Positions 1-64,000 of a stretch of 64,000 nucleotides of DNA are shown here, one piece after another. The notes beneath the pieces are model-generated. The model saw only the letters and a program-made list of their open reading frames with translations. It searched no databases and was not told the origin of the DNA. The position numbers and the translations under genes are program-made. This DNA comes from Halostella limicola (GTDB lineage Archaea > Halobacteriota > Halobacteria > Halobacteriales > Natronoarchaeaceae): the NCBI RefSeq assembly GCF_003675875.1, contig NZ_RCDI01000002.1, forward strand, positions 250,786 through 314,785, written 5' to 3'. Within the stretch, counting starts at the first letter, position 1, and every line of letters begins with the position of its first letter.

Positions 1-115
1 CGTCTCCCTCGTCGGAGCGCAGCCAGTAGGCGGGCGATTCGTCGTCCGTCGCGGGAACGACCGCGATCGACCCCTCGCTCTCGACCGGGTCGCGGTCGTC
101 GTCGTCGTCGGTCAT
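1..115 (-). CDS. hypothetical acidic protein, 3' part cut by window edge
   Basis: Only the first 38 codons are present; the gene runs off the left edge. It starts at an ATG (complement of 113-115) and opens with Met-Thr followed by five Asp, a typical haloarchaeal acidic N terminus, then reaches a hydrophobic strand-like stretch (SIAVVPATDDESPAYWLR). No domain can be assigned from this fragment. It is divergent from the gene starting at 206, so the roughly 90 bases between them probably hold both promoters. Function unknown. Confidence 0.55.
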   Translation of the reverse strand, partial: MTDDDDDRDPVESEGSIAVVPATDDESPAYWLRSDEGD

Positions 116-205
116 TTCGTCTCCCGTACGTCCCGCGACGGCATCGTTCTAGGGTTGGGCGTCGGTTTCGGGAGGGTTATCCCCCTCGGTTCCCTGCTCC
201 GAACG

Positions 206-928
206 ATGATAGAGGGCACAGACGCCGACGTCGCGTCGGCCGACGACGCCGCGGAACGGCGCGACGAGGTCGTGGCGGCGGTGGCCGACCACGCCGGCCG
301 GATCGCGCGCGAGCTGGCGCTGCTCAAAGGGGGCGATTACGGGCAGGAGTCGTTCAGCACCGACGCCGCCGAGTGGACGGTCAAGTACGAGGCGGGCGCG
401 CTCCGATATCTCCGGTACGACGGGAAGTCGGGGGGCGAGATATACGTGATCTCGGAGCACCAGCCGCCGGACCCGGAGGACCTCGCCACCGCGATGGCGG
501 ACTACGACGCCTTCGTCGCGGCGTTTAACGAGTACGTCGAGTCGCTGTCGGGCGTGCTGGACGGCGTCGACGCCGACTTCCCGGAGGCTGCGTCGACGGA
601 AACCGTCGTCGCCGAGCGGGACCGGATCGTCGACCGGATCCGCGACGTGGCGGACGCGATGGCCGGCGAACTGCACCGCTACGAGGGGACGGACTACGGC
701 GAGTTCTCGGCGCGGGCGGCGGGCAAGCGCTGGACGCTCAAGCGCGACGGCGCGCAGGTCTCTTACCTCCGCGTCGGCGGCGAGGGCGGTGTCTACCTCC
801 TCTCGCAGTACGGACCCCCGTCCGCGCGGGACCTGCGGACGCACGTCGACGGCGTCCGCGAGTTCGTCGCGGCGTTCAACGAGCACGTCGAGGAACTCGA
901 ATCCGACCTGTCGACCGTCTCGTTCTGA
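206..928 (+). CDS. hypothetical protein of two similar halves
   Basis: A 240-residue acidic protein that I do not recognise. I chose the ATG at 206 because the 17 codons upstream of it lack the acidic composition of the rest. Its two halves resemble each other: residues 17-120 and 136-236 each contain a Tyr-Gly-containing start (GDYG, TDYG), a W-T-x-K segment (EWTVKY, RWTLKR), a YLR strand, a short glycine turn, an I/L-S-x-x-x-PP segment and a near-identical FVAAFNE helix. That is an internal duplication of a domain of about 100 residues. There is no signal peptide or membrane segment, so it is probably cytoplasmic. It ends two bases before the convergent TrmB gene. Confidence 0.75.
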   Translation: MIEGTDADVASADDAAERRDEVVAAVADHAGRIARELALLKGGDYGQESFSTDAAEWTVKYEAGALRYLRYDGKSGGEIYVISEHQPPDPEDLATAMADYDAFVAAFNEYVESLSGVLDGVDADFPEAASTETVVAERDRIVDRIRDVADAMAGELHRYEGTDYGEFSARAAGKRWTLKRDGAQVSYLRVGGEGGVYLLSQYGPPSARDLRTHVDGVREFVAAFNEHVEELESDLSTVSF

Positions 929-930
929 CG

Positions 931-1788
931 CTACGGGGCGCCTCCGCCGTCCGACTGGTCGCCGCCGGCGTCGGCCGCGGCGGCGACTGGGTCGTCCGAC
1001 TCGCCCGCGTCGAACGCAGACACGGCGTCGATGCGCGACGAGAGAAGCCCCCGGAGCCAGACGAGCAGGCCGTGGTCGACGCCGCGACACCAGACGGCCG
1101 TCGCCTCCGTCACTCCCGGGAGGTCCCCCTCTCTGGCGGCGCTGAGCAGGACCGCGTCGCGGTCGACCATCACGGCGTGGGACGGGCAGTGCCCCCGCGT
1201 CGCCGCCGCCTCGAACCCGCCGTACACCGAGACGTCGGCCCGGGGAACCGCCTCCCTGATAGCCGCGCCGACGGGTTCCGACGGCACCTCCGCGAGAACC
1301 CGGATCCCCCGCTCCGCGAGCGTCGCGACCCGGCCCAGTACGTCGTCGCCGAGCGCTCCCTCGGCGGCGACGAGGAGGTACACCTCCGATTCCGCGTCGT
1401 CGAGCAGCGTCAGCGTCCTGCTGACGACGTGGTCGCGGCTGGAGATCTCCCAGACGCCCCGCTCCGACCGGCGGTGGTCGTCGAGCGCGTCGAGCGTCTC
1501 GTCGACCTCGTCGAGCGCCGAGCGGAAGTCGCGTTCGAACACGGACAGCACCTCGTGCTCATCGACCGCCCTGTACCGACGGGGGTCCGAGCGCTGCACG
1601 TCGACGAGACCGCGTTCCGAGAGGCGGTCGAGGGCGTCGTACACGCGCGATCGCGGCACCTCGGAGATCTGGCTGACCTCCTTCGCGGTCCCCGACCGGA
1701 TCTTCGAGAGCGCGACGAAACAGCGGGCCTCGTACTCGGTCAGACCGATCGATTCGAGCGCGGCGACCGCCTCCTCGTCGCCGCTCAT
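931..1788 (-). CDS. TrmB-family transcriptional regulator
   Basis: A 285-residue protein. Residues 1-75 form the TrmB-type winged helix (the ALESIGLTEYEARCFVALSK region, then EVPRSRVYDALDRL as recognition helix and an RYRAV wing). TrmB proteins of euryarchaea control sugar and central-carbon genes, but the C-terminal part here (about 110-270, ending in VWCRGVDHGLLVWLRG) is a haloarchaeal sensor half rather than the sugar-binding domain of Pyrococcus TrmB, so the ligand is unknown. Its start overlaps the stop of the upstream DUF7344 gene by four bases (ATGA), implying cotranscription. Family call firm, regulon unknown. Confidence 0.85.
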   Translation of the reverse strand: MSGDEEAVAALESIGLTEYEARCFVALSKIRSGTAKEVSQISEVPRSRVYDALDRLSERGLVDVQRSDPRRYRAVDEHEVLSVFERDFRSALDEVDETLDALDDHRRSERGVWEISSRDHVVSRTLTLLDDAESEVYLLVAAEGALGDDVLGRVATLAERGIRVLAEVPSEPVGAAIREAVPRADVSVYGGFEAAATRGHCPSHAVMVDRDAVLLSAAREGDLPGVTEATAVWCRGVDHGLLVWLRGLLSSRIDAVSAFDAGESDDPVAAAADAGGDQSDGGGAP

Positions 1789-2168
1789 GGCGCGTTAGCG
1801 GCCCCGTCGGACGCCCGGTTCCGATCGGCCGGTTCCGGGCCGACCGTCAGTAACGCGAGCGCCGCGTCGAACGCCGTCCCCGGCCGAACGACGGTCCCCT
1901 CAGGCCCTCGCTCCGCGACGCCCGCCTCGGCCAGCACCGGCAGATGGACTCGGCGGAGCGAGGTCCGGACCCGCTCTCGGGTCGCCGCCGCGTCCACCGC
2001 CGGCCGGTCGGCGTCGTCCGCTCCAGCGACCTTTCCGACGAGATCCGAGAACGCGACGGGCCCGTCGGCGCTGTCGAGCACGCGTACCACCCGGCGTCGT
2101 CGTCGGCGAGCCAGCGCCTCGAAGAGCCTGTCGATCTCTCGATCGGATCCCTTCGACGTGTCAGTCAT
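1785..2168 (-). CDS. DUF7344-type winged-helix regulator
   Basis: A 127-residue small DNA-binding protein. The N terminus has the DUF7344 signature seen in haloarchaeal winged-helix proteins (EIDRLFEALARRRRRRVVRVL, a conserved first helix of the wHTH), followed by RTSLRRVHLPVLAEAGV, the usual recognition-helix/wing segment. It is the first gene of a two-gene unit with the TrmB-type regulator downstream (four-base overlap). The promoter region holds several inverted repeats, suggesting that one of the two proteins autoregulates. Targets are not evident. Confidence 0.8.
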   Translation of the reverse strand: MTDTSKGSDREIDRLFEALARRRRRRVVRVLDSADGPVAFSDLVGKVAGADDADRPAVDAAATRERVRTSLRRVHLPVLAEAGVAERGPEGTVVRPGTAFDAALALLTVGPEPADRNRASDGAANAP

Positions 2169-2194
2169 CGTACCGCCCCCACGGGGTTGTTCGG

Positions 2195-2203
2195 TTTAAA
2201 ATA
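2195..2203 (-). promoter_or_regulatory. TATA-like box of the DUF7344-TrmB unit
   Basis: On the minus strand the sequence reads TATTTTAAA, 27-35 bases upstream of the ATG at 2168. The spacing fits a leaderless or nearly leaderless archaeal promoter. Confidence 0.6.
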
Positions 2204-2205
2204 CC

Positions 2206-2252
2206 TGTCATTCTAAGAATCAGAAGCGTGCGGTTGTCACGAGAATGACAAC
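2206..2252. promoter_or_regulatory. cluster of nested inverted repeats (candidate operators)
   Basis: Three overlapping dyads are visible: the 11-bp palindrome ATTCTAAGAAT at 2210-2220; GTTGTCA at 2233-2239 with its complement TGACAAC at 2246-2252; and TGTCATTCT at 2206-2214 with AGAATGACA at 2242-2250. They lie directly upstream of the TATA-like box of the regulator pair, where BRE and activator sites sit in haloarchaea. They probably bind one of the two adjacent regulators or another dimeric regulator; the binding protein is inferred, not known. Confidence 0.5.
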
Positions 2253-2266
2253 GGCGAGAAGGCGAC

Positions 2267-2347
2267 GCCGCGGGTAGGAGTCGAACCTACAACCCGTCTC
2301 CGGGGCCGGCCGAAGCCGGTGGGCTCGCGCTCGTGCCCAGCCACGGC
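2267..2347 (-). ncRNA. tRNA-shaped RNA with no anticodon loop
   Basis: Read on the minus strand this 81-nt stretch folds as a class II-like cloverleaf. Positions 1-7 (GCCGTGG) pair with 75-81 (CCGCGGC) as a complete acceptor stem with one G-U pair. Positions 9-13 pair with 24-28 (TGGGC/GCCCA) as a D-like arm with a ten-base loop that lacks the usual GG. Positions 29-33 pair with 38-42 (CCGGC/GCCGG) around a UUCG tetraloop where the anticodon arm should be. Positions 44-47 pair with 52-55 (CCCG/CGGG) around GAGA like a long variable arm. Positions 58-62 pair with 70-74 around TTCGACT, a canonical T loop. The base after position 81 is G and CCA is not encoded, as is usual in haloarchaea. It cannot decode a codon. 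It may be a functional tRNA mimic or a decayed Ser/Leu-type tRNA; perfect pairing in every arm argues against simple decay. Confidence 0.7.
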
Positions 2348-2374
2348 ACACTCCGTTCGACGGGCGGTACGGGA

Positions 2375-2384
2375 TTAGTTATAC
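2375..2384 (-). promoter_or_regulatory. possible promoter of the tRNA-shaped RNA
   Basis: On the minus strand GTATAACTAA lies 28-37 bases upstream of the first base of the acceptor stem, a plausible TATA position allowing a short 5' leader for RNase P processing. The match to the archaeal consensus is weak. Confidence 0.35.
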
Positions 2385-2411
2385 GCCCTATTCGGCCCCG
2401 GAATGCGGTGC

Positions 2412-3404
2412 CTACGGCGCGAAAAAGGCGTCACCGTGGTCGTCTCGCCAGGCGAACGCGAACAGCCTGCGGGCCGGGGCACGGTCGAGCGCTCGGCCGT
2501 CGTCGCTCTCGCCGGTCGCCCCGTTCCAGCGGGCGCCGTCGGCCCGGAACCACCCGTCCCCGTCCGGTTCGAACCGCAGTCCCGTCTCGAACCCGTGGAG
2601 GCCGTCGGGCGTCGCGAAGACGGCCACGTCGTGGCCGCCGACGGACACGTGGACGACCCCGCCGGCGTCTCTCACGTCGCGGAGCGGGACCCCGAGGGTG
2701 TCGCCGTCGTACTCCAGACCGAGGACGACGTCTTTGGGGTCGAGGCGGGCGTGGTCCCACTCGCGGGACTCGCCCTCGCCGCGGTGAGCCGCCAGTCCGA
2801 ACCCCGCCGACTCGAAGTACGCCTCGTAGGGCGCGGCGTCGTAGTCGATCGGTTCGGGGTCGTCGCCGTCGCCGCTCGCTTCGCTCTCGCCGCCGGGCGG
2901 CGCGAGAACGACGCCGGCGGGATGGGCCTCGCGGAACGCCGCCCACGTCGTCATCGCCGCGGGGAGGACCGAAAGCGTCGTCCCCTCGAAATCGCCCGCG
3001 ATGGCTTCGCCCGCGGACTGCTTCCACTCGCTCTCCGTCTCGCGGTCGTACATCACGAGGTCGTCGTCGGCGAGTTTCCCCGAGACGCCGAACGTCAGAA
3101 CCGCCGAGTCGCCGGCCACATCGCTCCCGTTACCGGCCGGCCCGTCGACCCGGCGGTCGTAGACCACGGCGCTCCCGCAGAGCGGGCACCACGTGACGGC
3201 GACCGGCCGATCGCCGTCGTCCGTCGGGCCCCGGTCGTTGACGATCTCGTGGTAGTGGAGGTAGCGAACGGGGTAGGCCCGCGGCGGAGATGCTTCGGCG
3301 AGCGCGATCACCTCGTCGTCCGGGTCCCCATCGTACTCGTCGACGAACTCCGGGTCGTCGACGCTCGGGATGGCGTCGCGGGGGATGACCTGTCTGACGT
3401 TCAT
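2412..3404 (-). CDS. DUF3179 domain-containing protein
   Basis: A 330-residue protein of the DUF3179 family, recognised by the N-terminal segment IPRDAIPSVDDPEFV, the VIAL..ARAYPVRYLHYHEIVND-like core (here PRAYPVRYLHYHEIVND), the cysteine motif VTWCPLCGSAVVYDR, and the later LTFGVSGKLADDDLVMYDRE and SEWKQSAGEAI segments. The C-x-x-C pair is invariant in the family and could bind a metal, but the biochemical role is unknown. I chose the ATG at 3404 because the family begins at this NVRQVIP segment; an upstream ATG at 3476 would add 24 basic residues. It lacks the lipobox or signal found in some bacterial members. Confidence 0.85.
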   Translation of the reverse strand: MNVRQVIPRDAIPSVDDPEFVDEYDGDPDDEVIALAEASPPRAYPVRYLHYHEIVNDRGPTDDGDRPVAVTWCPLCGSAVVYDRRVDGPAGNGSDVAGDSAVLTFGVSGKLADDDLVMYDRETESEWKQSAGEAIAGDFEGTTLSVLPAAMTTWAAFREAHPAGVVLAPPGGESEASGDGDDPEPIDYDAAPYEAYFESAGFGLAAHRGEGESREWDHARLDPKDVVLGLEYDGDTLGVPLRDVRDAGGVVHVSVGGHDVAVFATPDGLHGFETGLRFEPDGDGWFRADGARWNGATGESDDGRALDRAPARRLFAFAWRDDHGDAFFAP

Positions 3405-3512
3405 ACTGGGGCAGAGGCGGTCGCGGCGTAAAACGCTATAGCAGGAGTCGAGCGGAATGATACGCTCGAACTGCACCCCGGGCGCAGTTCGGCGTGTGAA
3501 TAGTTTCGATCC

Positions 3513-4220
3513 CTACGATACGAGTTCGAACGAGAGCCGCTCCTCCTCCGGCCCCTTCGTCTCCCGGCCGGTCGCCCGGAACTCGCCGATCTCGTCGGTG
3601 TTCGAGACGTGGGTGCCCGCGCAGGCCGTTCGGTCGTAGTCGCTGACCTCGACGATGCGGACCTCGGTGATACTGTCCGGGAGCAGGTGGATGCGGGTGC
3701 GCTCGGGGTCCAGCGTCGCCTCGGCCTCGTCGCGGTCGAGTTCGTACCACTCGACGGGGAGCGACCGGTCGATCAGCTCGTTCATCCGGGCGGTGACGTC
3801 GGCGAGGTCGGTCTCGGTGAACCGGTCGTAGCCGCAGTCGATGCGCGCCCGGTCGGCGTACAGCTGGTTGCCGGTCGTCTCGGCGTCGTACTCCTCCAGG
3901 AGGAGCGCCGACAGGAGGTGCTGGGCGGTGTGGTAGCGCATGTGCGCGTACCGCCGCTCCCAGTCGAGTTCGCCGGTGACGACGGTGCCCTCGGCGGGCG
4001 GGTCGCCGTCGACGGCGTGATAGATCGTGTCCCGCTTCTGCACGTCGGTCACGCGCCAGGTCGCTCCCTCGGCCGACAGCGCCCCCGCGTCGGCCGGCTG
4101 GCCGCCGCCCTCGGGGTAGAACAGCGTCCGGTCGAGAACGACCCGGTCGTCGACGACGCGCTCGACCGTCGCCTCGAACTGACAGTCGTCCGATAGATCG
4201 AGATAGAGCGGTTCGGTCAC
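3513..4220 (-). CDS. alaX: alanyl-tRNA editing protein (AlaX)
   Basis: A 235-residue free-standing editing domain that hydrolyses Ser-tRNA(Ala) or Gly-tRNA(Ala). It carries the four zinc ligands of the AlaRS editing site: HTAQH at residues 97-101 and CAGTH at 200-204, and the TLFYPEGGGQPADAG motif (32-46) of the N-terminal barrel. The length fits AlaX-M. No ATG is available; the GTG at 4220 gives a start just before the conserved LYLDLSDDCQFEATV segment and lies 21-30 bases below a TATA-like box, so translation is probably leaderless. The only upstream ATG in reach (RC of 4242-4244) is out of frame and closes at once. Confidence 0.9.
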   Translation of the reverse strand: MTEPLYLDLSDDCQFEATVERVVDDRVVLDRTLFYPEGGGQPADAGALSAEGATWRVTDVQKRDTIYHAVDGDPPAEGTVVTGELDWERRYAHMRYHTAQHLLSALLLEEYDAETTGNQLYADRARIDCGYDRFTETDLADVTARMNELIDRSLPVEWYELDRDEAEATLDPERTRIHLLPDSITEVRIVEVSDYDRTACAGTHVSNTDEIGEFRATGRETKGPEEERLSFELVS

Positions 4221-4240
4221 GGCCGGCTGAAAGACTTCTA

Positions 4241-4250
4241 CATACTTAAT
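4241..4250 (-). promoter_or_regulatory. TATA-like box of alaX
   Basis: ATTAAGTATG on the minus strand, 21-30 bases upstream of the GTG start at 4220. Its spacing is the reason for preferring that GTG. Confidence 0.5.
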
Positions 4251-4334
4251 TCGGAGTGTCGTAACGCTAAAGAGTCGAACAGGCCATTGTATACACACCA
4301 ATGAACAACGGATTCGCGCTGTCGGGGTGGTACC

Positions 4335-5015
4335 GTGGGGGTTGAAATAAAGGAATCCCGCGTTACCGACGACGAGTTCGACGAGATGGCGGCGTTCGTC
4401 TTCGAGTATCTGGCTGCCAGCGTCGAGAACGAGGACGAAGGGGGTCGGATGCGGTGGTACCCCTGGCACTCCGCCGAGTACCGGCACAACCACATCCTCA
4501 ACGTCGTCGAGCTCGCCGAGGAGATCGCGGAGAAGGAGGGCGCCGACGTCGACGTCACCCGCGTCGCCGCACTGTTTCACGACATCGCCAAGCTGGACGC
4601 CGACCAGGAGGTCCACGCGGAGGAGGGCGCGCGCATCGCCCGCGAATACCTCGAGGCCCGGGACTACCCGCAGTCGTTCGTCGACGCCGTCTGCAAGTCG
4701 GTCGCCGAGCACTCCTACCAGGGCGACCTGACGGACCTCCCCCTCGAGACGCAGTGTCTCGTCGAGGCGGACCTGCTCGACAAGGTCGGCGCGAACGGGA
4801 CGGCGCTGATGCTCCTCCGGATGGGGTACGAGGCCCGCACGCACATGGACTCGGCCGAGATGGTCGAGCGCGTCCTCGAACGCGGCCGCGACGCCGCCGA
4901 CCGCGTCCGGAGCGACACCGCCGAGAGCATCGCCCACCGGCGCCTCAAGCGCGTGAAGTGGTTCCGCGAGTGGATCGCCGACGAGGTGTCGGCGATAGCG
5001 GACCCCGACTTCTAG
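4335..5015 (+). CDS. HD-domain metal-dependent phosphohydrolase
   Basis: A 226-residue protein of the HD superfamily. The expected ligands are present in order: H53 in YRHNHILNVVEL, HD at 82-83 (ALFHDIAKLD), H94 in EVHAEEGARIA, and the EHSYQGD segment near residue 130, followed by a conserved LVEADLLDKVGANGTALML region. Members hydrolyse nucleotides or cyclic nucleotides; the substrate cannot be told from sequence. The start is a GTG at 4335, chosen because no in-frame ATG precedes the conserved N-terminal helix. It diverges from alaX and its stop overlaps the end of the convergent LysE gene by four bases. Confidence 0.8.
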   Translation: MGVEIKESRVTDDEFDEMAAFVFEYLAASVENEDEGGRMRWYPWHSAEYRHNHILNVVELAEEIAEKEGADVDVTRVAALFHDIAKLDADQEVHAEEGARIAREYLEARDYPQSFVDAVCKSVAEHSYQGDLTDLPLETQCLVEADLLDKVGANGTALMLLRMGYEARTHMDSAEMVERVLERGRDAADRVRSDTAESIAHRRLKRVKWFREWIADEVSAIADPDF

Positions 5016-5686
5016 AGCAGGGTCCCGGCGGCGTCCGACAGGAACAGGACGCCGAACGCAGCCAACACCGCCGCGCTGGCGTACGCCACGGCCGGCGCGA
5101 ACGCGTCGATCCGGCGCCCGGCGCCGACGAGCGCCGCCGGGAACCCGACGATCCACAGCGCGATGCCGCCGAAGAAGCCGACGAGAAGCGCCGGGCTCCC
5201 CGTCTCGACCACGAACGCCCCCGCGAGCGCGTGGCCGACGTACGGGACGGAGGCGAACACGTCCAGCGTCCCCGGTTCCAGCAGCCCGACGCCGAGGGTG
5301 AGCCAGAAGACGATCTGGTAGGGGTTCGTCAGCGCGAGGACGAACGCCTTCCGGAACCCGCGGTCGTCGGCGACCTCGCCCTCTCCGGTGAAGCCGCTCG
5401 AAGCGTCCTCGTACGCGCCGTACGCGAAGTACAGCATCAGCAGGCCCCCGACGCCGACCATCGCCGCCTGGAGCGTCGGCAGCCGCTGGACGACCGCGAC
5501 CACGCCGAACAGCGCGAGCACGAAGAAGACGGCGTCGGCGGTCATCGCGCCGAGCCCCGCGAAAAAGCCCGAGCGCCAGCCCCGGATCACGCTCTCCTCG
5601 GCGATGATGGCGTTCATCGGTCCCGGCGGCGCGGCGAGCGCGAACCCGAACGCGACTCCCGCGACCGCCGACGTCAGCGTCGACAT
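5012..5686 (-). CDS. LysE/RhtB-type export permease
   Basis: A 224-residue integral membrane protein with about six hydrophobic segments. The N-terminal signature GFALAAPPGPMNAIIAEESV matches the LysE superfamily hallmark (G-x-x-x-x-x-x-PGP-x-x-x), as do GWRSGFFAGLGAMTAD and KAFVLALTNPYQIVFW. The family exports amino acids, quaternary compounds or metals. The ATG at 5686 was chosen over a TTG two codons upstream. It follows the GDT1 and SirR genes on the same strand after 79 bases, so metal or cation export is a reasonable guess, but no residue decides the substrate. Confidence 0.8.
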   Translation of the reverse strand: MSTLTSAVAGVAFGFALAAPPGPMNAIIAEESVIRGWRSGFFAGLGAMTADAVFFVLALFGVVAVVQRLPTLQAAMVGVGGLLMLYFAYGAYEDASSGFTGEGEVADDRGFRKAFVLALTNPYQIVFWLTLGVGLLEPGTLDVFASVPYVGHALAGAFVVETGSPALLVGFFGGIALWIVGFPAALVGAGRRIDAFAPAVAYASAAVLAAFGVLFLSDAAGTLL

Positions 5687-5765
5687 GGTCAACCCTCGCG
5701 GCCGATCCGTGAAAAATCGTCCGACAGGGGACGAACGCCGCGGTAGCGGAGCGGCGGTGCGACCC

Positions 5766-6410
5766 CTAGAGCGGGAGGATGGAGGTTCCGAGCGTCAGTT
5801 CGGCGACCACGTCGGCGGCGAACAGCAGGAACACCGCCGCGGAGAGCAGGTAGAGGTACCGCTTCACGTCGTACTCCTCCAGCACGTGGGCGAAGCGGTG
5901 GAAGCAGTACGCGTTCACCAGGCTCACCGGGACGATCGCGAGCATCTCGCCGACCCAGATCGCGGAGCCGGCGGCGTACTGGGCGGCCAGCCCGATGGTG
6001 ATGAGCTGGGTCTTGTCGCCGAACTCGCCGACCGCCATCACGGAGAAGGAGGGGACGAAGCCGGCCGCGCGGCCGTCGCCCGCCACCTCGACGTCGGCCA
6101 GCAGGCCGCCGTCGGCGACCATCGGGGCGTCCTTCTCCGGCAGCGAGTACAGCAGCATCCCCGCGAAGACGACGAACAGCACCGCCGTCGCGACGTCTAA
6201 GTACACACCCGGCAGCGCGCCTTGCAGCGCGCTCCCCAGCGCGATCTCGAGCATCGTCCACCCCGCGAACGCGCAGGCGGCGCCCGCGACGACGACCGCC
6301 GGCCGGTACTTCGTCGCGAGGCCGGCGATGACGAACTGCCCCTTCTCGCCGGGCAGCGCGAGCAGTTGCGCCGTGAACGCGATCGTGAGAACTTCGATCC
6401 AGCCCGTCAT
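5766..6410 (-). CDS. GDT1/TMEM165-family (UPF0016) cation transporter
   Basis: A 214-residue membrane protein with six predicted helices in two repeats, the length usual for UPF0016. Characterised relatives (MneA, Mnx, Gdt1) move Mn2+ or Ca2+. The second repeat has an intact GEFGDKTQL motif (E-x-G-D-K-T) in its first helix, whereas the equivalent site in the first repeat reads LPGEKGQF. Its start overlaps the stop of the DtxR-type regulator by four bases (ATGA), so the two are cotranscribed and presumably act together in manganese efflux. A long acidic loop (about 98-118) separates the halves. Confidence 0.85.
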   Translation of the reverse strand: MTGWIEVLTIAFTAQLLALPGEKGQFVIAGLATKYRPAVVVAGAACAFAGWTMLEIALGSALQGALPGVYLDVATAVLFVVFAGMLLYSLPEKDAPMVADGGLLADVEVAGDGRAAGFVPSFSVMAVGEFGDKTQLITIGLAAQYAAGSAIWVGEMLAIVPVSLVNAYCFHRFAHVLEEYDVKRYLYLLSAAVFLLFAADVVAELTLGTSILPL

Positions 6411-7096
6411 GCTTCTTCGACTAACCGGTCGTCGCCGTCCGCGGCGACCGTCACCCGGATCGACCGCGCCACCGTCTCCGGCAGGCTCTGCTCGTCGCCA
6501 CCGACGGCGACGGTGACCATGCCGAAGGGGGCGACGTCGGTCACCTCGATGACGGTGCCCGGCGCGATGCCGGCGTCCTGAAGGTAGGCGAGTTCGTCTG
6601 CGTCTCGGTCGCTCACGCGCTCGACGCGGACGCGGTCGCCCGCCGTGTGCTCGCTCAGGCGCGTCCCCGCGCCCTCGTCCGGCGGCGTCAGGTCGGCGCT
6701 CGGGATCGGGTCGCCGTGGGGGTCGACCTCGGGGTCGCCCAGCGCCTCCGCGACCCGGCGCTCGAACTCCTCGCTGATGTGGTGCTCCAGCGCGTCCGCC
6801 TCGTCGTGGACCTCGCTCCAGTCGTAGTCGAGGTGTTCGGTGAGGTACGCCTCCAGCAGGCGGTGGTGCCGGACGACCTCGACAGCGACCGTCTCCCCCT
6901 CGTCGGTCAGCTCGACGCCCTTGTACTTCTCGCGCTCGACGAGGCCGCGGTCCGCCAGGCTCTCGATCATGCTGGTGACCGTCGGCGAGGTCACGTCCAG
7001 ATACTCCGCGATCCGGGACGTCCCGACGGGCGCGCCGTCCTCCTGCTCGAGATAGTAGATAGCTTTCAGGTAGTCCTCCATCACGTCACTTAGCAT
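6407..7096 (-). CDS. DtxR/SirR-family metal-dependent regulator
   Basis: A 229-residue three-domain regulator. Residues 1-62 form the winged helix (MEDYLKAIYYLE, ISRIAEYLDVTSPTVTSM-like here as SRIAEYLDVTSPTVTSM). Residues 63-140 are the metal-binding dimerisation domain with RHHRLLEAYL and EADALEHHISEEFE, which supplies His and Glu ligands. Residues 150-222 form the FeoA/SH3-like domain. Such proteins bind Mn2+ or Fe2+ and repress metal genes. It is the first gene of a unit with the GDT1 transporter (four-base overlap), and a perfect 20-bp palindrome sits between its TATA box and start, so it very likely autoregulates. Confidence 0.9.
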   Translation of the reverse strand: MLSDVMEDYLKAIYYLEQEDGAPVGTSRIAEYLDVTSPTVTSMIESLADRGLVEREKYKGVELTDEGETVAVEVVRHHRLLEAYLTEHLDYDWSEVHDEADALEHHISEEFERRVAEALGDPEVDPHGDPIPSADLTPPDEGAGTRLSEHTAGDRVRVERVSDRDADELAYLQDAGIAPGTVIEVTDVAPFGMVTVAVGGDEQSLPETVARSIRVTVAADGDDRLVEEA

Positions 7097-7102
7097 CGAC
7101 TG

Positions 7103-7122
7103 GGATTAGACTAGTCTAATCC
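7103..7122. promoter_or_regulatory. perfect 20-bp palindrome, likely SirR/DtxR operator
   Basis: GGATTAGACTAGTCTAATCC is its own reverse complement. It begins seven bases upstream of the sirR-like ATG at 7096 and ends next to the TATA-like box, so a bound dimer would cover the transcription start. The TTAG-n-CTAA core resembles half-sites of DtxR/MntR/SirR operators. Metal-dependent autorepression is the inferred role. Confidence 0.8.
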
Positions 7123-7129
7123 TTATAGC
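7123..7129 (-). promoter_or_regulatory. TATA-like box of the SirR-GDT1 unit
   Basis: GCTATAAGG on the minus strand, about 27-33 bases upstream of the ATG at 7096 and directly abutting the palindrome. Confidence 0.55.
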
Positions 7130-7237
7130 TAGGGTGGCTAATTCAGAAGTGAGCGCTCGTCCAAAACACCTCGTCTCAAGTCGAACCAGGCGGGACGAGC
7201 GTGCAGAGAAGGCGGTCCTAACGAATGACTCCGAGGT

Positions 7238-8431
7238 TTATACGCCCTGGCCCATCAGGTGACTGCGGAGGATGTCGTCGTCCTTGTTGCCGGCGCCGGT
7301 GTTCAGGAGGACGACCGTGTCGTCCTCGTCGAACTCGCCGTCGTCGGCCAGCGCCCACGCGCCGCTTGCGGCCGCGGCGCAGGTCGCGCCCATCTCCAGG
7401 CCCTCGTTCTGGGCGACGGCGATGGCGCTGTCGAGGATCTCGTCGTCGTCCGTGGCGACGGCCCCGCCGTCGCTCTCCCGGAGCGCGTCGAGGATGAGCG
7501 GCGACGCGCCGGGGTCGGGGATCTCGATGCCGCCGCAGATGGTGTCGGGGTGTTCGACCGGCTCGTGGCGGTCGAGGCCGCGCTCGAACGCGTCGACGAC
7601 CGGCGCGCAGCCGGACGCCTGCGCCGCGTACATCGACGGCACCTCGTCGATGAGGCCGAGGTCGCGAAGCTCCTTCGCGCCCTTGTGCATGCCGACGAGG
7701 CCGACGCCGCCGCCGGTCGGGTAGACGACCGCGTCGGGCACCTCCCAGTCCTCCTGCTCGACGATCTCGTACAGCATCGTCTTCTTGCCCTCGTGGCGGT
7801 ACGGCGTCTGGAAGGTCTGGAGCGGGTACCAGTCGTCGTTCTCGGCCATCGCGTCCTCGAAGGCCGCGCCGGCGTCGCCGATGCGCCCGCCCACGACCGT
7901 CATGTCGCCGCCGTGGACGTTCACCATGGCCTTGTTCGTGAACCCGGCCCGGGAGGGGAGGAAGACGTGCGAGTCGAGCCCCGCGCGGGCGGCGTACGCC
8001 GAGGCGGCCTGTCCGGCGTTGCCCGCCGACGCGAGCGCGACGTCCTCGGCCCCGTGCTGGACGGCCGCCGTGACGGCGACGGTCTGCCCGCGGTCCTTGA
8101 ACGTCCCCGTCGGGTTCCGGCCCTCGTCTTTCAGGAGCACGCGGCCAACGCCCATCTCGTCGGCCAGGTCGGGGCACTCGACCAGCTGCGTCGCGCCCTC
8201 GTCCATGCTCACGGCCGCGTCGCGGGCGAAGGGGAGCAGCTCCTCGTAGCGCCACATCGACTCGAACGGCCGGTCCGCGAGCGTCTCGCGGTCCAGGTCG
8301 ACCGCGTCGTAGTCGTACGCCGGGTCGAGGATGCCGCCGCAGTCCGGGCAGCGATGCGTCGCCGTCTCGGCGTCGAACGTCTCGCCGCAGTCCACGCACT
8401 CCAGTCCGACGAACGCCTCCGTCGTGTCCAT
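7238..8431 (-). CDS. thrC: threonine synthase
   Basis: A 397-residue fold-type II PLP enzyme that makes threonine from O-phosphohomoserine. Residues 12-31 hold an N-terminal zinc-ribbon (CVDC...CPDC) typical of archaeal ThrC. The PLP lysine is K112 in NPTGTFKDRGQ. SAGNAGQAASAYAARAGL follows, and GGGVGLVGMHKG supplies the phosphate-binding loop. The ATG at 8431 was chosen because the zinc-ribbon starts right after it. The gene stands alone, convergent with nothing close, and is divergent from the FAD oxidoreductase at 8564. Confidence 0.92.
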   Translation of the reverse strand: MDTTEAFVGLECVDCGETFDAETATHRCPDCGGILDPAYDYDAVDLDRETLADRPFESMWRYEELLPFARDAAVSMDEGATQLVECPDLADEMGVGRVLLKDEGRNPTGTFKDRGQTVAVTAAVQHGAEDVALASAGNAGQAASAYAARAGLDSHVFLPSRAGFTNKAMVNVHGGDMTVVGGRIGDAGAAFEDAMAENDDWYPLQTFQTPYRHEGKKTMLYEIVEQEDWEVPDAVVYPTGGGVGLVGMHKGAKELRDLGLIDEVPSMYAAQASGCAPVVDAFERGLDRHEPVEHPDTICGGIEIPDPGASPLILDALRESDGGAVATDDDEILDSAIAVAQNEGLEMGATCAAAASGAWALADDGEFDEDDTVVLLNTGAGNKDDDILRSHLMGQGV

Positions 8432-8563
8432 GACCGACGGTCGGTGCGCCCGCCCCAAAGTCCTGTCTCTCTCGGCGTGCCGGCGGTCGCGGGTCGCCGT
8501 CAGCGGCGAGAGCCGGGCGCGCGTCTCACAGCCGTTTTGTAACGTCCGCCCCACGTATCGGGC

Positions 8564-9874
8564 ATGCAAGAGGACGCGACTGTCGTGGTGGCCGGCGGCG
8601 GACTGGCGGGGCTGGTCGCCGCGCGCCACCTCGCCGCGGCCGGGGTCGACGTGCGACTGTTCGAGCGCGAGGACGAGGTCGGCGGTCGGGTCCGCACCGA
8701 CCGTGAGGACGGGTTCACGTTCGACCGGGGGTTCCAGGTGCTTTTCACCGACTACCCCGCCGCGGAGCGCGAACTGGACTTCGACGCGCTCGACCTCCGA
8801 GCGTTCACGCCCGGCGCGTGCATCGCGCGCCCGGGCGAGCGCTCCATCCTCTCGGACCCGCTCCGGGACATCGGCGCGCTCACCGACTCGGTGTTCAACC
8901 GCGAGGTGCGGCTCCGGGACAAGTGGCTGACCCTGCAGCTCCGCCGGGAGCTGTCGAAGAAGTCCCGCGAGGCGATCTTCGAGGGGCCCGACCGCTCCAT
9001 CCGGGAGTACCTCCGCGACTACGGCTTCTCGGAGGCGTTCGTCGAGAACTTCGCCGCGCCGTTCTACGGCGGCATCACGCTCGACCGCTCGCTGTCGACC
9101 TCCAAGCGCGTCTTCGAGTACACCTTCCGGGCGCTCTCGAACGGCTCCATCGCGGTCCCCGCGAGGGGGATGGCGGCGATCCCGGAGCAGATCGCGTCCC
9201 GGGCCGAGGCGGCCGGCGCGGCGGTCGAGACGGACGCCGCGGTGGACGCGGTCGACGCCGGCGGAAGCGGCGACGGCGCGGCGACCGGCGGCGGACCGGT
9301 GACCGTCTCCGTCGGCGGCGAGACGGTCGACGCCGACGCCGCCGTCGTCGCGACGGACCCGCAGTCGGCCCGCGACCTGGCGGGCGTCGGGGCGATCCCC
9401 ACGGAGGCCCGGAGCTGCGTCACGCAGTACTACGCGTACCCCGCCCTCAAGCGCCTCGACGCGGGCAAGCGCCTCATCCTGAACGCCGGCGGCGCGGACC
9501 CGAACCACGTCGTCGACATCTCGGCCGTCGCGCCGGAGTACGCGCCCGACGACACCACGCTCCTGTCGGCCACGTTCCTCGGCGAGCGCGAGGAGAGCGA
9601 CGCCGAACTGGAAGACCTGACCCGCGAGGCGCTCGCCGGGTGGTACCCCGAGCACTCCTTCGCCGACCTCGAACTGGTCCGCACCGAGCGCGTCCCCTTC
9701 GCGCAGTTCGACCAGCCGCCGGGCTTCCGCGAGACCCTGCCAGGCGTCCGCGCGCCGGACGGCCCGGTCTACCTCGCCGGCGACTACACCGGGTGGTCGT
9801 CGATCAACGCCGCGCTGGAGAGCGGCCGCCGCGCCGCCGAGGCGGCGCTCGCGGACCTAGAGGAACGAGCGTAG
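8564..9874 (+). CDS. FAD-dependent amine-oxidase-fold oxidoreductase
   Basis: A 436-residue flavoprotein. VVVAGGGLAGLVAARHLAAAG (residues 7-27) is the dinucleotide-binding loop, followed by EREDEVGGRVRTD, the GG-R-x-R motif that follows the FAD site in protoporphyrinogen oxidase, phytoene desaturase and monoamine oxidase relatives. The C terminus has VYLAGDYTGWSSINAALESGR, the second FAD motif. The substrate is not determined; haloarchaeal members are often called phytoene-desaturase-like or protoporphyrinogen-oxidase-like, but no carotenoid or haem gene is nearby. Its last 18 bases overlap the convergent phosphoesterase gene. Confidence 0.85.
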   Translation: MQEDATVVVAGGGLAGLVAARHLAAAGVDVRLFEREDEVGGRVRTDREDGFTFDRGFQVLFTDYPAAERELDFDALDLRAFTPGACIARPGERSILSDPLRDIGALTDSVFNREVRLRDKWLTLQLRRELSKKSREAIFEGPDRSIREYLRDYGFSEAFVENFAAPFYGGITLDRSLSTSKRVFEYTFRALSNGSIAVPARGMAAIPEQIASRAEAAGAAVETDAAVDAVDAGGSGDGAATGGGPVTVSVGGETVDADAAVVATDPQSARDLAGVGAIPTEARSCVTQYYAYPALKRLDAGKRLILNAGGADPNHVVDISAVAPEYAPDDTTLLSATFLGEREESDAELEDLTREALAGWYPEHSFADLELVRTERVPFAQFDQPPGFRETLPGVRAPDGPVYLAGDYTGWSSINAALESGRRAAEAALADLEERA

Positions 9875-10543
9875 CTCGCCGAGCGGCGGGAACTCCAACG
9901 GCTCGCCGGCGTCCTCGTCCCACACCACCGGGCGGAACGCGTCCGGGTCGGTCACCAGCGGCGAGGCGAAGTCGCTCGCCCGCATGCCGTTGACCGTCAC
10001 GCCGGCCGCGAGACGGGTGAACGCAGGGAGCATCACCACGTCGGCGCCGCAGTAGACGCCCGGGCCGACGAGGTAGCAGGGCCGCTTTTTCCCCTCTATC
10101 TCTATCGCCGGGTGGTCGTGACCGACGACGTACCGGTCGGCGTCCGTTTCGGGCGCTTCGTGCCCGTGGCAGACGACCGTCTCGCCGTCCGCGAGGCGGT
10201 GCTCGGCTGGCGCGGAGCCGTCGTACACGGCGTCGAGGAGACCGTCGTGATTGCCGGGCGTGACGACGAGGTCCGCGCCGGCGTCCCGGACGGTCGCTGC
10301 GAGTCGGTCGACGGTCTCCTCGACCCCGTGGGGCACGTAGTCGAACGCCTCCAGCAGGTCGCCGGCGAGGACCACCTCGGCCGGGTCGAACTCGTCGATC
10401 AGGACGGCGAGGCGCTCGGACAGGTCCGTCCGCTCGCCCAGCGGGAACTCGACGTTCGACGCGGCGGCCTTGCCGACGTGGAGGTCCGACAGGACGAGCG
10501 CGTCGGCGGCCGGCAGGAAGCAGGCGCGGTCGCGGAGCCTCAT
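9857..10543 (-). CDS. metallophosphoesterase (COG1407 type)
   Basis: A 228-residue calcineurin-like phosphoesterase. The metal-binding motifs appear in order: LSDLHVGK (D-x-H, near residue 19), VLAGDLLE (G-D), TPGNHDG (GNHD) and VCHGHEAPETDADRYVVGHDHP (two H-x-H/D motifs). Members of this haloarchaeal group are sometimes located with Lhr helicase or ligase-related genes; here the neighbour is archaeosortase A, 79 bases upstream on the same strand. Substrate unknown: nucleic acid or nucleotide phosphoester hydrolysis is likely. Confidence 0.82.
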   Translation of the reverse strand: MRLRDRACFLPAADALVLSDLHVGKAAASNVEFPLGERTDLSERLAVLIDEFDPAEVVLAGDLLEAFDYVPHGVEETVDRLAATVRDAGADLVVTPGNHDGLLDAVYDGSAPAEHRLADGETVVCHGHEAPETDADRYVVGHDHPAIEIEGKKRPCYLVGPGVYCGADVVMLPAFTRLAAGVTVNGMRASDFASPLVTDPDAFRPVVWDEDAGEPLEFPPLGELRSFL

Positions 10544-10570
10544 CGGGTCGGTCGTACGTCAGTTCGGGAT

Positions 10571-10594
10571 CGACCGCACGGAGACGTGCGGTCG
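10571..10594. repeat. 10-bp perfect hairpin with GAGA loop
   Basis: CGACCGCACG and CGTGCGGTCG flank a GAGA loop (UCUC when read on the minus strand). It lies in the 79-base gap between the end of artA and the start of the phosphoesterase gene. It could be a terminator or processing signal for artA, or protect an mRNA end. No T-run follows it. Confidence 0.55.
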
Positions 10595-10622
10595 GCCCGA
10601 TACACGGTTACGACCGTCCCTA

Positions 10623-11591
10623 TCATTCCTCGGGGCCGCCGTCGGCCCGCACCGGCTGGCCGATGGCCGCCGCGAGGTCGTACTCGGTACCGGTCAGCAC
10701 GAACAGCGCCTCCTCGATAACGTCGAGCAGTTCCGGTAGCTGCCGGACGACGAGCCACGTGATGCCGACGAGCGCGACGACCGAGAGGCTCTGGGCGATG
10801 ACTCGGTCCGCGATGAAGAAGGAGGCGAGGTGCGGGTCCTGATAGCCGGCGTACTCTGTGGCGACGTGGACGAAGGCGTCCTGCTGGAACCACTGCCGGC
10901 CGAACGCGACCGCGATGAACACGTTCCGGGCGATGTTCAGCACCCAGATGATCGCGACGGCGGTGGCGAGCGCCTTCGCCTTCCGGCGGAGCGGGGCCCG
11001 GACCGCGGCGATGAGGCCGCCGAAGATGGCCATGCTCCCGATGCCCGTGCAGGCGGTGACGATGTGGGTCGTGTAGGTGTGACCGGTGGCGTCCTCGAAG
11101 ACGAACATCGCCAGGTAGCCGTAAACGGGGCCCTCCTTGTCGATCGGGACGAACTCCGGCGAGTAGCCGAGCGCCGTCATGACGGCGTAGGTCTGGCTCG
11201 CGACGGTCTCGACGAGGAAACGGCGGAAAAGCGGGACCGTCTCCGCGGGGAGGTAGATCAGACCCATCACGCCGACGGCGTGCGACAGCGTCAGCAGCGA
11301 CTCGCGGCCGTCGTACAGCAGGTACGCCGTGTAGAGACACGCCGGCACGGCGACCAGCGAGAGCGACCCCTCGATGGCGCTTTTCATCTCGAACCAGAAC
11401 GTCGGGAACACCGACAGCCAGAAGACGCCGAACAGCGCCCACGTCCCGCTCGCGAGGTAGCGCGCGACCGTTCGGCGGCCGGCCCACGTGAGCGCGGAGG
11501 CGAGGACGAACCCGAGGACGACGACCCAGGCCAGCGCGTCGGAGGCGGACGCGAGGGGGGCGAACGCGTCGGCGAGGGCGAGGACTTTCAC
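10623..11591 (-). CDS. artA: archaeosortase A
   Basis: A 322-residue polytopic membrane cysteine protease/transpeptidase that processes PGF-CTERM surface proteins such as the S-layer glycoprotein and couples them to lipid. About eight hydrophobic segments are visible. The predicted catalytic residues are C181 (HIVTACTGIGSMA), R222 (LNIARNVF) and a further Arg at 263 (FFIADRVIAQ); the C-to-R spacing of 41 equals that described for Haloferax ArtA. C-terminal residues after about 300 are acidic and cytoplasmic. It is followed by a stable hairpin and then the phosphoesterase gene. Confidence 0.92.
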   Translation of the reverse strand: MKVLALADAFAPLASASDALAWVVVLGFVLASALTWAGRRTVARYLASGTWALFGVFWLSVFPTFWFEMKSAIEGSLSLVAVPACLYTAYLLYDGRESLLTLSHAVGVMGLIYLPAETVPLFRRFLVETVASQTYAVMTALGYSPEFVPIDKEGPVYGYLAMFVFEDATGHTYTTHIVTACTGIGSMAIFGGLIAAVRAPLRRKAKALATAVAIIWVLNIARNVFIAVAFGRQWFQQDAFVHVATEYAGYQDPHLASFFIADRVIAQSLSVVALVGITWLVVRQLPELLDVIEEALFVLTGTEYDLAAAIGQPVRADGGPEE

Positions 11592-11734
11592 GTCAGAACG
11601 TGTAGGGGCGTCGGATTAAAGAGTTGACGGCATCGCGCGGCGCGCGCACTATCACAGCGCTCGGGGCGGGCCCGAACCCGGCGGCGGTTTCCGCGCGCGG
11701 AGTGACCGCTCGAGGACGGGTGACGGTCGTCAGG

Positions 11735-11744
11735 GTTTTTTAAT
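11735..11744 (+). promoter_or_regulatory. TATA-like box of the winged-helix gene
   Basis: TTTTTTAATC lies 23-32 bases before the ATG at 11767, consistent with a leaderless transcript. Confidence 0.6.
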
Positions 11745-11766
11745 CGCCCCCGACAACTGTGCGGAC

Positions 11767-12549
11767 ATGGCCGACGTCCTAGAGAACAAGCGGACCGCGA
11801 CGCGGTTTCGCATCCTCGTCGAGATCGCGGACCGCCAGCCCGCCGTGAGCCAAGGCGAGATCGCAGACGCCGTCGGCGTCACGAGCCAGGCGGTCAGCGA
11901 GTACATCCGCGAACTCGTCGACGACGCGCTCGTGGAGAAGGAGGGGCGGTCGCGCTACCGCGTCACGAAGGAGGGCGTCGACTGGCTCCTCTCGGAGGCG
12001 ACCGACGTGCAGCGCTTCGCCGAACACGTCACCGAGGACATCCTGGGGAGCGTCCAGGAGGACGCCGCCATCGCCGCCGCCGACGTCGAGGAGGGCGAGA
12101 CGGTGACGCTGTCGATGCGCGACGGCCTCTTCCACGCGACGCCCGGCGAATCGGGGCCGGCGACCGGCGTCGCCACGACGAGCGCCGCGGCGGGCGAGGA
12201 CGTCGGCGTCACCGGGTTCGAGGGTATCGTCGACCTAGACCCCGGTAACGTCAGCGTGTTGCAGGTGCCGCCGGTCCGCTCGGGCGGGAGCCGGGCCGTC
12301 GACGCGGACGCCATGGCCGCGACCTGCGCGGACGCCGACACGGTCGCCGCCGCGGGCGTGGAAGCCGTCGCCGCCCTCCGGCGCGCCGGCGTCGACCCCG
12401 CGACGACGTTCGCGGCCGGCGAAGTCGCCGCCGACGCCGCGAGCCGCGGCCTCGACGTGGTCGTCGTGGCGACGGCCGACAGCGTCGGCCGGGTGACCGA
12501 CGCGCTCCGCGACGCTGACGTGGCCTACGAAGTGACCGAAGCCGAGTAG
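11767..12549 (+). CDS. winged-helix regulator with haloarchaeal C-terminal domain
   Basis: A 260-residue regulator. Residues 8-70 form a MarR-like winged helix (TRFRILVEIADRQP, then GEIADAVGVTSQAVSEYIRE as recognition helix and RSRYRVTKEGVDWL as wing). Residues 75-125 look like a linker helix. Residues 145-258 form an alpha/beta domain (LDPGNVSVLQVPPVRSGGSR...) with repeated AA-rich helices and VVVVATADS, resembling the DUF7839-type extension of archaeal regulators; it may bind a small ligand. The upstream promoter has a clear TATA-like box. Target genes unknown. Confidence 0.78.
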   Translation: MADVLENKRTATRFRILVEIADRQPAVSQGEIADAVGVTSQAVSEYIRELVDDALVEKEGRSRYRVTKEGVDWLLSEATDVQRFAEHVTEDILGSVQEDAAIAAADVEEGETVTLSMRDGLFHATPGESGPATGVATTSAAAGEDVGVTGFEGIVDLDPGNVSVLQVPPVRSGGSRAVDADAMAATCADADTVAAAGVEAVAALRRAGVDPATTFAAGEVAADAASRGLDVVVVATADSVGRVTDALRDADVAYEVTEAE

Positions 12550-12560
12550 CGAGCCCCCGG

Positions 12561-13187
12561 TCAGGCCCGCTCCACCCGCTCGGAGTGTTCCTTCGCGAGG
12601 GAGTACGCCTCGCGGACCCGTCTGAACGCCTCCTCGTCGCCGCCGTGGTCCGGATGGACCTCCTTCACCCGCGTGCGGTACGCGGACTTCACCCTGTCGG
12701 CGCTCGCCCCGCGCGGGAGGCCGAGCGCCGCGAAGGCCGCGCCGACCGCGTCGCGCTCGTCCGTCTCTCGCTCTATCTCCGGCGTCTCGAACGGCAGGCG
12801 GCCGCCGAGGTGCGCGCCCGGCATCTCGTGCTCTATCAGCACCGCCCGGGTCCGGCTCCCGTCGATGCGGAAGTAGGCGTGCGCGTCGAACGTCACCGCC
12901 ACGTCGCGTTTCGGGAGGTAGAAGGCGACGCGCTGTCCGCAGACGAGGTGGTCCTCCGCGTACGGCTCGTCGATGCGCTGCAGGTACCTACGGATCTCCG
13001 CACGGCGCTTCGCCTCGCCGGGGCGCTCGCGGTCGCCACCGGCGTCCGCCCGCCTCGCCGTCGCGGAGTCGGGAAACAGGCGAGCGCCGGCGACGAACAC
13101 GCCCGCGACGACCACGGAGAACGCGGCGCCGAGCGCGAGGCCGACCAGCAACCACCTGGGGAACCCCCACAGCCAGTCGAGTGCCAC
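12561..13187 (-). CDS. membrane-anchored J-domain protein
   Basis: A 208-residue protein with one N-terminal transmembrane helix (about 10-34: LVGLALGAAFSVVVAGVFV), an acidic/basic linker, a middle domain and a C-terminal J domain (about 150-205). The J domain carries the diagnostic HPD tripeptide (VKEVHPDHGGDEEAF) that stimulates DnaK ATPase. The arrangement, TM first and J domain last, differs from DnaJ and from DjlA-like proteins, and there is no zinc or C-terminal substrate domain. It is probably a local recruiter of Hsp70 at the membrane. Convergent with the regulator at 11767. Confidence 0.8.
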   Translation of the reverse strand: MALDWLWGFPRWLLVGLALGAAFSVVVAGVFVAGARLFPDSATARRADAGGDRERPGEAKRRAEIRRYLQRIDEPYAEDHLVCGQRVAFYLPKRDVAVTFDAHAYFRIDGSRTRAVLIEHEMPGAHLGGRLPFETPEIERETDERDAVGAAFAALGLPRGASADRVKSAYRTRVKEVHPDHGGDEEAFRRVREAYSLAKEHSERVERA

Positions 13188-13242
13188 GGCCCCCGGTACG
13201 GACCGGGCGTCAAAGAATCCTGCTGTCGCGGCGACCGGGCCG

Positions 13243-14019
13243 TCAGTACACGGCGACGTCGTCGAACCGCCCGTCGTACGCGATGTGGTCGGGGTGAGTC
13301 GGTTCCGTCCCCGAGAGGAACAGTCGGTCGACCTTCTCCCACGTGTTCTCCCAGCCGAGGTGGGCCCGCTCGGCGAAGCGCCGGGCGGCGTGCGAGAGGC
13401 CGCCGCGGTGTCCGATCCGTCGCTCGACTCCCGCTTTCAGCGCCGCGGCGAGCGACTCAGCCGTGACGGGGACGTCGAGGTCGGCGCGGTCGAACGCCGT
13501 CCACGCCTCGCCGACGGTGTTCCGGAGGTGGGCGTAGGACGAGGCGAACGTCGGCAGGTTCTGCCGCGCGGCGACCGCCGCCGCCCGGCGGTTCCCCCGG
13601 TCCGTCACCTTCGGGTTGTACGCCTCGACGCCGTCTATCGCCTCCCGGTAGCGCTGGACCGCCGCCTCGTCGAGGCTCACGTTCAGAAACTCGGGGTGGG
13701 GGACGAGCACCGCGGCGTCCTGCCGGTCGAACGCGTCCATCGCCCCGTCGAGCGTGACGAAGTCGGGAACCGGATCAGTCAGTCCGATCGCGAGGACGTG
13801 CTGGCGGTTCCGCCACGACCCCGTGAACACCTCGCGGGCGGGGATCACGGTCAGATCGTCGTCGGAGTGCCGCTCCGCGGCGGCCTCGACGTCCGGCAAC
13901 CGCGTGAAGTGGGGGGCGTACACCAGCGCGTCCAGGCCGCGGTCTTTCGCTCTCCGGACCACTCGCTCGTCCAGTACCTTCACGTGCATGTCGACCCGGA
14001 CCTCGTCGCTCGCAGTCAC
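13243..14019 (-). CDS. PHP-domain protein with altered first metal motif
   Basis: A 258-residue PHP-fold protein. The N-terminal VDMHVKVLD (residues 9-17) takes the place of the usual D-L-H-x-H motif, with Lys instead of the second His. Later PHP landmarks are recognisable: DALVYAPHFTRLPD, LTVIPAREVF (glutamate ligand), AAVLVPHPEF (H-P), and VEAYNPKVTDRGNRRA. The C terminus ends with a haloarchaeal extension about the WENTWEKVDRLFLSG segment. PHP proteins are metal phosphoesterases; whether this one is active with H-x-K is uncertain. I chose the GTG at 14019; an ATG at 13989 would cut into the first strand. Confidence 0.72.
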   Translation of the reverse strand: MTASDEVRVDMHVKVLDERVVRRAKDRGLDALVYAPHFTRLPDVEAAAERHSDDDLTVIPAREVFTGSWRNRQHVLAIGLTDPVPDFVTLDGAMDAFDRQDAAVLVPHPEFLNVSLDEAAVQRYREAIDGVEAYNPKVTDRGNRRAAAVAARQNLPTFASSYAHLRNTVGEAWTAFDRADLDVPVTAESLAAALKAGVERRIGHRGGLSHAARRFAERAHLGWENTWEKVDRLFLSGTEPTHPDHIAYDGRFDDVAVY

Positions 14020-14112
14020 GGCCCCCTCTTTTCCGAGCCGACTCAAAGGGATTCTGGTTCGATCCCTCCGCCGTCGAAACAGTCTTACGGCGCGACAGCA
14101 AGAGTGGACACG

Positions 14113-14412
14113 ATGGCCTGGCAATGCGGCATCGACGGGTGCGGAGAGCAGTTCGGCGACGCCGAGAGCGCGATCGTCCACCAGACGAACGAACACGAGC
14201 GCCGCGAGTGCAAGGTGTGCGGCGTCGTCGTGCCCGACGGCTACCTCGCGATCCGACACGCGTTCGACGAACACACCCGCGCCGAGTACGTCCGCGCCTA
14301 CGGTGCCGACTCCGAGGCGGTCCGCCAGCGCGAGCAGGTCAAGGAGTCCATCGAGCGCGAGGCGGACCTCCAGCGCGTGGTCGCCCAGTTGAACGAGGAA
14401 GGAACGGCGTAG
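14113..14412 (+). CDS. small C2H2-type zinc-finger protein
   Basis: A 99-residue protein. Residues 5-27 form a C2H2-like finger (C5, C10, H23, H27 from CGIDGCGEQF...IVHQTNEH), and a second C-x-x-C...H...H set follows (CKVC near 33-36, then IRHAFDEH). The rest is a charged helix. This two-finger layout recurs in haloarchaea (DUF7565-like). It is probably a DNA, RNA or protein adaptor. It diverges from the PHP gene. A short T-rich run (14422-14427) just after the stop may end transcription. Confidence 0.75.
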   Translation: MAWQCGIDGCGEQFGDAESAIVHQTNEHERRECKVCGVVVPDGYLAIRHAFDEHTRAEYVRAYGADSEAVRQREQVKESIEREADLQRVVAQLNEEGTA

Positions 14413-14623
14413 CGCGAGGGGCTTTTTCTAAGGGAAGTAGCCGCCGCGGGGCGGTTCCTCGCTCCGACGGCGAAACGGCGGTTCCGCCGCCGCACGGCCG
14501 ACCTTACTGCGCGACGGCCGGCCGCGTTGCTACCGTTACTACGCCAGTGCTGACGAAAACGAGCGTCCTCAGCGCACCTCGCCGCCCCGACGAGCGAAGC
14601 GAGTCAGGGGGCAGTGGAACGCG

Positions 14624-15061
14624 TCAGCGTTCCTCGGAGTCGAGCACGCGGATCTGGTCGCCGCGCACGGTGACCGGAATCGGGACGGTCGCCTCGTACA
14701 GTTCGACGGTGACCTGGTCCTTGCCCTCGTCGATGCGCTGGACCTGCGCCTTCTCGCCCTTGAACGGGCCGGCGATGAGCTCGACGATGTCGCCCTCGGC
14801 GATCCCCTCGACGTCCGGCTTGGGCGAGAGGAAGTGCTCGACCTCGGAGATGTCGCTCTCGCCCGGGACGATGCTGCGGGCGTGGGGGATCTCCTCGAGG
14901 ACGCGCGAGATGATGGCGTCGTCGTCGGCCTCGACCATCACGTAGCTGGTCAGCGAGTCGGGGGCGAGCGCGGCGTGGATCGCGTCCTCCTCGCGGTTCA
15001 TGATCATGTCCGCGACGGTGCGCTCCTGACTCGCGGTTGTCTTGACGGCGTAGATCGGCAT
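14624..15061 (-). CDS. spt5: transcription elongation factor Spt5
   Basis: A 145-residue Spt5/NusG homologue. Residues 1-85 form the NGN domain ([20 protein letters not shown] start, [10 protein letters not shown]), which with Spt4 clamps RNA polymerase on the template. Residues 88-120 form the KOW domain ([21 protein letters not shown]). Length equals the usual archaeal Spt5. It lies three bases after secE on the same strand, the order conserved across euryarchaea and echoed by bacterial secE-nusG. Confidence 0.95.
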
Positions 15062-15064
15062 CGG

Positions 15065-15235
15065 TCAGGCCCCCGGGACGAACGTCATCAGGAGGTAAAT
15101 CGCGAAGCCGAGCATCCCGACTAACAGGATGCCGGCACCGGCTATCTTTGCGATCTGGGAGAACTCCTCCCAGGAGGGGGTGCTTGCCATCTTCAGCACC
15201 CGAACGTACGAGGTAAGGTCGTATGGAACTTTCAT
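15065..15235 (-). CDS. secE: preprotein translocase subunit SecE (Sec61 gamma)
   Basis: A 56-residue single-span membrane protein. The N-terminal amphipathic helix (DLTSYVRVLKMASTPSWEEF, residues 6-25) with the conserved S-x-x-R-V-L-K and P-x-x-x-E/EF features lies on the membrane face of SecY. The TM helix is about 31-52. It starts at the ATG at 15235 and ends three bases before spt5. It follows ftsZ1 by 72 bases on the same strand. The size and neighbours make the call secure despite the short length. Confidence 0.92.
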   Translation of the reverse strand: MKVPYDLTSYVRVLKMASTPSWEEFSQIAKIAGAGILLVGMLGFAIYLLMTFVPGA

Positions 15236-15307
15236 ATTTGGAGATTGCGGACGAGCCTTTTTCTATCTATTGCTCTGCCTCACGTCGCCGAGAGAAGAGC
15301 GCGGAGG

Positions 15308-16441
15308 TTACTCGACGTAGTCGATGTCTTCCGCGCGCTGGGCGGCCTCTTCCTGCGCGGCCTCGTTGCGGCCGTAGATCTGCGGCGACTCGACGCCGGT
15401 GACGACGATCATCGTGCGCATGCTGCCTTCGAGGGTCTCGTCGATGGAGGTCCCCCAGATGATGCGGGCGTCGGGGTCGATCCGGTCGTAGATCTCCTCG
15501 ACGACGCCCTCGGCCTCCTCGATGGACATGTCCTGCCCGCCGGTGACGTTGACCAGCGCGGAGTTCGCGCCGGAGATGTCGACGTCGAGCAGCGGCGAGC
15601 GAAGCGCCGTCTTCACCGAGTCCTGCGCCTTCGCGTCGGAGTCGGACTCGCCGAGGCCGATCATGGCGACGCCGCCCCGCTCCATCACGGTGCGGACGTC
15701 GGCGAAGTCCAGGTTGACCAACCCGGGCTTGGTGATGAGCTCGGTGATGCCCTTCACGGAGCGCATCAGCACCTCGTCGGCGACCTTGAACGCCTGCCGG
15801 ACGGGGAGCTTGCCGACCGAGTCGAGCAGGCGGTCGTTCGGGACGACGATGACCGTGTCGCTCACGTCGCGGAGCCGTTCGAGGCCCGCCTCGGCGTTGG
15901 TCCGCCGTACCTCGCCCTCCGCGGTGAACGGCGTCGTGACGATCGAGATGGTGAGCGCCCCGGACTCGCGCGCGGCCTTCGCGACGACCGGCGCGGAGCC
16001 GGTCCCGGTGCCGCCGCCGAGGCCGGCGGTGACGAACACCATGTCGGAGCCGTCGATGGCGTCGACGATCTCGTCCTGCGATTCGATGGCGGCCTCCTCA
16101 CCGACCTGCGGGAGCGAGCCCGCGCCGCGGCCCTCCGTCTTCTGCTCGCCCATCAGGATCTTGGTGTCGGCCTCGATGCCGACGAGGTGCTGAACGTCGG
16201 TGTTCGCGGCGACCAGCTTCGCGCCGTGGATCCCCTCCTCGGCCATGCGGTCGACGGTGTTGCCGCCCGCGCCGCCGCAGCCGACCACCGTGATGTTGGT
16301 CTGGAGGTCTTCGAGAACGTCTTTCAGTTCGTCGTCAGTCATCTTCCCCGACGGGTTCACGTCCCGGTGCGCCCCCGGGTCCGTGGGATCAGCTCCCTCG
16401 TCTTCGGCCTCGTCGATTGCTTCGTCTACGATCGAATCCAT
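15308..16441 (-). CDS. ftsZ1: cell division protein FtsZ1
   Basis: A 377-residue tubulin homologue. The GTPase landmarks are [17 protein letters not shown] (50-66), the tubulin signature GGGTGTG at 142-148, PNDRLLDSV, and the T7 catalytic loop [11 protein letters not shown]. The N-terminal acidic extension of about 45 residues and the absence of a long FtsA-binding C-terminal peptide are as in haloarchaeal FtsZ1, which organises the division ring and recruits other components. It heads the ftsZ1-secE-spt5 block. Confidence 0.95.
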
Positions 16442-16465
16442 TCTTAGGCCCCATTATTTGATGCA

Positions 16466-16474
16466 GGTTAATTA
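16466..16474 (-). promoter_or_regulatory. TATA-like box of ftsZ1
   Basis: GTAATTAAC on the minus strand, 25-33 bases upstream of the ftsZ1 ATG at 16441; short AT-rich patch in an otherwise GC-rich gap. Confidence 0.55.
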
Positions 16475-16520
16475 CCTTTCCCCCCGACCGCGGACAGATC
16501 CCTGATAGTTTAGGGCGAAA

Positions 16521-17879
16521 TTAGGTCTCGAACCGGTGCGTTCGCTCCGAGTGAACCACTTCGGGGGGGATCGTCTCGCCGTCGACGGTGACCGCCTCGC
16601 CGTCGGCCAGCGCGCCGAACTCGGGCCCCTGCGGGACGCCGAGCTTCGCGGCCAGTTCCGGGTCGAACGCGGTCTCGGTGGCGACGACGGCGTCGTCCTC
16701 GACGGCCACGTCGTCGAACTTCTCGCGGAGGATCGCCGCGAGCGCCTCGACGAGGTCGTCGAGGTCGTCGCCGGCCGGGACGGCCGCGCGGCCCCTGGCG
16801 CGCGTGCCGCCCTCGCGCGTCTCGAACGCGACCGTCGCCGACGCGACCGCCTCGCGCGTCGCGTCGGGGTCGATCGCCTGCGCCTCCGCGAGCAGGTCGT
16901 CGGGCAGGGGGACGACGTCGAAGTCGGCCGGGACGCGCTCGCCGCCGCCGTCGGAGTCGGGGTCGCGGCGTCGCGCGCGGTCGCCGAACCGCAGTCCGTC
17001 GTCGACCGGGACCAGCGCCGCTTCGAGCGCCTCGGCGAGCGAGAGGGGAACGTCGTCGACCTCCCGCGCCCACGTCTCGCTCACGGCGCGGTAGCCGAGG
17101 CCCTCGATCACGCCCTCCAGCTCGGGGCGGTCGCCGTCGACCACGGCGTGGGTCGCGCCGCTTTGCTCGAACGCCCGCCGGACCACGTCGCGGTTTTCCT
17201 CCGGCGCGCCCATCGCGTCCAGACACCAGTCGGCGGCGATGTGGCCCACTGCCCACCCCGTCTCGCGTACGATCCGGGTGAACCGCGGGGCGTAGTGGCC
17301 GCCGCCGAAGCCGACGAGCGTCCGGTCGCGGTGCGGGTCGACGCCGCGGAGGTCGAGGATGGCCCCCGCGACGGCGCGCGCGCCGGCCGGGTCCTCCCAC
17401 TCGGCCTCGCCGCTGCCGAGCTCGACGAACATGGACGGGACGCTCACCTCGCTCGGGCCGTGGTGCGTACACTCCATCCCGACGTCGTACTCCTCGGGCG
17501 CGCGCTCGGCGAACGCCGCGACGACGCGGGCGTGGGCGTTCGGACACGCCTCCGCGAGGGCCTGGTCCTGGCCGCCGTACTCCGCGGGACCGAAGTTCCC
17601 CGTGAAGTGCGCCGTCAGAAGCGCCCCCGTGTCGCCGGAGTGCCGCGACGCGAACGCGAGCCAGTCGGGGTCGTCGAACGCGGCCGCCGGGTCGTCGACG
17701 TGCAGGTGGAGGTCGTCGAACGTCCGGAGTTCGAAGCCGTCGGTTCGGTAGTAGACGCCGCCGCCGTCGGCGTCCGGCCGCTCCTCGTCCCGGCGGCGCT
17801 CCCAGTCGCCCAGTTCCAGCAGGTGCTCGCCGACGTGCTCGGAGGCCTCGTCCGCGCGGCTGACGACGATCGCTATCAC
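16521..17879 (-). CDS. dtdA: D-aminoacyl-tRNA deacylase (archaeal DTD2 type)
   Basis: A 452-residue enzyme that recycles D-aminoacyl-tRNA, and in plants and archaea also adducted aminoacyl-tRNAs. It starts with MIAIVVSRADEAS and has the DTD2/GEK1 hallmarks: ALLTAHFTGNFG, VGMECTHHGPSEVSVPSMFVELGS (catalytic/zinc His pair) and LVGFGGGHYAPRFT. The core ends near residue 280. The C-terminal third (about 330-452) is a haloarchaeal extension containing AKLGVPQGPEFGALADGEAV, similar to the C-terminal tail motif of RNase Z. It is on the same strand as ftsZ1, about 80 bases upstream of it. Confidence 0.93.
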   Translation of the reverse strand: MIAIVVSRADEASEHVGEHLLELGDWERRRDEERPDADGGGVYYRTDGFELRTFDDLHLHVDDPAAAFDDPDWLAFASRHSGDTGALLTAHFTGNFGPAEYGGQDQALAEACPNAHARVVAAFAERAPEEYDVGMECTHHGPSEVSVPSMFVELGSGEAEWEDPAGARAVAGAILDLRGVDPHRDRTLVGFGGGHYAPRFTRIVRETGWAVGHIAADWCLDAMGAPEENRDVVRRAFEQSGATHAVVDGDRPELEGVIEGLGYRAVSETWAREVDDVPLSLAEALEAALVPVDDGLRFGDRARRRDPDSDGGGERVPADFDVVPLPDDLLAEAQAIDPDATREAVASATVAFETREGGTRARGRAAVPAGDDLDDLVEALAAILREKFDDVAVEDDAVVATETAFDPELAAKLGVPQGPEFGALADGEAVTVDGETIPPEVVHSERTHRFET

Positions 17880-17962
17880 TCGCGGCGGTTGTTCGCGGGC
17901 GGGAAAAAGCGTGTCGACAGCGACGCGTCGGCGTACGCGGAACGAGGCCGCCGGTCCGGTGG

Positions 17963-19270
17963 TCAGTCAGACTCGACCACGGGCTGGCCGCCGGTGGCGT
18001 TCGCCTTCGCCAGTCGGCCGACGGTCCGCACGTGGTCCATCTGCGTGAGGAACATGACGCCGCCGATGATCATGTAGACGACGGTGTAGACGATGAGCAG
18101 GTCGAAGGTGCTGATGAACTCGACCACGCCCCGGATGTGGAGGTACTCGATGAGCACCTGCGAGACGAACAGCACGAGCAGCGTCACCGCCTCGCGCATC
18201 GTGATGCGGAAGTTGATCAGCACGGCGAGCGCGAAGAAGCTCTGCGCCGCCGTGATCCAGATCTCGGCCGCCTGCTTGGAGTTGAACTCCAGCACGCCGT
18301 AGCTCCCCAGCGAGATGCTGTAGACGACGCCGAGCGTCCCGATGAGCAGCGTCCACTGGTTGAGCTTCGAGGAGATGAGCGCGTTGAAGGCCGCGGTCGT
18401 CCGCGCCTTGTTCACGAGGTAGGCGGTGACGATCAGCTCCGGGCTCTCGCTCGCCAGCGGCGCGACCCACTGGATCATGAAGAACTCGGGGATGCCGTAC
18501 TGGATACCGATCTCCTCCAGCCCGTGTGCGAACGGCTCGACCGCGGTGAAGATGAGGTAGCCGGAGTAGGCGAAGAGCACGAGGACGGCAGGTATCCGCG
18601 TGGTCTTCGGCGTCTTCTGGAGGTACGCCGGCACGCCAACGTGCACCTCGTCGTCCTCGGGTTCGCCGCGGACGATGATCCCGATGTAGACGACGTAGAT
18701 GCCGACGAGGATGATCAGGTCGAGCGCGCCGATCCCGCCGTTGAGCGGGACGAAGAAGGCCCACAGGGTCGCGAGCGCGAGGAAGAACACTTCGGTGGCG
18801 ATGCTCCGGTCGAGCAGGACGGCGTCCTTGAGGAAGCCGTCGTTGTGTTCGACCGCCACGTCCCCGCTTGTCTTCGCGCGGTAGATGGAGAACAGGGCGA
18901 TGCCGGACCAGCCGAGCCCGATGAGGATCCGGTTCGCGCCGGTCATGTTGGCGACGGCGAGGTCGCCAGCGCCGGGCCGTCCCTGACCCGCCTGCCACGC
19001 GTACAGGGCGTCGACGGCGTACTCGGGCGCCACCGCCAGGATGGCGAGCACGGCGATGGCGAACGCGCGCGGCACGTCCTTCTCCGCGGTCTCGGCGCCC
19101 CAAGCGAGCAGGAACGACGCGCCGAGGACCGATAGTCCGCTCACGGCGACGGTGCCCACGTGACCGAGCGACTCCGCCATCCCCGTGAGGTCGACGACGA
19201 CCCACGGGATTGTCACCAGCGTCACGACCGCGACGGCGACGAGAGGGTGTTGCAGCCGATTCTTCATCAT
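17963..19270 (-). CDS. sodium/calcium exchanger-family membrane protein
   Basis: A 435-residue protein with about eleven hydrophobic segments and two related alpha-repeats of the Na_Ca_ex fold. The first repeat reads VLAILAVAPEYAVDALYAWQ, with NMTGANRILIGLGWS after it; the second reads WVAPLASESPELIVTAYLV and AFNALISSKLNQWTLLIGTL. The acidic residues E (APEY, ASESPE) are the ion ligands of the CaCA superfamily. It likely exchanges Ca2+ or another cation against Na+ or H+ at the cytoplasmic membrane. Two adjacent ATG codons (19270, 19267) are equally possible starts. It diverges from aroE. Confidence 0.85.
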   Translation of the reverse strand: MMKNRLQHPLVAVAVVTLVTIPWVVVDLTGMAESLGHVGTVAVSGLSVLGASFLLAWGAETAEKDVPRAFAIAVLAILAVAPEYAVDALYAWQAGQGRPGAGDLAVANMTGANRILIGLGWSGIALFSIYRAKTSGDVAVEHNDGFLKDAVLLDRSIATEVFFLALATLWAFFVPLNGGIGALDLIILVGIYVVYIGIIVRGEPEDDEVHVGVPAYLQKTPKTTRIPAVLVLFAYSGYLIFTAVEPFAHGLEEIGIQYGIPEFFMIQWVAPLASESPELIVTAYLVNKARTTAAFNALISSKLNQWTLLIGTLGVVYSISLGSYGVLEFNSKQAAEIWITAAQSFFALAVLINFRITMREAVTLLVLFVSQVLIEYLHIRGVVEFISTFDLLIVYTVVYMIIGGVMFLTQMDHVRTVGRLAKANATGGQPVVESD

Positions 19271-19354
19271 CAGGGTGGACAGCCACGCCGAAGGTAGTTC
19301 TTGCGTTGTCCGGAGAGCGTGTCTGTTATTGTGACACGGAACGGCGTGTCGCAC

Positions 19355-20179
19355 ATGGACGTCTACGGACTGGTCGGCAACCCCGTCGGCCACTCGCTGT
19401 CGCCGCCGATGCACGAGGCGGCGTACGACGCGTTGGACATCGACGCGCGCTACGTCACGTTCGAACCGGAGAAAGGCGACATCGCGGCCGCGGTCGAGGG
19501 CGCGGACGCGCTCGGCGTCGCCGGGCTGAACGTCACCATCCCGTTCAAGCGCGACGTGCTGGAGGTCGTCGAGGCCGACGATCTCGCGACCCGCATCGGC
19601 GCGGTCAACACCGTCGACTTCTCGGGCGACCGCCCGACCGGGCACAACACCGACGCCGCGGGCGCGCGCCGATCGCTCGAAGACCACGGCGCGGACCTCG
19701 ACGGCGCTTCGGCGGTCGTCGTCGGCGCGGGCGGGGCGGGCCGCGCGATCGCGTTCGCGCTGTCCGACGCCGGGTCGACCGTCCGGATCGCCAACCGCAC
19801 CGAGTCGACGGCGCACGACCTCGCCGACGAGGTGCCCGGCGCGAGCGGCCACGGGCTCGACGCCGTTCCCGAACTCCTCGCGGACGCCGACGTGCTCGTC
19901 AACGCGACGAGCGTCGGGATGGAGGAGGACGCCTCACCGGTGCCCGCGGACGCGCTCCACGGGAACCTGACGGTGATGGACGCGGTGTACACCCCGCTGG
20001 AGACGCGCCTGCTCCGGGACGCGGACGCCGCCGGCGCGACGACGGTCGACGGCGCGTGGATGCTGCTGTATCAGGGGGCGGAAGCGTTCGAGCGCTGGAC
20101 CGGCCGCGACGCCCCCGTCGACGCGATGAACGAGGCGCTCAGGGATCGTCTCGAACCGATGGCGGACGAGTTTAAGTAG
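19355..20179 (+). CDS. aroE: shikimate dehydrogenase
   Basis: A 274-residue enzyme reducing 3-dehydroshikimate to shikimate with [25 protein letters not shown] is the substrate-binding N terminus; K65 in [10 protein letters not shown] is the catalytic lysine and the Asp in HNTDAAGA its partner. [16 protein letters not shown] (about 124-139) is the NADPH loop, followed by [10 protein letters not shown]. The ATG at 19355 starts exactly at the family N terminus. It lies 22 bases before a small helix-hairpin-helix gene and about 700 bases before the chorismate-using pab cluster on the same strand. Confidence 0.94.
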
Positions 20180-20201
20180 GGCGAAAATCTATTGTCAGCC
20201 A

Positions 20202-20831
20202 ATGGTGCTGAAAAAGCTGAAGTCGTTGCTCGGATTCGACGACGACGAGTCCGACGCCGAGCGACAACGCGACGTCGGCGTGACGGTCGAGCGGGAACCC
20301 GCGGAGGAGCCCGACACCGGGTCGGAGGACGCGGTGAAGGGGACCGACACCTCCCCGGGGGCGGGCGAGACGGCCGCGGGAAGCGGCGCGGCCGAGCCGT
20401 CCGAACCGACCGACGCGCCATCCGAACCGACCGACGCGGCGAGCGTCGAGGAACCCGACGAACCGGTCGTCGAGGCGGACGACGAGCCGGCTGCCGGAGA
20501 GAGCGAACCCGCCGAGCCGGCCGACGAGGCCGCCAGCGAGGACGAACTCATCGAGGAAGCCGTCGAGGACGAGACCGCGGAGGAGGCCGAGGAAGACGAG
20601 ACCGCGGAGGCGGCCGGCGAGGAGACGGCCGCCGAACCGTCCGACGGGGCTGACGGCGAGGACGTCACCGAGATCAAGGGGATTGGCCCGGCCTACGGCG
20701 AGCGCCTGGCGAACGTCGGCATCGACAGCGTCGCGCAGCTGGCCGACGCCGACGCCGAGGAGATCGCGGCCCAGACCGACCTCTCCGAGAAGCGCGTCAG
20801 CGAGTGGATCGAACGGGCGAAGGTCCGATAA
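20202..20831 (+). CDS. acidic protein with C-terminal helix-hairpin-helix domain
   Basis: A 209-residue protein. A basic N-terminal helix ([16 protein letters not shown]) is followed by a long low-complexity Glu/Asp/Ala/Pro stretch (25-150), then a C-terminal HHH_5-like domain (152-209) with [34 protein letters not shown] and [11 protein letters not shown] modules bind DNA backbone or mediate protein contacts. The same domain closes the phasin-like protein at 48360-49313. No enzymatic part is present. The disordered middle is compatible with a scaffold or DNA-binding role; function unknown. Confidence 0.78.
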
Positions 20832-20869
20832 CCGGAAGAGCGTTGGTGAGCGGTGACTTCTCCTCGGAC

Positions 20870-22483
20870 ATGACTGACCCCGTCGCGACGACCGACCGCG
20901 AGTCGTTCCGCCGGACGGCCGCGTCCGCCCCGGCGGGCGCCCGTGTCCCCGTCGAGGTCCGCGTCCGCGTCCCGGATCCCTTCGATGCGTACCGCCGGGC
21001 GCGCCGCGGCGACGGCGGCGACGCCTACCTCGAAACGACCGGCGGGCAGTCCGGCTGGGGCTACTTCGGCGTCGACCCGGTCGACCGACTGACCGTCAGC
21101 GCCGACGCCGCGGGCCGGAAGGGACACCCCTCGCTCGCCGCGCTGGAGGGGTTGCTGGCCGGCGAAACCCTCCACCGGGGAGACTGCGACGTTCCCTACC
21201 CCTGCGGCGCGATCGGGTGGATCTCCTACGACGTGGCCCGCGAACTGGAGGACCTGCCGGCGTCGGCCGAGGACGACCGCGGCCTCCCCCGACTGCAGGT
21301 CGCCGCCTACGACCGCTTCGCCGCGTGGGAGGAGCCCCGCGACGCGGCCGACGGCGGTGGCGAAGGGTCGGACGCCGACGAGGTGGGCGTCGTCCTCCGC
21401 GTGACCGCCTGCCCGCGCGTCGGCGGGCCAGACGCCCCGACCGAGGACGATATCGTCGCCGCGTACGAGCGCGGCCGGGAGCGCGCGCTGGAACTGGCGC
21501 GGGCGGCCGTCGACGGCGACGCGACAGTCGGCGACCCGCCCGCCGAGACGGACGCCGCCACCTTCGAGAGCGACTGCGGCCGCGACGCCTTCGCGGACCG
21601 CGTGCGGACCGTCAAGGAGTACGTCCGGGCGGGCGACACGTTTCAGGCGAACGTCTCCCAGCGCCTGACCGCGCCCGCCGCAGTCCACCCCGTCGAGGCG
21701 TTCGACGCCGTCCGGCGCGTCAACCCCGCGCCCTACTCCGCGCTGCTGGAGTTCCCCGGCGTCGACCTGGTGAGCGCGAGCCCCGAACTCCTCCTCGAAC
21801 GCGAGGGCGACCGCCTCCGGACGGAACCGATCGCCGGCACGCGCCCGCGCGGCGCGACGCCCACCGAGGACGAGGAGCTGGAGGCGGACCTTACGACGGA
21901 CGAGAAGGAGCGCGCGGAGCACGCGATGCTGGTCGACCTCGAACGCAACGACCTCGGGAAGGTCAGCGAGTACGGCAGCGTCGCGGTCGAGGAGTACCGC
22001 CGCGTCGACCGGTACTCGGAGGTGATGCATCTCGTCTCCTCCGTGACAGGCGAACTCCGCGACGACGCGAGCCTCGCCGACGCGATAGCCGCGACGTTCC
22101 CCGGCGGCACCATCACCGGCGCGCCCAAGCCCCGGACGATGGAGATCATCGACGAGGTGGAGGCGACCCGGCGCGGCCCCTACACCGGCAGCGTCGGTAT
22201 CTTCGGCTACGACGGGCGCGCGACGCTGAACATCGTCATCCGGACGCTCGTGCGCAGCGGCGACCGGTACCACCTGCGCGTCGGCGCGGGCGTCGTGGAC
22301 GACTCCGACCCCGACCGCGAGTACGACGAGACGCTCGACAAGGCCCGCGCGCTGGTGACTGCCGTCGACGAGGCGCTCGGCGAGCGGGCGGGACTGGCGG
22401 TAGAGGGCGACGAGTCGAGCGACGCGGCGACCGCCGCGGCCGAGGCGCCCGCCGACGCGGACTCCGACGGTGGTGCGCCGTGA
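20870..22483 (+). CDS. pabB: chorismate-binding enzyme: ADC synthase component I (PabB) or TrpE paralogue
   Basis: A 537-residue chorismate-utilising enzyme. Catalytic landmarks are [15 protein letters not shown] (255-269), [25 protein letters not shown] (in the PIAGT motif at 320-324), [22 protein letters not shown] and [19 protein letters not shown]. The immediate partners are a glutamine amidotransferase and a class IV aminotransferase-fold lyase, the order pabB-pabA-pabC, which points to p-aminobenzoate synthesis for folate. Against this, PIAGT carries Ala where classical PabB has Lys, as in anthranilate synthase TrpE. No trp gene is nearby. I favour PabB from context. It starts 38 bases after the HHH gene. 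Confidence 0.8.
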
Positions 22484-23166
22484 TCCTCGTGATCGACAAC
22501 TACGACTCGTTCGCCTACAACCTCGTCCAGTACGTCGGCGAGGCCGTCGCCTCACCGTGCCCCGCGACGGAGTCGGGGAACGGCGGCGGGGCCGCCACCG
22601 TCCTCGACCGCGACGCCGACGGCGTCGTCGTCCGGCGCAACGACGGGATAGACGTCGCGGGGATCCGCGAGCTGGACCCGGACGGCATCGTCGTCTCGCC
22701 CGGCCCGGGAACGCCGGCGGAGGCGGGCGTCTCGATACCGGTCTTCGCCGAGACCGACTACCCGGCGCTAGGGGTCTGTCTGGGTCACCAGGCGCTCTGT
22801 GCCGCTCACGGCGCGCCGGTGGGGCGCGCGCCGGAGGTCGTCCACGGCAAGCCCTCGCTGGTCACCCACGACGGCGAGGGAGTCTTCGAGGACCTGCCGG
22901 ACCCCTTCGAGGTCGGACGCTACCACTCGCTGGCGGTCGAGCGCGCGGACCTCCCGGACCCCCTCGTCGAGACGGCGCGGACCGACGACGAGCGCGCCGT
23001 CCTGATGGGCGTGCGCCACGAGTCGAAGCCCCACGTCGGGGTCCAGTTCCACCCGGAGAGCATCCTCACCGGCACCGCGGAGCGCGAGGCCGGTGACGAA
23101 TCGACGGCCCGGTCGCTCGACGCGGGCAAGCGATTGATACGCAACTTCGTATGCAGTACCACGTAG
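22480..23166 (+). CDS. pabA: glutamine amidotransferase subunit (PabA/TrpG family)
   Basis: A 228-residue class I glutamine amidotransferase delivering ammonia to the chorismate enzyme. C100 in [10 protein letters not shown] is the nucleophile; the His-Glu pair is in [30 protein letters not shown] is the N-terminal signature. Residues 21-47 are an insertion between the first helix and the VVVRRND strand, longer than in most members. No ATG exists; the GTG at 22480 overlaps the pabB stop (GTGA), indicating translational coupling. It overlaps the next gene by 16 bases. Confidence 0.88.
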
Positions 23167-24008
23167 ACGGCGACCTCGTCCCGGCCGAAGAGGCGACGGT
23201 GAGCGTCCGCGACCGCGGGTTCATGTACGGCGACGCCGCCTTCGAGACGCTGCGGGCCTACGGCGGCGACGTGTTCGAGTGGCGCGCCCACGTCGAGCGC
23301 CTCGAACGGACCTGCGAGTCGCTCGGCATCGACCACGGCGTCTCCGACGCCGACCTGCGCGTCCGCGTGCAGGAGGTGCTCGACGCGAACGACCTCGACG
23401 ACGCCTACGTCCGCCTCTCGATCACCCGCGGCGTCCAGCCCGGGAAGCTGACGCCGAGTCCCGACGTGGACCCGACGGTGGTGGTGATCGCGAAGGAACT
23501 CCCCCGAGGTGGCGTCGAGGGGTCGCCAGTGTGGGACGACCCCGCGACCGTCCAGACGGTCGAGACGCGGAAGCCGGCCGACGCCGCGCTCCCGGCCGAC
23601 GCGAAGACGCACAACTACCTGAACGGCATCCTCGCGCGCAACGAGCTCGTCGACGCCGACGAGGCGCTCCTGCGCGGCCCGGAGGGGGACGTCGCCGAGG
23701 GCGCGACGAGCAACCTCTTTTTCGTCGACGACGCCGGGCTTCACACCCCGAGCGAGGACCTGCCCATCCTGCCGGGGGTCACGCGCTCGGTCGTCGCGGA
23801 CCTGGTCGAGTCGGAGACCGACGTGCCCCTCCGGACCGGTCGCTACGCGTCGGAGGACGTCCGCGAGGCCGAGGAAGCGTTTCTCACCAACACGTCCTGG
23901 GAGGTCCGCCCGGTCGCCGCGGTCGACGGCGTGGAGATCGGCGACGGCCCGGTGACGAACCTGCTGGCGCGCCTGTTCGACGCGCTGGTCGAGCGCCGGC
24001 ACTACTGA
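23151..24008 (+). CDS. pabC: class IV aminotransferase-fold enzyme, likely aminodeoxychorismate lyase
   Basis: A 285-residue PLP fold-type IV protein. SVRDRGFMYGDAAFETLRAY (17-36) and LTPSPDVDPTVVVIAKELP precede the lysine in DAKTHNYLNGILARNE, the conserved K of this fold, and EGATSNLFFVDD follows. Branched-chain aminotransferases share the fold, but position as the third gene in a pabB-pabA block with a 16-base overlap supports 4-amino-4-deoxychorismate lyase, which releases PABA and pyruvate. D-amino acid or branched-chain transaminase activity cannot be excluded by sequence alone. Confidence 0.85.
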   Translation: MQYHVDGDLVPAEEATVSVRDRGFMYGDAAFETLRAYGGDVFEWRAHVERLERTCESLGIDHGVSDADLRVRVQEVLDANDLDDAYVRLSITRGVQPGKLTPSPDVDPTVVVIAKELPRGGVEGSPVWDDPATVQTVETRKPADAALPADAKTHNYLNGILARNELVDADEALLRGPEGDVAEGATSNLFFVDDAGLHTPSEDLPILPGVTRSVVADLVESETDVPLRTGRYASEDVREAEEAFLTNTSWEVRPVAAVDGVEIGDGPVTNLLARLFDALVERRHY

Positions 24009-24069
24009 CGGCCGCCCCGCGCCGGGGCGCTTTCGCACCATTCAAACCGCCCGGCCTCTCAGGACCTCC

Positions 24070-24501
24070 ATGGACGAGGACGACCGGATCGCCGACGCGG
24101 ACGACGTGCCCGACGACGGGACGCTCCTCTTTACGGTCCGCGACGGCTTCGACGAGACGGAGGTCGTGCTGACGCGGCTGAACGGCGAAAGCGGTGGCGA
24201 CGGCGTCGTCGCCTGGAAGAACTACTGCCAGCACTGGACCGACGTGCGCCTCGACAAGGGGTCCGGCGCGGCGATGCGCGACGGCGAGATACTCTGTGAG
24301 AAACACGGCGCGACGTTCCGCGCGTCGGACGGCGAGTGCACGCACGGCCCCTGCGAGGGCGCGACGCTGGACGAGGTCGACGTGTCGGTCGAGGACGGCG
24401 GCGTCTACCTCTCGGACGACCGCTTCGAGTTCAAGGCGGTCGGGCCGTCGGCGGACGTCGACCTCTCGACCGGTAGCCGGATCGACTTCGACGGGACGTA
24501 G
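24070..24501 (+). CDS. Rieske [2Fe-2S] domain protein
   Basis: A 143-residue soluble protein made mostly of one Rieske fold. The cluster ligands are C-x-H in KNYCQHWTDVRL (near residue 55) and C-x-x-H in EILCEKHGATF (about 20 residues later), the paired motif that binds the cluster with two Cys and two His. There is no membrane anchor and no oxygenase partner adjacent, so it is more like a ferredoxin-type Rieske carrier than a bc1 or dioxygenase subunit. It follows the pab cluster by about 60 bases; a functional link is not apparent. Confidence 0.85.
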   Translation: MDEDDRIADADDVPDDGTLLFTVRDGFDETEVVLTRLNGESGGDGVVAWKNYCQHWTDVRLDKGSGAAMRDGEILCEKHGATFRASDGECTHGPCEGATLDEVDVSVEDGGVYLSDDRFEFKAVGPSADVDLSTGSRIDFDGT

Positions 24502-24651
24502 CTACAGGTCCCGGGCCTTTCCCAGATGTCGGAGCGTCCCGCCGCAGTCGGAGCACTCGCGGGAGTCCACCCCCGTCGTTCTGGCCCCGCACGTTAAACA
24601 TTCGTACGCTTCGATCCCCTCGGTCGTGATTTCCGGGCGCATATTCTCCAT
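24502..24651 (-). CDS. 49-residue rubrerythrin-like zinc-ribbon protein
   Basis: A very small protein with two knuckles, C-L-T-C at 18-21 and C-S-D-C at 33-36, a rubredoxin/zinc-ribbon spacing. Haloarchaeal genomes carry many such proteins (DUF7129, rubrerythrin-like). It may bind iron or zinc. It starts at the ATG at 24651 and ends one base from the end of the convergent Rieske gene. Twenty-one residues past the ribbon are basic (RHLGKARDL end). Function unknown. Confidence 0.72.
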   Translation of the reverse strand: MENMRPEITTEGIEAYECLTCGARTTGVDSRECSDCGGTLRHLGKARDL

Positions 24652-24755
24652 ATTGGTGTGTGACAAAGTAACTGGTTCCCTGAGACACCTAGGAGACGTT
24701 AAATTCTCTACCGACTCCTAGAGGGAGGAAAGTTCACGAACGGGCACGGCGCCGG

Positions 24756-25046
24756 CTACTCGACCTTGAACGACGGTTCCTCGATCGACTCGCTCTTGCA
24801 CTCGGGACACCGCGAGGGGCGGTTCGCCAGGTCGTCGAAGTCGGTGAAGCCGCAATCGCGACACTCCGGCGGCGCGGCGAGCAACTGCTCGCCCGTCCCG
24901 TCGAGCGAGCGCGCGACGTGCTGGACGTGACTCAGGGCGACTTCGGCGGTCGTGTCGAACTCGGTGGCGAGCGCGGAGAGCGACAGCGTCTCCTCGCGCA
25001 ACCGGTCGGCCATCCGCTCGCGGGTGGTGGCGTCGGCCTCGCGCAT
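24756..25046 (-). CDS. HTH plus zinc-ribbon predicted transcription regulator
   Basis: A 96-residue protein. The N-terminal half is helical with a winged-helix feel (ERMADRLREETLSLSALATEFDTTAEVALSHVQHV); the C-terminal half is a zinc ribbon with CRDCGF and CPECKS, spaced about 17 residues. This layout matches archaeal predicted regulators that combine an HTH with a C-terminal zinc ribbon. The ATG at 25046 fits the start of the helical region. An inverted repeat CTAGGAG (24689-24695)/CTCCTAG (24715-24721) lies downstream of its stop and may serve termination or the next gene's promoter. Confidence 0.78.
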   Translation of the reverse strand: MREADATTRERMADRLREETLSLSALATEFDTTAEVALSHVQHVARSLDGTGEQLLAAPPECRDCGFTDFDDLANRPSRCPECKSESIEEPSFKVE

Positions 25047-25231
25047 ACGCCCTCTCGACGCTCCGCGGATAAAGGCTTTCAGGGCGAACCGGACGAGGGG
25101 CCAGGGGCCGCGCAACCCGACGGTAGGAGCTTCGATCCTTCGGAGCCCTCGTTCGCTGCGCTCGCGACTTTTTCTGGTCGGCGTTTGTTGGCCGACGGCC
25201 GCCGAAGGCGTCCAGAGGGGAAAAAGATGCC

Positions 25232-25408
25232 TTATTTGGTAAAGAACGGCGGCTCGTCGCGTTCGTCGAGCGCCCACTCCAGCTCCGCGATGGCCCGCAG
25301 GAGTTCGACTTCCATCTCGTCCTCGACGGGCGTCGTCGGCGGGTCGTTCGCGTCGTATTTCTCCTCCAGCGCCTCGATCCGGGCCCGGATCTCGTCTTCC
25401 GATCTCAT
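25232..25408 (-). CDS. 58-residue hypothetical protein
   Basis: A small acidic protein starting at the ATG at 25408. Residues 1-20 (MRSEDEIRARIEALEEKYDA) and 30-50 (DEMEVELLRAIAELEWALDE) are two amphipathic helices separated by a proline-rich turn, and the last residues are PPFFTK. It looks like a helical hairpin that could dimerise. Such small proteins recur in haloarchaea without known function. Codon usage is like its neighbours, which supports a real gene. Confidence 0.62.
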   Translation of the reverse strand: MRSEDEIRARIEALEEKYDANDPPTTPVEDEMEVELLRAIAELEWALDERDEPPFFTK

Positions 25409-25776
25409 TGAATGGTTCGGGAAAGGAAGCCGAGGCTAATAGAAGGTGGTGCTTGCCGGCGGTCAGAGGGCAGAAGCGATAGCGGCGGCAGTCAGCCGCC
25501 GTCCCGCCGTCGCGGAAGTCGGTCGCCTATCGCTTGACGCCGCGGACGTCGATCTGGACGTCGGCGTTGCCGGGCAGGGCGTCGACGCCGACGACCGACA
25601 GCGCGGGCCGGCGGCCGTTAAAGAAGTCCGCGTCCGCCTCGCGGACCGCGGACGCCGCTCCCGCGTCCGTCAAAGCGAGTCGGTTCAGCTATTGCTAGCT
25701 CTACTGATGCGAACACTCATCGGGGACATTCCGACTGTTTTATGGTATTGCGAGCGGAGCGATTAGCACAAGCTAA
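25409..25776. other. gene-poor gap holding a decayed RidA fragment
   Basis: This 368-base gap contains no intact gene. It includes the RidA-like remnant at 25527-25688, an inverted repeat AGCGATAG (25475-25482)/CTATCGCT (25527-25534) with a GGCGGC/GCCGCC hairpin inside (25484-25500), and, at its right end, the promoter region of the regulator at 25777 (TTTTATGGTA around 25739). Confidence 0.6.
25527..25688 (-). pseudogene. C-terminal remnant of a RidA (YjgF/YER057c/UK114) family gene
   Basis: The minus strand is open for 53 codons without ATG or GTG, bounded upstream by an in-frame TAG (25689-25691). Its translation includes ADFFNGRRPALSVVGVDAL followed by PGNADVQIDVRGVKR. That matches the end of RidA-type proteins: F-F, then a R-P-A-x-S-x-V segment, a conserved L-P/G-x turn and a final acidic V-x-I-x-V strand. 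The N-terminal two thirds, about 75-80 residues, are missing and the sequence before it is AT-rich regulatory DNA. It is a deletion remnant rather than a frameshift that reading past would rescue. Confidence 0.55.
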
Positions 25777-26526
25777 ATGTCTACTGGTCAGCAGCGCAAC
25801 GAGCAGATGCGCGAGTTCGAGTTCGTCGTCCGGTTCGATCCCGGCGCGGACGAGTTGATGGACGTGTTCCGGAACCACTCCAGCCTGGTCGCCCGGTCGT
25901 CCGTGTGTTTCACCACCGAAGAGACGATGTGGCGCATTGACCACGTGAAGGGGGAAGCGGACGCGCTGGAGGCGTTCGACGACGTGTTCCTCGACGAGGG
26001 GCGGTGCAACGAGTGTCTGGACGTGCAGGACTGCGAGACCCCGCGGACGTACCACACCCTCGACCGGAAGGCGAACTCCCGCACCGTCTACACCTTCCGC
26101 GAGGAGGTCCACCGCTGTCGCTCCATCCCGTACTACGTGCTCCAGCACGTCGGGGAGGGCGTCGTGTTCGAGTCCCGGCGCAACGGCGACGAGTACCGCT
26201 GGCGGATCCTCTACTCCGGCGACCAGCCGATCGGGGAGCTGTACGACGCCATCGAGGAGAACCTGCGCGACGGCCTCGCGCTCGACGTCTCGCACATCTC
26301 CCGGGCGGGCAACTGGGACGCCCACTCGCGCGCCTTCGCGAAGCTGTCGCCGAAGCACTGGGACGTGTTAGAGACCGCGGTCGAGCAGGGGTACTACGAC
26401 CGGCCGCGCGCGGTCACCGTCGCGGATCTGGCCGACGACCTCGGCGTGCCGCGCTCGACCGTCCAGTACCGCCTCCGGACCGCCGAGGACCTCATCGTCT
26501 CGGAGTTCGTCGACGAGACGCTCTGA
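25777..26526 (+). CDS. Bat-type HTH_10 transcriptional regulator
   Basis: A 249-residue member of the haloarchaeal Bat-like family. Residues 10-180 form the N-terminal sensor-like part without a recognisable PAS or GAF domain; it has a cysteine pair in RCNECLDVQDCE (about 79-90) that could sense redox or metal. Residues 190-245 form the HTH_10 domain: LSPKHWDVLETAVEQGYYDRPR, TVADLADDLGVPRSTVQYRLR and EDLIVSEFVDE. Haloarchaea have many paralogues regulating stress or energy genes. Target unknown. It lies 72 bases before the nucleotidyltransferase gene on the same strand. Confidence 0.82.
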   Translation: MSTGQQRNEQMREFEFVVRFDPGADELMDVFRNHSSLVARSSVCFTTEETMWRIDHVKGEADALEAFDDVFLDEGRCNECLDVQDCETPRTYHTLDRKANSRTVYTFREEVHRCRSIPYYVLQHVGEGVVFESRRNGDEYRWRILYSGDQPIGELYDAIEENLRDGLALDVSHISRAGNWDAHSRAFAKLSPKHWDVLETAVEQGYYDRPRAVTVADLADDLGVPRSTVQYRLRTAEDLIVSEFVDETL

Positions 26527-26598
26527 CCCCGCACCGTGTCGGGCGGTCACATCTATCGAAGGATAAATGACTTACTACGGGGCGTCGACTGGTAGGGT

Positions 26599-27567
26599 AT
26601 GGACGCTGTCGTACTCGCTGGAGGATATGCAACTCGCCTCTGGCCGATCACGAAGAATCGGCCGAAGATGTTTCTGCCGATCGGCGACTCGACGGTCGTC
26701 GACCAGATCTTCGAGGAACTCGAAGCCGACGACCGGATCGACGATGTCTACGTCAGCACGAACGAGCGCTTCGCGGAGGACTTCGAGCGCCACCTCGCCG
26801 AGAGCGAGTACGAGAAGCCGACGCTCTCCATCGAGGACACCTCCGAGGAGGACGAGAAGTTCGGCGTCGTCGGCGCGCTCGCCCAGCTCGTCGAGCGCGA
26901 GGGCGTCGACGACGACATGCTCGTCATCGCCGGGGACAACCTGATCAGCTTCGACATCTCCGACTTCGTCGACTTCTTCCAGCGCAAGGGGGAGCCGACC
27001 CTCGCGGCCTACGACGTCGGATCGAAGGAACTCGCCAAGTCCTACGGGCTCGTCGAACTGGAGGGCGAGCGGATCGTCGACTTCCAGGAGAAGCCCGACG
27101 ACCCCAAGAGCACGCTCGTCTCCATCGCCTGCTACGCCTTCACCGCGGACACCCTCGGCGCGCTGGACGAGTACCTCGCCGGGGACAACAACCCCGACGA
27201 GCCGGGCTGGTTCATCCAGTGGCTGCAGTCCCGCCAGCCGGTGTACGCGTTCACCTTCGACGAGGCGTGGTTCGACATCGGTACGCCCGAGAGCTACCTC
27301 GAAGCCGTCGCCTGGCACCTGAACGGCGACAACCGCATCGCCGACGACGCGACGGTCGAGAACACGACCGTCGGCGAGAACGTCCACGTCATGAGCGGCG
27401 CCGAACTCGTCAACTCGAACGTCGACTCCTCGATCATCTTCCCGAACACGACCCTCATCGGGAGCGACATCCGCAACTCCATCATCGACCGCGAGACGGA
27501 CTTGGAAAACCTCGATCTGGCCGGGGCGCTCATCGGCGCGCACACGGAGATCAGAAACGGCGATTAG
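26599..27567 (+). CDS. sugar-phosphate nucleotidyltransferase
   Basis: A 322-residue NDP-sugar pyrophosphorylase. The N-terminal signature is LAGGYATRLWPITKNRPK (residues 6-23); the metal-binding GD is in VIAGDNLISFD, and VELEGERIVDFQEKP is the sugar-loop region. WFDIGTPESYLEAV precedes a C-terminal left-handed beta-helix of hexapeptide-like repeats (TVENTTVGENVHVMSGAELV, SSIIFPNTTLIGSDI). Substrate could be glucose-1-P or mannose-1-P with UTP, GTP or dTTP; sequence does not decide it. It would supply activated sugars for glycosylation; the nearest glycosyltransferase here is at 58340. Confidence 0.85.
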   Translation: MDAVVLAGGYATRLWPITKNRPKMFLPIGDSTVVDQIFEELEADDRIDDVYVSTNERFAEDFERHLAESEYEKPTLSIEDTSEEDEKFGVVGALAQLVEREGVDDDMLVIAGDNLISFDISDFVDFFQRKGEPTLAAYDVGSKELAKSYGLVELEGERIVDFQEKPDDPKSTLVSIACYAFTADTLGALDEYLAGDNNPDEPGWFIQWLQSRQPVYAFTFDEAWFDIGTPESYLEAVAWHLNGDNRIADDATVENTTVGENVHVMSGAELVNSNVDSSIIFPNTTLIGSDIRNSIIDRETDLENLDLAGALIGAHTEIRNGD

Positions 27568-27624
27568 GAACGGGGCGTAACGGCGACTAGGAGCGGCGGC
27601 GGGCGTCCGGCCGCCGACTGACGC

Positions 27625-28353
27625 TCACCCGAGCCGCGCGTCCGTGATCCTCAGCGTGCCGCGCGAGCCGTCCCACTCCGTCTCGTACTCGAGTTCGATG
27701 GGTCGATCCATGTGCGGCCCGTCGGTCACCAGCGTCTCGAACTCGCCGCCCTCGCCGAGGACGTGGACGCCGTACTCGTCGTTGAGCTCCCGGAGGTCGT
27801 CGAGCGCCTCGCGGTCTATCGTCCGGCCGAGCCACGACTCGTCGAGGCCGTACGCCGCCACCTGCACGACCGTTATCTCGAAGCCGGCGTCGAGCATCTC
27901 CTCGGCGAGCGCCTCGGGGTCGCGCTGCCAGAGGGGCGCGAACAGCTCGATCCCGAGACGCTCGCACATCCCCTCGATGCGGCTGGTCTGGTACTCGCTC
28001 TCGACGGCTCCCGCGGTGACGCCCGCGACGCCGCCCGCCAGCTCGTCGTCCAGCGCGGCGACCGCCGCCTCCAGCGGTTCGAGTTCGGCGTCGCCCTGCG
28101 CGCCCGACTCGGCGGCGTCCGCCGCGCCCATGTCGCCCGGGCGGACGTCCACCAGCGGGACGCCGACGCTCTCGGCGGCGAGTTCGGCGAGATCCGTCGC
28201 CGGGACGTGGTACATGTACGAGTCCTCCTCGGGGTGGACGGTGACGAGTCGGTCGACGGAGAGCCCGCGTTCGAGCGCCCGGTACAGCGCCCACGACGAG
28301 TCCTTGCCGCCCGAGAAGAGAGAGACCCACGCGCCCTCCGCAGTGTCTGCCAT
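27625..28353 (-). CDS. dph6: diphthine--ammonia ligase (Dph6 type)
   Basis: A 242-residue adenine-nucleotide alpha-hydrolase-like ATPase. The PP-loop SGGKDS occupies residues 14-19 (SLFSGGKDSSWALYRAL). The C-terminal half has the Dph6 hallmarks EYQTSRIEGMCERLG, LFAPLWQRDPEALAEEML, and LGEGGEFETLVTDGPHM (conserved GE-x-GE-x-ETLV). It amidates diphthine on elongation factor 2. A disordered acidic insert lies around residues 75-105. It begins 32 bases after the end of the neighbouring DUF373 gene, same strand. Confidence 0.88.
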   Translation of the reverse strand: MADTAEGAWVSLFSGGKDSSWALYRALERGLSVDRLVTVHPEEDSYMYHVPATDLAELAAESVGVPLVDVRPGDMGAADAAESGAQGDAELEPLEAAVAALDDELAGGVAGVTAGAVESEYQTSRIEGMCERLGIELFAPLWQRDPEALAEEMLDAGFEITVVQVAAYGLDESWLGRTIDREALDDLRELNDEYGVHVLGEGGEFETLVTDGPHMDRPIELEYETEWDGSRGTLRITDARLG

Positions 28354-28385
28354 GCTTGCGACGAGTGGCGGCGTGGATAAACCAG

Positions 28386-29537
28386 CTACGGACCGCCGCG
28401 GGGGACCTCCTCCTCGTCGATGCTCGTGCCGCCGAGGTGGGAGGCGATGCGGACGCCGATCAGGCTGACGAGCACGCCCGCCACGACGAACGTCGCGAGG
28501 CGCTGCCCCGCCGACAGCGAGAACGGCGTGACGGAGACGACACCGAGCCTGAGCGCGGGGACTTCGAAGGCCGGCAAGATGCCCGCCCGTTCGAGGAAGT
28601 ACGACGAGAAGCCGCGGACGACGAGGCCGACCGCGACCACGCCGAAGGGGATGTTCAGGTAGGAGCTGCGGACGCTGTCCTCCTGGATGGCGACGTCCAG
28701 CAGGCGGCCCGTGCTGGCCGCGAGCGCCGCCATCGCCAGCCACGGGACGCTGTCGTAGGCGAACTGCATCGCGGGGATGATCACGCCGTTCTCGCCGCCG
28801 AGGCTGGAGACCCCCAGCGCGCCGACGAACACGCCGACGAGCGACAGGCCCGCCGCGACGACGTAGGTGACGATGGAGACCCGCCCGGAGTACAGCGACT
28901 CCCTGACCCTGACCGCGAGGCCGGTGAGGTACTCGTCGATGCCCAGCCCCTTGTACAGCAGGAAGACGCCGATGACCGCGGTTATCGCCGACACCGCGAC
29001 CGCCGGCCCGGCGAAGTACGCGAGCACGGGGGAGACGAGCAGGGCGAGGCCGATGGGGACGAGGACCGTCTGGCGGAGCTCCTCGTCCGCGAGGAACTGC
29101 TTCAGGAGGTAGTACGTGGACTCGATGTCCCGGGCCTGCCGGACGACCACCCGGTCGACGGAGTCGACGCGGACGCGGCTCTCGACGATGGGGACCAGCC
29201 GCTCGTCCTGCGCGCTGTCGATGACGACGACGGCCGAGTCCGGGTCGTGCTCGGCGACGAGGTCGTCGAGCTGTCGCGCGACCGATCGGTCCGCGCCGAC
29301 GACGTTATCGCTCCCGCCGGAGACGACCGCGACGACCGCCTCCTCGTTCTCGTCCCGCAGGTCGCGGGCGACGCGGAGCGCCTCCAGCAGGCAGTTGACG
29401 CTGGAGTCTTCCGGGTCGGCGAGGCCGACGTCCGTCACGAGGGAGTGGACCGCTTCCCACCCGGAGACGGGCGTCGACAGCCCGGTCTTCCGGCCGATGT
29501 CGTCGGTACGGTCGACACACACGACGAGCGTGGTCAC
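28386..29537 (-). CDS. DUF373 family membrane protein
   Basis: A 383-residue protein of archaeal DUF373. A soluble N-terminal alpha/beta domain (1-150: TLVVCVDRTDDIGRKTGL, VAVVSGGSDNVVGADRSVARQLDDLV, SAVVVIDSAQDERLVPI) is followed by about seven transmembrane helices. The family is nearly restricted to archaea and its role is unknown. The start is a GTG at 29537; the ATG nearby is out of frame and stops at once. It is in a same-strand series SppA, DUF373, Dph6 with gaps of about 40 bases, probably one transcript. Confidence 0.85.
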   Translation of the reverse strand: MTTLVVCVDRTDDIGRKTGLSTPVSGWEAVHSLVTDVGLADPEDSSVNCLLEALRVARDLRDENEEAVVAVVSGGSDNVVGADRSVARQLDDLVAEHDPDSAVVVIDSAQDERLVPIVESRVRVDSVDRVVVRQARDIESTYYLLKQFLADEELRQTVLVPIGLALLVSPVLAYFAGPAVAVSAITAVIGVFLLYKGLGIDEYLTGLAVRVRESLYSGRVSIVTYVVAAGLSLVGVFVGALGVSSLGGENGVIIPAMQFAYDSVPWLAMAALAASTGRLLDVAIQEDSVRSSYLNIPFGVVAVGLVVRGFSSYFLERAGILPAFEVPALRLGVVSVTPFSLSAGQRLATFVVAGVLVSLIGVRIASHLGGTSIDEEEVPRGGP

Positions 29538-29578
29538 TGTGGATGCGTCATCGCGGTGGGAGAATAAAAACCCCCGAC

Positions 29579-30586
29579 TTACTTCAGTTCGAACTCGACG
29601 ACCGAGCCGTCGCGGTCGGCGAGAACGCCGGCGATCCCCCGCCCGAACGCGTGGGCGACCGCCTGCGCGCCGATGCTCAGCTTCTCGCCGATCCCCCGCT
29701 CCGGCTCGAACCGCTCGACCGTCGCCTCGTCGAGGTCCGCCCGCTCCGCGAGTCGCTCCTCGACGTCGTCGCGAGCGCCCAGCCCGTCGACCAGCCCGTT
29801 CGCGTTCGCCTGCCGGCCGTGGTAGATCCGGGCCTCGGTGTCGGCGACGAACTCGCGGTCGAGGTCGCGCGACTCCGCGACGAGGTCGACGAAGCTCTCG
29901 TAGCTCTCGTCGATGACGCCCTGGAAGTACGCCCGCTCGTCGTCCGAGATCGGTTTCATCGGGTCGAGCGTGTCCTTGTACTCGCCGCCGACGAACCGTT
30001 CGAGGTCGACGCCGTAGCGGTCGGCGAACTCCGCGAACTTCCGCTGGTTCGCGATGACGCCGATGCTCCCGACGAGGCTGTCCTCGTGGGCGACGAACTC
30101 GTCGCAGCCGCAGGCTATCATGTAGCCGCCGCTCGCGCACAGGTCCTTCGCGTGGGCGATCGTCGGCCCGTCGAACGACTCGACAGCCCGCCGGACGTCG
30201 TCGCTCGCGACCGGCTGGCCACCGGGGGTGTTCAGCTTCACCAGCAGCGCCTCGACGTTCCCGTCCGCGTCGGCCCGTTCGATCTGCTCGACGAGGTCGT
30301 CCGCGGACGCGCCCCCGGGACGGAACGGCATCCCGCCGCCGTCGGCGGTGATCGGTCCCGACACCTCCACCTCGCCGACGTTGTAGTCGGCGAACACCGA
30401 CCCCGCGACGTTGCCGGCGACTTTCAGCCCCGCGAGCGCCGTGGCCACGACGAGCAAAACGCCGAGGACGCCGGCGGAGGTTCTGGCCGGCACCAGCACG
30501 AACAGCCCCACGCCGACAGCGGCGGCGATCAGGGCGCCGACCGCGACGATCCCTACCTGTCCGAGCGACTGTAGCGTGTCTCGCAT
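29579..30586 (-). CDS. sppA: signal peptide peptidase SppA (S49 protease)
   Basis: A 335-residue membrane serine protease. Two N-terminal TM helices (about 11-33, 37-58) anchor it; the S49 domain follows. The catalytic pair is S152 in CASGGYMIACG and K204 in GGEYKDTLDPM, with KLNTPGGQP and SLVGSIGVI as family motifs. It degrades released signal peptides or membrane fragments in the plane of the membrane. Length equals the short archaeal SppA, one catalytic domain rather than the tandem E. coli form. First gene of the SppA-DUF373-Dph6 group. Confidence 0.9.
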   Translation of the reverse strand: MRDTLQSLGQVGIVAVGALIAAAVGVGLFVLVPARTSAGVLGVLLVVATALAGLKVAGNVAGSVFADYNVGEVEVSGPITADGGGMPFRPGGASADDLVEQIERADADGNVEALLVKLNTPGGQPVASDDVRRAVESFDGPTIAHAKDLCASGGYMIACGCDEFVAHEDSLVGSIGVIANQRKFAEFADRYGVDLERFVGGEYKDTLDPMKPISDDERAYFQGVIDESYESFVDLVAESRDLDREFVADTEARIYHGRQANANGLVDGLGARDDVEERLAERADLDEATVERFEPERGIGEKLSIGAQAVAHAFGRGIAGVLADRDGSVVEFELK

Positions 30587-30745
30587 AGGCGTCTCTGGAG
30601 TCGTGTTACGGGTCCGAACGGATAAGGGTGGAGGAGTGCGGCGTCGCGCGAGGCGTCGCCGGCGATGGAGAACGGCGACGCGCCGGGTCGTGTCGGCGGA
30701 CGCGTCGCTACGCCGGTGGAGAACGCAGAGTAGAGAGAAAACCGC

Positions 30746-31627
30746 TTACAGCAGCCCCGTCTTCTGGAGCTTCATCAGGTCCTCGGTGTCGAGGGTTTCG
30801 CCTTCCTTGAACTTCTGGTAGATCTCCTCGGCCTCTTCCTTGGCCTCCTCTTCCTTCTGCTCGCGCTCGGACTTGCGCTCTTCCTCCTCCTGCTTGTCCA
30901 GCTCGCGCAGGCGCTTCTGGACGCGGACGAAGTCCTCGTGGTGGCGGTCGGCCGCCTCCTGGGCCTCGACGAACTTCTCGTGCATCTCGTCGGCCTCGTC
31001 CCGGATGTCGTCGGCCTCGCGGTAGGCCTCGATCATCTGGTTGTGGTGCTCCTGGGCCTTGTCGGCGAGCTCGGTCACCTTCTGGTGGTGCTTGGAGGCC
31101 TCGGAACGGACGGACTCGGCCTTCTCGACGTACTCCTCGAGGTCCTCGTTCTGGTCGAGCTTCTCCTTGCGCTGCTGGTACTCCTCGCGCTTGGCCTCGA
31201 TCTTCTCGATGAGCTCGCGCTCGTCCTCGGTGCTGAGCACCTCGGTCTGCTGCTTGAACTCCAGTTCCTCGATCTCGTCTTCGAGCTCCTCCAGGTCCTT
31301 ACCCTCGTCGAGTTCGAGGTCGGACTTCATCTCCTCGACCTTGTCGAAGAGCTCGTTGGCCTTCGCGTTCAGCTCGTTGCGCTGCTCCTTGTGTTCCTGA
31401 ACCAGCTCGTTGAGCTCGTCGCGCTTCTCGCGGTGTTCCTGGGCCTCGTCGACCTTCTCGCGGGTCTTCGCGTTGAGGTCGTCGCGCTTGGACGCGCGCT
31501 CCGACGCCATCTGGTTCAGCTCGTTTCGTCGGTCGCGGAGCTGTCCCGCCTTCTTGATGAGCTGTCCTTTGGATTCGTTGTCGAGATCGTCCTCTGTGAG
31601 TTCGACGTTTTTCGATTGGTCTACCAT
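30746..31627 (-). CDS. coiled-coil protein (COG1340 type)
   Basis: A 293-residue charged protein that is helical almost end to end, with heptads from about 15 to 275 (KKAGQLRDRRNELNQMA, EHREKRDELNELVQEHKEQ, READDIRDEADEMHEKFVEA) and a short globular-looking tail TLDTEDLMKLQKTGLL. COG1340 members are broadly conserved in archaea; some databases call them phosphoserine phosphatase, but no HAD motif (DxDxT) is present, so that name is wrong here. A structural or SMC/Rad50-like bridging role is possible. A TATA-like sequence about 160 bases upstream (31789-31796) implies a leader of about 135 nt if used. Confidence 0.82.
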   Translation of the reverse strand: MVDQSKNVELTEDDLDNESKGQLIKKAGQLRDRRNELNQMASERASKRDDLNAKTREKVDEAQEHREKRDELNELVQEHKEQRNELNAKANELFDKVEEMKSDLELDEGKDLEELEDEIEELEFKQQTEVLSTEDERELIEKIEAKREEYQQRKEKLDQNEDLEEYVEKAESVRSEASKHHQKVTELADKAQEHHNQMIEAYREADDIRDEADEMHEKFVEAQEAADRHHEDFVRVQKRLRELDKQEEEERKSEREQKEEEAKEEAEEIYQKFKEGETLDTEDLMKLQKTGLL

Positions 31628-31879
31628 GTGTTAGTCAAACCTCTGTGCCATACCGCACCGACCCGGAGCAATCGCTGCTGACCGTGTGTTACTGACCGTG
31701 GATAAGGATTCCCTGTCATTCTGGCCGTGCGAGCGATGCTGCCGGAACGCCGGTGACGTTCTGGTACCAGTTAGTTGGGCAGGTTCGGTTATAAATGTAT
31801 CGGTGGTAGAACCACTGAAAACCGTTAGCAAGCGGCCCAGCGAGGCCGTGGAAACGGTTGACACACCCTCGCGCGGCGG

Positions 31880-33745
31880 TTATAAACGGTACTCGTTGAA
31901 GACGGTGCGGTCGGACAGCGTCAGGAGGAGTTCGAGCGACTCCGCGTCCGGCGGTATCGACGCCGCACCCGCGTCTACCCGCTCGCCCGGATCGACGGTC
32001 ACCGTCTCCGTCCCCTCCGCGTCGCCCGCCGCCCACGAGAGCGTGGGCTCGACCGGGTCCGGCCCGTCGTTGACGACGGTCACGCCGACGGCTCCGGGCG
32101 ACGGCGGTCCGTCGAGGACTGTCTGGACGGGTTCGAACGAGCGGGCGAGCGCCTCGTAGCTCGTCTTCTCCGTCCCGTCGTGCGCGAGGACGCCCATGCC
32201 CGCGCCCGGCGCGGGGTCCCGGAGCGCGAACGCCGCCGCCACGTCCGTTCCGCGCCGGCGGAGCGCGTCGGTGACGGTTTTCAGCGTCGCCGTCTGGTAC
32301 GCCTGCGAGGCGTCGATGCCGTCCGCGTCGACCTTCGCGGCGTGGGCCTCGGCGTCGAACCCCGGCACGGGGCCGTCGACGTCGGCCGCGAGCGCGCCGG
32401 CTCCGTACTCGGAGACGACCCGGCCCAGGTCGGGGTAGCGGTCGAGGAGCCACTCGGCGTCGGTCGCCGCGCCGTACTTCCACCCCGGGTAGAGGTGCGC
32501 GGCGTCTGGCGCGGTCCCGGGCGGCCCGGCCACCGGAAACGTCGGCACCTCGTCGGGGAACGCCTCGGCGACCGACTCGTCGGCGCCGTGGTCGTACTCG
32601 GTCCGCCAGGCGCGCCAGCGGAAGCGGTACCTGCTCGTCCGTCCGGCCCCGAGCGGCTCCGCGAACGGGTCGCGCGGGTCGTCGTGGACGCCGTACGCGC
32701 CGATACTGGGGTGGTGGCCGTACTCGTCGACGAGCGCCGCCGCGAGTTCGCGCCCGCGGTCGACGTCGTACTCCCGGGGGCCAGTGAGCGGGAGGTCCTG
32801 CCAGACCAGTAGCCCGGTCTCGTCACACGCCTCGTGGAACTCGCGCGGCGGGACGTGCGCGTGCGCGCGTACCAGATTCGCATTCGCCTCGGCCGCTCGT
32901 TCCACGTCGGCCGCTGGGTCGGCGGCGGGGAGGACGTTCACGCCGCGGGCTCGCACCCGCCGGCCGTTGACCAGCAGCCCGTCGTCCTCGTCGTACGAGA
33001 CCGTTCGGAAGCCGGTCGTCTCGCTGACGGACGTGTCGCCGAGTTTCGCCCGGACAGTGTAGCGGTGCTGGGGGCCGTGGTCCTGCGGCCACCACGGCGA
33101 GGGGTCCCGCACCGCCATCTCGCGCGTGACGGTCGTTCGCTCGCCCGCGTCGGCGGCGACCCGGACCCGCTCCATCGCGCCGCCGCCGCGAAAGCCCTCG
33201 GGGCGGAGCGAGAGCGTGACGTAGTCGTCGATCGGCTCCTCGGCGTCGACGGTGACCGCCGCCTCGATCGCGGCGTCGTCGCCGTCGAACCGCGGCGCGA
33301 CCGAGAGGTCGTCGAGGAACGTCGCGGGGCGGACGCGGACCTGCGCGTCCCACCAGATACCGGGGACCGCGGCCTCGTCGGGGAGCGTCTCGGTCGCCTG
33401 CACCCCGCCGAAGGCGTCCTCGGGCGCGCGGCACTCGACGACGAGCTCGTTGCGTTCTTCGGGGTCGAACTCGTATCTCGCCGGCGCGAAGTAGGCGTCG
33501 TGGTCGCCGAGCAGTTCGCCGTTCATCCAGACCCGGGCGTGGGCGTACAGGCCGCGGAGTTCCAGCACCGTCCGCTGGGCGTCGCCGGCGCGGGGGTCGT
33601 CGAACCGCAGGCGGTACGCCACCGCGTCCTCGCCCGCGAACCGCTCGGGGCGTCCGGGCACTGTCACGTCGACCCACTCCTCGGCGTCCGGAGGCGTTCC
33701 GTCGTCGTTCGGATCGACCGCCGCCGCTGTCCACGTGCCCGTCAT
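31880..33745 (-). CDS. glycoside hydrolase family 2-like protein with altered acid/base site
   Basis: A 621-residue GH2-architecture protein: jelly-roll sugar-binding domain (1-145), Ig-like domain (150-250), TIM barrel (255-480) and a C-terminal beta domain (500-621). The barrel is recognisable by RRVRARGVNVLPAADP, ANANLVRAHAHVPPREFHEACDE and LLVWQDLPLTGP. The nucleophile is intact at E446 (GRVVSEYGAG). At the acid/base position the usual N-E dyad is D355-D356 in HHPSIGAYGVHDDP. Relatives are beta-galactosidases, mannosidases and glucuronidases. I chose the ATG at 33745 over one eight codons upstream. It diverges from the small zinc protein at 33858. Confidence 0.8.
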   Translation of the reverse strand: MTGTWTAAAVDPNDDGTPPDAEEWVDVTVPGRPERFAGEDAVAYRLRFDDPRAGDAQRTVLELRGLYAHARVWMNGELLGDHDAYFAPARYEFDPEERNELVVECRAPEDAFGGVQATETLPDEAAVPGIWWDAQVRVRPATFLDDLSVAPRFDGDDAAIEAAVTVDAEEPIDDYVTLSLRPEGFRGGGAMERVRVAADAGERTTVTREMAVRDPSPWWPQDHGPQHRYTVRAKLGDTSVSETTGFRTVSYDEDDGLLVNGRRVRARGVNVLPAADPAADVERAAEANANLVRAHAHVPPREFHEACDETGLLVWQDLPLTGPREYDVDRGRELAAALVDEYGHHPSIGAYGVHDDPRDPFAEPLGAGRTSRYRFRWRAWRTEYDHGADESVAEAFPDEVPTFPVAGPPGTAPDAAHLYPGWKYGAATDAEWLLDRYPDLGRVVSEYGAGALAADVDGPVPGFDAEAHAAKVDADGIDASQAYQTATLKTVTDALRRRGTDVAAAFALRDPAPGAGMGVLAHDGTEKTSYEALARSFEPVQTVLDGPPSPGAVGVTVVNDGPDPVEPTLSWAAGDAEGTETVTVDPGERVDAGAASIPPDAESLELLLTLSDRTVFNEYRL

Positions 33746-33824
33746 CACTACTCGCGACACTGTACCCACGTGAAATAATTGTTACGTCGTCGCTTCACTT
33801 TCACTTTCACTCCGCGGACGGGTC

Positions 33825-33833
33825 GCTTTAACA
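33825..33833 (+). promoter_or_regulatory. TATA-like box of the small zinc-protein gene
   Basis: GCTTTAACA lies 25-33 bases before the ATG at 33858. Upstream (33795-33810) is a short run of three CACTTT-like units. Confidence 0.55.
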
Positions 33834-33857
33834 ATAGGTGGCGGCGAAGCGCCGAAC

Positions 33858-34019
33858 ATGCTCGAACGGCTCACCGCGACCTGCGAGGACGACGCCTGCG
33901 AGCGGCCGCTCACCGAGGAGAACCTGATGCTGGAGATGGAGCGCGACGGCGGCGTCCGTCGCGCCTACGAGTGCGACTGCGGCGCGGTCACGGTGACCGT
34001 CGTCAAGCGCTCCCGCTAA
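33858..34019 (+). CDS. 53-residue cysteine-rich small protein
   Basis: Starts at the ATG at 33858 with a well-placed TATA-like box. Cysteines at 9, 14, 39 and 41 (ATCEDDACERP and YECDCGAV) could form one zinc site with unusual C-x4-C and C-x-C spacing. The last residues VTVTVVKRSR form a basic strand. It is 25 bases before the DUF371 gene on the same strand and likely cotranscribed. Small haloarchaeal zinc proteins of this kind act in varied adaptation traits; this one is not recognised. Confidence 0.68.
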   Translation: MLERLTATCEDDACERPLTEENLMLEMERDGGVRRAYECDCGAVTVTVVKRSR

Positions 34020-34044
34020 GTGCCGGCGTCGGCAACCGGCGGCC

Positions 34045-34458
34045 ATGGAAGAGACCATCCGCGCTCGCGGCCACGAGAACGTGACCGCCGAGCACGGGAG
34101 CACCTTCGAGGTGACGACGGACGACTACCTCACGCCCGCCGGCGACTGCATCCTCGCGGTCGAGGCCGACCGCGCCCCCGCCGACTTCGACCCCGACTTC
34201 GTCGAGGCCTGCCGGGACGCGGACGCCACCATCACCGCCACCTTCGAGGTGGGCGGGTACGCGGAGACCGTGCGGGGCCGGGGCGACCCCGACCTCGAAC
34301 TCTCCAGCGAGCGCAGCATGGTGGGCCGCACCAGCGACTACGTCGACGAGCGGACGTTCCTGCTCGGCGCGGAGTTCGCCGCCGCCGGGTTCGACCGCGA
34401 CCTGGTCGAGGCGCTGGCGGACGGCGCTGACCTGACCGTGACCGTCCGCGTCGAATAG
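34045..34458 (+). CDS. DUF371 domain protein
   Basis: A 137-residue protein of archaeal DUF371: ETIRARGHENVTAEHGSTFEVTTDDYL at the start, CILAVEADRAP..FDPDF, then ITATFEVGGYAETVRGRGDP and the diagnostic SMVGRTSDYVDERTFLLGA segment (SER-x-MVxRxSxx in the family). The fold is a small beta barrel; function unknown, but the family is almost universal in euryarchaea and often sits near translation or repair genes. Here endonuclease III follows after 37 bases on the same strand. Confidence 0.88.
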   Translation: MEETIRARGHENVTAEHGSTFEVTTDDYLTPAGDCILAVEADRAPADFDPDFVEACRDADATITATFEVGGYAETVRGRGDPDLELSSERSMVGRTSDYVDERTFLLGAEFAAAGFDRDLVEALADGADLTVTVRVE

Positions 34459-34495
34459 CGGGACGCCTTTCCTTCGAGCGCCCCAAGTGGCGCGC

Positions 34496-35329
34496 ATGTC
34501 CGACGAGCCGACGGAGAACATCAGCGGCGGCGAGAGCGGCGGCGGCCGCGCCGCGGAGTTCGACGCCGCGGACGACCCGACGACCCGATCGGAGGCCGTC
34601 GTCGACCGCCTCGGCGGCATGTACTGGCAGAAGGCCTACGGCGGCCGTGACGCCTTCGAGTGTCTGGTCCGCACGATCCTGAGCCAGAACACAAGCGACA
34701 AGGCGAGCCAACCCGCTCACGATGCGCTGATGGAGCGGTACGGGGGTGGCGAGGCGCGAGCTGGCGACAGGGACCTCGCCGAGTCGCTCGCCGAGGCCGA
34801 GCGATCGGAACTCGCCGAGACCATCTCCGGCGCGGGCCTGTACAACCAGAAGTCGAAGGTGCTGATCCGTGCGGCCGAGTGGGTCTTGGAGGAGTTCGGC
34901 TCCGAGGCGGCGTTCGACGAGTTCGTGCGGTCGGGGGAGCCGTCCGCGGTCCGCGAGCGGCTCCTCTCGGTCAACGGCGTCGGGCCGAAGACGGCCGACT
35001 GCGTGCTGCTGTTCTCGGGCGGCCGCGGCGGCGTCTTCCCGGTCGACACGCACGTCCACCGAATCGCGCGCCGCCTCGGCCTCGCGCCGCCGGACGCCGA
35101 CCACGAGGGAGTGCGCGCGGAACTGGAGCGGACGGTACCGGCGGAGAAGTGCGGCTTCGGTCACACGGCGATGATCCAGTTCGGCCGCGAGTACTGCACG
35201 GCGCGCAAGCCGGCCTGCCTGGAGGGGCCCGAGGCGTGCCCGATGGAGGACCTCTGCGACCAGGTGGGCGTCTACCCGGCGACCGGCGAGGTCGAGGACC
35301 CCGCGGACGCCGCCGCGGAGAGCGATTAG
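34496..35329 (+). CDS. nth: endonuclease III (HhH-GPD DNA glycosylase)
   Basis: A 277-residue base-excision repair glycosylase/AP lyase for oxidised pyrimidines. The helix-hairpin-helix is LLSVNGVGPKTADCVLLF, with the catalytic Lys in GPKTAD and Asp in FPVDTHVHRI. A C-terminal [4Fe-4S] motif is present but spaced C-x6-C-x6-C-x5-C (CTARKPACLEGPEACPMEDLC lies within it), not the classical C-x6-C-x2-C-x5-C. The first 40 residues are a disordered acidic leader; I chose the ATG at 34496 over an upstream GTG. It ends four bases inside the convergent EamA gene. Confidence 0.9.
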   Translation: MSDEPTENISGGESGGGRAAEFDAADDPTTRSEAVVDRLGGMYWQKAYGGRDAFECLVRTILSQNTSDKASQPAHDALMERYGGGEARAGDRDLAESLAEAERSELAETISGAGLYNQKSKVLIRAAEWVLEEFGSEAAFDEFVRSGEPSAVRERLLSVNGVGPKTADCVLLFSGGRGGVFPVDTHVHRIARRLGLAPPDADHEGVRAELERTVPAEKCGFGHTAMIQFGREYCTARKPACLEGPEACPMEDLCDQVGVYPATGEVEDPADAAAESD

Positions 35330-35739
35330 CGCGCCAGCAGCGCGACGGCCAGCACGGCGAAGCCGACGCCGGCGACGTCGGTCGCCTCGACGGTCTCGCC
35401 GAAGACGGCGACGCCGATCACCGCCGCGACGACGAAGTACAGCGCGCTGACGGTAGTGACGACGCTCGTCTGCCCTCGCTCCAGCCCCGCGTAGAAGGCG
35501 ACGGCCGCGATGCCCGCGAACACGCCCGCGCCGAGCGCGACCGCCACGCCGGTCCTCGCCGTCGCCACGGGCTGGTCCCGCGCGTAGACGTACGCCAGCG
35601 CGATGCCGACGCTCGTCGCGTAGGAGAAGATCATCGCGGAGACGGGGTCGATGTACCGCGTCGCCACGTCGGCGAGCACCGCCCACACGCCCCACGAGAC
35701 CATCGCCGCCAGCGCGAACAGTATCGCCGCGTTCGTCAT
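35326..35739 (-). CDS. half-size EamA/DMT-type membrane protein
   Basis: A 137-residue protein with four to five hydrophobic helices forming one EamA domain (AAMVSWGVWAVLADVATRYIDPVSAMIF, LERGQTSVVTTVSALYFVVAAV, FGETVEATDVAGVGFAVLAV). Most DMT transporters have two such domains; single-domain members work as dimers, like SMR or EmrE. Substrate unknown. The ATG at 35739 begins the first helix directly; an upstream start would add a non-hydrophobic stretch. The upstream 300 bases hold two hairpins. Confidence 0.78.
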   Translation of the reverse strand: MTNAAILFALAAMVSWGVWAVLADVATRYIDPVSAMIFSYATSVGIALAYVYARDQPVATARTGVAVALGAGVFAGIAAVAFYAGLERGQTSVVTTVSALYFVVAAVIGVAVFGETVEATDVAGVGFAVLAVALLAR

Positions 35740-35918
35740 GTGCGAGGGGAGGTCGGGGGCCGAGGTAACGGCTTCGGAAGCGAGCGCGGGCGTCTGCAGA
35801 ACCACCCATCATAAAGCGGCCGCGCTCGGCGTTCATGCCGAGCGGACGGGGGAGGGCAGGCGCTCGAAGCGTACGCCGGCGACCGCCGGCGTCTTCACGA
35901 GCGAAGCGAGTGAAGGCT

Positions 35919-35939
35919 CGTGAGGCCGAAGGCCTCACG
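35919..35939. repeat. 9-bp perfect hairpin with GAA loop
   Basis: CGTGAGGCC and GGCCTCACG are separated only by GAA. It is one of a pair with the hairpin at 35967-35989, which has the same loop and closing CC/GG pairs. Confidence 0.7.
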
Positions 35940-35966
35940 GTAGCTCGCGCAGACTGGCGGGCCTGG

Positions 35967-35989
35967 AACGAGTGCCGAAGGCACTCGTT
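35967..35989. repeat. 10-bp perfect hairpin with GAA loop
   Basis: AACGAGTGCC and GGCACTCGTT flank GAA. Located about 50 bases beyond the aCPSF1 stop codon, so it could end or stabilise that transcript. Confidence 0.7.
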
Positions 35990-36039
35990 GGAGGACATTG
36001 AAAGGGCGAGGCGCGACTGCCAAGGAGCGCCGAGGGCTT

Positions 36040-37971
36040 TCAGACGAAGCGGAACGTCTCCAGGTTCTTCGGCGCGAACGTCCGCATGTTGTAGTCGTGG
36101 TACAGCGCCGAGGAGAGGTCCTGCGTCGAGGACTCGTCGCCGTGGACGCACAGCACCTTCTCGGGGCGCGGGTTCATCGTCTTCACGAAGTTCTCCAGGC
36201 CCTGGCGGTCGGCGTGGCCGGAGAAGCCGTCGACGGTCTCGACGTCCATGTTCAGCGTGAGCGTGTTGCCGCCCCGGCGGCCGCTGCTGTCGCGGTCGTT
36301 GATCGGGATCTCGTCCCAGCCGTTCTGGATGCGGCGGCCGAGCGTCCCCTGGGCCTGGTAGCCGACGAAGGTGAGCGTGCTCTCCTCCTCGCCGCCGAGG
36401 TGGCGGAGCCACGACATGATGGGGCCGCCGGTGACCATCCCGGAGGTCGAGAGGACGATGCAGGGGCCGCCGTCGGCGACCTCGCGGCGCTCCTCCTCGC
36501 CGCCGTCGATGTGGTTGAACTGGTCGGCGAGGAAGGGGTTCTCGTCCTCGTGGAAGATGCGGTCGCGGAGGTCGTCGCGCAGGTACTCGGGGTAGGTGGT
36601 GTGGATGGCCGTCGCCTCCCAGATCATCCCGTCGAGGTGGACGGGCATCTCGGGGATGTCGCCCTCGCGCATCGCCTCCTCGAGGACGAGCATCATCTCC
36701 TGGGAGCGCCCCACCGCGAACGCGGGGATGAGCACCTTCCCGCCGCGGTCGTGCGTCTCGTTAATCACCCGCTTGAGCTTGCGCTCGGAGTCCTCCTGAT
36801 CGGTCTGGTAGTCGTTGCGGCCGCCGTAAGTGGACTCCAGAACGAGCGTCTCGACACGGGGGAAGTCGTTGACCGCGCCGTTGAACAGGCGGGTGTCGTC
36901 GTAGTGGATGTCGCCGGAGAACGCGACGTTGTAGAGGCCGTCGCCGATGTGGAAGTGGGAGACGGCGCTCCCGAGGATGTGGCCGGCGTTGTGCAGCGTG
37001 AGCTTCACGTCCGGCGCGATGTCGGTGACGTCGCCGTACTCCAGCGGGATGGTGTGTTTGATCGCCTCGCGGACCATCTCGGAGTCGTACGGGGGCGCGC
37101 GGCCCTCCTTCGCGGCGACGTCCAGGTAGTCCAGCTGGAGGAGGCCCATCAGGTCGCGCGTCGGTTCGGTGGTGTAGATGGGGCCGTCGTAGCCGTACTT
37201 GAACAGGAGGGGGATGAGCGCGGAGTGGTCGAGATGGGCGTGGGTCAGGACGACGGCGTCGATGTTCTGCGCACCCGCACCGAGCGCCTCGGGCACCTGC
37301 AGGTACGGCACCTCGCCCTCGGCGCCGGGCTTGTCGCCGCAGTCGATGAGGATGCGCGTCTCGGGCGTCGAGAGGATGAAGGCGGCGCGGCCGACCTCGC
37401 GGCAGCAGCCGAGCGTGGTGATACGGACGAACTCGTCGTCGGACATCTCCTCGCGGTGGATCTGGCGGCCGACGCGCTCCAAGATGTCGCGGCGCTCGTC
37501 GCGCTCCTGCTTCAGGAAGTTGCGGACGTTCGAGACGGTGGAGGACTCGATCGGCGGCGTGCGGACGACCTCGGGCGTCCAGCCGACCTCCTGCGTTATC
37601 TCGCGGAGGGTGCTCCCGTGGCGACCGATCACCATGCCGGGCTTCTCGGCCTCGATGACCACTTCGCCGGTGTCAGCGTGGAAGTCCAGATCCGTCACGC
37701 CCGCCTCGTCGGGGATGACGGCCATGATCTGTTCGCGAGCGTCGCGGGGCTTCGAGAGGACGTCGGGGTCGGGGCGAACGGTGATGCGCTTGCGGAGCTT
37801 GCTGGCGAGCTTTCGGATGAGGTCGCCCTTCTGCGCGAACTTCTTCGGATCGCGCGTGTACACGACGAGTTCGGGGCCCTCGTACTTGACGTCGGACACC
37901 GTGATGTCGTTCGGGAGTTCGCTCGTGATCTCTGTGCGCAGGTCGTCGAGTTGTTGGTCAACTGAACTCAT
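36040..37971 (-). CDS. fttA: archaeal CPSF1 (FttA), beta-CASP ribonuclease and transcription terminator
   Basis: A 643-residue protein. Two N-terminal KH domains (about 1-140; VIGRHGS at 114-120 is the GxxG loop) bind RNA. The metallo-beta-lactamase domain has HAHLDH at 244-249 (VVLTHAHLDHSALIPLL) and the beta-CASP insert follows, with AGHILGS, FSGDIHYDDTRLF, LESTYGGRN and a C-terminal SGHAD and CVHGDE. Archaeal aCPSF1/FttA cleaves RNA at U-rich ends and terminates transcription with RNA polymerase and Spt4/5. Length is the usual. The start is at 37971; the promoter lies far upstream. Confidence 0.95.
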   Translation of the reverse strand: MSSVDQQLDDLRTEITSELPNDITVSDVKYEGPELVVYTRDPKKFAQKGDLIRKLASKLRKRITVRPDPDVLSKPRDAREQIMAVIPDEAGVTDLDFHADTGEVVIEAEKPGMVIGRHGSTLREITQEVGWTPEVVRTPPIESSTVSNVRNFLKQERDERRDILERVGRQIHREEMSDDEFVRITTLGCCREVGRAAFILSTPETRILIDCGDKPGAEGEVPYLQVPEALGAGAQNIDAVVLTHAHLDHSALIPLLFKYGYDGPIYTTEPTRDLMGLLQLDYLDVAAKEGRAPPYDSEMVREAIKHTIPLEYGDVTDIAPDVKLTLHNAGHILGSAVSHFHIGDGLYNVAFSGDIHYDDTRLFNGAVNDFPRVETLVLESTYGGRNDYQTDQEDSERKLKRVINETHDRGGKVLIPAFAVGRSQEMMLVLEEAMREGDIPEMPVHLDGMIWEATAIHTTYPEYLRDDLRDRIFHEDENPFLADQFNHIDGGEEERREVADGGPCIVLSTSGMVTGGPIMSWLRHLGGEEESTLTFVGYQAQGTLGRRIQNGWDEIPINDRDSSGRRGGNTLTLNMDVETVDGFSGHADRQGLENFVKTMNPRPEKVLCVHGDESSTQDLSSALYHDYNMRTFAPKNLETFRFV

Positions 37972-38390
37972 AATGAGAACTGGATAGCATTGTTCCGTCG
38001 GGGTCCTCCCTGTCGTCCGCGGGTGCGCCGGACGCGTCGTCGCGCCGCCGGACGCTCGCGACCGCCCCTGCGGTCGACGCGCTGTCCGGCGATTCGTCAC
38101 TTCGTCGCAATACGGTACACATAGGGATATCGTCCGGGTTGTCCTGTGGGCGGCGTGATTCGGCGTCACGCGCGGGGATCGGTCCCACTCGTTGCGGGAA
38201 GGACTGGGAGAACCCGCTTACTCGGGCATATTACTTCCTTGTTATAAAAGCCTTCGCAATACCGGACCGCGCCGGCGCGGTCGGCCGTCGAGAGGGACGG
38301 GGTGGAACGGTCGATCCCCGAGAGGAGGACAGCCGGGGGAACGGTCGACGCCCGCCGGAGTGATGCCGGTGGGCGCCCTATCGCCGGTCG
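37972..38390. other. 419-base gap: long leader of fttA and promoter region
   Basis: The only strong TATA-like element is near 38241-38250, about 270 bases before the fttA ATG, so the fttA transcript probably carries a long 5' leader. On the minus strand a reading frame with in-frame GTG at 38188 and ATG near 38120 runs into the fttA start and stops at 37958-37960, overlapping it by 14 bases. I did not annotate it as a gene: composition is arginine/aspartate-rich and unremarkable. A GC-rich dyad CCGCGCCGGCGCGG sits at 38267-38280. Confidence 0.5.
38241..38250 (-). promoter_or_regulatory. TATA-like element (fttA, possibly bidirectional)
   Basis: CTTTTATAAC on the minus strand (GTTATAAAAG on the plus). 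It is inside an AT-rich patch. On the plus strand it would serve the gene at 38391 with a leader of about 115 bases; on the minus strand, fttA. Confidence 0.5.
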
Positions 38391-38867
38391 ATGCGACTCT
38401 CTCCCGACGCCGTCAGGGCGGAACGAGACTGGGTCCGCGAGCGCGCGGACGTCGTCGTGCCGCTGATCAACGACATCCGGGCGGACTTCACGGAGATCTT
38501 CGAGACAGACGTCGACCGCGTCTCCGAAGCGCGCTACCGCGAGGAAGTCGACGCTGTGTTCGCCGACGGCGACCTGGCGGTTAACGTCGCCGCGCTGGTG
38601 CGTCTCCTCCGGGATCTGGACGTCGAAGGCGACTATCCGGGGTTCGTGGTCGACGAGCTGCTCGGGCGGGAACTGGCGGGCATGATCGCCGGCGGGCAGC
38701 CGCTGAACCTGCTCGGCGAGGCCGCCTTTCACTACGCCGACGTCACCCACCACCCCGACGACGCCACCGCGGGGAGCGACGACCTCGACGCCGCGCTCGC
38801 GGCGGGGTTCCAGACGCGGCTGCCGGGCTGGGACTGGACCGAGGGGCCGAGCCCGTTCCGGGTTTAG
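38391..38867 (+). CDS. hypothetical haloarchaeal protein
   Basis: A 158-residue protein not recognised. It is largely helical (VRAERDWVRERADVVVPLINDIRADFTEIFE, NVAALVRLLRDLDVEG) and ends with AGFQTRLPGWDWTEGPSPFRV. Cysteines are absent, there is no membrane segment. The ATG at 38391 is the first in frame. Its end overlaps the convergent DICT gene by four bases. Confidence 0.7.
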   Translation: MRLSPDAVRAERDWVRERADVVVPLINDIRADFTEIFETDVDRVSEARYREEVDAVFADGDLAVNVAALVRLLRDLDVEGDYPGFVVDELLGRELAGMIAGGQPLNLLGEAAFHYADVTHHPDDATAGSDDLDAALAAGFQTRLPGWDWTEGPSPFRV

Positions 38868-39565
38868 TACGTCCCGCGGAGGTAGGCGACGACGTCGCCG
38901 ACCGTGTCGGGGTCGTAGGTCCAGAAACCGTAGAACTCCCCGGCGGAGCGCTCCTCCGCGATCAGGGCGCAGGTGTACATCTCGTCGGGGGACTCGAAGA
39001 CGACGAACCACACGTCGCCGATCTCGGCGGCGGACTCGGCGTGGATCGTGACGGCGTCGAGCGCGGGCGACTCCCAGTCGTCGGCGAGGTAGACGTGGAC
39101 GTCGAGGTCCTCTTTCTCGCCGAACTGCCCGTACAGTCGCGCCTGGCGCTGCAGCGCGTCCGCCGACTGGAACCCGGCGTACAGCGCGCCCCGGCCGACC
39201 CGCCAGGCGCGGTCCTCTATCTCCCTGGACGTCGCGAGCATCTTCCGGCGGTCGTAGGCGGTGAACACCGTCTCGTCGAAGAGATCGAGGAAGTCGCGAA
39301 ACGCCGCCTCGGCGCGCGCGCCAGGGGCTCCCACGGACGGTGCGAGCGCGCGCTCGATCGCCGCGAGCGAGAGCGCGCCGTAGAAGTCGCCGCCGCGCCT
39401 GACGACGACGAACCCGCGGCTCCCGTCGTCCGGGAGCGTCCGGTGAACCACCTGGACGTTGCGCGTCGCGAACAGCTCCTCCAGCTCCGACGACGGCGAG
39501 GGCGAGTACTCGACGACGGTCTGCTCCTCCGCCTCGGTCGCCTCGATGAAGTCCGCGAGCGCCAT
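38864..39565 (-). CDS. DICT sensory domain protein
   Basis: A 233-residue protein of the DICT family, a sensor domain frequent in haloarchaea and cyanobacteria, often next to or fused with GGDEF, GAF or wHTH modules. Segments matching the family are LADFIEATEAEEQTVVEYSPSP, FATRNVQVVHRTLPDDGSRGFVVVRRGGDFYGAL, RKMLATSREIEDRAWRVGRG and WFVVFESPDEMYTCALIAEER-GEFYGFWTYDPDTVG-like C terminus. Ligand unknown, light or redox sensing has been proposed for relatives. It lies five bases after the DUF7344 gene, so sensor and DNA-binding partner are likely cotranslated. Confidence 0.82.
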   Translation of the reverse strand: MALADFIEATEAEEQTVVEYSPSPSSELEELFATRNVQVVHRTLPDDGSRGFVVVRRGGDFYGALSLAAIERALAPSVGAPGARAEAAFRDFLDLFDETVFTAYDRRKMLATSREIEDRAWRVGRGALYAGFQSADALQRQARLYGQFGEKEDLDVHVYLADDWESPALDAVTIHAESAAEIGDVWFVVFESPDEMYTCALIAEERSAGEFYGFWTYDPDTVGDVVAYLRGTY

Positions 39566-39570
39566 CGCTG

Positions 39571-39948
39571 TCACTCCTCGCGGGACGGGCCGTCCGACAC
39601 CGTCGCGGCCCGGGGGGACTCGCGCCGTTCGACGGTGAGCGTTTCCCCCAGCAGCGCGTCGACGTAGTCGGGGAGCGATTCGAGCGAGACGTCGCCGCTC
39701 GACTGGTCGTACGAGACCAGGTCCACGTCGGCGAGCGCGGGCAGGTGCGAGTGGTAGAGTCCCAGCCTGACGTCCTGTCGGCGCTTCGGCGTGACGACGA
39801 TGTCGTCCGCGACGGTCAGCCAGCCGGTGAGCACGTCCGCTAATTCCTCGATCGAGGCTGAGCCGTGCTGCTGCAGGTAGTACAGCACGTGCCGTCGCCG
39901 TGGGTCGCTGAGCGTAACCAGCACGTCGTCGATGTGATCGGATGCCAT
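39571..39948 (-). CDS. DUF7344-type winged-helix regulator paired with DICT
   Basis: A 125-residue winged-helix protein: IDDVLVTLSDPRRRHVLYYLQQ as first helices, SIEELADVLTGWL as HTH and VRLGLYHSHLPALADVDLVSYD as the wing with the L-x-H-x-H-L-P-x-L signature typical of DUF7344. It probably binds DNA or passes a signal from the DICT partner. A second DUF7344 gene is at 1785-2168 with a TrmB partner. Upstream of proS it is divergent. Confidence 0.82.
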   Translation of the reverse strand: MASDHIDDVLVTLSDPRRRHVLYYLQQHGSASIEELADVLTGWLTVADDIVVTPKRRQDVRLGLYHSHLPALADVDLVSYDQSSGDVSLESLPDYVDALLGETLTVERRESPRAATVSDGPSREE

Positions 39949-40110
39949 GATTCGGAAGGACGGATCGGCGTTCCGGCGGCACGTCGTTTCGTACGACAGC
40001 GACGCGCAAGAAGGCTTTTGTCACGCGTTGTCACGTCTCGCCGCGCCGGAGCGGGGCGGTCACTGGAGCCGGTCCGCCGCGACGAGCGGCGCGGGGCACG
40101 AACACGGCGC

Positions 40111-40119
40111 GTTTATTAC
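40111..40119 (+). promoter_or_regulatory. TATA-like box of proS
   Basis: GTTTATTAC, 23-31 bases upstream of the proS ATG at 40142; suggests a leaderless transcript. Confidence 0.6.
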
Positions 40120-40141
40120 CACGGTGGCACGACGAAGGAAC

Positions 40142-41596
40142 ATGAGTGGCGAGCAGGAGCTCGGGATAACCGAGAGCAAGGAGCACAGCCCCGGCGAGTG
40201 GTACGCCGAGGTCGTCCAGAAGGCGGGTCTCGCGGACTACGCGCCGATGGGCGGGTTCATCATCACCCGTCCCCGCGGGTACGCCCTCTGGGAGTCGATC
40301 CAGGACCACCTCGACGGCTGGTTCAAGGAGACGGGCGTCGACAACGCCTACTTCCCGATGTTCATCCCCGAGAGCTTCCTCGAACGGGAGAAGGACATCG
40401 TCGAGGGGTTCGACCCCGAGGTGGCGTGGGTCACCAAGGGCGGCCACGAGGAACTGGAGGAACGACTCGCCGTCCGCCCGACGAGCGAGAGCATCATCGC
40501 GCCGTTCATGGCCCAGTGGACGCGGAGCCACCGCGACTTGCCCCTGCGTCTGAACCAGTGGTGTAGCGTCGTCCGGTGGGAGGCCACCGAGACGAAGCCG
40601 TTCTTCCGCACCAAGGAGTTCCTCTGGCAGGAGGGCCACACCGCCCACGAGACCGAGGACGAGGCCTGGGACGAGACGATGACCCGCCTCGACCAGTACG
40701 AGCGCCTCTACGAGGACGTGCTCGCCATCCCGGTGCTGCGCGGTCGCAAGCCGCCCCACGACAAGTTCCCCGGCGCCGACACGACGACCACCGTCGAGGC
40801 GCTGATGCCCGACGGTAAGTCCGTGCAGGGCGGCACCAGCCACTACCTCGGCCAGTCGTTCGCCGAGGCGTTCGACATCACCTTCCTCGACGAGAACGAG
40901 GAGGAGAAGGTCGCCCACACCACCTCGTGGGGGCTCTCCTGGCGCGCGCTCGGCGCACTGATCATGACCCACAGCGACGACCAGGGGCTCGTCCTCCCGC
41001 CGACGGTCGCCCCCACGCAGGTCGCCATCGTCCCCATCTGGCAGGAGGACACCAAAGACGAGGTGCTCCAGTACTCCGCCGAGATCGCCGCCGAGCTCGA
41101 AGACGCGGGCGTCAGCGTCGAACTCGACGACCGCGACGAGCGCAACCCCGGCTTCAAGTTCAACGAGCACGAGCTGAACGGCGTCCCGGTGCGCTTCGAG
41201 ATCGGCCCCAACGAGGTCGAGGACGAGCGCGTGACGGTCGTCCACCGGCCCGACGGCGAGACGATCGAGGAGGAGCGCAGCGGCATCGTCGACGCCGTCG
41301 AGGACCACTTCGACGCGGTGTACGACAAGCTGTACGCCGCTGCGGAGGAGAATCTGGAGGAGAACATCCGCGAGGCCCACAGCCCCGAGGACATCCTCGG
41401 CACCATCGGCCGCTACGGCGGCTACGTGAAGACGCCGTGGTGCGGCGACGAGGCCTGCGAGACCGCCATCAAGGAGGAGATCGCCGCCGAGATCGTCATG
41501 ACCCCGCTGGACCGGGACGAGGAGCCCCTCGACGACGAGTGCGGCGTCTGCGGCGACGAGGCGACGGAGACGGCCTACTTCGCGAAGTCCTACTGA
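40142..41596 (+). CDS. proS: prolyl-tRNA synthetase, archaeal/eukaryotic type
   Basis: A 484-residue class II synthetase. Motif 2 and neighbours are seen in LAVRPTSESIIAPFMAQW, LPLRLNQWCSVVRWEATETKPFFRTKEFLWQEGHTAH, and motif 3 in HSDDQGLVLPP. The anticodon domain follows near 300-400 (APTQVAIVPIW). A C-terminal zinc-like domain has CGDEACE and CGVCGDE. There is no bacterial INS editing domain. The ATG at 40142 has a matching TATA-like box. Confidence 0.95.
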   Translation: MSGEQELGITESKEHSPGEWYAEVVQKAGLADYAPMGGFIITRPRGYALWESIQDHLDGWFKETGVDNAYFPMFIPESFLEREKDIVEGFDPEVAWVTKGGHEELEERLAVRPTSESIIAPFMAQWTRSHRDLPLRLNQWCSVVRWEATETKPFFRTKEFLWQEGHTAHETEDEAWDETMTRLDQYERLYEDVLAIPVLRGRKPPHDKFPGADTTTTVEALMPDGKSVQGGTSHYLGQSFAEAFDITFLDENEEEKVAHTTSWGLSWRALGALIMTHSDDQGLVLPPTVAPTQVAIVPIWQEDTKDEVLQYSAEIAAELEDAGVSVELDDRDERNPGFKFNEHELNGVPVRFEIGPNEVEDERVTVVHRPDGETIEEERSGIVDAVEDHFDAVYDKLYAAAEENLEENIREAHSPEDILGTIGRYGGYVKTPWCGDEACETAIKEEIAAEIVMTPLDRDEEPLDDECGVCGDEATETAYFAKSY

Positions 41597-42013
41597 GCCG
41601 AGTCAAGGCCGGTGCGATCGCGGTCCGACGGTTCCTCCCTCCTTTCGACCGTCGACCGCGCCGGGGCCGTTCGCCGGTCTGACAGATCCCCCACGACATT
41701 CCCCGCAACGGGGCTATCGAATAGGCCGTGGCATTCACTCGCATGGACTGATGTTTGTCAAGAATTAGGCCAAATAACTGTTTGTCCGTTCTGGACAGAT
41801 TGTCGCACACATCCAAACCCAAAGTCTCGCGTCCGGTGATTATCCCTCTCGATCGTCTACTTTCGTGCTCGATCCCGTCCTTTCCGACCGTACGACGACC
41901 GATCGCCGGTGCACGTTCGCGTAGTTCAATAATATTAATGCCCTAGTATGGGTGTGTATTACACTTAGCCATTTAGGAGTAACCTCTTATTGGGGCAGTC
42001 GTTCGTACGGGGT
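41597..42013. other. 417-base gap upstream of gltB
   Basis: No gene seen. It is notably AT-richer near 41750-41800 and 41925-41995. It contains an inverted repeat at 41784-41798 and an AT patch AATAATATTAATG at 41929-41941. The region probably includes the gltB promoter and a nitrogen- or redox-control site. Confidence 0.5.
41784..41798. promoter_or_regulatory. inverted repeat TGTCC-n5-GGACA upstream of gltB
   Basis: Perfect 5-bp arms with a five-base spacer; extension to CTGTTTGTCC / GGACAGATTG makes it looser. It lies about 215 bases before the gltB start. A regulator is not known. Confidence 0.4.
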
Positions 42014-45000
42014 ATGAAAGAGCCACACACGCGACCGGACCGCACCGAGGGTCTCGCCGACCCGACGGACGAGCGGTCCAACTGCGGCGTCGGGGTCGTC
42101 ATGGACCTCGACGACGGCACCGGCCACGAGGTAGTCGCCGACGGTCTCGAACTGCTCGAGAACCTCGAACACCGCGGCACGACCGGCGCGGAGGAGTCGA
42201 CCGGCGACGGGGCCGGCGTCCTGCTGCAGACGCCCCACGAGTTCTTCGAAGGAGTTCTCGATGCCTCGCTGCCCGACACCTACGCCGTCGGATCGATGTT
42301 CTTCCCGCGGGACGACGCCGCCGCAGCGGTCCTGACCGACCTCGTCGAGGAGACCCTCGTCGAGTACGACCTCGACGTCTTCGCCTGGCGCGACGTACCG
42401 ACCGACAACGCGGACCTGGGCGCGACCGCCGTCGAGTCCGAACCCGACGTGCGGCAGTGTTTCGTCCGCCCGGACGGGCTCGACGTCGACGGGTTCGACC
42501 GCGCGCTGTACGTCGCCCGCCGCGCGCTGGAGAACCGCGTCGAGGCGGAGTCGCCCGACGGCGCCGAGCGCTTCTACGTCTGCTCGCTGGACCGCGAGAC
42601 GGTCGTCTACAAGGGCCTCCTCAAGGGCGACCAGGTCGCCGACTACTACCCCGACCTCACCGACGAGCGCGTGAAGTCGACGTTCGCGATGGTCCACGCG
42701 CGCTTCTCGACGAACACGCTCGGCGCGTGGCACCTCGCGCACCCGTACCGCAACATCATCCACAACGGCGAGTTCAACACCATCCAGGGCAACATCAACT
42801 GGATGCGCGCTCGCGAGACTGACCTCGTGAGCGAGACCCTCGGCGACGACGTGGAGACGATCAAGCCCGTCATCAACGACCCCGAGCAGTCCGACACCGC
42901 CTCCGTCGACAACGCGCTCGAACTCCTGATGGAGGACGGCCGCGACCTCCCGCACGCCCTGCGGATGCTCATCCCGGAGGCGTGGCGGGGCGACGACGCG
43001 ATGGACGAGGACCGGCGGGACTGGTACGACTTCCACGCCTCGCTCGTCGAGCCGTGGGACGGTCCCGCCCTCGTCGCGGCGACCGACGGCGAGCGCATCG
43101 GCGCCGTGCTCGACCGCAACGGCCTGCGTCCCTGTCGCTACGACGTGACGACGGACAACACGCTCGTCATGGCCAGCGAGGCCGGCGCGCTGGAGACCGA
43201 CCCCGAGGACATCGAGGAGCGCGGCCGGCTCAAGCCCGGTCAGATCTTCCTGGCCGACCCGAAGGAGGGCCGCGTCATCCCCGACGACGAGGTGTTCGAC
43301 GACCTCGTCGACGAGCGGTACGGCGAGTGGGTCGACCAGGAGCAGGTCCACCTCGACGACGTCGCCGACGACCGCGAACCGCGGACGAGCGTCGAGGACC
43401 TGCGCGCCCACCAGGCAACGTACGGCTACAGCCGCGACGAGCTGGAGAACCTCATCGAGCCGATGATGAAGCGGGGGAAAGACCCCGTCGGGTCCATGGG
43501 CGACGACACGCCGCTGTCGGTGCTGTCGGACTACAACCGCCCGCTGTTCACCTACTTCAAGCAGCTGTTCGCGCAGGTGACGAACCCGCCGCTGGACTAC
43601 ATCCGCGAGGAGCTCGTCACCAGCCTCGAATCGCGGCTCGGCTTCCAGCGCAACCTGCTCGCCGAGTCGCAGGACCACGCGCGACAGCTGGTGCTCGACT
43701 CGCCGGTGCTCACCGACGCCCAGACGGCGGCGATCCGCAACGTCTCCGCGAACGGCATCTCCTCGAAGACGGTCGACGTCACCTACCGTCCCGAGAAAGA
43801 CCTCCGCGAGGCCGTCGAGGACGTCCGCGACGCCGCCCGCGAGGCCATCGAGGCCGGCAACGACGTGATCGTCCTCTCGGACCGCGCAGCGGGTCCCGAC
43901 CGCGTCCCGATCCCCAGCCTGCTGGCGATGGGCGCGGTCCACCACCACCTCGTCCGGAACGGCCTGCGCAACCACGCCGGCATCGTCGTCGAGAGCGGCG
44001 ACCCGCGCGCGGTCCACCACCTCGCGACGCTCGTCGGCTACGGCGCCGACGCCGTCAACCCCTACCTGGCCTACCAGACCATCGCCGACGTCGTCGCCGG
44101 CGAGGACGGCGCGGACGTGGAGGACGCCGTCGAGGCCTACGTCGGCGCGCTGGAGGACGGCCTTCTGAAGACGATGGCGAAGATGGGCATCTCGACGGTC
44201 GAGAGCTACCAGGGCGCGCAGATCTTCGAGGCGGTCGGCCTCGACGACGACTTCGTCGCCGAGTACTTCGAGGGCACGGAGTCCCGCACGGGCGGCATCG
44301 GTATCGAGGAGATCGAGGAGGACCTCGAAGCGCGCCACGAGGCGGCCTTCGAGGGCGCGGACATCGAGCGCGTGGGCGAGTACGAGCACCGCTCGGACGG
44401 CATCCACCACCAGTGGAACCCCGACACGGTCGGCACGCTCCAGCAGGCCGTCCGTCAGGGCGACTACGACACCTACCTCGACTTCGCGGAGAAGATCAAC
44501 GACCAGGGGGAGAACCTCCAGACGCTCCGCGGGCTGCTCGAGTTCGCCGCGGACGAGCGCGAGTCGATCCCCGTCGAGGACGTCGAGCCGATCGCCGACG
44601 TCGTCGAGCGCTTCTCGACGGCCGCGATGAGCCTCGGGAGCATCTCGCCGGAGGCCCACGAGAACAACTCCATCGCGATGAACCGCATCGGCGGCAAGTC
44701 GAACACGGGCGAGGGCGGCGAGCCGCCCGAGCGCTTCGGCACCGAGAAGGAGTGCAACGTCAAGCAGGTCGCCTCCGGCCGCTTCGGCGTCACCTCGGCA
44801 TACCTGTCGAGCGCCGACGAGCTCCAGATCAAGATGGCGCAGGGGTCGAAGCCCGGCGAGGGCGGCCACCTGCCCGGAATGAAGGTCAACGAGATGATCG
44901 CCCACGTCCGCCACGCGACGCCCGGCGTCGGCCTCATCTCGCCGCCGCCGCTGCACGACATCTACTCCATCGAGGACCTCAAGCAGCTCATCCACGATCT

Positions 45001-46537
45001 GAAGGCGGCCAACCCCGAGGCCGACATCAACGTCAAGCTCGTCTCCGAGGCGGGCATCGGCACCATCGCGGCCGGCGTCGCGAAGGCCAACGCCGACGTG
45101 GTCCACATCTCGGGCCACTCCGGCGGCACCGGTGCGAGTCCCCGCACCTCCATCAAGAACGCCGGCCTCCCGTGGGAGCTCGGCCTCGCGGAGGCGAACC
45201 AGATGCTCGCCGAGACGGACCTTCGCGACCGCATCCGCGTCTCCGTCGACGGCGGCATGAAGACCGGCCGCGACGTGGCGGTCGGCGCGCTGCTCGGCGC
45301 GGAGGAGTACGTGTTCGGCACGGCGTCGCTCGTCACCAGCGGCTGCGTGATGGCCCGCCAGTGCCACAAGAACACCTGCCCCGTCGGCGTCGCCACCCAG
45401 CGCGAGGAGCTTCGCAACCGGTTCCCCGGCGAGCCCGAGCACGTCATCAACTACATGACGTTCATCGCGCAGGAGCTGCGGGAGATCATGGCCGAACTCG
45501 GCTTCGAGACGGTCGACGAGATGGTCGGCCGCGTCGACCTGCTCGCCCAGCGCGACGACGTCGACCACCCGAAGGCCCGCAACGTCGACCTCTCGGAAGT
45601 GCTCGCCGTGCCGAACGGCGACCAGCGCCGGAAGATCCGCGAGCAGACCCACGAGATCGACGAGCAGCTCGACCACGACCTGATCGAGGCCGCCGAGGCC
45701 GCGCTGGAGCGCGAGGAGCCGGTCGACGTCGTGACCGACGTGACGAACGCCGACCGCGCGGTCGGCGCGATGCTGTCGAACGAGGTGTCGTCGCGCCACG
45801 GCGTCGCCGGCCTCCCCGAGGACACCGTCAACGTCGACCTCCGGGGCACCGCCGGCCAGAGCTTCGGCGCGTTCCTCGCCGGCGGCGTCTCGCTGCACCT
45901 GACCGGGAGCGCCAACGACTACGTCGGCAAGGGCCTCTCCGGCGGCAAGCTCTCGGTGACGACGCCCGAGACCGCGAACTACGAGGCCGACGAGAACATC
46001 TGCATCGGCAACGTCGCGCTGTACGGCGCGACCGAGGGCGAGGCGTACGTCAACGGCGTCGCCGGCGAGCGCTTCGCCGTCCGCAACTCCGGCGTGAAAG
46101 CCGTCGTCGAGGGCGTCGGCGACCACGGCTGCGAGTACATGACCGGCGGCGCCGTCGCCGTACTCGGTGACACCGGGAAGAACTTCGCGGCCGGCATGTC
46201 CGGGGGCGTCGCGTACGTCCTCGACGAGTCCGGCGACTTCGAGTCGAAGGCGAACACCGGCATGGTGACGCTCTCCGACTCCCTGGAGGAGAAGGACCGC
46301 CGCATGCTGAAGCGCCTCGTCGAGAACCACGTCGCCTACACGGACAGCGAGAAGGGCAAGGAGGTGCTGGAGAACTGGGAGGAGTACCTCCCCCGGTTCG
46401 TGAAGGTGATGCCGGACGCGTACCACCGCGTCATCACCGAGGAGGGGGCCGAGGACGTCCGCGAGTCCCCGCCCGAACCCGCGACGGTCGGTGCGTCTGC
46501 CGAGTCGACCGGCTTCGCGGCGTCGTCCGACGACTGA
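42014..46537 (+). CDS. gltB: glutamate synthase large subunit (ferredoxin/NADPH type)
   Basis: A 1507-residue enzyme that converts glutamine and 2-oxoglutarate to two glutamates. An N-terminal Ntn amidotransferase begins at C24 (ERSNCGVGVVMDL), which must be exposed by removing a 23-residue leader. Next is the central domain, then the FMN/synthase barrel: SGHSGGTGASPRTSIKNAG and a 3Fe-4S motif with C1111, C1117 and C1122 (GCVMARQCHKNTCPVG). The C-terminal beta helix has GXGXG-like repeats (GGVSLHLTGSANDYVGKGLSGG, GGAVAVLGDTGKNF). No gltD small subunit follows, so ferredoxin may be the donor. It is the largest gene in the window. Confidence 0.95.
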   Translation: MKEPHTRPDRTEGLADPTDERSNCGVGVVMDLDDGTGHEVVADGLELLENLEHRGTTGAEESTGDGAGVLLQTPHEFFEGVLDASLPDTYAVGSMFFPRDDAAAAVLTDLVEETLVEYDLDVFAWRDVPTDNADLGATAVESEPDVRQCFVRPDGLDVDGFDRALYVARRALENRVEAESPDGAERFYVCSLDRETVVYKGLLKGDQVADYYPDLTDERVKSTFAMVHARFSTNTLGAWHLAHPYRNIIHNGEFNTIQGNINWMRARETDLVSETLGDDVETIKPVINDPEQSDTASVDNALELLMEDGRDLPHALRMLIPEAWRGDDAMDEDRRDWYDFHASLVEPWDGPALVAATDGERIGAVLDRNGLRPCRYDVTTDNTLVMASEAGALETDPEDIEERGRLKPGQIFLADPKEGRVIPDDEVFDDLVDERYGEWVDQEQVHLDDVADDREPRTSVEDLRAHQATYGYSRDELENLIEPMMKRGKDPVGSMGDDTPLSVLSDYNRPLFTYFKQLFAQVTNPPLDYIREELVTSLESRLGFQRNLLAESQDHARQLVLDSPVLTDAQTAAIRNVSANGISSKTVDVTYRPEKDLREAVEDVRDAAREAIEAGNDVIVLSDRAAGPDRVPIPSLLAMGAVHHHLVRNGLRNHAGIVVESGDPRAVHHLATLVGYGADAVNPYLAYQTIADVVAGEDGADVEDAVEAYVGALEDGLLKTMAKMGISTVESYQGAQIFEAVGLDDDFVAEYFEGTESRTGGIGIEEIEEDLEARHEAAFEGADIERVGEYEHRSDGIHHQWNPDTVGTLQQAVRQGDYDTYLDFAEKINDQGENLQTLRGLLEFAADERESIPVEDVEPIADVVERFSTAAMSLGSISPEAHENNSIAMNRIGGKSNTGEGGEPPERFGTEKECNVKQVASGRFGVTSAYLSSADELQIKMAQGSKPGEGGHLPGMKVNEMIAHVRHATPGVGLISPPPLHDIYSIEDLKQLIHDLKAANPEADINVKLVSEAGIGTIAAGVAKANADVVHISGHSGGTGASPRTSIKNAGLPWELGLAEANQMLAETDLRDRIRVSVDGGMKTGRDVAVGALLGAEEYVFGTASLVTSGCVMARQCHKNTCPVGVATQREELRNRFPGEPEHVINYMTFIAQELREIMAELGFETVDEMVGRVDLLAQRDDVDHPKARNVDLSEVLAVPNGDQRRKIREQTHEIDEQLDHDLIEAAEAALEREEPVDVVTDVTNADRAVGAMLSNEVSSRHGVAGLPEDTVNVDLRGTAGQSFGAFLAGGVSLHLTGSANDYVGKGLSGGKLSVTTPETANYEADENICIGNVALYGATEGEAYVNGVAGERFAVRNSGVKAVVEGVGDHGCEYMTGGAVAVLGDTGKNFAAGMSGGVAYVLDESGDFESKANTGMVTLSDSLEEKDRRMLKRLVENHVAYTDSEKGKEVLENWEEYLPRFVKVMPDAYHRVITEEGAEDVRESPPEPATVGASAESTGFAASSDD

Positions 46538-46549
46538 CGCGCCGCCGTC

Positions 46550-46960
46550 CTATTCGGTTTCGTTTTTCCGGATCGTTCGGGCTTCCGCCAGCAGGGCCTC
46601 CCGGTTGGGCGCGGCGAGCAGGTGCGCGTCGCAGTCGCAGTCCGAGGCCCCCACGCCGGACACCCGCTCGCCGGGAAGCGCGCCTGCGAGGTGACACTCT
46701 ATGTCGGCGTCGGGGTACGTGATCGCCTCCGCGAGCGACGCCGACGGGTGGCCGAGCAGGTAGTCGACGTGCCAGTGGCGGGCGTCGCGCTCCCCGGCCG
46801 CGAGTTCGCGGTGCCTGTCGACCCGCGAGAACCCGCCGGGGCCGAACGCGCTCCCGACGTAGGCGTAGGTGCCGGCGTCGAACTCGCGGTCGCCGAGCGC
46901 GCCGACCTCGACGGTCGCCGGTTCGGCCAGATCGACGACGAGGACGTACGTTCCGGGCAC
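46550..46960 (-). CDS. DUF123 (GIY-YIG-like) protein
   Basis: A 136-residue protein of DUF123, a fold related to GIY-YIG nucleases. The hallmark strand pair reads GTYVLVVDLAEP and AGTYAYVGSAFGPGGFSR, followed by RHWHVDYLLGH and ECHLAGALPGERVSGVGASDCDCDAHL. Archaeal members lack much of the catalytic site of true nucleases; a DNA- or RNA-binding role is possible. It ends 12 bases from the gltB stop, convergent. Confidence 0.85.
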   Translation of the reverse strand: MPGTYVLVVDLAEPATVEVGALGDREFDAGTYAYVGSAFGPGGFSRVDRHRELAAGERDARHWHVDYLLGHPSASLAEAITYPDADIECHLAGALPGERVSGVGASDCDCDAHLLAAPNREALLAEARTIRKNETE

Positions 46961-47078
46961 GGGCGAGAGTGGGCGACGGTCGCAGTTGAAAGGCCCGATC
47001 CGCTACGCCTGCTTCCGGCTGACACGGCCCGTCTCTGCGATCGCCACCGTTTTGCTGACGCTGTCCGCACCCGCACGT

Positions 47079-48068
47079 ATGGACCACCTGTTCGTCATCG
47101 GCGGTACGCGCTTCATCGGCCGCCACGTCGTCGACGAGTTCCGCGAGCACGGCTACGAGGTCACCGTCTTCAACCGCGGGAACCACGAGAACCCGTTCGC
47201 CGATGCGGACGACGTCGCCCACATCGAGGGCGACCGGACTGACGACGGCGACCTCGCGGCGGCCGCGCGCGAGGCCGACCCCGACGCCGTCGTGGACTGC
47301 GTCGCGTACAAGCCCCGCGAGGTGCGGACGGCGACGCGGATCTTCGACGACGTCGGCGCCTACGTCTTCGTCTCCAGCGGGTCCGCCTACGGCCGGGAGG
47401 AACTGCCGAAGCGCGAGGGCGAGACGCCGCTGTGCGAGTGCACCGAGGAGCAGGCGACCGACGACTCCCAGTCCTCGTACGGCCCGCGGAAAGCCGAGGG
47501 CGACCGCGCCGTGTTCGCGGCGGCGGCGGACGGCGTGAACGCGATGAGCGTCCGGCCCTGCATCGTGTACGGGCCGCACGACTACACCGAGCGCCTGGAC
47601 TACTGGATCGACCGCGTGAACCGGTTCGACCGGATCGTCGTTCCCGGCGACGGGACGAACGTCTGGCACCGCGCGTACGTCGAGGACGTTGCGAGCGCCA
47701 TCCGCGTCGTCGCCGAGGAGGGCGACCCGGGCGAGGCGTACAACGTCGGCGACCGACGGATGGTCACGCTCGGGGAGATGGTCGAACTGATCGCCGATAG
47801 CCTCGGTACCGAGATCGAGACGGTCCACGCCGGCGAGCGGGAACTCGCCGCGGCGGGGCTGGCGCTCGACGACTTCATCCTCTATCGGGACTACCCGCAC
47901 ATCCTCGCCACGGACAAACTGGCGAGCCTGGGGTGGGAGTCGACGCCGCTCGACGAGGCGATGGCCCGCAGCGTCGAGGACCACATGGAGAGCGACCGCG
48001 ACGGGAGCGAGCACGACCCCGGCCGCGAGGCCGAGGAGCGCGTGCTGGGCGTGCTGGACACGCTCTAG
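47079..48068 (+). CDS. NAD-dependent epimerase/reductase (extended SDR)
   Basis: A 329-residue Rossmann protein. FVIGGTRFIGRHVVDEF (4-20) is a G-x-T-x-F-I-G variant of the NAD loop; EVTVFNRGNHENPF follows. A Y-x-x-x-K catalytic pair is in SSYGPRKAEGDRAVF, preceded by YVFVSSGSAYGREE. CIVYGPHDYTERLDYW and YNVGDRRMVTLGEM support the sugar epimerase group, close to the chloroplast stem-loop-binding (CSP41) and mRNA-binding epimerase-like proteins. Substrate unknown. It diverges from DUF123 with about 118 bases between. Confidence 0.82.
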   Translation: MDHLFVIGGTRFIGRHVVDEFREHGYEVTVFNRGNHENPFADADDVAHIEGDRTDDGDLAAAAREADPDAVVDCVAYKPREVRTATRIFDDVGAYVFVSSGSAYGREELPKREGETPLCECTEEQATDDSQSSYGPRKAEGDRAVFAAAADGVNAMSVRPCIVYGPHDYTERLDYWIDRVNRFDRIVVPGDGTNVWHRAYVEDVASAIRVVAEEGDPGEAYNVGDRRMVTLGEMVELIADSLGTEIETVHAGERELAAAGLALDDFILYRDYPHILATDKLASLGWESTPLDEAMARSVEDHMESDRDGSEHDPGREAEERVLGVLDTL

Positions 48069-48359
48069 ACCGGGCGAGGTAGGAGGGTCGCGCGTTCGCT
48101 TCGAGGAACACGCTCCTCCCATCCACTGCGCGGCCGTCGTCCCGCGAGAACGCGACGGCCCGTCCCTCCGAAGGACTCACCGAGAGCAGCGCCGACGGGA
48201 CGAGTGCGCTGACCCGCGGTCGACCGTCAACGCGCCGCGGTGCGTTTGAGAGACCAGACGGACCCGCCGGTGTTTCTCGGCGTCGTCGAAGAAGACGCGT
48301 CTGCGCGTCGCGGATCGCAAAAAATCTCGACGACCGCGTCGTGAAACCGGGACCGGGGA
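48069..48359. other. 291-base gap
   Basis: No gene or RNA recognised. It lies between two converging genes; an A-run (AAAAAATCTCG at 48317-48327, read as a T-run from the minus strand, upstream side) is the only local feature. Confidence 0.5.
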
Positions 48360-49313
48360 CTACTCCTGGGACTCCGCCGCCTCGATCCAGTCCTCGGCCT
48401 GAGTCTCCGAGATATCAGCGGCCTCGGCGACAGTCTCCGCCTGCGCGTACGCGAGGTCGTTGACGTTCTCGATGCCGACGTCGGCGAGTCGTTCGGCGAA
48501 CGTCGAGCCGATGCCGTCGATGGCTTCCAGTTCCTGTTCGGCCTCCTGCCCGGCGACGTCCTCGAGCGCATCGGTGGTCTCGACGACGACGTCTTCGGTC
48601 GCTTCGGCGGCGTCACCGGCCGTTCCTCTGGTGGCTTCCTGAGTCGTTTCGGTGACCGCGGCGGTCTGTTGCTGGGCGGTCCGCACGGTCTCTTCGGTCT
48701 GCTGCTGGACCGACTCGGCGGTCTCTTCGGCGCGCTGAACGCCCTCGACGGTCTGTTGTTCGGCCTCCTCTTGGGCGTCGAGGAACGACTGGGTCGACTC
48801 CGCGAGCAGCCGCTTCTGCCGCTCGGACAGGTCCTCGACCGTTTCGCGGAACTCCGCTTCGAACTCGTCCCAGGCCTCGTCCTGGCTCCGTTCGAACTCG
48901 TCGAACTGCCGGTCGACCGCCGACTGGACGTCGACGTCGTCGACTGCCGACTCGAGCGCGTCGAGCTGGACGTGCAGCAGACGCTGGAACAGGTCGGCGC
49001 CCTGCTCGTACTGCTGGTTCAGCAGCGTCTGGGTCTGCTCTGCGTTGTCCTCGAACTGCTGGTCGATCGTCGCGCGGAACTCGTCGTCGTCGACGGCCGA
49101 CCTGACCGCGTCGAGATGGGCGTCGAAGACTTCCCGCGATAGTTCGGTCGCCTGGCGCTGGGCGCTGCGCTGTGCGGAGAGACCGCTCTGGAAGAACGCT
49201 TCGGCGGCGTTCTGCTGGAAGTCGAGGCTCTGCTCGACCAGCTGCTGGCTGTGTTCGACGGTTCGGCGCTGCAGTTCGAATGCCGCTTCGATGGGCGTCG
49301 TTGCGTTTGTCAT
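48360..49313 (-). CDS. phasin-like coiled protein with C-terminal HHH domain
   Basis: A 317-residue protein. Residues 1-120 resemble haloarchaeal phasins that coat polyhydroxyalkanoate granules: IEAAFELQRRTVEHSQQLVEQ, LDFQQNAAEAFFQSGLSAQRSAQRQ. A second helical part follows (FDEFERSQDEAWDEFEAEF), then a Gln/Thr-rich coil, and an HHH_5-like C-terminal domain (262-314: LEAIDGIGSTFAERLADVGI, VAEAADISETQAEDWIEAA). The latter is shared with the protein at 20202-20831. No pha genes are within the window, so the PHA link is inferred from sequence resemblance only. The start at 49313 has a strong match at the N terminus. Confidence 0.65.
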   Translation of the reverse strand: MTNATTPIEAAFELQRRTVEHSQQLVEQSLDFQQNAAEAFFQSGLSAQRSAQRQATELSREVFDAHLDAVRSAVDDDEFRATIDQQFEDNAEQTQTLLNQQYEQGADLFQRLLHVQLDALESAVDDVDVQSAVDRQFDEFERSQDEAWDEFEAEFRETVEDLSERQKRLLAESTQSFLDAQEEAEQQTVEGVQRAEETAESVQQQTEETVRTAQQQTAAVTETTQEATRGTAGDAAEATEDVVVETTDALEDVAGQEAEQELEAIDGIGSTFAERLADVGIENVNDLAYAQAETVAEAADISETQAEDWIEAAESQE

Positions 49314-49380
49314 GGTTATCTGGTGCCGAGGCGAACCGCGTCGCCTCGTTCTGCTGTGTGCGTAAGGAAGGGCCACGATG

Positions 49381-49438
49381 GTATAAATTGAGTCCACGGT
49401 ATGGATACAAAAACCATCTGATGTCATCTAATGGTTTT
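49381..49438 (-). promoter_or_regulatory. TATA-like box and inverted repeat upstream of the phasin-like gene
   Basis: TATA at 49381-49390 (CAATTTATAC on the minus strand), 68-77 bases before the ATG, giving a leader of about 40 bases. Further upstream AAAACCAT (49410-49417) and ATGGTTTT (49431-49438) form an inverted repeat with 13-base spacing, a candidate activator or PhaR-type site. Confidence 0.5.
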
Positions 49439-49595
49439 GAGAACCAGAACAGTCTCAACGGTATAATCGACGACTCGGGCGCCGCGGGAGGAGATCGGCA
49501 GTGAGGAGGGGATCCCACTCTGTCACCCCGCGACCGGTCGAACACGGTCGCTCGGAGGGGTAAACCCCTTTACCCCCCGACGAGACGGCACAGGT

Positions 49596-50654
49596 ATGTT
49601 CGACAAGTCGACGTGGATCCGCCTGCCCCGCAACGTCGTCGTGGGCCACGGCGTCCTCGACCAGACGGTCGACGCCGTCGACGAGCTTCATCTGCACGGC
49701 ACGCCGCTCATCGTCTCCAGCCCCTCTCCCTGGGAGATCGCCGGCGAGCGGATCGCCGAGGCGTTCACCGAGGCCGGCAACGAGCCGGAGATGGTGCTCG
49801 TCGAGGAGGCGAGCTTCGACGCCATCCAGACGGTGATCGACAAGGCCCGCGAGGTCGACCCCGGCTTCCTCGTCGGCGTCGGCGGCGGGAAACCGATCGA
49901 CATCGCGAAGATGGCCAGCGACGACATCGGCCGCGGGTTCGTCTCCGTCCCCACGGCTGCGAGCCACGACGGGATCGTCTCCGGCCGCGGCTCCGTTCCC
50001 GAGGGCGATACGCGCCACAGCGTCGCCGCCGACCCGCCGCTCGCGGTCGTCGCCGACACCGAGATCCTCGCGGACGCGCCGTGGGAGCTCACCACCGCCG
50101 GCTGCGCCGACATCATCAGCAACTACACCGCGGTGATGGACTGGCGGCTCGCCAACCGGCTGAAAAACGTCGAGTACTCGGAGTACGCCGCCTCGCTCGC
50201 AGAGATGACCGCCGAGATGCTCGTCGACAACGCCGACACGGTGCGGCCCGGCCTGGAGGAGTCGGCGTGGGTCGTCGTGAAGGCGCTCGTCTCCAGCGGC
50301 GTCGCCATGTCGATCGCCGGCTCCTCCCGACCGGCGAGCGGCGCGGAGCACCTCTTCTCGCACCAGCTCGACCGCATCGCGCCGAACGAGGCGCTGCACG
50401 GGCATCAGGTCGGCGTCGGCTCCATCGTCACGGCCTACCTCCACGGCGGCGACCGCGGCATCTGGCGCGAGATCCGGGCGGCGCTCGCCAGCATCGACGC
50501 GCCGACCACCGCCGACGAGCTCGGCATCGACGACGAGACCGTGATCGAGGCGCTGACGACCGCCCACCAGATCCGCGACCGGTACACCATCCTCGGCAAC
50601 GGCGTCGAGGAGCACGCGGCCCGCGAGGCCGCGAGAAAGACCGGCGTCATCTGA
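49596..50654 (+). CDS. egsA: sn-glycerol-1-phosphate dehydrogenase
   Basis: A 352-residue enzyme that reduces dihydroxyacetone phosphate to sn-glycerol-1-phosphate, the first step that gives archaeal lipids their backbone stereochemistry. GGGKPIDIAK (96-105) is the NAD-binding glycine turn. Zinc ligands fit D172 (CADIISN), H252 (SGAEHLFSHQL) and H270 (LHGHQVGVG). RLPRNVVVGHGVL is the family start. It stands alone between the phasin-like gene and the ABC exporter. Confidence 0.96.
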   Translation: MFDKSTWIRLPRNVVVGHGVLDQTVDAVDELHLHGTPLIVSSPSPWEIAGERIAEAFTEAGNEPEMVLVEEASFDAIQTVIDKAREVDPGFLVGVGGGKPIDIAKMASDDIGRGFVSVPTAASHDGIVSGRGSVPEGDTRHSVAADPPLAVVADTEILADAPWELTTAGCADIISNYTAVMDWRLANRLKNVEYSEYAASLAEMTAEMLVDNADTVRPGLEESAWVVVKALVSSGVAMSIAGSSRPASGAEHLFSHQLDRIAPNEALHGHQVGVGSIVTAYLHGGDRGIWREIRAALASIDAPTTADELGIDDETVIEALTTAHQIRDRYTILGNGVEEHAAREAARKTGVI

Positions 50655-50771
50655 GAGGGGCTGTCGTAGTTCGTCTCCGTATTTCGCCGTCGCGGGATCG
50701 GCGTATACCGGAGACGGTCACAATACTCCCCACGAGGCGGCGCGTTGACGGCCCGCCGACTCGACTGGTGG

Positions 50772-51611
50772 TCAGCCGAGTTCCGCGCGCTGGAACCGCC
50801 ACGCGCCGAGCGCGACCGGCACCACGACCCACGCGGCCATGATGACGACCATGAACCACCCCTCCAGGTAGAACGGGAGGTCGGTGACCATGGCCCCGAC
50901 GCCGCGCATGAACTGGTCCGGCATGATGAGCTTCATGGAGTTCATGTACGCGCCGGTCGGGCTGAGGCTGTAGATGAGGTTGATCGTGTTCTGCGAGACG
51001 TCGAAGCCGAACTCGTCGGCGACGAACTGCAGCATCTGCGCCGGGCCGACCGGCAGGAAGTTCCAGACGAGGTTGAACACGAAGAAGAAGCCGATGGCGC
51101 TTCCCATCGCCCGGGACCGGCTCGACGTCGAGGCCGAGATGGCGACCGCGACGGCCACGTACGCCAGCGCGTACAGGACGGTCACGGCGACGAACGTCGC
51201 GTAGTCGCCGTACTCGAAGGTCATGTCCGGCACCAGCACCGCCGCCGCGCCCACGCCGACCGCGAACGACAGCAACAGTCCCGCGGTGACGACTGCCGAC
51301 CGGGAGAGCAGTTTCCCGAAGACGACGTCGGACCGGGAGTTCGGCAGCCCGAGCAGCCACTTGATGCTGCCGGACTCGCGCTCCCCGGCGATCGAGAGGT
51401 ACGCCGCCACCAGCGCTATCAGCGGCACGAGCATCGCGCCGCCGATGCCGGCCAGTCCCCACAGCACCTGATAGAAGTCCGGTTCCGTGCCCTGGCTCTG
51501 CCCCCAGAAGAACAGGAGCATGAACAGTGTGTACAGCAGGGCCGGCGCCCAGACGAGCTTCGCCCGTCGGACGTCCTTGAAGTCCTTCAGGAGGACGTTC
51601 GCGACGCTCAT
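50772..51611 (-). CDS. ABC transporter permease, second copy of a tandem pair
   Basis: A 279-residue membrane protein with six hydrophobic helices, of the ABC-2 type seen in haloarchaeal export systems. The N-terminal MSVANVLLKDFKDVRRAK and the ERESGSIKWLLGLPNSRSDV segment are characteristic (cytoplasmic loop contacting the ATPase). It is very similar to the next gene upstream (51724-52548), a tandem duplication, and the two sit behind one ATPase gene. Cargo unknown: antibiotic, lipid, copper or peptide export are all possible. Confidence 0.85.
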   Translation of the reverse strand: MSVANVLLKDFKDVRRAKLVWAPALLYTLFMLLFFWGQSQGTEPDFYQVLWGLAGIGGAMLVPLIALVAAYLSIAGERESGSIKWLLGLPNSRSDVVFGKLLSRSAVVTAGLLLSFAVGVGAAAVLVPDMTFEYGDYATFVAVTVLYALAYVAVAVAISASTSSRSRAMGSAIGFFFVFNLVWNFLPVGPAQMLQFVADEFGFDVSQNTINLIYSLSPTGAYMNSMKLIMPDQFMRGVGAMVTDLPFYLEGWFMVVIMAAWVVVPVALGAWRFQRAELG

Positions 51612-51723
51612 GGCGTCACCTCCGTCGGGGTCGTCGCGTCCACACGTCTCTCGGCGGCGATGCCGGACCGATACGTCGGTGGGTCAGTGTCGGGTTCCGT
51701 CATGGTTGTGAGTCGGATCGGTG

Positions 51724-52548
51724 TCAGCCCAGTTCCGCGCGCTGGAACCGCCAGGTGCCGATCGCCAGCGGGACGACCAGCCACGCCAGGAGGATGAGGA
51801 CCATGAACCAGCCTTCCAAATAGAAGGGGTCGGCGCCGCCGCTGCTGAACTGCCCCGTGCTGAGGAGTTGCAGCGAGCCGAAGTACGCGCCGGTCGGGCT
51901 CGACGCCCAGATGAGATCGAGCGCGTTCTGGGAGACGTCGGTGCCGACCTGGTCCGCGAGGAACTGCACCATGTTCCTCGGGTTCACCGGCAGGAAGTTC
52001 CAGACGAGATTGAACACGAAGAAGAAGCCGATGGCGCCGCCCATCGCCCGCGACCGACTCGCCGTCACGGCGGAGATGCTGACGGCGATAGCCACGTAGG
52101 TCACCGCGTACAGCACCGTCAGACCGATGAAGATCGCGTAGTCGCCGTACTCGAAGGCCATGTCCGGCACCAGCACCGCCGCCGCGACGACGCCGACCGC
52201 GAACGCCAGCAGGAGCCCTGCCGCGACGACCGCCGCGCGAGACAGCACCTTGCCGAGGACCACGTCGGACCGGGAGTTCGGCAGCCCGAGCAGGAACTTG
52301 ATGCTGCCGGACTCGCGCTCTCCAGCGATCGAGAGGTACGCCGCCACCAGCGCTATCAGCGGGATCAGTAGTGCCCCGCCCATGCCGGCGAGGCTCTGGA
52401 TCAGCAGGGAGAACTGCGGATCGGGCCCCTGCGTCTGCCCCCAGAAGAACAGGAGCATGAAGAGCGTGTACAACACCGCGGGGGCCCAGATGAGCCTCGC
52501 CCGCCGGACGTCCTTGAAGTCCTTCCGCAGGACGTTCGCTACGCTCAT
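51724..52548 (-). CDS. ABC transporter permease, first copy of a tandem pair
   Basis: A 274-residue six-helix protein. Its start overlaps the ATPase stop by four bases (ATGA). N terminus [18 protein letters not shown], the ERESGSIKFLLGLPNSRSDV loop, SRSRAMGGAIGFFFVFNLVWNF and the final WRFQRAELG are almost identical to the following copy, with divergence mainly in the extracytoplasmic segment (about 150-240 region). A heterodimer with its paralogue, or two alternative homodimers, would both give the usual two-permease exporter. Confidence 0.87.
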   Translation of the reverse strand: MSVANVLRKDFKDVRRARLIWAPAVLYTLFMLLFFWGQTQGPDPQFSLLIQSLAGMGGALLIPLIALVAAYLSIAGERESGSIKFLLGLPNSRSDVVLGKVLSRAAVVAAGLLLAFAVGVVAAAVLVPDMAFEYGDYAIFIGLTVLYAVTYVAIAVSISAVTASRSRAMGGAIGFFFVFNLVWNFLPVNPRNMVQFLADQVGTDVSQNALDLIWASSPTGAYFGSLQLLSTGQFSSGGADPFYLEGWFMVLILLAWLVVPLAIGTWRFQRAELG

Positions 52549-53495
52549 GGCGTCGCCTCCATCTTCTCCCGGGGCGACTCCGTCTCGACGCTGCCCCCGC
52601 CGGTATAGGTGTTGAACAGCTCTTCGAGCGAGGTGTCCTCCGAGAGGATGTCGACGACCTCGGCCTGCCGGTCGAGGGCCTTCACCACGTCGACTTTCAC
52701 TGTCGGGTCCTCGCAGATCACCGAGACCGTGCCGTCGTCGACGTCGGCGCGGACCACGCCGTCGACGTTCGACACGTCGAGGCGGTCGGGGATGCCGCCC
52801 AGTTCCACGTCGATGCGGGCCTGCGCGTCGGAGTTGTCCTGCAGGTTCTCGATGGTGTCGACCGTCGCGAGCCGGCCCTCGTTCATGATGGCGACGCGGT
52901 CACAGACCGCCTCGACCTCCGGCAGGATGTGGCTGGAGAAAAACACCGTCGTGCCGTCGGCGGCCTTCTCGCGGATGAGGTCGCGCATCTCCTGGATGCC
53001 GTTCGGGTCGAGCCCCGACGACGGCTCGTCGAGGATGAGCAGGTCGGGGTCGCCGACCAGCGCCATCCCGAACGAGAGGCGCTGGGCCATCCCCTTCGAG
53101 TAACCGCCGGCCTTCCGGTCGGCGTCCTCGGGGTCGAGGCCGACCTGGTCGAGGATGGCGTCCGGGTCGTCGTCGACGCCTTTCGTCCGGATGGCCCACT
53201 CCACGTGCTCGCGGCCGGTCAGCCGGTCGTACACTTCCGCGCCCTCCGGGAGGACGCCGACCTTCCGACGGATCGCCTCGGTCTCCGCCTGCGCGTCGTG
53301 GCCGAGCACCGTCGCCGACCCCTCCGTCGGCCGGATGAAGTCGAGCAGCATGTTGATCGTCGTCGACTTCCCGGCGCCGTTGGGGCCGAGGAAGCCGAAT
53401 ATCTCGCCGTCCTCGACCGTCAGGTTCAGGTCGTCGACGGCCAGCACGTCCTCGCCGAACCGCTTCGTCAGTGAGTCGGTTTCGATAGCAGTCAT
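52545..53495 (-). CDS. ABC transporter ATP-binding protein
   Basis: A 316-residue ATPase. Walker A is GPNGAGKST at 37-45, the signature is [17 protein letters not shown], Walker B is [15 protein letters not shown], and the H-loop is [11 protein letters not shown]-terminal domain of about 90 residues (from [13 protein letters not shown]) is usual in DrrA/CcmA-type exporters. First gene of the three-gene unit with the two permeases. An inverted repeat between its TATA-like box and start suggests regulated expression. Confidence 0.9.
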
Positions 53496-53542
53496 AGCTG
53501 GTACTCGAGAGCGGGGACTCTCGTCCCGATCTGTAGATCGAA

Positions 53543-53580
53543 CAACAATAGTTGTTGCGGATCCGTTCGGAGTAAATTTA
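53543..53580 (-). promoter_or_regulatory. promoter with 15-bp operator for the ABC exporter
   Basis: CAACAA-TAG-TTGTTG (53543-53557) is a perfect dyad. A TATA-like AT box (TAAATTTA, 53573-53580) lies upstream on the minus strand, placing the predicted transcription start about 53548, inside the dyad. A second small palindrome GATCT-GT-AGATC lies at 53529-53540. Together they point to a dimeric repressor, which is not adjacent. Confidence 0.6.
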
Positions 53581-53638
53581 ACATATCCGCATCTCGATGC
53601 GGCGGGGGCCGTCGACGGTACGCGACGGACGGCCGCGG

Positions 53639-55441
53639 CTACACGTGCTCGTCGAGGAACTCCGCGATGGCGGCGTTCGCCTCGATGCGGTTCTCCAGCT
53701 TCGTGAAGCCGTGGCCCTCGTCGTCGAAGATCAGCTTCCTGACGGGGACGCCCCGCTTCTCGGCCTCCTCGGCGATCTGTTCGGCCTCGCCGACGGGGAC
53801 GCGCGGGTCGTTCTCGCCGTGGAGGACGAACAGCGGGGCCTCGATGCGGTCGGCGTTGTTGATGGGGCTTATCTCCTCCAGGAACTCGCGGTCCTCGTCG
53901 AGGCTGCCGTACTCGGCCTCGCGGAGGTGGCGACGCCAGTCGCCGGTGTTCTCGAGGAAGGTGACGAAGTTGGCGATGCCCACGATGTCGACGCCGGCGG
54001 CCCAGAGGTCGGGGTACTCGGTGAGGCAGGCGAGCACCATGAATCCGCCGTAGGACCCGCCCATGGCGGCGATGCGGTCGGGGTCGACGGCGTCGTGGTC
54101 GCGCAGCCACTCGACGCAGGCCTCGACGTCCGCGACCGAGTCCATCCGGTTGCGCACGTCGTCGAGGTGGGTGTACTCGCGCCCGTAGCCCGACGACCCG
54201 CGGACGTTCGGCTCGAAAACGGCGTAGCCGCGGTTCAGGAAGTACTGCTTGACGCCGTAGAAGGAGGGGCGGCGCTGGCTCTCCGGGCCGCCGTGGATGT
54301 CGACGATGACGGGCGTCTCGCCGGCCTCGGCGTCCTCGGGGAGAGTGAAGAACCCGGGCACCTCCAGCCCGTCGAAGCTCTCGACGTGGACGAGGTCGGA
54401 CTCGCGGAACGTCTCCCGCGGGATGCCGGCGGTCGGGGCGTCGGTCCAGCACTCGGCCTCGCCCGTCTCCACGTCCACCACGTAGACGTTCGGGTTGATC
54501 GCGTCGCCGTTGGCGGTGATCGCGAAGCGCTCGGCGTCCGGCCCGAAGTCGACGCCGCCGCGGACGCCGCCCGGCAGGTCGGGGTCGGGGAACTCGTCTA
54601 TCTCGGTTTCGCCGGCGAGTTCGCCGACGGTGAGTTCCGTGTAGCCGTCGACGTTGCGGGAGTAGGCGAGCCGTCCCGTGTCCTCGTCCAGCGCGACGCC
54701 GTCGAGGTTCCACTCGCCCCCGTCCTCGACGACCTCGACCTCGCGACTGTCGAGGTCGAGGCGGGCGAGATACAGCGTGTCGCTCCCCTCGTCGGTGACG
54801 AGGTAGAGCGCGTCGCCGTCCGGCCCCCACTGGGTGCTCTGGTAGCGCACGTCGTCGGTGTCCGGCGTGAGGTGTTCCAGCTCGCCGGAGTCGAGGTGGA
54901 GCACGTGGAGGTCGTGGTCGAAGCTGGCGTGGGCCTCGTGGACGATCAGGCGTTCGTCGTCGGGGCTCCACCCGCCGACGGAGAGCCAGCCGTCGCCCTC
55001 GTGGACGAGTTCGGCCTCCTCCCCCGTTTCGTCGCGACCCTGCACGTACACGTCGAACACCGCCTCGTCGCGGCGGTTCGACGCGAAGGCGAACCGCTCG
55101 CCGTCGTGGCTCCACCCGCCCCAGCGGTGCTTCGCCTCGGGCATCGCGGTCAGCGACGTGATGGAACCGTCGCCGGCGTCGAGGCGGAAGAGCTGGGCGC
55201 GCTCGTTGCCCCCCTCGTCCATCCCGAAGGCGAGTTCGCCGCGTTCGGGCGACCACGAGGCGAAGGTGATCCGCTCCTCGTAGTAGGTCCGCTGCTCCGG
55301 CCACGCGCCGGCCTCGTCGACCGTCCACACCTGCGGGACGCCCGTGGTGTCGAGCAGGAAGGCGAGGCGCTCGCCGTCCGGGCCGAACGACGCGCCGTAC
55401 GCCTTCCTGACGTTGAGATACCGTTCGATGTCGTAGCCCAT
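53639..55441 (-). CDS. S9 family peptidase (acylaminoacyl/prolyl oligopeptidase type)
   Basis: A 600-residue cytoplasmic serine peptidase. Residues 1-340 form a beta-propeller that gates access (repeated SWSPERGELAFGM, WSHDGERFAFASN, GWSPDDERLIVHE blades), the remainder an alpha/beta hydrolase. The triad is S463 (GGSYGGFMVLA), D545 (HGENDPRVPV) and H577 (DEGHGFTK). GFFTLPEDAEAGETPVIVDIHGG marks the start of the hydrolase part. It removes acylated or unblocked residues from short peptides. No signal peptide. Confidence 0.9.
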   Translation of the reverse strand: MGYDIERYLNVRKAYGASFGPDGERLAFLLDTTGVPQVWTVDEAGAWPEQRTYYEERITFASWSPERGELAFGMDEGGNERAQLFRLDAGDGSITSLTAMPEAKHRWGGWSHDGERFAFASNRRDEAVFDVYVQGRDETGEEAELVHEGDGWLSVGGWSPDDERLIVHEAHASFDHDLHVLHLDSGELEHLTPDTDDVRYQSTQWGPDGDALYLVTDEGSDTLYLARLDLDSREVEVVEDGGEWNLDGVALDEDTGRLAYSRNVDGYTELTVGELAGETEIDEFPDPDLPGGVRGGVDFGPDAERFAITANGDAINPNVYVVDVETGEAECWTDAPTAGIPRETFRESDLVHVESFDGLEVPGFFTLPEDAEAGETPVIVDIHGGPESQRRPSFYGVKQYFLNRGYAVFEPNVRGSSGYGREYTHLDDVRNRMDSVADVEACVEWLRDHDAVDPDRIAAMGGSYGGFMVLACLTEYPDLWAAGVDIVGIANFVTFLENTGDWRRHLREAEYGSLDEDREFLEEISPINNADRIEAPLFVLHGENDPRVPVGEAEQIAEEAEKRGVPVRKLIFDDEGHGFTKLENRIEANAAIAEFLDEHV

Positions 55442-55806
55442 GCGCCGGGGTGCAACCGCCGGCCGGAAAGCCGTTCGGGTCGCGGAACGCCCCCGCTCTC
55501 GCTGGCTGCGGACGTCTGCGGAGGGCGAACGCCGGAAGGGCGAGAGGTCGCTCGTCTCGGTGCTCGCGTCGGAGAGTAACGTTGGATTTCCTGACTGTAC
55601 AGCACCGTTTCACACCCGTCATCGGACGTTACCGAACGATGGGATACAGGTTAGAACTCTAACTACTTACTTGATAACATCCACCATACTTCTCGTTTCT
55701 CCGCTCCGCGATAGAAAGCGAGGTGAGTAATCCGAGGAGAACGCTCGATCCCTCGTTCATAACAAAGGATCATTCTCCTGTGTTTTCATGCGGATCTGAT
55801 CCATCG
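55442..55806. other. 365-base intergenic region
   Basis: No gene seen. The right half (55600-55800) is AT-richer than surroundings and contains TTCATAACAAAGG at 55756-55768, a possible promoter of the secreted protein about 40-50 bases before its start, and GTACAG/CTGTAC-like bases at 55595-55606. The left half may hold the S9 gene promoter. Confidence 0.5.
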
Positions 55807-58272
55807 ATGGGAGGGAGTAAGGAACGGAGGCGTGCAGTCGCTCTCGCGGCGATCACCGTACTCGGCATTCTCGTCGCCGGGTTCGGACCGATCGGCGCGG
55901 CAGCGGGGGGAGACGACGGGTTCGACTCCGGCGACGCCTCCGACGGTGCGGACGTCGTACAGCAACAGGAGGGCGGCACGCTCTCCGGAGAGATCAACCT
56001 CACAGACGCCGAGGCGACGATACGCGGCGACCGAGGCGACGACCGGTTCGGGTCGGCGATCGCGCCCGCCGGAGACGTGAACGGCGACGGCAACGACGAC
56101 GTGATCGTCGGCGCACAGTTCGCCGACGCCACCGCCAACCGCAGCGGGGCGGCGTACCTCTTCTACGGCCCCGTCGAGGACGGGGAGTACGACGCCGCCG
56201 ACGCGAACCTGACGCTCCGCGGCGAGAGCGGCGGCGACTGGGCCGGGTACAGCGTCGCCAGCGGCGACGTGAACGGCGACGGCCTGAGCGACCTGATCGT
56301 CGGCGCGCCGCTGGAAGACGAGGCCGGGTCCGACGCCGGCGCGGCCTACGTCTTCTACGGCGCCGACGACCTCGAAGGGTCGGTGAACCTCTCCGAGGCC
56401 GACGCGAAACTCCTCGGCGAGGGGGCGGGCGACCAGTTCGGCCTCTCGGTCGCCGCGGCGGACGTCGACGGCGACGGCACCGACGCCGTCGTCGCCGGCG
56501 CGCCGCGCAACAGCGGCGCCGGCGAGGAGGCCGGCGCGGCCTACGTCTTCGAGATCGACGGCGACGTGATGCTGTCGGCGAGCGACGCCGACGCCGCGTA
56601 TCACGGCGAGAGCGCGAGCGACCGCGCCGGATGGGCCGTCGCGAACGCCGGCGACGCGAACGACGACGGCGTCGACGACGTGCTCGTCGGCGCACCTCAG
56701 AACAACAGCACCGCGCCGAACGCCGGCGCGGCCTACCTGGTGACCGACGGCGGCGCTGCCTCGCTCGCGGCGGCAACCAAGATGAACGGCGAAGGGGCCG
56801 GCGACCTGGCCGGGTGGTCGGTCTCCGACGCGGGCGACGTCAACAACGACAGCGTCGACGACGTCCTCGTCGGCGCGCCGCGCAACGACACCACGGGGAA
56901 CGCCGCGGGGTCGGCCTACGTCGTCCACGGGAGCGACTCGCTCCCCGACGAGATCGACCTCGCCGACGCCGACGTGCGCCTGCGCGGCGAGGACGCCGGC
57001 GACCGCGCCGGCTACTCCGTCTCGTCGGCCGGGTCCGGCGACGTGACCTGCGACGCGATCGACGACGTGCTCGTCGGCGCGCCGATGGCGGATTCGACCG
57101 GCAACAACAGCGGGACCGCCTACCTCGTCTACGGCAGCGACGACGCACCGGAGAACCGGAGCCTCGCGACCGCAGAGGCGAAACTCCACGGCGAGGGCGC
57201 CGGCGACCGCGCCGGCGTCGCCGTCTCCGACGTGGAGGACCTCAGCGGCGACGGCAACGAGGACGTCGCCGTCGGCGCGCCGCGCAACGACACCGTCGGC
57301 GAGAACAACGGCGCCGCGTACCTCGTGAACGGGAAGTGTCCGGTCGAGGAGGAGGAACCGAAGACGACGAAGAAGGAGACGACCACCGAACACGAGACGA
57401 AGACGGAAAAGGAGACGACAGAGACCGCTACCGAGAAAGACACGACCACCGAACGCGAGACGACCACGGAGAAAGAAACGACGACCGAGGTCGAGATAGC
57501 GCCGCAGACGACCGACACCACTACCGAGCAGGAGACGACGACCGAGACCCAAACCACCACCGAGACGACTACACCCACGACGACTGAGACAACCACGCCG
57601 ACGACCACCGACACCACCACCGAGACGACCACGACTGAGACGACGACTCGCACTACTACGGAAACGACCACGCCGACTACCACTACGCCAACCACGACCA
57701 CTCCGACCACCACTACGCCAACCACGACCACTCCGACCACCACTACGCCAACCACGACCACTCCGACCACCACTACGCCGACAACGACTGAAACGACCAC
57801 GGAAACCACCACTCCGCCCGATAGCCAACAGCCGGCGATAAGTTTCGTCGCGCTATGTATCGCCGAGGACACCGAGGTCCCGGAAGACTTCGATACGTCG
57901 GTCCAGGCGACGGGCTACAAGACGGAGGACGGAACGACTGACACTAGCGAGCCGATCTCTGCGGAATGGTCGGCAACTAACGTCACGATCAGTTCTGTCG
58001 TTGTCTACGGCGGCGGTGAGTTTGAGCGGTTCAATGGAGGGGATGGAGGATCGTTCACCTTTGGTGAAGGAACTTCGATTTCGGGCGTGTCGCAGTCGAA
58101 CCCGTGCCCGAGTGGAGAGACGCTACTGGTGAAGTACGAGTGGAACGGGAACTCGTTCGACGCCGAGATCGAAAACGAAAACGCGTTGTTCGCCGACCTG
58201 CCGTCAGCGAACCTGGGCGGACTTCTGGCACTCGTCGCCGGAGCCGCACTTGCCGTGCGCAGGCAACTGTAG
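55807..58272 (+). CDS. secreted FG-GAP repeat protein with Thr-rich stalk and C-terminal anchor
   Basis: An 821-residue surface protein. Residues 1-35 form a Sec signal (basic n-region KERRR, hydrophobic core, GAAAGG). Seven FG-GAP repeats follow, each with a D-x-N/D-x-D-x-D calcium loop and V-x-V-G-A-P end (for example GDVNGDGLSDLIVGAP, GDANDDGVDDVLVGAP), making one integrin-alpha-like beta propeller. A stalk of 160 residues rich in Glu then Thr-Pro (TTTTPTTTTPT) is typical O-glycosylated spacer. A beta domain with a Cys pair follows, and the end is NLGGLLALVAGAALAVRRQL: TM helix plus basic end, without PGF. I chose the ATG at 55807 because the signal peptide starts there. Confidence 0.85.
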   Translation: MGGSKERRRAVALAAITVLGILVAGFGPIGAAAGGDDGFDSGDASDGADVVQQQEGGTLSGEINLTDAEATIRGDRGDDRFGSAIAPAGDVNGDGNDDVIVGAQFADATANRSGAAYLFYGPVEDGEYDAADANLTLRGESGGDWAGYSVASGDVNGDGLSDLIVGAPLEDEAGSDAGAAYVFYGADDLEGSVNLSEADAKLLGEGAGDQFGLSVAAADVDGDGTDAVVAGAPRNSGAGEEAGAAYVFEIDGDVMLSASDADAAYHGESASDRAGWAVANAGDANDDGVDDVLVGAPQNNSTAPNAGAAYLVTDGGAASLAAATKMNGEGAGDLAGWSVSDAGDVNNDSVDDVLVGAPRNDTTGNAAGSAYVVHGSDSLPDEIDLADADVRLRGEDAGDRAGYSVSSAGSGDVTCDAIDDVLVGAPMADSTGNNSGTAYLVYGSDDAPENRSLATAEAKLHGEGAGDRAGVAVSDVEDLSGDGNEDVAVGAPRNDTVGENNGAAYLVNGKCPVEEEEPKTTKKETTTEHETKTEKETTETATEKDTTTERETTTEKETTTEVEIAPQTTDTTTEQETTTETQTTTETTTPTTTETTTPTTTDTTTETTTTETTTRTTTETTTPTTTTPTTTTPTTTTPTTTTPTTTTPTTTTPTTTTPTTTETTTETTTPPDSQQPAISFVALCIAEDTEVPEDFDTSVQATGYKTEDGTTDTSEPISAEWSATNVTISSVVVYGGGEFERFNGGDGGSFTFGEGTSISGVSQSNPCPSGETLLVKYEWNGNSFDAEIENENALFADLPSANLGGLLALVAGAALAVRRQL
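57691..57780 (+). repeat. three tandem 30-bp repeats in the Thr-Pro stalk
   Basis: Three consecutive copies of a 30-base unit beginning ACCACGACCACTCCGACCAC, each encoding ten residues (TTTTPTTTTP). The last copy differs at one base (final A to G). Near-identity at the nucleotide level implies recent slippage or recombination, so stalk length probably varies between strains. Confidence 0.9.
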
Positions 58273-58306
58273 GTACTCCACTCGTCCACGCCTTCAAACG
58301 TCCGGG

Positions 58307-58314
58307 ATTTTTAA
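58307..58314 (+). promoter_or_regulatory. TATA-like box of the glycosyltransferase gene
   Basis: TTTTTAAC, 26-33 bases before the ATG at 58340; leaderless spacing. Confidence 0.55.
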
Positions 58315-58339
58315 CGGATCACTGCGTGACCCTGCGTAA

Positions 58340-59407
58340 ATGCGCGTCGCCGTCGCATCGTTGGAAACGTGGAAACAGCGGGACACCGAAGCGCTTCGGC
58401 GACTGCGCCGCGTCGCGGAGAGCCTGGCGAACCGCGGTCACGACGTCCACGTGCTCTGCTCGCAGTGGTGGGACGGTTACGGAGACAGGCGCGAGGAGGG
58501 CGACATCACTTATCACGGCGTCGTGGTCAGCCCCGACGCGCGACAGTCGTTCCTGCTCCGTCTGCCCGTCGCGATCGCTTCCGTCCGGCCCGACATCGTT
58601 CACGCGGGGGCACTCCCGCCGGCGCAGGTGACGCCGGCGAGCATCGGCTCGACGCTCGCCCGCTGTCCGCTGATCGTCGAGTGGTACGGCGACGAGGAGG
58701 CCGCCGCCGGGAGCGCGCGGTCGCGGCGGTGGGCCGTGCGGCGACCGGACGTCGTCGTCACCCCCTCGCGGCTGGTCAAGACGGAGGTGCGGGAGGCGGG
58801 CGCGGACGGCGACGACGTTCGGGTGATCCCAGACAGCATCGACGTCGAGCGCATCCGCGACACCGAGCCCGACGACCGCGGGAGCCTCGTGTACGCCCGC
58901 CGACTCGACGAGGGGGCGAACCTGGAGAGCATGCTGCTGGCGCTCGCCGAGCTGCGCGACCGGGACTGGTCCGCGACCGTGATCGGCGACGGCCCCCGGC
59001 GCGAGGAGTACGAGCAGCAGGCCCGCGACCTGCGCATCGACGACCGGGTGGAGTTCGTCGGGTCGTGTTCGCGCGACGAACGGATCGCCATCTACCGCGG
59101 CGCGCACGTGTTCGTCCAGACCGCGCGGCGGTCCCCGTTCGCGACGGAGCTGCTGTGGGGGCTCGCGTCGGGCTGCGTCGGCATCGTCGAGTACCACGCC
59201 GAGTCCAGCGCGCACGAACTCGTCGAGAACCGCCCGCGCGGGTTCCGAACCACCAGCGAGCAGGAGCTGGCCGACGCCATCGTCGACGCGGGGAGACTGG
59301 ACCGATTGGACCTCGACGAGTCGTTCGCGTCGTACGACCGGGATGCCGTGCTGGAGGAGTACCTGGAGTGTTACCGGACGCTCCGAGAGGGATCGGGGCT
59401 GTTCTAG
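58340..59407 (+). CDS. GT4-type glycosyltransferase
   Basis: A 355-residue GT-B enzyme of the GT4 kind. The N-terminal domain starts MRVAVASLETWKQRDTEALR (replacing the usual glycine-rich loop) and has RPDIVHAGALPPAQV. The C-terminal nucleotide-sugar domain has SLVYARRLDEGANLESMLLAL, ATVIGDGPRREEYEQQARDL, VEFVGSCSRDERIAIYRGAHVFVQTARRSPFATELLWGLASG and the usual E-x7-E-like motif (SPFATELLWGLASGCVG). Donor and acceptor unknown; surface glycan synthesis is likely given the glycoprotein-like gene immediately upstream. Not cotranscribed with it necessarily, since it has its own TATA-like box. Confidence 0.85.
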   Translation: MRVAVASLETWKQRDTEALRRLRRVAESLANRGHDVHVLCSQWWDGYGDRREEGDITYHGVVVSPDARQSFLLRLPVAIASVRPDIVHAGALPPAQVTPASIGSTLARCPLIVEWYGDEEAAAGSARSRRWAVRRPDVVVTPSRLVKTEVREAGADGDDVRVIPDSIDVERIRDTEPDDRGSLVYARRLDEGANLESMLLALAELRDRDWSATVIGDGPRREEYEQQARDLRIDDRVEFVGSCSRDERIAIYRGAHVFVQTARRSPFATELLWGLASGCVGIVEYHAESSAHELVENRPRGFRTTSEQELADAIVDAGRLDRLDLDESFASYDRDAVLEEYLECYRTLREGSGLF

Positions 59408-59712
59408 CTGCTCCGGGGCGGTCGTCCGAGCGCGTCCTCGACCGCGGCGATGCGGTCGCCGATGTCCTGCGAGCGCTCGCGCTGGTCGTCGACTTCGACC
59501 GACGTGATGACGCGGTCGCCCTCGATGGCGTCGTGGGCGGCCTTCGCCGCCTCGAACGCCTCGTCGGCGGAGTCCGCTTCGATGACCGTCCCCGTCGGCG
59601 TCATCTCGTAGGTGAGCCCCTGCTCGTCGAGCGCTTCGAGCGCCTGTACGATCTCCGCGGTCATGCTGTCGTCCGCGAGCGGCGTGACTTCGAGGCGTGC
59701 GATTACGGTCAT
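59404..59712 (-). CDS. MTH1187-family thiamine-binding protein
   Basis: A 102-residue protein of the UPF0045/DUF77 family: MTVIARLEVTPLADDSMTAEIVQALEAL at the start and GLTYEMTPTGTVIEADSADEAFEAAKAAHDAI next, with VITSVEVDDQRE at the end. Characterised relatives bind thiamine or its pyrimidine and form tetramers of ferredoxin-like folds. It begins at the ATG at 59712. It ends against the glycosyltransferase stop (four-base overlap) and is downstream of folC-folP by 97 bases on the same strand. Confidence 0.85.
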   Translation of the reverse strand: MTVIARLEVTPLADDSMTAEIVQALEALDEQGLTYEMTPTGTVIEADSADEAFEAAKAAHDAIEGDRVITSVEVDDQRERSQDIGDRIAAVEDALGRPPRSS

Positions 59713-59809
59713 TGTTCCGGGGAGAGATACGTTAACGTGGTTCATAGAACTTTTCTGGGGCGAGTGGACAGGACAGCGACCGGAGAGAAGAGCCGCGGCG
59801 AGCCGACGA

Positions 59810-62239
59810 CTACTCTCGACCCGCCGACTCCATCGCGTCGCGGACGCGGACGGCGGCGGCGTTCTCGGCCACGTCGTGAACACGGACGAGGTCCGCGCCG
59901 CGTTCGGCGGCCAGCGCCGTCGCCGCGACGGTCGGGTGGAGGCGCTCGCCGTGCTCGTAGCCGGCGCGCTCGAACATGGACTTGTGCGAGTGGCCGATGA
60001 GCACCGGGCAGTCGAGCGCGTGGAGTTCGTCGGCCCGGGCGAGCAGTTCCATGTCCTCCTCCGGCGACTTGCCGAAGCCGAGGCCGGGGTCGACGACGAT
60101 CTGCTCGCGGTCGAGGCCGGCCTTCTCGGCCAGCAGGACGCGCTCTTGCAGCTGCTCGATCACGTCCTCGACCACGTCGTCGTACTCGACGTCGCGCTCC
60201 GGGACGACCGGCGCGTCGATGCTGTGCATCACGACCAGCGGTGCGTCGTGCTCGGCGGCGACGAAGCGCATCTCCGGGTCGTCGAGCCCGGACACGTCGT
60301 TGAGCAGGTCGGCGCCCGCCTCCAGAGCGGCCTCGGCGACCGCGGCCTTGCGCGTGTCGACCGACACCATCGCGTCGAGGTCGCTGATCCGCTCGATCAC
60401 GGGGACGATGCGGTCTATCTCCTCCTCGGCCGGGACGGGGTCCGCGCCGGGGCGGGTGCTCTCCCCGCCCACGTCGATCACGTCCGCGCCGTTCTCGACC
60501 ATCTCCTCGGCGCGGCGGACGGCGGCGTCCACGCGGTCGTACTCGCCGCCGTCGTGGAAGGAGTCGGGCGTGACGTTGAGGATGCCCATCACCGCCGTGC
60601 CGTCCTGCCACGGGTAGCCCCGTTCCGGCGGCCCGGCGCCGATGTCGAGCGCGTCCCGCACGTCGTCGGCGAACACGGAGAGCCCGTACGGCTGGTCGTC
60701 GAGTTTCTCGGCGAGGCGCTTGAACTGCGCGAGCGTCCCCATCAGCACGGCGTCGAGGACGACGTCCTCGCGCTCGTTCAACCCCGAGATGGCGCACTCG
60801 CCGCCGAGCGACAGCATCTCCTCCTTGAGGTACTGGGCCTGCCGTCGCTGGACGCGCACCTTCAGCGCGCGGTGGACGCCCTTGCCGCGCATCCGCCAGA
60901 CGCCCGGCGCGGTCACGTCGGCGTTCTCCAGCGCCTCGCGGGAGTCCTCTATGTCGCGGAGCGTCTTCGGGATCGGCGCGCTCGTCCAGCGCGCCCGCGC
61001 CTCGGCGACGGCGAACAGCGACCCCGTCACGAGCACGAAGTCGCCATCGCCGGCGGCCTGGAGCGTCCGCTCCAACGCGCCCGCCACGGAGTTTCGGGAG
61101 TGGATCTCGCCGGCGCCGGCGCGCTCGAACACCTCGGCGAGCACGTCCTCGCTCTCGGCGCGGTCGAGGTTCGGCTTGCAGGTCGTCACGCTGTCCGGCG
61201 TCGGGAGCGCCGCGGCCATCTCGCGGTGGTCCTTGTCGTGCATCGCGCCGAACACGAGGTGGAGGTCGTCGTAGTCGAACTCCTCGACCGTCGCCGCGAG
61301 GCGCTCGCAGGCGGCCGGATTGTGCGCGCCGTCGAGGACGACCGTCGGCGACTGCCGCATCACCTCGAAGCGGCCGGGCCAGTGGGCGTTCCGGAGGCCG
61401 CGTTCGAGCGACTCCTCGGAGACGTCCGCGACCTGCCGGGCGAGGACGCTCGCGATGCCGGCGTTCGACGCCTGGTGCGCGCCGATCGTCGAGAGGCGCG
61501 TCTCGACGCGCCAGTCCGGCCCCTCGACGGTGACGCCCGCCTCGGTGTGGTTGACCCGCCCCTCGTACGTGACGGTCACGTCGGCGTCGCCCTCGCCGAC
61601 GGTCACCACGTCGCCCGCCACCTCGCGGACCGCCGCCAGCGTGTCGCCGGTCGCGCCGGTCACCAGCGGAGCGCCCTCGGGCGCGACGTGGGCCTTGTCG
61701 CGGGCGATCTCCTCGACGGTGTCGCCGAGGACGCTCGTGTGCTCCAGCGCGACGTTCGTCACGGCGCTCGCGACCGGGTCGACGGCGCTCGTCGCGTCGA
61801 GCTTCCCGCCGATGCCCACTTCGAGCACGGCGACGTCCACGTCGCGGCGGGCGAACTGCCACACCGCCATCGCCGTCATCGCCTCGAAGAACGTCGGCGA
61901 CGCGCCGTCCGCCGCCCGGTCGGTGACGTACGAGCGGGCGGCCTCGACGAACTCGGTCACCGCCTTCCGGGGGATCTTCCTGCCGTCGATCCGGACGCGC
62001 TCGCGCAGGTCATCGAAGTGCGGCGAGGTGTACAGTCCGACCGACAGCCCGGCCTCGCGGAGGACCCGCTCGACCATCCGCGCGGTGCTTCCCTTGCCGT
62101 TCGACCCCGCGACCTGAACGAACCGCGGGCCGTCGGCGACGTCGAGGTGGGCGAGCAGATCCGCGGTCGACTCCGTCCCCGGACGGATGCCGAACGACCG
62201 CAGATCGTAGAGGAAGTTCGCCGCCTCGTGATACTCCAT
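59810..62239 (-). CDS. folCP: bifunctional FolC-FolP: folylpolyglutamate synthase fused to dihydropteroate synthase
   Basis: An 809-residue fusion. Residues 1-420 are FolC: GSNGKGST at 45-52 is the P-loop, SPTFFEAMTAMAVWQFA and LEVGIGGKLDATSAV the folate/glutamate site, and LDGAHNPAACERLAATVE follows. Residues 430-545 are the linker domain found in archaeal pteroate synthases (GVWRMRGKGVHRALKVRVQRR). Residues 551-809 are FolP: MGILNVTPDSFHDGG, VIDVGGESTRPGA, VSVDTRKAAVAEAAL, LNDVSGL and GLGFGKSPEEDMELL. This joins PABA with pterin, then adds glutamates. The same fusion is known in haloarchaea. The ATG at 62239 begins FolC. Confidence 0.95.
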   Translation of the reverse strand: MEYHEAANFLYDLRSFGIRPGTESTADLLAHLDVADGPRFVQVAGSNGKGSTARMVERVLREAGLSVGLYTSPHFDDLRERVRIDGRKIPRKAVTEFVEAARSYVTDRAADGASPTFFEAMTAMAVWQFARRDVDVAVLEVGIGGKLDATSAVDPVASAVTNVALEHTSVLGDTVEEIARDKAHVAPEGAPLVTGATGDTLAAVREVAGDVVTVGEGDADVTVTYEGRVNHTEAGVTVEGPDWRVETRLSTIGAHQASNAGIASVLARQVADVSEESLERGLRNAHWPGRFEVMRQSPTVVLDGAHNPAACERLAATVEEFDYDDLHLVFGAMHDKDHREMAAALPTPDSVTTCKPNLDRAESEDVLAEVFERAGAGEIHSRNSVAGALERTLQAAGDGDFVLVTGSLFAVAEARARWTSAPIPKTLRDIEDSREALENADVTAPGVWRMRGKGVHRALKVRVQRRQAQYLKEEMLSLGGECAISGLNEREDVVLDAVLMGTLAQFKRLAEKLDDQPYGLSVFADDVRDALDIGAGPPERGYPWQDGTAVMGILNVTPDSFHDGGEYDRVDAAVRRAEEMVENGADVIDVGGESTRPGADPVPAEEEIDRIVPVIERISDLDAMVSVDTRKAAVAEAALEAGADLLNDVSGLDDPEMRFVAAEHDAPLVVMHSIDAPVVPERDVEYDDVVEDVIEQLQERVLLAEKAGLDREQIVVDPGLGFGKSPEEDMELLARADELHALDCPVLIGHSHKSMFERAGYEHGERLHPTVAATALAAERGADLVRVHDVAENAAAVRVRDAMESAGRE

Positions 62240-62390
62240 ACCTGCGACAACAGATGCCGCGCGCTTTAGAGTGTCGAACCGGGACGATCGCTCGCGGCGA
62301 ACGCCCCGCTCCCGGCCCCTCGCCAAAGCCCGGCTTTCGCAGGACAAGACGTCCCTTCGAGGATCATCTGTTCGCAACGATCATCCGGAT

Positions 62391-62398
62391 TTTATATA
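62391..62398 (+). promoter_or_regulatory. TATA-like box of the HalOD1 gene
   Basis: TTTATATA, 21-28 bases before the ATG at 62419. Clear leaderless spacing. Confidence 0.65.
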
Positions 62399-62418
62399 CC
62401 GGTGGACGACTCGAAAGT

Positions 62419-62673
62419 ATGCAGCGCTACGAGCTCGGCCCCGAGGAGGAGCCGGTCGACGGCGTCTCCATGGTGATCGCCGCCCTGGAGAACCGTCGCC
62501 CCGACGAACTGGACCTGATCGCCGATCGGATCAGCCCGGATGCCCTGAACGGCCTGTTCGCGGCGTCGGAGACGGCGTCGATCCGGCTCCAGTTCCCCTA
62601 CCACGAGTACGAGGTGGTCGTCACGGGGGATGCGGTGCAGGTATTCGAACCGTGGGACGAGCCCGAGCACTGA
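62419..62673 (+). CDS. HalOD1 output domain protein
   Basis: An 84-residue stand-alone HalOD1 domain, a small haloarchaeal output module. It shows VSMVIAALENRRPDELDLIADRISPDALNGLF and IRLQFPYHEYEVVVTGDAVQVFEP. The domain usually accompanies receiver or sensor modules and is abundant as single proteins in haloarchaea; its biochemical role is unknown. It has its own TATA-like box. Confidence 0.85.
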   Translation: MQRYELGPEEEPVDGVSMVIAALENRRPDELDLIADRISPDALNGLFAASETASIRLQFPYHEYEVVVTGDAVQVFEPWDEPEH

Positions 62674-62838
62674 CGCCGTCAGGCGCCCGGCAGCGAGCAG
62701 CGACGCCGCCGCGAGGTTCGGGGGATGTGGAGGGGCCGCAGTCCGTCGAAGGGTGAGATTTCTCGGAACCGACTCGGTAAGCGCAGACAAGCCGACGGTT
62801 AGGCACCGACGTGAGTCCGTGCTGAACCGGGTACCGGC

Positions 62839-63684
62839 TCACTCCGTCCGCCCCTGTAGCCAGAGGACGCCCTCCAGATGGTCGCCGGCTTCGGGGACGA
62901 CCCCGTCAAGCACGCGGTCGGCGGCGTAGAGCGAGACGTCTACGTCCTCCCCGTTGCGCCGGAACAGCGGCGCGCGGATCCGGTACACCGCGCGGCCGTC
63001 GAACGTCGTCGCCGTCACTTCCTTCGCCCGCGTCCGGAAGACGTAGTCGTCGACGTCGCCGCGGTCGAAGGGCGCGAAGCCGACGACGCCGCCGTTCCCG
63101 TCCACGTCGTCCGCTCCCTCTCCGCCGACGGCCCCGTCGACGTCGGCGACCGCGTCGTCGCTCGCGCCGGACTGCGGCGCGCAGTAGTACGCCAGTCCGG
63201 CGAGCTCGACGCGGCGGTCGCCGTCCCGCTCGCCACCCTCGGCGTAGAAGTCCGTCGGGAAGAACGCGGCCGACGCCGGACCGAGGCGTCCCCGGAACTG
63301 CGCCTCGACGCCGTTCGCCCAGGGTATCTCCTCGTCCACCGCGAACTCCTGTGCGATCCCGTCCAGCTCCGGGTAGGCGGTCAGCATCTCGCCGTCGGCC
63401 GTGACGGCCGTCGACCGGACGGGGCCCTCCCCCGCCCGGAAGCCGACTACCTCTCGCCCGTCGACCGGCGGCGCGCGGACGGCGTCGCCGGTCTCGATCG
63501 TCCGCTGGACCGCGCGACCGATGGCCTCGTCGCCGTCGACCAGCGCGTCCCAGTGGCTCCCGTGGCTGCCGCGCTTCGCGTCGCGGTCGCCCGTGGACGG
63601 CCGCGGCGGCGCGTCGGGGTCGTCCCCGCCGTCGTCGGCCGTCCCGTCTCCGAGCGGCTCCAGCAGTCGGTCCAGCAAACCCAT
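62839..63684 (-). CDS. hypothetical haloarchaeal protein
   Basis: A 281-residue protein not recognised. It starts MGLLDRLLEPLGDGTADDG, an amphipathic helix as in many haloarchaeal cytoplasmic proteins, followed by an acidic disordered part to about residue 45. The core (about 45-280) is mixed alpha/beta (AQFRGRLGPASAAFFPTDFY, GVVGFAPFDRGDVDDYVF, RAVYRIRAPLFRRNG, VLWLQGRTE). No transmembrane helix or signal. It lies 73 bases from the end of the MATE gene upstream on the same strand. Confidence 0.7.
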   Translation of the reverse strand: MGLLDRLLEPLGDGTADDGGDDPDAPPRPSTGDRDAKRGSHGSHWDALVDGDEAIGRAVQRTIETGDAVRAPPVDGREVVGFRAGEGPVRSTAVTADGEMLTAYPELDGIAQEFAVDEEIPWANGVEAQFRGRLGPASAAFFPTDFYAEGGERDGDRRVELAGLAYYCAPQSGASDDAVADVDGAVGGEGADDVDGNGGVVGFAPFDRGDVDDYVFRTRAKEVTATTFDGRAVYRIRAPLFRRNGEDVDVSLYAADRVLDGVVPEAGDHLEGVLWLQGRTE

Positions 63685-63757
63685 ACGCGGCAGTCCGGGG
63701 CGACGGACATGAACCTTGCGCGGTCGGCGAGGGAGTCACGCGACCGGCGCGGCCGGG

Positions 63758-64000
63758 TCAGTCGTCCACGGACTCGGGGTCGCTCTCGTCGGTGGGCGTT
63801 ACGGGCCCGGCCGGCGGCCCCTCCGGACCGCCCTCGCCCTCGACGACGCCCTCGGTCCATGTTCCCCGGCGGAACCACAGCACGGCGACGAGGAACGATC
63901 CGAAGGCGCCGACGGAGAACGCCCACCAGATCCCCTCGACGCCCCAGTCGAGCGCGGAGACGGTGACGCCGAGCCCCGGCACCGCGACGCTCCACGCGAA
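63758..64000 (-). CDS. MATE-family efflux transporter, C-terminal end only
   Basis: Only the last 80 codons are inside the window; the frame is open through the right edge. The visible part holds one complete TM helix (EGIWWAFSVGAFGSFLVAVLWF) after a hydrophobic turn (GLGVTVSALDWGV) and an acidic cytoplasmic tail ending SDPESVDD. The G-W-x-x-x-G-I-W-W-A spacing is typical of the last helix of haloarchaeal MATE (NorM-like) Na+ or H+ drug exporters. Cut by the window edge, hence moderate confidence. Confidence 0.6.
   Translation of the reverse strand, partial: FAWSVAVPGLGVTVSALDWGVEGIWWAFSVGAFGSFLVAVLWFRRGTWTEGVVEGEGGPEGPPAGPVTPTDESDPESVDD

What the first reader, a model, noticed from the sequence alone, without database searches (positions are those of the whole stretch)
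2267..2347. tRNA-shaped RNA whose anticodon arm is replaced by a UUCG hairpin
Directly visible: 7-bp acceptor stem, D-like arm, a long-variable-type arm (CCCG-GAGA-CGGG), and a canonical T arm with TTCGACT. In place of the anticodon arm is CCGGC-UUCG-GCCGG, one of the most stable tetraloops known. All five stems pair without mismatch (one G-U). Known tRNA biology says such a molecule cannot decode, but its acceptor/T half could still be processed by RNase P/Z, receive CCA and be bound by EF1A or a synthetase (G discriminator, class II-like arm). Inference: a regulatory or amino-acid-sequestering tRNA mimic rather than decay, because decay would break the pairing. I do not recognise it as a described RNA.
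Basis: partly seen in the sequence, partly recalled or inferred. Interest (0 to 1): 0.82.

Follow-up and report, generated by a model that had tools for sequence, protein, structure and literature searches.

The report
Conserved tRNA-like gene lacking an anticodon
In the salt-loving archaeal genus Halostella every available genome keeps a small gene for an RNA shaped like a serine tRNA whose codon-reading loop has been replaced by a tight 3-4-base cap, so it cannot read the genetic code but is kept intact by selection, apparently for a job outside ordinary protein synthesis.

Summary
The element is real. It is an 82-nt cloverleaf on the minus strand (2347..2266, one base longer than stated): 25 pairs, Ser-type long variable arm, G73, and a 5-bp UUCG hairpin in place of the anticodon arm. 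It occurs once in each of 5/5 Halostella genomes. All stems pair in all five. Changes are G-U/G-C exchanges, one compensatory pair, or loop changes; the 'anticodon' loop is UUCG or UUU and the variable-arm loop is always GNRA. Downstream flanks share 30% identity and neighbour genes come and go, yet the element stays. No sequence-similar anticodon-less form was found in other haloarchaea (two ~390-genome model searches, one GTDB pattern scan). A model built only from tRNA-Ser(GCU) of mobile haloarchaeal tRNA clusters, with no Halostella sequence, hits the window here alone (68 bits, E~1e-12). So it most likely descends from that lineage and lost its anticodon loop. It has a tRNA-type promoter box, and the genome keeps four normal Ser tRNAs. 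Best reading: an independent, non-decoding tRNA-Ser derivative recruited outside decoding. Charging with serine is predicted, not shown. The suggested link to DUF7344-TrmB is refuted; 'regulatory or sequestering mimic' is possible but untested. New variant of pseudo-tRNA.

The parts
2266..2347 (-). tRNA-like RNA gene (82 nt): GCCGUGG CU GGGC ACGAGCGCGA GCCC A CCGGC UUCG GCCGG C CCCG GAGA CGGG UU GUAGG UUCGACU CCUAC CCGCGGC G
   Evidence: conserved in 5/5 Halostella genomes
2341..2347 (-). acceptor stem 5' strand GCCGUGG (one U.G pair, C-G in G003)
2321..2338 (-). D-like arm: 4-bp stem GGGC/GCCC with 10-nt loop (a fifth pair U9-A28 in the predicted fold)
2306..2319 (-). hairpin in place of the anticodon arm: CCGGC-UUCG-GCCGG (CCGGU-UUCG-ACCGG in G004; CCGGC-UUU-GCCGG in G002)
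   Evidence: no 7-nt loop possible in this arm
2293..2304 (-). long variable arm CCCG-GNRA-CGGG; 1 nt before it and 2 nt (UU) after it, as in this genome's Ser tRNAs
2274..2290 (-). T arm GUAGG-UUCGACU-CCUAC, invariant in all five genomes
2266..2273 (-). acceptor stem 3' strand CCGCGGC plus discriminator G73
2375..2383 (-). promoter-like A+T box TATAACTAA, 28-36 nt before the mature 5' end, at the same position in all five genomes and in the range of the boxes of this genome's ordinary tRNA genes
   Evidence: promoter activity inferred
1785..2168 (-). neighbour: DUF7344 protein (not a constant partner)
931..1788 (-). neighbour: TrmB-family regulator (not a constant partner)
2412..3404 (-). neighbour upstream of the element: DUF3179 protein (present in 3 of 5 genomes)
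3516..4268 (-). neighbour: AlaX-type alanyl-tRNA editing protein, end of the only gene block kept next to the element in all five genomes, but common in haloarchaea without the element

Best explanation
An independent gene for a non-decoding tRNA-Ser derivative. Most likely a tRNA-Ser(GCU) gene of the kind carried by mobile haloarchaeal tRNA clusters was left in the Halostella ancestor. Its 17-nt anticodon arm shrank to a 13-14-nt hairpin with a UUCG or UUU cap, and the molecule was kept for a job outside decoding. Shown: structure, conservation in five genomes, similarity to cluster tRNA-Ser(GCU), no usable anticodon, normal Ser tRNAs elsewhere in the genome. Inferred: transcription from its own TATA-type promoter, trimming by RNase P and tRNase Z, CCA addition, charging with serine by SerRS (which ignores the anticodon and reads the long variable arm and G73). 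Speculative: the charged or uncharged molecule then acts as a serine donor for a non-ribosomal enzyme or as a ligand/regulator of SerRS or EF1A. Estimates: selected non-decoding RNA gene 0.8; charged with serine 0.45; serine donor 0.2; regulator or decoy 0.4.
For: One copy in each of 5/5 Halostella genomes, none in 4 sister-genus genomes. All 25 pairs kept in every variant, with U.G/C-G and C-G/U.G exchanges, one C-G to U-A double change, GNRA loop kept (GAGA, GCGA, GGAA); random placement of the same ten substitutions keeps all pairs in 0.5% of trials. Flanks: 60% identity over 60 nt upstream, mostly the promoter-like box and leader, and 30% downstream. Genes on both sides are replaced or decayed while the element stays. 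Model R2, from cluster tRNA-Ser(GCU) only, scores it 68.4 bits, above the host's own Ser tRNAs (GGA 53.8, GCU 28.3 bits; UGA, CGA not reported); outside the anticodon arm identity is 69-74% to cluster tRNA-Ser(GCU), below 50% to host Ser tRNAs. Ser-type marks: GCC/GGC acceptor end, G73, two nt between variable arm and T stem (this genome's Ser tRNAs 2, Leu 3). Serine identity rests on the variable arm and not the anticodon, and G73 keeps LeuRS off in H. volcanii (PMC9976931). Four canonical Ser tRNAs are present.
Against: No expression, charging or binding data. Covariation is thin (one double change among four distinct sequences; 142/500 shuffles do as well). It varies more than the canonical Halostella tRNA-Ser(GCU) (99-100% identical). 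Its D loop has lost the G18-G19 pair that normally docks with the T loop, so the elbow, and hence SerRS/EF1A recognition, may be altered. No partner gene was found: TROVE absent, FemAB-like enzymes not correlated, CDPS search uninformative. Descent from the cluster tRNA rests on an 82-nt similarity; the short-sequence tree has weak support.
Confidence: 0.62

Rival explanations
1. An uncharged structural decoy or scaffold: the tRNA-like body binds tRNA-processing, modification or degradation enzymes, or SerRS without charging, and its fold rather than a serine load is what is kept.
For: Hairpin cap is free to vary (UUCG, UUU) while stems are kept; D loop lacks G18-G19; precedent: pseudo-tRNA tRNAOther of B. 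cereus is poorly charged, off polysomes, and its deletion changes gene expression (PMC3399842).
Against: Acceptor end, G73, variable-arm stem and T arm are among the most conserved parts, as expected if charging matters.
Confidence: 0.2
2. A transcript-processing element: a tRNA-shaped punctuation mark cut by RNase P and tRNase Z that sets the 3' end of the AlaX-side transcript or the 5' end of the downstream gene.
For: Always 3' of and on the same strand as AlaX (or AlaX-DUF3179) in all five genomes.
Against: It has its own conserved tRNA-type promoter box; the nearest upstream gene changes (DUF3179 or AlaX) and the downstream gene changes or decays; the AlaX orthologue is found in 107 of 293 genomes and no element lies beside it in the 25 loci checked.
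Confidence: 0.1
3. A decaying relic of a mobile tRNA cluster or an attachment site that happens still to look intact.
For: Related clusters do decay (L023 keeps only two tRNAs) and one cluster tRNA-Glu has an anticodon-loop deletion; the element's downstream neighbourhood is variable.
Against: No broken pair in five diverged genomes, GNRA loops kept, flanks not conserved; no repeat of any 13-nt or longer piece within 8 kb and no second copy in the genome.
Confidence: 0.1
4. A working tRNA with an anticodon hidden in another fold or supplied by splicing.
For: A 5-bp stem with a 7-nt loop can be drawn over the variable arm.
Against: That loop has G instead of U33, its 'anticodon' would be GAG, GCG or GGA in different species, and it leaves the hairpin unexplained; no 7-nt loop fits the real arm and one species has a 3-nt cap. 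Splice motifs were not searched systematically.
Confidence: 0.04

Closest known systems
tRNA-Ser(GCU) of haloarchaeal plasmid/chromosomal tRNA gene clusters (PMC6333295)
   Same: 69-74% identical outside the anticodon arm; same acceptor end, C8-U9, variable arm and two-nt spacer, UUCGACU T loop, similar GUGU leader
   Different: Cluster copies sit among about 10-16 tRNA genes and have a normal 7-nt anticodon loop CUGCUAC; here a solitary gene with a 3-4-nt cap and a rebuilt D loop
tRNAOther of Bacillus cereus (PMC3399842)
   Same: tRNA-shaped gene kept in a group of species and not used for decoding
   Different: tRNAOther still has a Trp anticodon and is bacterial; sequences were not compared here
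Non-proteinogenic tRNA-Gly of Staphylococcus (peptidoglycan bridge; own knowledge)
   Same: tRNA dedicated to non-ribosomal amino acid supply
   Different: Keeps a full anticodon arm; archaea have no murein
tmRNA tRNA-like domain; mascRNA; bacterial Y RNA tRNA-like module (own knowledge)
   Same: Acceptor and T arms without an anticodon
   Different: Parts of longer RNAs or lacking D and variable arms; mascRNA model 16 bits against a cut-off of 42.5
tRNA-Sec (RF01852)
   Same: Serylated class II tRNA; best Rfam hit
   Different: 24.9 bits against cut-off 47, no UCA anticodon, no extended acceptor stem

Membership tests
Canonical elongator tRNA | 7-nt anticodon loop with U33 and a triplet anticodon | tested here: not met
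   Arm of 13-14 nt with 3-4-nt cap in all five genomes; only alternative 7-nt loop lacks U33 and its triplet varies
Canonical elongator tRNA | Acceptor stem 7 bp and T arm 5 bp with UUCNANN loop | tested here: met
Canonical elongator tRNA | Reaches Rfam tRNA cut-off | tested here: not met
   No match at gathering score; absent from the 44 tRNA matches of the own genome
tRNA-Ser (class II) lineage | Long variable arm with Ser-type spacing (2 nt before the T stem), G73, GCC/GGC acceptor end | tested here: met
tRNA-Ser (class II) lineage | Charged with serine by SerRS | not testable with these tools
   prediction only; identity rules from PMC9976931
tRNA-Ser (class II) lineage | G18-G19 in the D loop | tested here: not met
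   D loop ACGAGCGCGA / ACGUGCGAGA has no GG; cluster tRNA-Ser has it
Mobile haloarchaeal tRNA gene cluster | Sequence relationship to cluster tRNA-Ser(GCU) | tested here: met
Mobile haloarchaeal tRNA gene cluster | Tandem tRNA genes and TROVE protein nearby | tested here: not met
   Single tRNA-like gene in the window; no TROVE in Halostella
Recruited pseudo-tRNA (functional, non-decoding) | tRNA fold kept by selection without decoding ability | tested here: met
   small sample
Recruited pseudo-tRNA (functional, non-decoding) | Expressed, absent from polysomes, deletion phenotype | not testable with these tools
   needs experiments
tRNA-Sec | UCA anticodon, extended acceptor/D stems, Rfam cut-off | tested here: not met
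   24.9 bits, cut-off 47
Decaying tRNA pseudogene | Unpaired changes accumulating in stems | tested here: not met
   100% of 100 pair cells are standard in four distinct sequences

The most novel reading that the evidence does not exclude
A stand-alone tRNA gene that has lost its anticodon loop and is maintained as a serylated, non-decoding molecule, either a dedicated serine donor for a non-ribosomal enzyme or a regulator of SerRS/EF1A, derived from a tRNA of a mobile tRNA cluster.
Probability: 0.35. Interest if true: 0.82.

Novelty: new variant of a known kind. Interest (0 to 1): 0.64.

Why it matters
The tRNAs recruited outside decoding that I know of keep an anticodon or are pieces of larger RNAs. 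A short, conserved, solitary tRNA gene with its reading head replaced by a stable cap is a natural separation of charging from decoding. It could be used directly to ask what an aminoacyl-tRNA does in an archaeon besides feeding the ribosome, and it suggests mobile tRNA clusters as a source of new non-coding RNAs. It is small, single-copy and conserved, so deletion and charging tests are simple. Halostella itself may need a genetic system, but Haloferax volcanii could host it.

Tried and rejected
Link to DUF7344-TrmB: present in 2, decayed in 1, absent in 2 of 5 genomes. AlaX as a specific partner: orthologue in 107 of 293 haloarchaea, without a tRNA-like gene of this kind next to it in the 25 loci checked. 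TROVE/Ro60 partner: absent from Halostella. CDPS: no hit, but no control rang. FemAB-like GNATs: in 8/9 genomes, none found in G004, which has the element. Viral origin: no match of cluster tRNA in phage records, only short T-arm matches for the element, none in IMG/VR with the arm pattern; the nine IMG/VR hits of the T-arm string are ordinary tRNAs. Attachment site: no repeats. Hidden anticodon: see rivals. UUCG-hairpin plus T-loop pattern in 392 genomes: besides three Halostella, only scattered hits; none of the ten checked is called as a tRNA gene at the pattern. Plasmid search with the element: none. First fold was on the wrong strand. Literature searches for an anticodon-less tRNA in archaea found no description; subscription papers are not held.

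Full report
Observation. The 82-nt RNA is GCCGUGG CU GGGC ACGAGCGCGA GCCC A CCGGC UUCG GCCGG C CCCG GAGA CGGG UU GUAGG UUCGACU CCUAC CCGCGGC G. ARAGORN calls 'tRNA-???' there and nothing else in the window. Rfam reports nothing at its cut-offs, and the Rfam tRNA model lists 44 tRNAs in this genome without it. The cloverleaf is the minimum-energy fold of the minus strand.

Conservation. The genome belongs to Halostella: G002's contig length equals CP040678.1 (H. pelagica) and G004's equals PXSA01000014.1. All five Halostella genomes have one copy, the four sister-genus genomes none. Among four distinct sequences every pair is kept. Changes are U.G to C-G in the acceptor stem, C-G to U.G in the D stem, C-G to U-A on both sides at the top of the hairpin, two D-loop changes, a shorter cap (UUU) and GNRA-to-GNRA changes in the variable-arm loop. 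Covariation alone is too thin to be significant (142 of 500 shuffles reach it). But placing the ten substitutions at random keeps all pairs in only 0.5% of trials, while downstream flanks are at 30% identity. It varies more than the canonical tRNA-Ser(GCU) of the same genomes.

Autonomy. Upstream, in all five genomes, lies a block of a metal-type regulator, GDT1, LysE, HD protein and AlaX; DUF3179 sits between AlaX and the element in three. Downstream, DUF7344 and TrmB are intact in two genomes, reduced to fragments in G004 and missing in two. The element survives all these changes. A box ending in ACTA lies about 28-36 nt before the 5' end in all five, in the range where this genome's ordinary tRNA genes have theirs. 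It is therefore read as its own transcription unit, not a leader of DUF7344-TrmB. AlaX is not a specific partner, since it is widespread without the element.

Origin. A covariance search of 392 and then 391 haloarchaeal genomes showed two groups above the background of ordinary tRNAs: Halostella (104-113 bits) and tRNA-Ser(GCU) genes at 66-72 bits in scattered genera of five families. The latter mostly sit in arrays of about 10-16 tRNA genes, some on plasmids, one shown here with a TROVE protein gene; these are the tRNA gene clusters described in PMC6333295. A model of these cluster tRNAs alone finds the window element with E 1.2e-12 and nothing else in 64 kb. Host Ser tRNAs score less and are less alike. 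So descent from this lineage is likely, though not proved by an 82-nt alignment. One cluster tRNA-Glu has itself lost two anticodon-loop bases, and one array has shrunk to two tRNAs, so both steps of the proposed history have parallels.

No anticodon. The arm is 13 or 14 nt instead of 17, so no 7-nt loop fits. The one alternative stem with a 7-nt loop and no mismatch, over the variable arm, lacks U33 and would read GAG, GCG or GGA in different species. Four canonical Ser tRNAs serve decoding.

Mechanism. Acceptor end, G73 and the variable-arm spacing match this genome's Ser tRNAs and differ from its Leu tRNAs. The review PMC9976931 states that serine identity depends on the variable arm and not on the anticodon, and that G73 excludes LeuRS in H. 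volcanii. Charging with serine is thus the natural prediction. The lost G18-G19 pair in the D loop is a warning that the elbow may differ. What the molecule then does (serine donor, SerRS/EF1A ligand, decoy) is not determined; no correlated partner gene was found. The nearest functional precedent is tRNAOther of B. cereus, a non-decoding pseudo-tRNA whose loss changes gene expression (PMC3399842), which still has an anticodon.

Verdict. Real, conserved, non-decoding tRNA-Ser derivative, restricted to one genus as far as searched; a new variant of the recruited pseudo-tRNA kind.

Noticed in passing
L014:2522-2592 (= L120:7076-7146, Halobellus inordinatus): The cluster tRNA-Glu(CUC) has lost two bases of its anticodon loop (CTCTCAC to CTCAC); ARAGORN mislabels it tRNA-SeC(tca). 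A second anticodon-loop loss in this family of mobile tRNAs.
   Followed up: partly
L048:8119-8674 (G004): DUF7344 and TrmB beside the element are reduced to fragments (43 of 127 and 85 of 285 residues), while orthologues in G000 and G002 are intact.
   Followed up: yes
L023 (G118): A decayed tRNA cluster: only tRNA-Ser(GCU) and an undetermined tRNA remain within 3 kb.
   Followed up: no
L016, L107, L050 (Natribaculum breve, G207): Same tRNA cluster present on both the chromosome and a 637-kb plasmid.
   Followed up: no
L051:9405-10934 (Halosimplex aquaticum plasmid): TROVE (Ro60-type) protein gene within the tRNA cluster; association already reported in PMC6333295, function unknown.
   Followed up: partly
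window 2208-2255: Short inverted repeats (attctaagaat; gttgtcacgagaatgacaac) between the element and DUF7344, possibly operator sites of the downstream genes; seen by eye.
   Followed up: no

Follow-up and report, generated by a model that had tools for sequence, protein, structure and literature searches.

The window is the whole stretch of DNA analysed here, 64,000 nt from Halostella limicola (GCF_003675875.1, NZ_RCDI01000002.1, positions 250,786-314,785). On its minus strand, sirR (6407-7096) is followed by GDT1 (5766-6410) and then by a LysE-type gene, whose ATG at 5686 lies 79 nt after GDT1 on the same strand. The features of the locus are as follows.

6407-7096, minus strand: sirR, DtxR/MntR-type metalloregulator with a FeoA domain, 229 aa (Pfam, NCBIfam, PDB relatives, residues)
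5766-6410, minus strand: GDT1 (UPF0016) transporter, 214 aa (Pfam PF01169, motifs)
6407-6410, minus strand: ATGA overlap of the sirR stop and the GDT1 start, four bases (sequence)
7103-7122, no strand: perfect 20-bp palindrome GGATTAGACTAGTCTAATCC (sequence; genome search)
7106-7119, no strand: predicted operator core TTAGACTAGTCTAA, 14 bp, with the family consensus TTAGACNNGTCTAA (locus comparison)
7121-7129, minus strand: TATA-box-like GCTATAAGG, abutting the operator on its upstream side (sequence; 100-locus consensus)
5012-5686, minus strand: LysE-type exporter gene, a frequent neighbour (Pfam; locus comparison)
5707-5718, minus strand: T-rich box GATTTTTCACGG before LysE (judged by eye, not scored)

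SirR consists of a DtxR N-terminal domain, a metal-binding/dimerisation domain and a FeoA domain, all above the Pfam cut-offs, and belongs to the DtxR/MntR regulators with 69 bits for PF01325 (HTH; cut-off 26) and 101.9 bits for PF02742 (cut-off 27). The best NCBIfam model is MntR (NF047407), yet SirR is not classed as MntR proper, since its 222.2 bits fall below the cut-off of 350. GDT1 matches PF01169 in two stretches with 102.6 bits (cut-off 27), which places it in the UPF0016 family. As the first-pass annotation had proposed, both genes are real and overlap by four bases, and the same -3 offset between regulator and GDT1 is found in 25 of the 53 regulator-GDT1 loci among the matches listed. 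The two genes may thus be translationally coupled.

The operator core in the sirR promoter

The palindrome GGATTAGACTAGTCTAATCC ends 6 bases before the sirR start codon, and even with 3 mismatches allowed the 4.1-Mb genome has no second copy of it. The TATA-like GCTATAA (minus strand, 7129-7123) touches it, and at the usual archaeal spacing between TATA box and start, sirR transcription would begin near position 7100. With the TATA-like box touching the palindrome on one side and the expected start near 7100 on the other, the palindrome occupies the gap between the two; it had been described as covering the transcription start, which it does not do exactly. The length of the palindrome was considered as evidence and rejected, since the window contains two perfect palindromes of at least 20 bp (the second at 45748-45767) against a mean of 0.43 in 30 first-order Markov copies.

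Regulator homologues are found in 145 of the 146 genomes of the order, and 149 matches, in 137 of the 145 matching genomes, were listed after removal of one duplicate (G041:C18), with the window's SirR paralogue among the 149 loci read. Within 120 bp of the regulator start, the core TTAGACNNGTCTAA occurs with 0, 1, 2 and 3 mismatches in 17, 53, 30 and 10 of these 149 loci, respectively. At up to 2 mismatches it is therefore present in 100 of the 149 listed loci, compared to 0.4 in Markov shuffles and to none at 250-370 bp upstream, inside the gene or with the reversed core, and in these 100 loci it lies about 20 to 30 bases before the start codon. The other end of the range is formed by 39 of the 149 listed promoters that are without a good core (at least 4 mismatches). 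When the 100 promoters were aligned, the consensus was AAATTTAAGG directly followed by TTTAGACGCGTCTAA (AAATTTAAGG-TTTAGAC), and the outer pairs of the 20-bp palindrome lay outside the shared core. The earlier description as a perfect 20-bp operator is therefore right in that the palindrome is perfect and likely the operator of the regulator, but 20 bp overstates a core of 14 bp. Only 39 of the 100 promoters have a stretch of at least 6 A/T in the 20 bp or so that precede the operator. Read from the sequence, the order is TATA box, operator and expected start of a probably leaderless transcript, and an operator directly behind the TATA box is in the position of a repressor site. A conserved operator-like site in the regulator's own promoter is shared with the haloarchaeal autorepressor SirR.

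The genome-wide motif search that had been suggested gave a divided answer: with up to 3 mismatches allowed, the 14-mer shows no enrichment (12 matching places compared to 25 of the reversed motif), and perfect cores with any two middle bases number two, one in the sirR promoter and one at C2:908528. The weight is carried by near-perfect matches in promoters and not by whole-genome counts at up to 3 mismatches. Those weak counts, and the fact that 20-bp palindromes are not rare in a window of this size, would suit a palindrome that arose by chance, is a terminator-like element or serves another protein. Such an origin has next to no probability, given the fixed position of the core in the 100 listed loci against 0-0.4 in the controls and its presence before GDT1 genes separated from sirR. 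Binding of SirR to the core, and repression from it, is what this conservation suggests.

Genes that share the core

The first-pass annotation had called the sirR-GDT1 pair a self-contained unit, which did not hold, because a second perfect core exists in the genome and the same site precedes other genes in relatives. The core at C2:908528 lies directly behind a TATA-like box and precedes an operon of a multicopper oxidase (MCO) and a ZIP-like transporter, so that both promoters share the order TATA-like box, operator, start. In relatives the site is found before genes for ABC binding proteins, ZIP-like transporters, ArsP_2 and GDT1 standing alone. Strict 15-mer sites were found in 43 of 146 genomes, with 4 control matches in all; among the 30 loci listed, they precede sirR, GDT1, ZnuA/MntC-type binding proteins, one ZIP-like gene, one multicopper oxidase and ArsP_2 as judged by eye, four representatives having been checked with Pfam. 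ArsP_2, which is annotated as an exporter family, follows the operator in the two genomes L207 and L214, and the regulon is thus not made up of importers only. At several ABC binding-protein genes (L203, L204, L208, L221) the operator, again judged by eye, stands upstream of the TATA-like box, which would suit activation, and SirR could act as an activator there. The name of the ZIP-like partner is a weak label: it scores 19.4 bits (range 19-21) with Pfam Zip, below the cut-off of 35.1, it falls far short of the cut-off of the ZupT model despite an E-value of 2.4e-8, and its best PDB chain is at 9.8e-5, with a chain named BbZIP at E 0.024 over the same region. It may be regarded as a remote relative of ZupT/ZIP only.

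GDT1 had been assigned to the regulator's unit, and the comparison bears this out. The GDT1 list comprised 104 entries after the duplicate G041:C18 and the second halves of most split matches were removed, and 46 of the 52 entries unlinked to any listed regulator were examined. The core lies within 200 bp upstream of GDT1 in 37 of these 46 loci, compared to 0.2 expected from composition shuffles. In the best 80 named GDT1 loci, which overlap the first set and share some genomes with it, all 32 that are linked to the regulator have the core, together with 35 of the 48 without such a link. Unlinked genes without a good core (more than 2 mismatches) numbered 9 of 46 in the first set and 13 of 48 among the best 80 named. 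A short reading frame often lies between the operator and an unlinked GDT1, and 24 of 29 such loci show a four-base overlap of this frame with GDT1, as if coupling had been retained after the loss of sirR. Rfam detected no Mn riboswitch before GDT1 in the window or in 19 scanned loci (18 of them non-haloarchaeal), and in a sample of 28 GDT1 loci from elsewhere in the phylum no DtxR relative of SirR was found within the stretch examined.

The LysE gene, which had been suggested as a possible further member, was attractive as a third cistron since it is a frequent neighbour of sirR even without GDT1 (behind the regulator, GDT1-LysE stands in 27 and LysE alone in 21 of the 149 listed loci). None of 20 unlinked LysE genes, drawn at random from 80 genes not behind GDT1, has the core even when 3 mismatches are allowed. 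Upstream of LysE in the window, as of many other copies whether linked or unlinked, there is a T-rich box (TTTTTCACGG or similar, by eye), which is possibly LysE's own promoter element. On these two grounds LysE was set aside; membership is unlikely, and LysE is probably a separate transcription unit.

Among the 149 listed loci, the gene behind the regulator is GDT1 in 53, LysE alone in 21, ZIP-like in 21 (7 with MCO), an ABC binding protein in 8, ArsP_2 in 6 and none of these in 40, and the core at up to 2 mismatches accompanies 48, 14, 19, 6, 1 and 12 of them, respectively. On the regulator tree (FastTree, with many open forks), the partner label changes 28 times, compared to 81.5 times in shuffles. 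The same tree places the window's SirR paralogue in a clade without the core.

The exchange of partners can be followed in one family of 19 genomes (f7). Eleven of them have a ZIP-like gene behind sirR and none of these has GDT1; the order sirR, ZIP-like gene, next conserved gene holds in 10 of the 11, the next gene being undetected in G099. In the 8 genomes without a ZIP-like gene behind sirR, the same next gene follows after 102-321 nt (seven genomes) or 1882 nt (one genome), and 7 of the 8, in two lineages, carry at another place a GDT1 whose core has 1-2 mismatches. The ZIP-like gene (11 genomes) and GDT1 (7) never occur in the same genome of the 19, and two of the seven swap genomes (L143, L151) have lost the core before sirR (5 mismatches).

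In all 146 genomes, GDT1 was counted as present in 99, the divergent TFGDKGQ type included. GDT1 and the ZIP-like gene are anti-correlated (12 genomes with both, Halostella limicola included, 87 with GDT1 only, 23 with ZIP only and 24 with neither; p 2.8e-6), a p-value inflated, like the other association p-values, by kinship among the genomes, as f7 represents about two independent swaps and p is 0.01 outside f7. GDT1 is also weakly negatively associated with ZnuA-type genes (p 0.017, inflated by kinship), and its association with NRAMP in the 146 genomes is not significant (p 0.15). In the 122 genomes that pass a near-complete filter, 13 have no gene of the NRAMP, ZnuA-type or ZIP-like kind, and GDT1 is present in 12 of these, an enrichment that is not significant (p 0.18).

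The metal of SirR and the motifs of GDT1

The putative metal ligands of SirR are D8, H78, E82, H97, D101, E104 and H105. Six of these positions are invariant in all 149 listed loci, and position 101 is Asp in 140 and Glu in the other 9. In the alignment to PDB relatives, Asp8 and Asp101 correspond to Met10 and Cys102, which are among the metal-binding residues of IdeR. A hard-ligand set, with Asp in place of the IdeR Met and Cys, is typical of Mn regulators, and Bacillus MntR resembles SirR in its palindromic operator and Asp ligands. Short MntR chains lack a FeoA domain, unlike SirR, which also has a haloarchaeal operator and an archaeal TATA promoter. With IdeR/DtxR, SirR shares the domain plan and a palindromic operator and differs in the two Asp ligands. 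The ligands do not prove Mn, because the window's SirR paralogue, which is without the operator, has identical ones.

Published work, consulted in partial texts, points to the same metal. SirR of Halobacterium is called a Mn(II)-dependent autorepressor in the available part of PMC3600143, and in that of PMC1779511 deletion of sirR raised the mRNA of zurA/zurM/ycdH, a Mn/Fe ABC uptake system, in Mn. The regulator described there is likewise a DtxR-family autorepressor with Mn-transport targets; the target given is this ABC system, GDT1 being unmentioned in the parts available. The published Halobacterium sirR appears to be the counterpart of the Halostella limicola gene. Halobacterium salinarum DSM 3754 has a regulator-GDT1 pair with a regulator 66% identical and a core at 2 mismatches. 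Mn-dependent control, as first proposed, is therefore plausible from the Asp/Asp pair and the Halobacterium papers, with the identity to the published sirR a presumed one.

That the unit answers to Fe2+, or to Fe and Mn alike, is improbable. DtxR relatives sense Fe, the available text of Haloferax and Halobacterium papers groups SirR with iron regulators, and the paralogue with identical ligands fits this reading as well. Against it stand Asp at both IdeR positions, MntR as the best NCBIfam model (though below its cut-off) and the Mn-specific reports on Halobacterium SirR (PMC3600143, PMC1779511; partial texts). In addition, three TTAGGC-type sites in the genome, two of which adjoin genes that by eye look iron- or redox-related, may serve a separate iron regulator. 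We consider Mn the likely main metal of SirR.

According to the available text of PMC7380456, UPF0016 proteins are defined by the motif E-phi-G-D-(R/K)-(S/T), which they contain once or twice. Halostella GDT1 has one copy, the second motif E129-F-G-D132-K-T134-Q (EFGDKT at 129-134). The first, L19-P-G-E22-K23-G24-Q (LPGEKG), is degenerate; L19 and E22 stand for the Glu and Asp of motif 1 and G24 for Ser/Thr, and the two-motif pattern of the exporters is thus absent. This form predominates in haloarchaea: of 99 GDT1 reading frames, 91 are of the LPGEK type, 7 of the TFGDKGQ type and 1 is a fragment showing only the second motif. The best 80 named GDT1 are all LPGEK[VGA]Q, counts that are biased because the fetch patterns were built from the same motifs. 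In contrast, 25 of the 28 loci from the phylum outside haloarchaea have two canonical motifs, and the pattern matched none in the other 3. The bacterial MneA/UPF0016 exporters share PF01169 and the canonical EFGDKT with Halostella GDT1, but the first motif of MneA is ExGDK(S/T), where Halostella GDT1 has LPGEKGQ. MneA needs E19, E116, D22, D119, K23 and T121, as stated in a partly available source, and the loss of the Glu together with the conservative Asp-to-Glu change in one half should therefore alter ion handling. For GDT1, searches by sequence and by profile yielded no relative of solved structure, and its AlphaFold2 model (pLDDT 86.7) matched no PDB entry with E of 0.001 or lower.

Sign of control and direction of transport

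We propose that a metal-loaded SirR dimer, most likely with Mn2+ bound through Asp/Glu/His ligands, would occupy TTAGAC-N2-GTCTAA between the TATA box and the start and block initiation, so that its own gene and the overlapping GDT1 would be off when metal is plentiful. When metal is scarce, SirR would leave the operator and GDT1 would be made. The MCO/ZIP-like operon of Halostella limicola, with the same operator in the same place, would respond alike. On balance we favour sirR-GDT1 as an autoregulated bicistronic metal-homeostasis unit with SirR as a Mn-responsive autorepressor; as a regulatory unit it is of a familiar type, in which a DtxR-family regulator controls Mn transport. Because metal-bound SirR would switch GDT1 off in plenty, GDT1 would be wired as an uptake-side transporter. 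Importer-like control is also favoured by the slot replacement, by the ZIP-GDT1 alternation in f7 and by the anti-correlation of GDT1 with the ZIP-like gene. We therefore hold importer-type regulation of GDT1 to be quite likely. That GDT1 is Mn-repressed is suggested in particular by the Halobacterium salinarum DSM 3754 pair, if its regulator is the published sirR. Inward transport by haloarchaeal GDT1 is a more tentative proposal.

GDT1 may instead be an exporter as in bacteria, with the opposite sign of control: repression would come from apo-SirR and be lifted by metal, or SirR would serve as repressor and activator alike, and in either case GDT1 would go up with metal. In the available text of PMC7380456, most screened bacterial UPF0016 genes are under a Mn riboswitch, mneA is Mn-induced and the proteins are taken as Mn exporters; the same text terms the transport directions of the family highly speculative. 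The exporter-annotated ArsP_2 with the operator and the ABC genes with the operator upstream of the TATA-like box fit such a scheme, as does the available part of the Inferelator paper, which ascribes activation as well as repression to at least one member of this regulator family. Halostella GDT1 differs from the bacterial riboswitch genes in having a DtxR-type operator with importer-type geometry. Against an exporter also speak the identical operator geometry before sirR-GDT1 and MCO/ZIP-like, the description of Halobacterium SirR as a Mn-dependent autorepressor (PMC3600143, partial text) and GDT1 standing where ZIP-like genes do elsewhere. Control of an exporter with inverted sign is therefore unlikely, although clearly less so than a response to iron.

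Part of this arrangement is known already, namely the kind of regulator and operator and the Mn-dependent control of some halobacterial UPF0016 genes. The available text of PMC7380456, citing Leyn and Rodionov 2015, places four halobacterial UPF0016 genes under Mn-dependent control, and a link between regulator and UPF0016 in halobacteria has thus been proposed earlier. Leyn and Rodionov 2015 deals with archaeal regulons of the DtxR family; PMC7380456 names the two-component system ManS/ManR as the regulator, at odds with the DtxR-type SirR here. A literature search over partial texts, which does not establish novelty, turned up no account of the degenerate motif 1, of the operator before GDT1 genes that stand apart from sirR or of the ZIP-GDT1 alternation. 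The new element is that a family regarded as exporters in bacteria appears to be wired here like an uptake gene, swaps with ZIP-like genes and has an altered first motif in nearly all haloarchaeal members read.

Haloarchaeal GDT1 could represent a metal importer branch of TMEM165/GDT1, in which motif 1 was rebuilt from E-x-G-D-K-S/T to L-P-G-E-K-G/V and which takes over, under a single SirR operator, from ZIP-like, NRAMP or ABC systems of Mn uptake, an idea we put forward tentatively and at somewhat under an even chance. If it is true, exporters and importers would stand side by side in the TMEM165/GDT1 family, visibly distinguished by a single motif. The direction of transport and the function of the motif are both testable in genetically tractable haloarchaea, some of which have GDT1 as the only recognised candidate among the four families searched.

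Other DtxR-type regulators in the genome

Two further DtxR-type proteins and one neighboring transport gene are encoded on contig C3:

1056947-1057612, SirR paralogue (L082), 59% identical to SirR and with the same metal ligands
1054040-1054774, ZnuA-type binding-protein gene, about 2 kb from the paralogue
246230-246415, third DtxR-type protein (L004), short, at 142 amino acids

The conserved 14-bp palindromic core found before sirR was absent from the promoter of the paralogue. Immediately upstream of the gene of the third protein lies a reading frame that looks ferritin-like by eye.

Related palindromes and operator sites at other genes

Four further sites in the genome have a different sequence from the core or deviate from it, and the window holds a second perfect 20-bp palindrome:

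C3 813580-813593, TTAGACTCTTCTAA, one mismatch to the core (L007)
C4 22701, C5 68953 and C5 76603, TTAGGC-type palindromes (L014-L016)
window 45748-45767, CGCCGACCGCGCGGTCGGCG, second perfect 20-bp palindrome, G+C-rich

Downstream of TTAGACTCTTCTAA are, by eye, an ArsR-like regulator gene and a methyltransferase-like gene, and this may be an ArsR site. The two C5 sites adjoin apparent iron-type ABC binding-protein and flavin oxidoreductase genes (identities by eye); the TTAGGC-type palindromes are perhaps targets of a different, iron-type DtxR regulator.

Before ABC metal-binding-protein genes (L203, L204, L208 and L221; by eye), the operator lies upstream of the TATA-like box, an order that differs from the sirR/GDT1 arrangement and that could reflect activation or a second site. 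The core also accompanies ArsP_2, a 10TM heavy-metal exporter family, at L207 and L214. ArsP_2 follows a SirR-type regulator in six loci (L045, L189, L194, L196, L198 and L199), only one of which has the core.

Short reading frames before unlinked GDT1 genes

Where GDT1 stands away from any listed SirR-type regulator (L053-L078 and L262-L281), reading frames of 9-43 codons were found between the operator and GDT1. The short frame ends in a four-base ATGA overlap with GDT1 in 24 of the 29 loci with such a frame, and a few of these frames begin with MLS, as SirR does. Possibly, these short frames are sirR remnants that have been retained for translational coupling.
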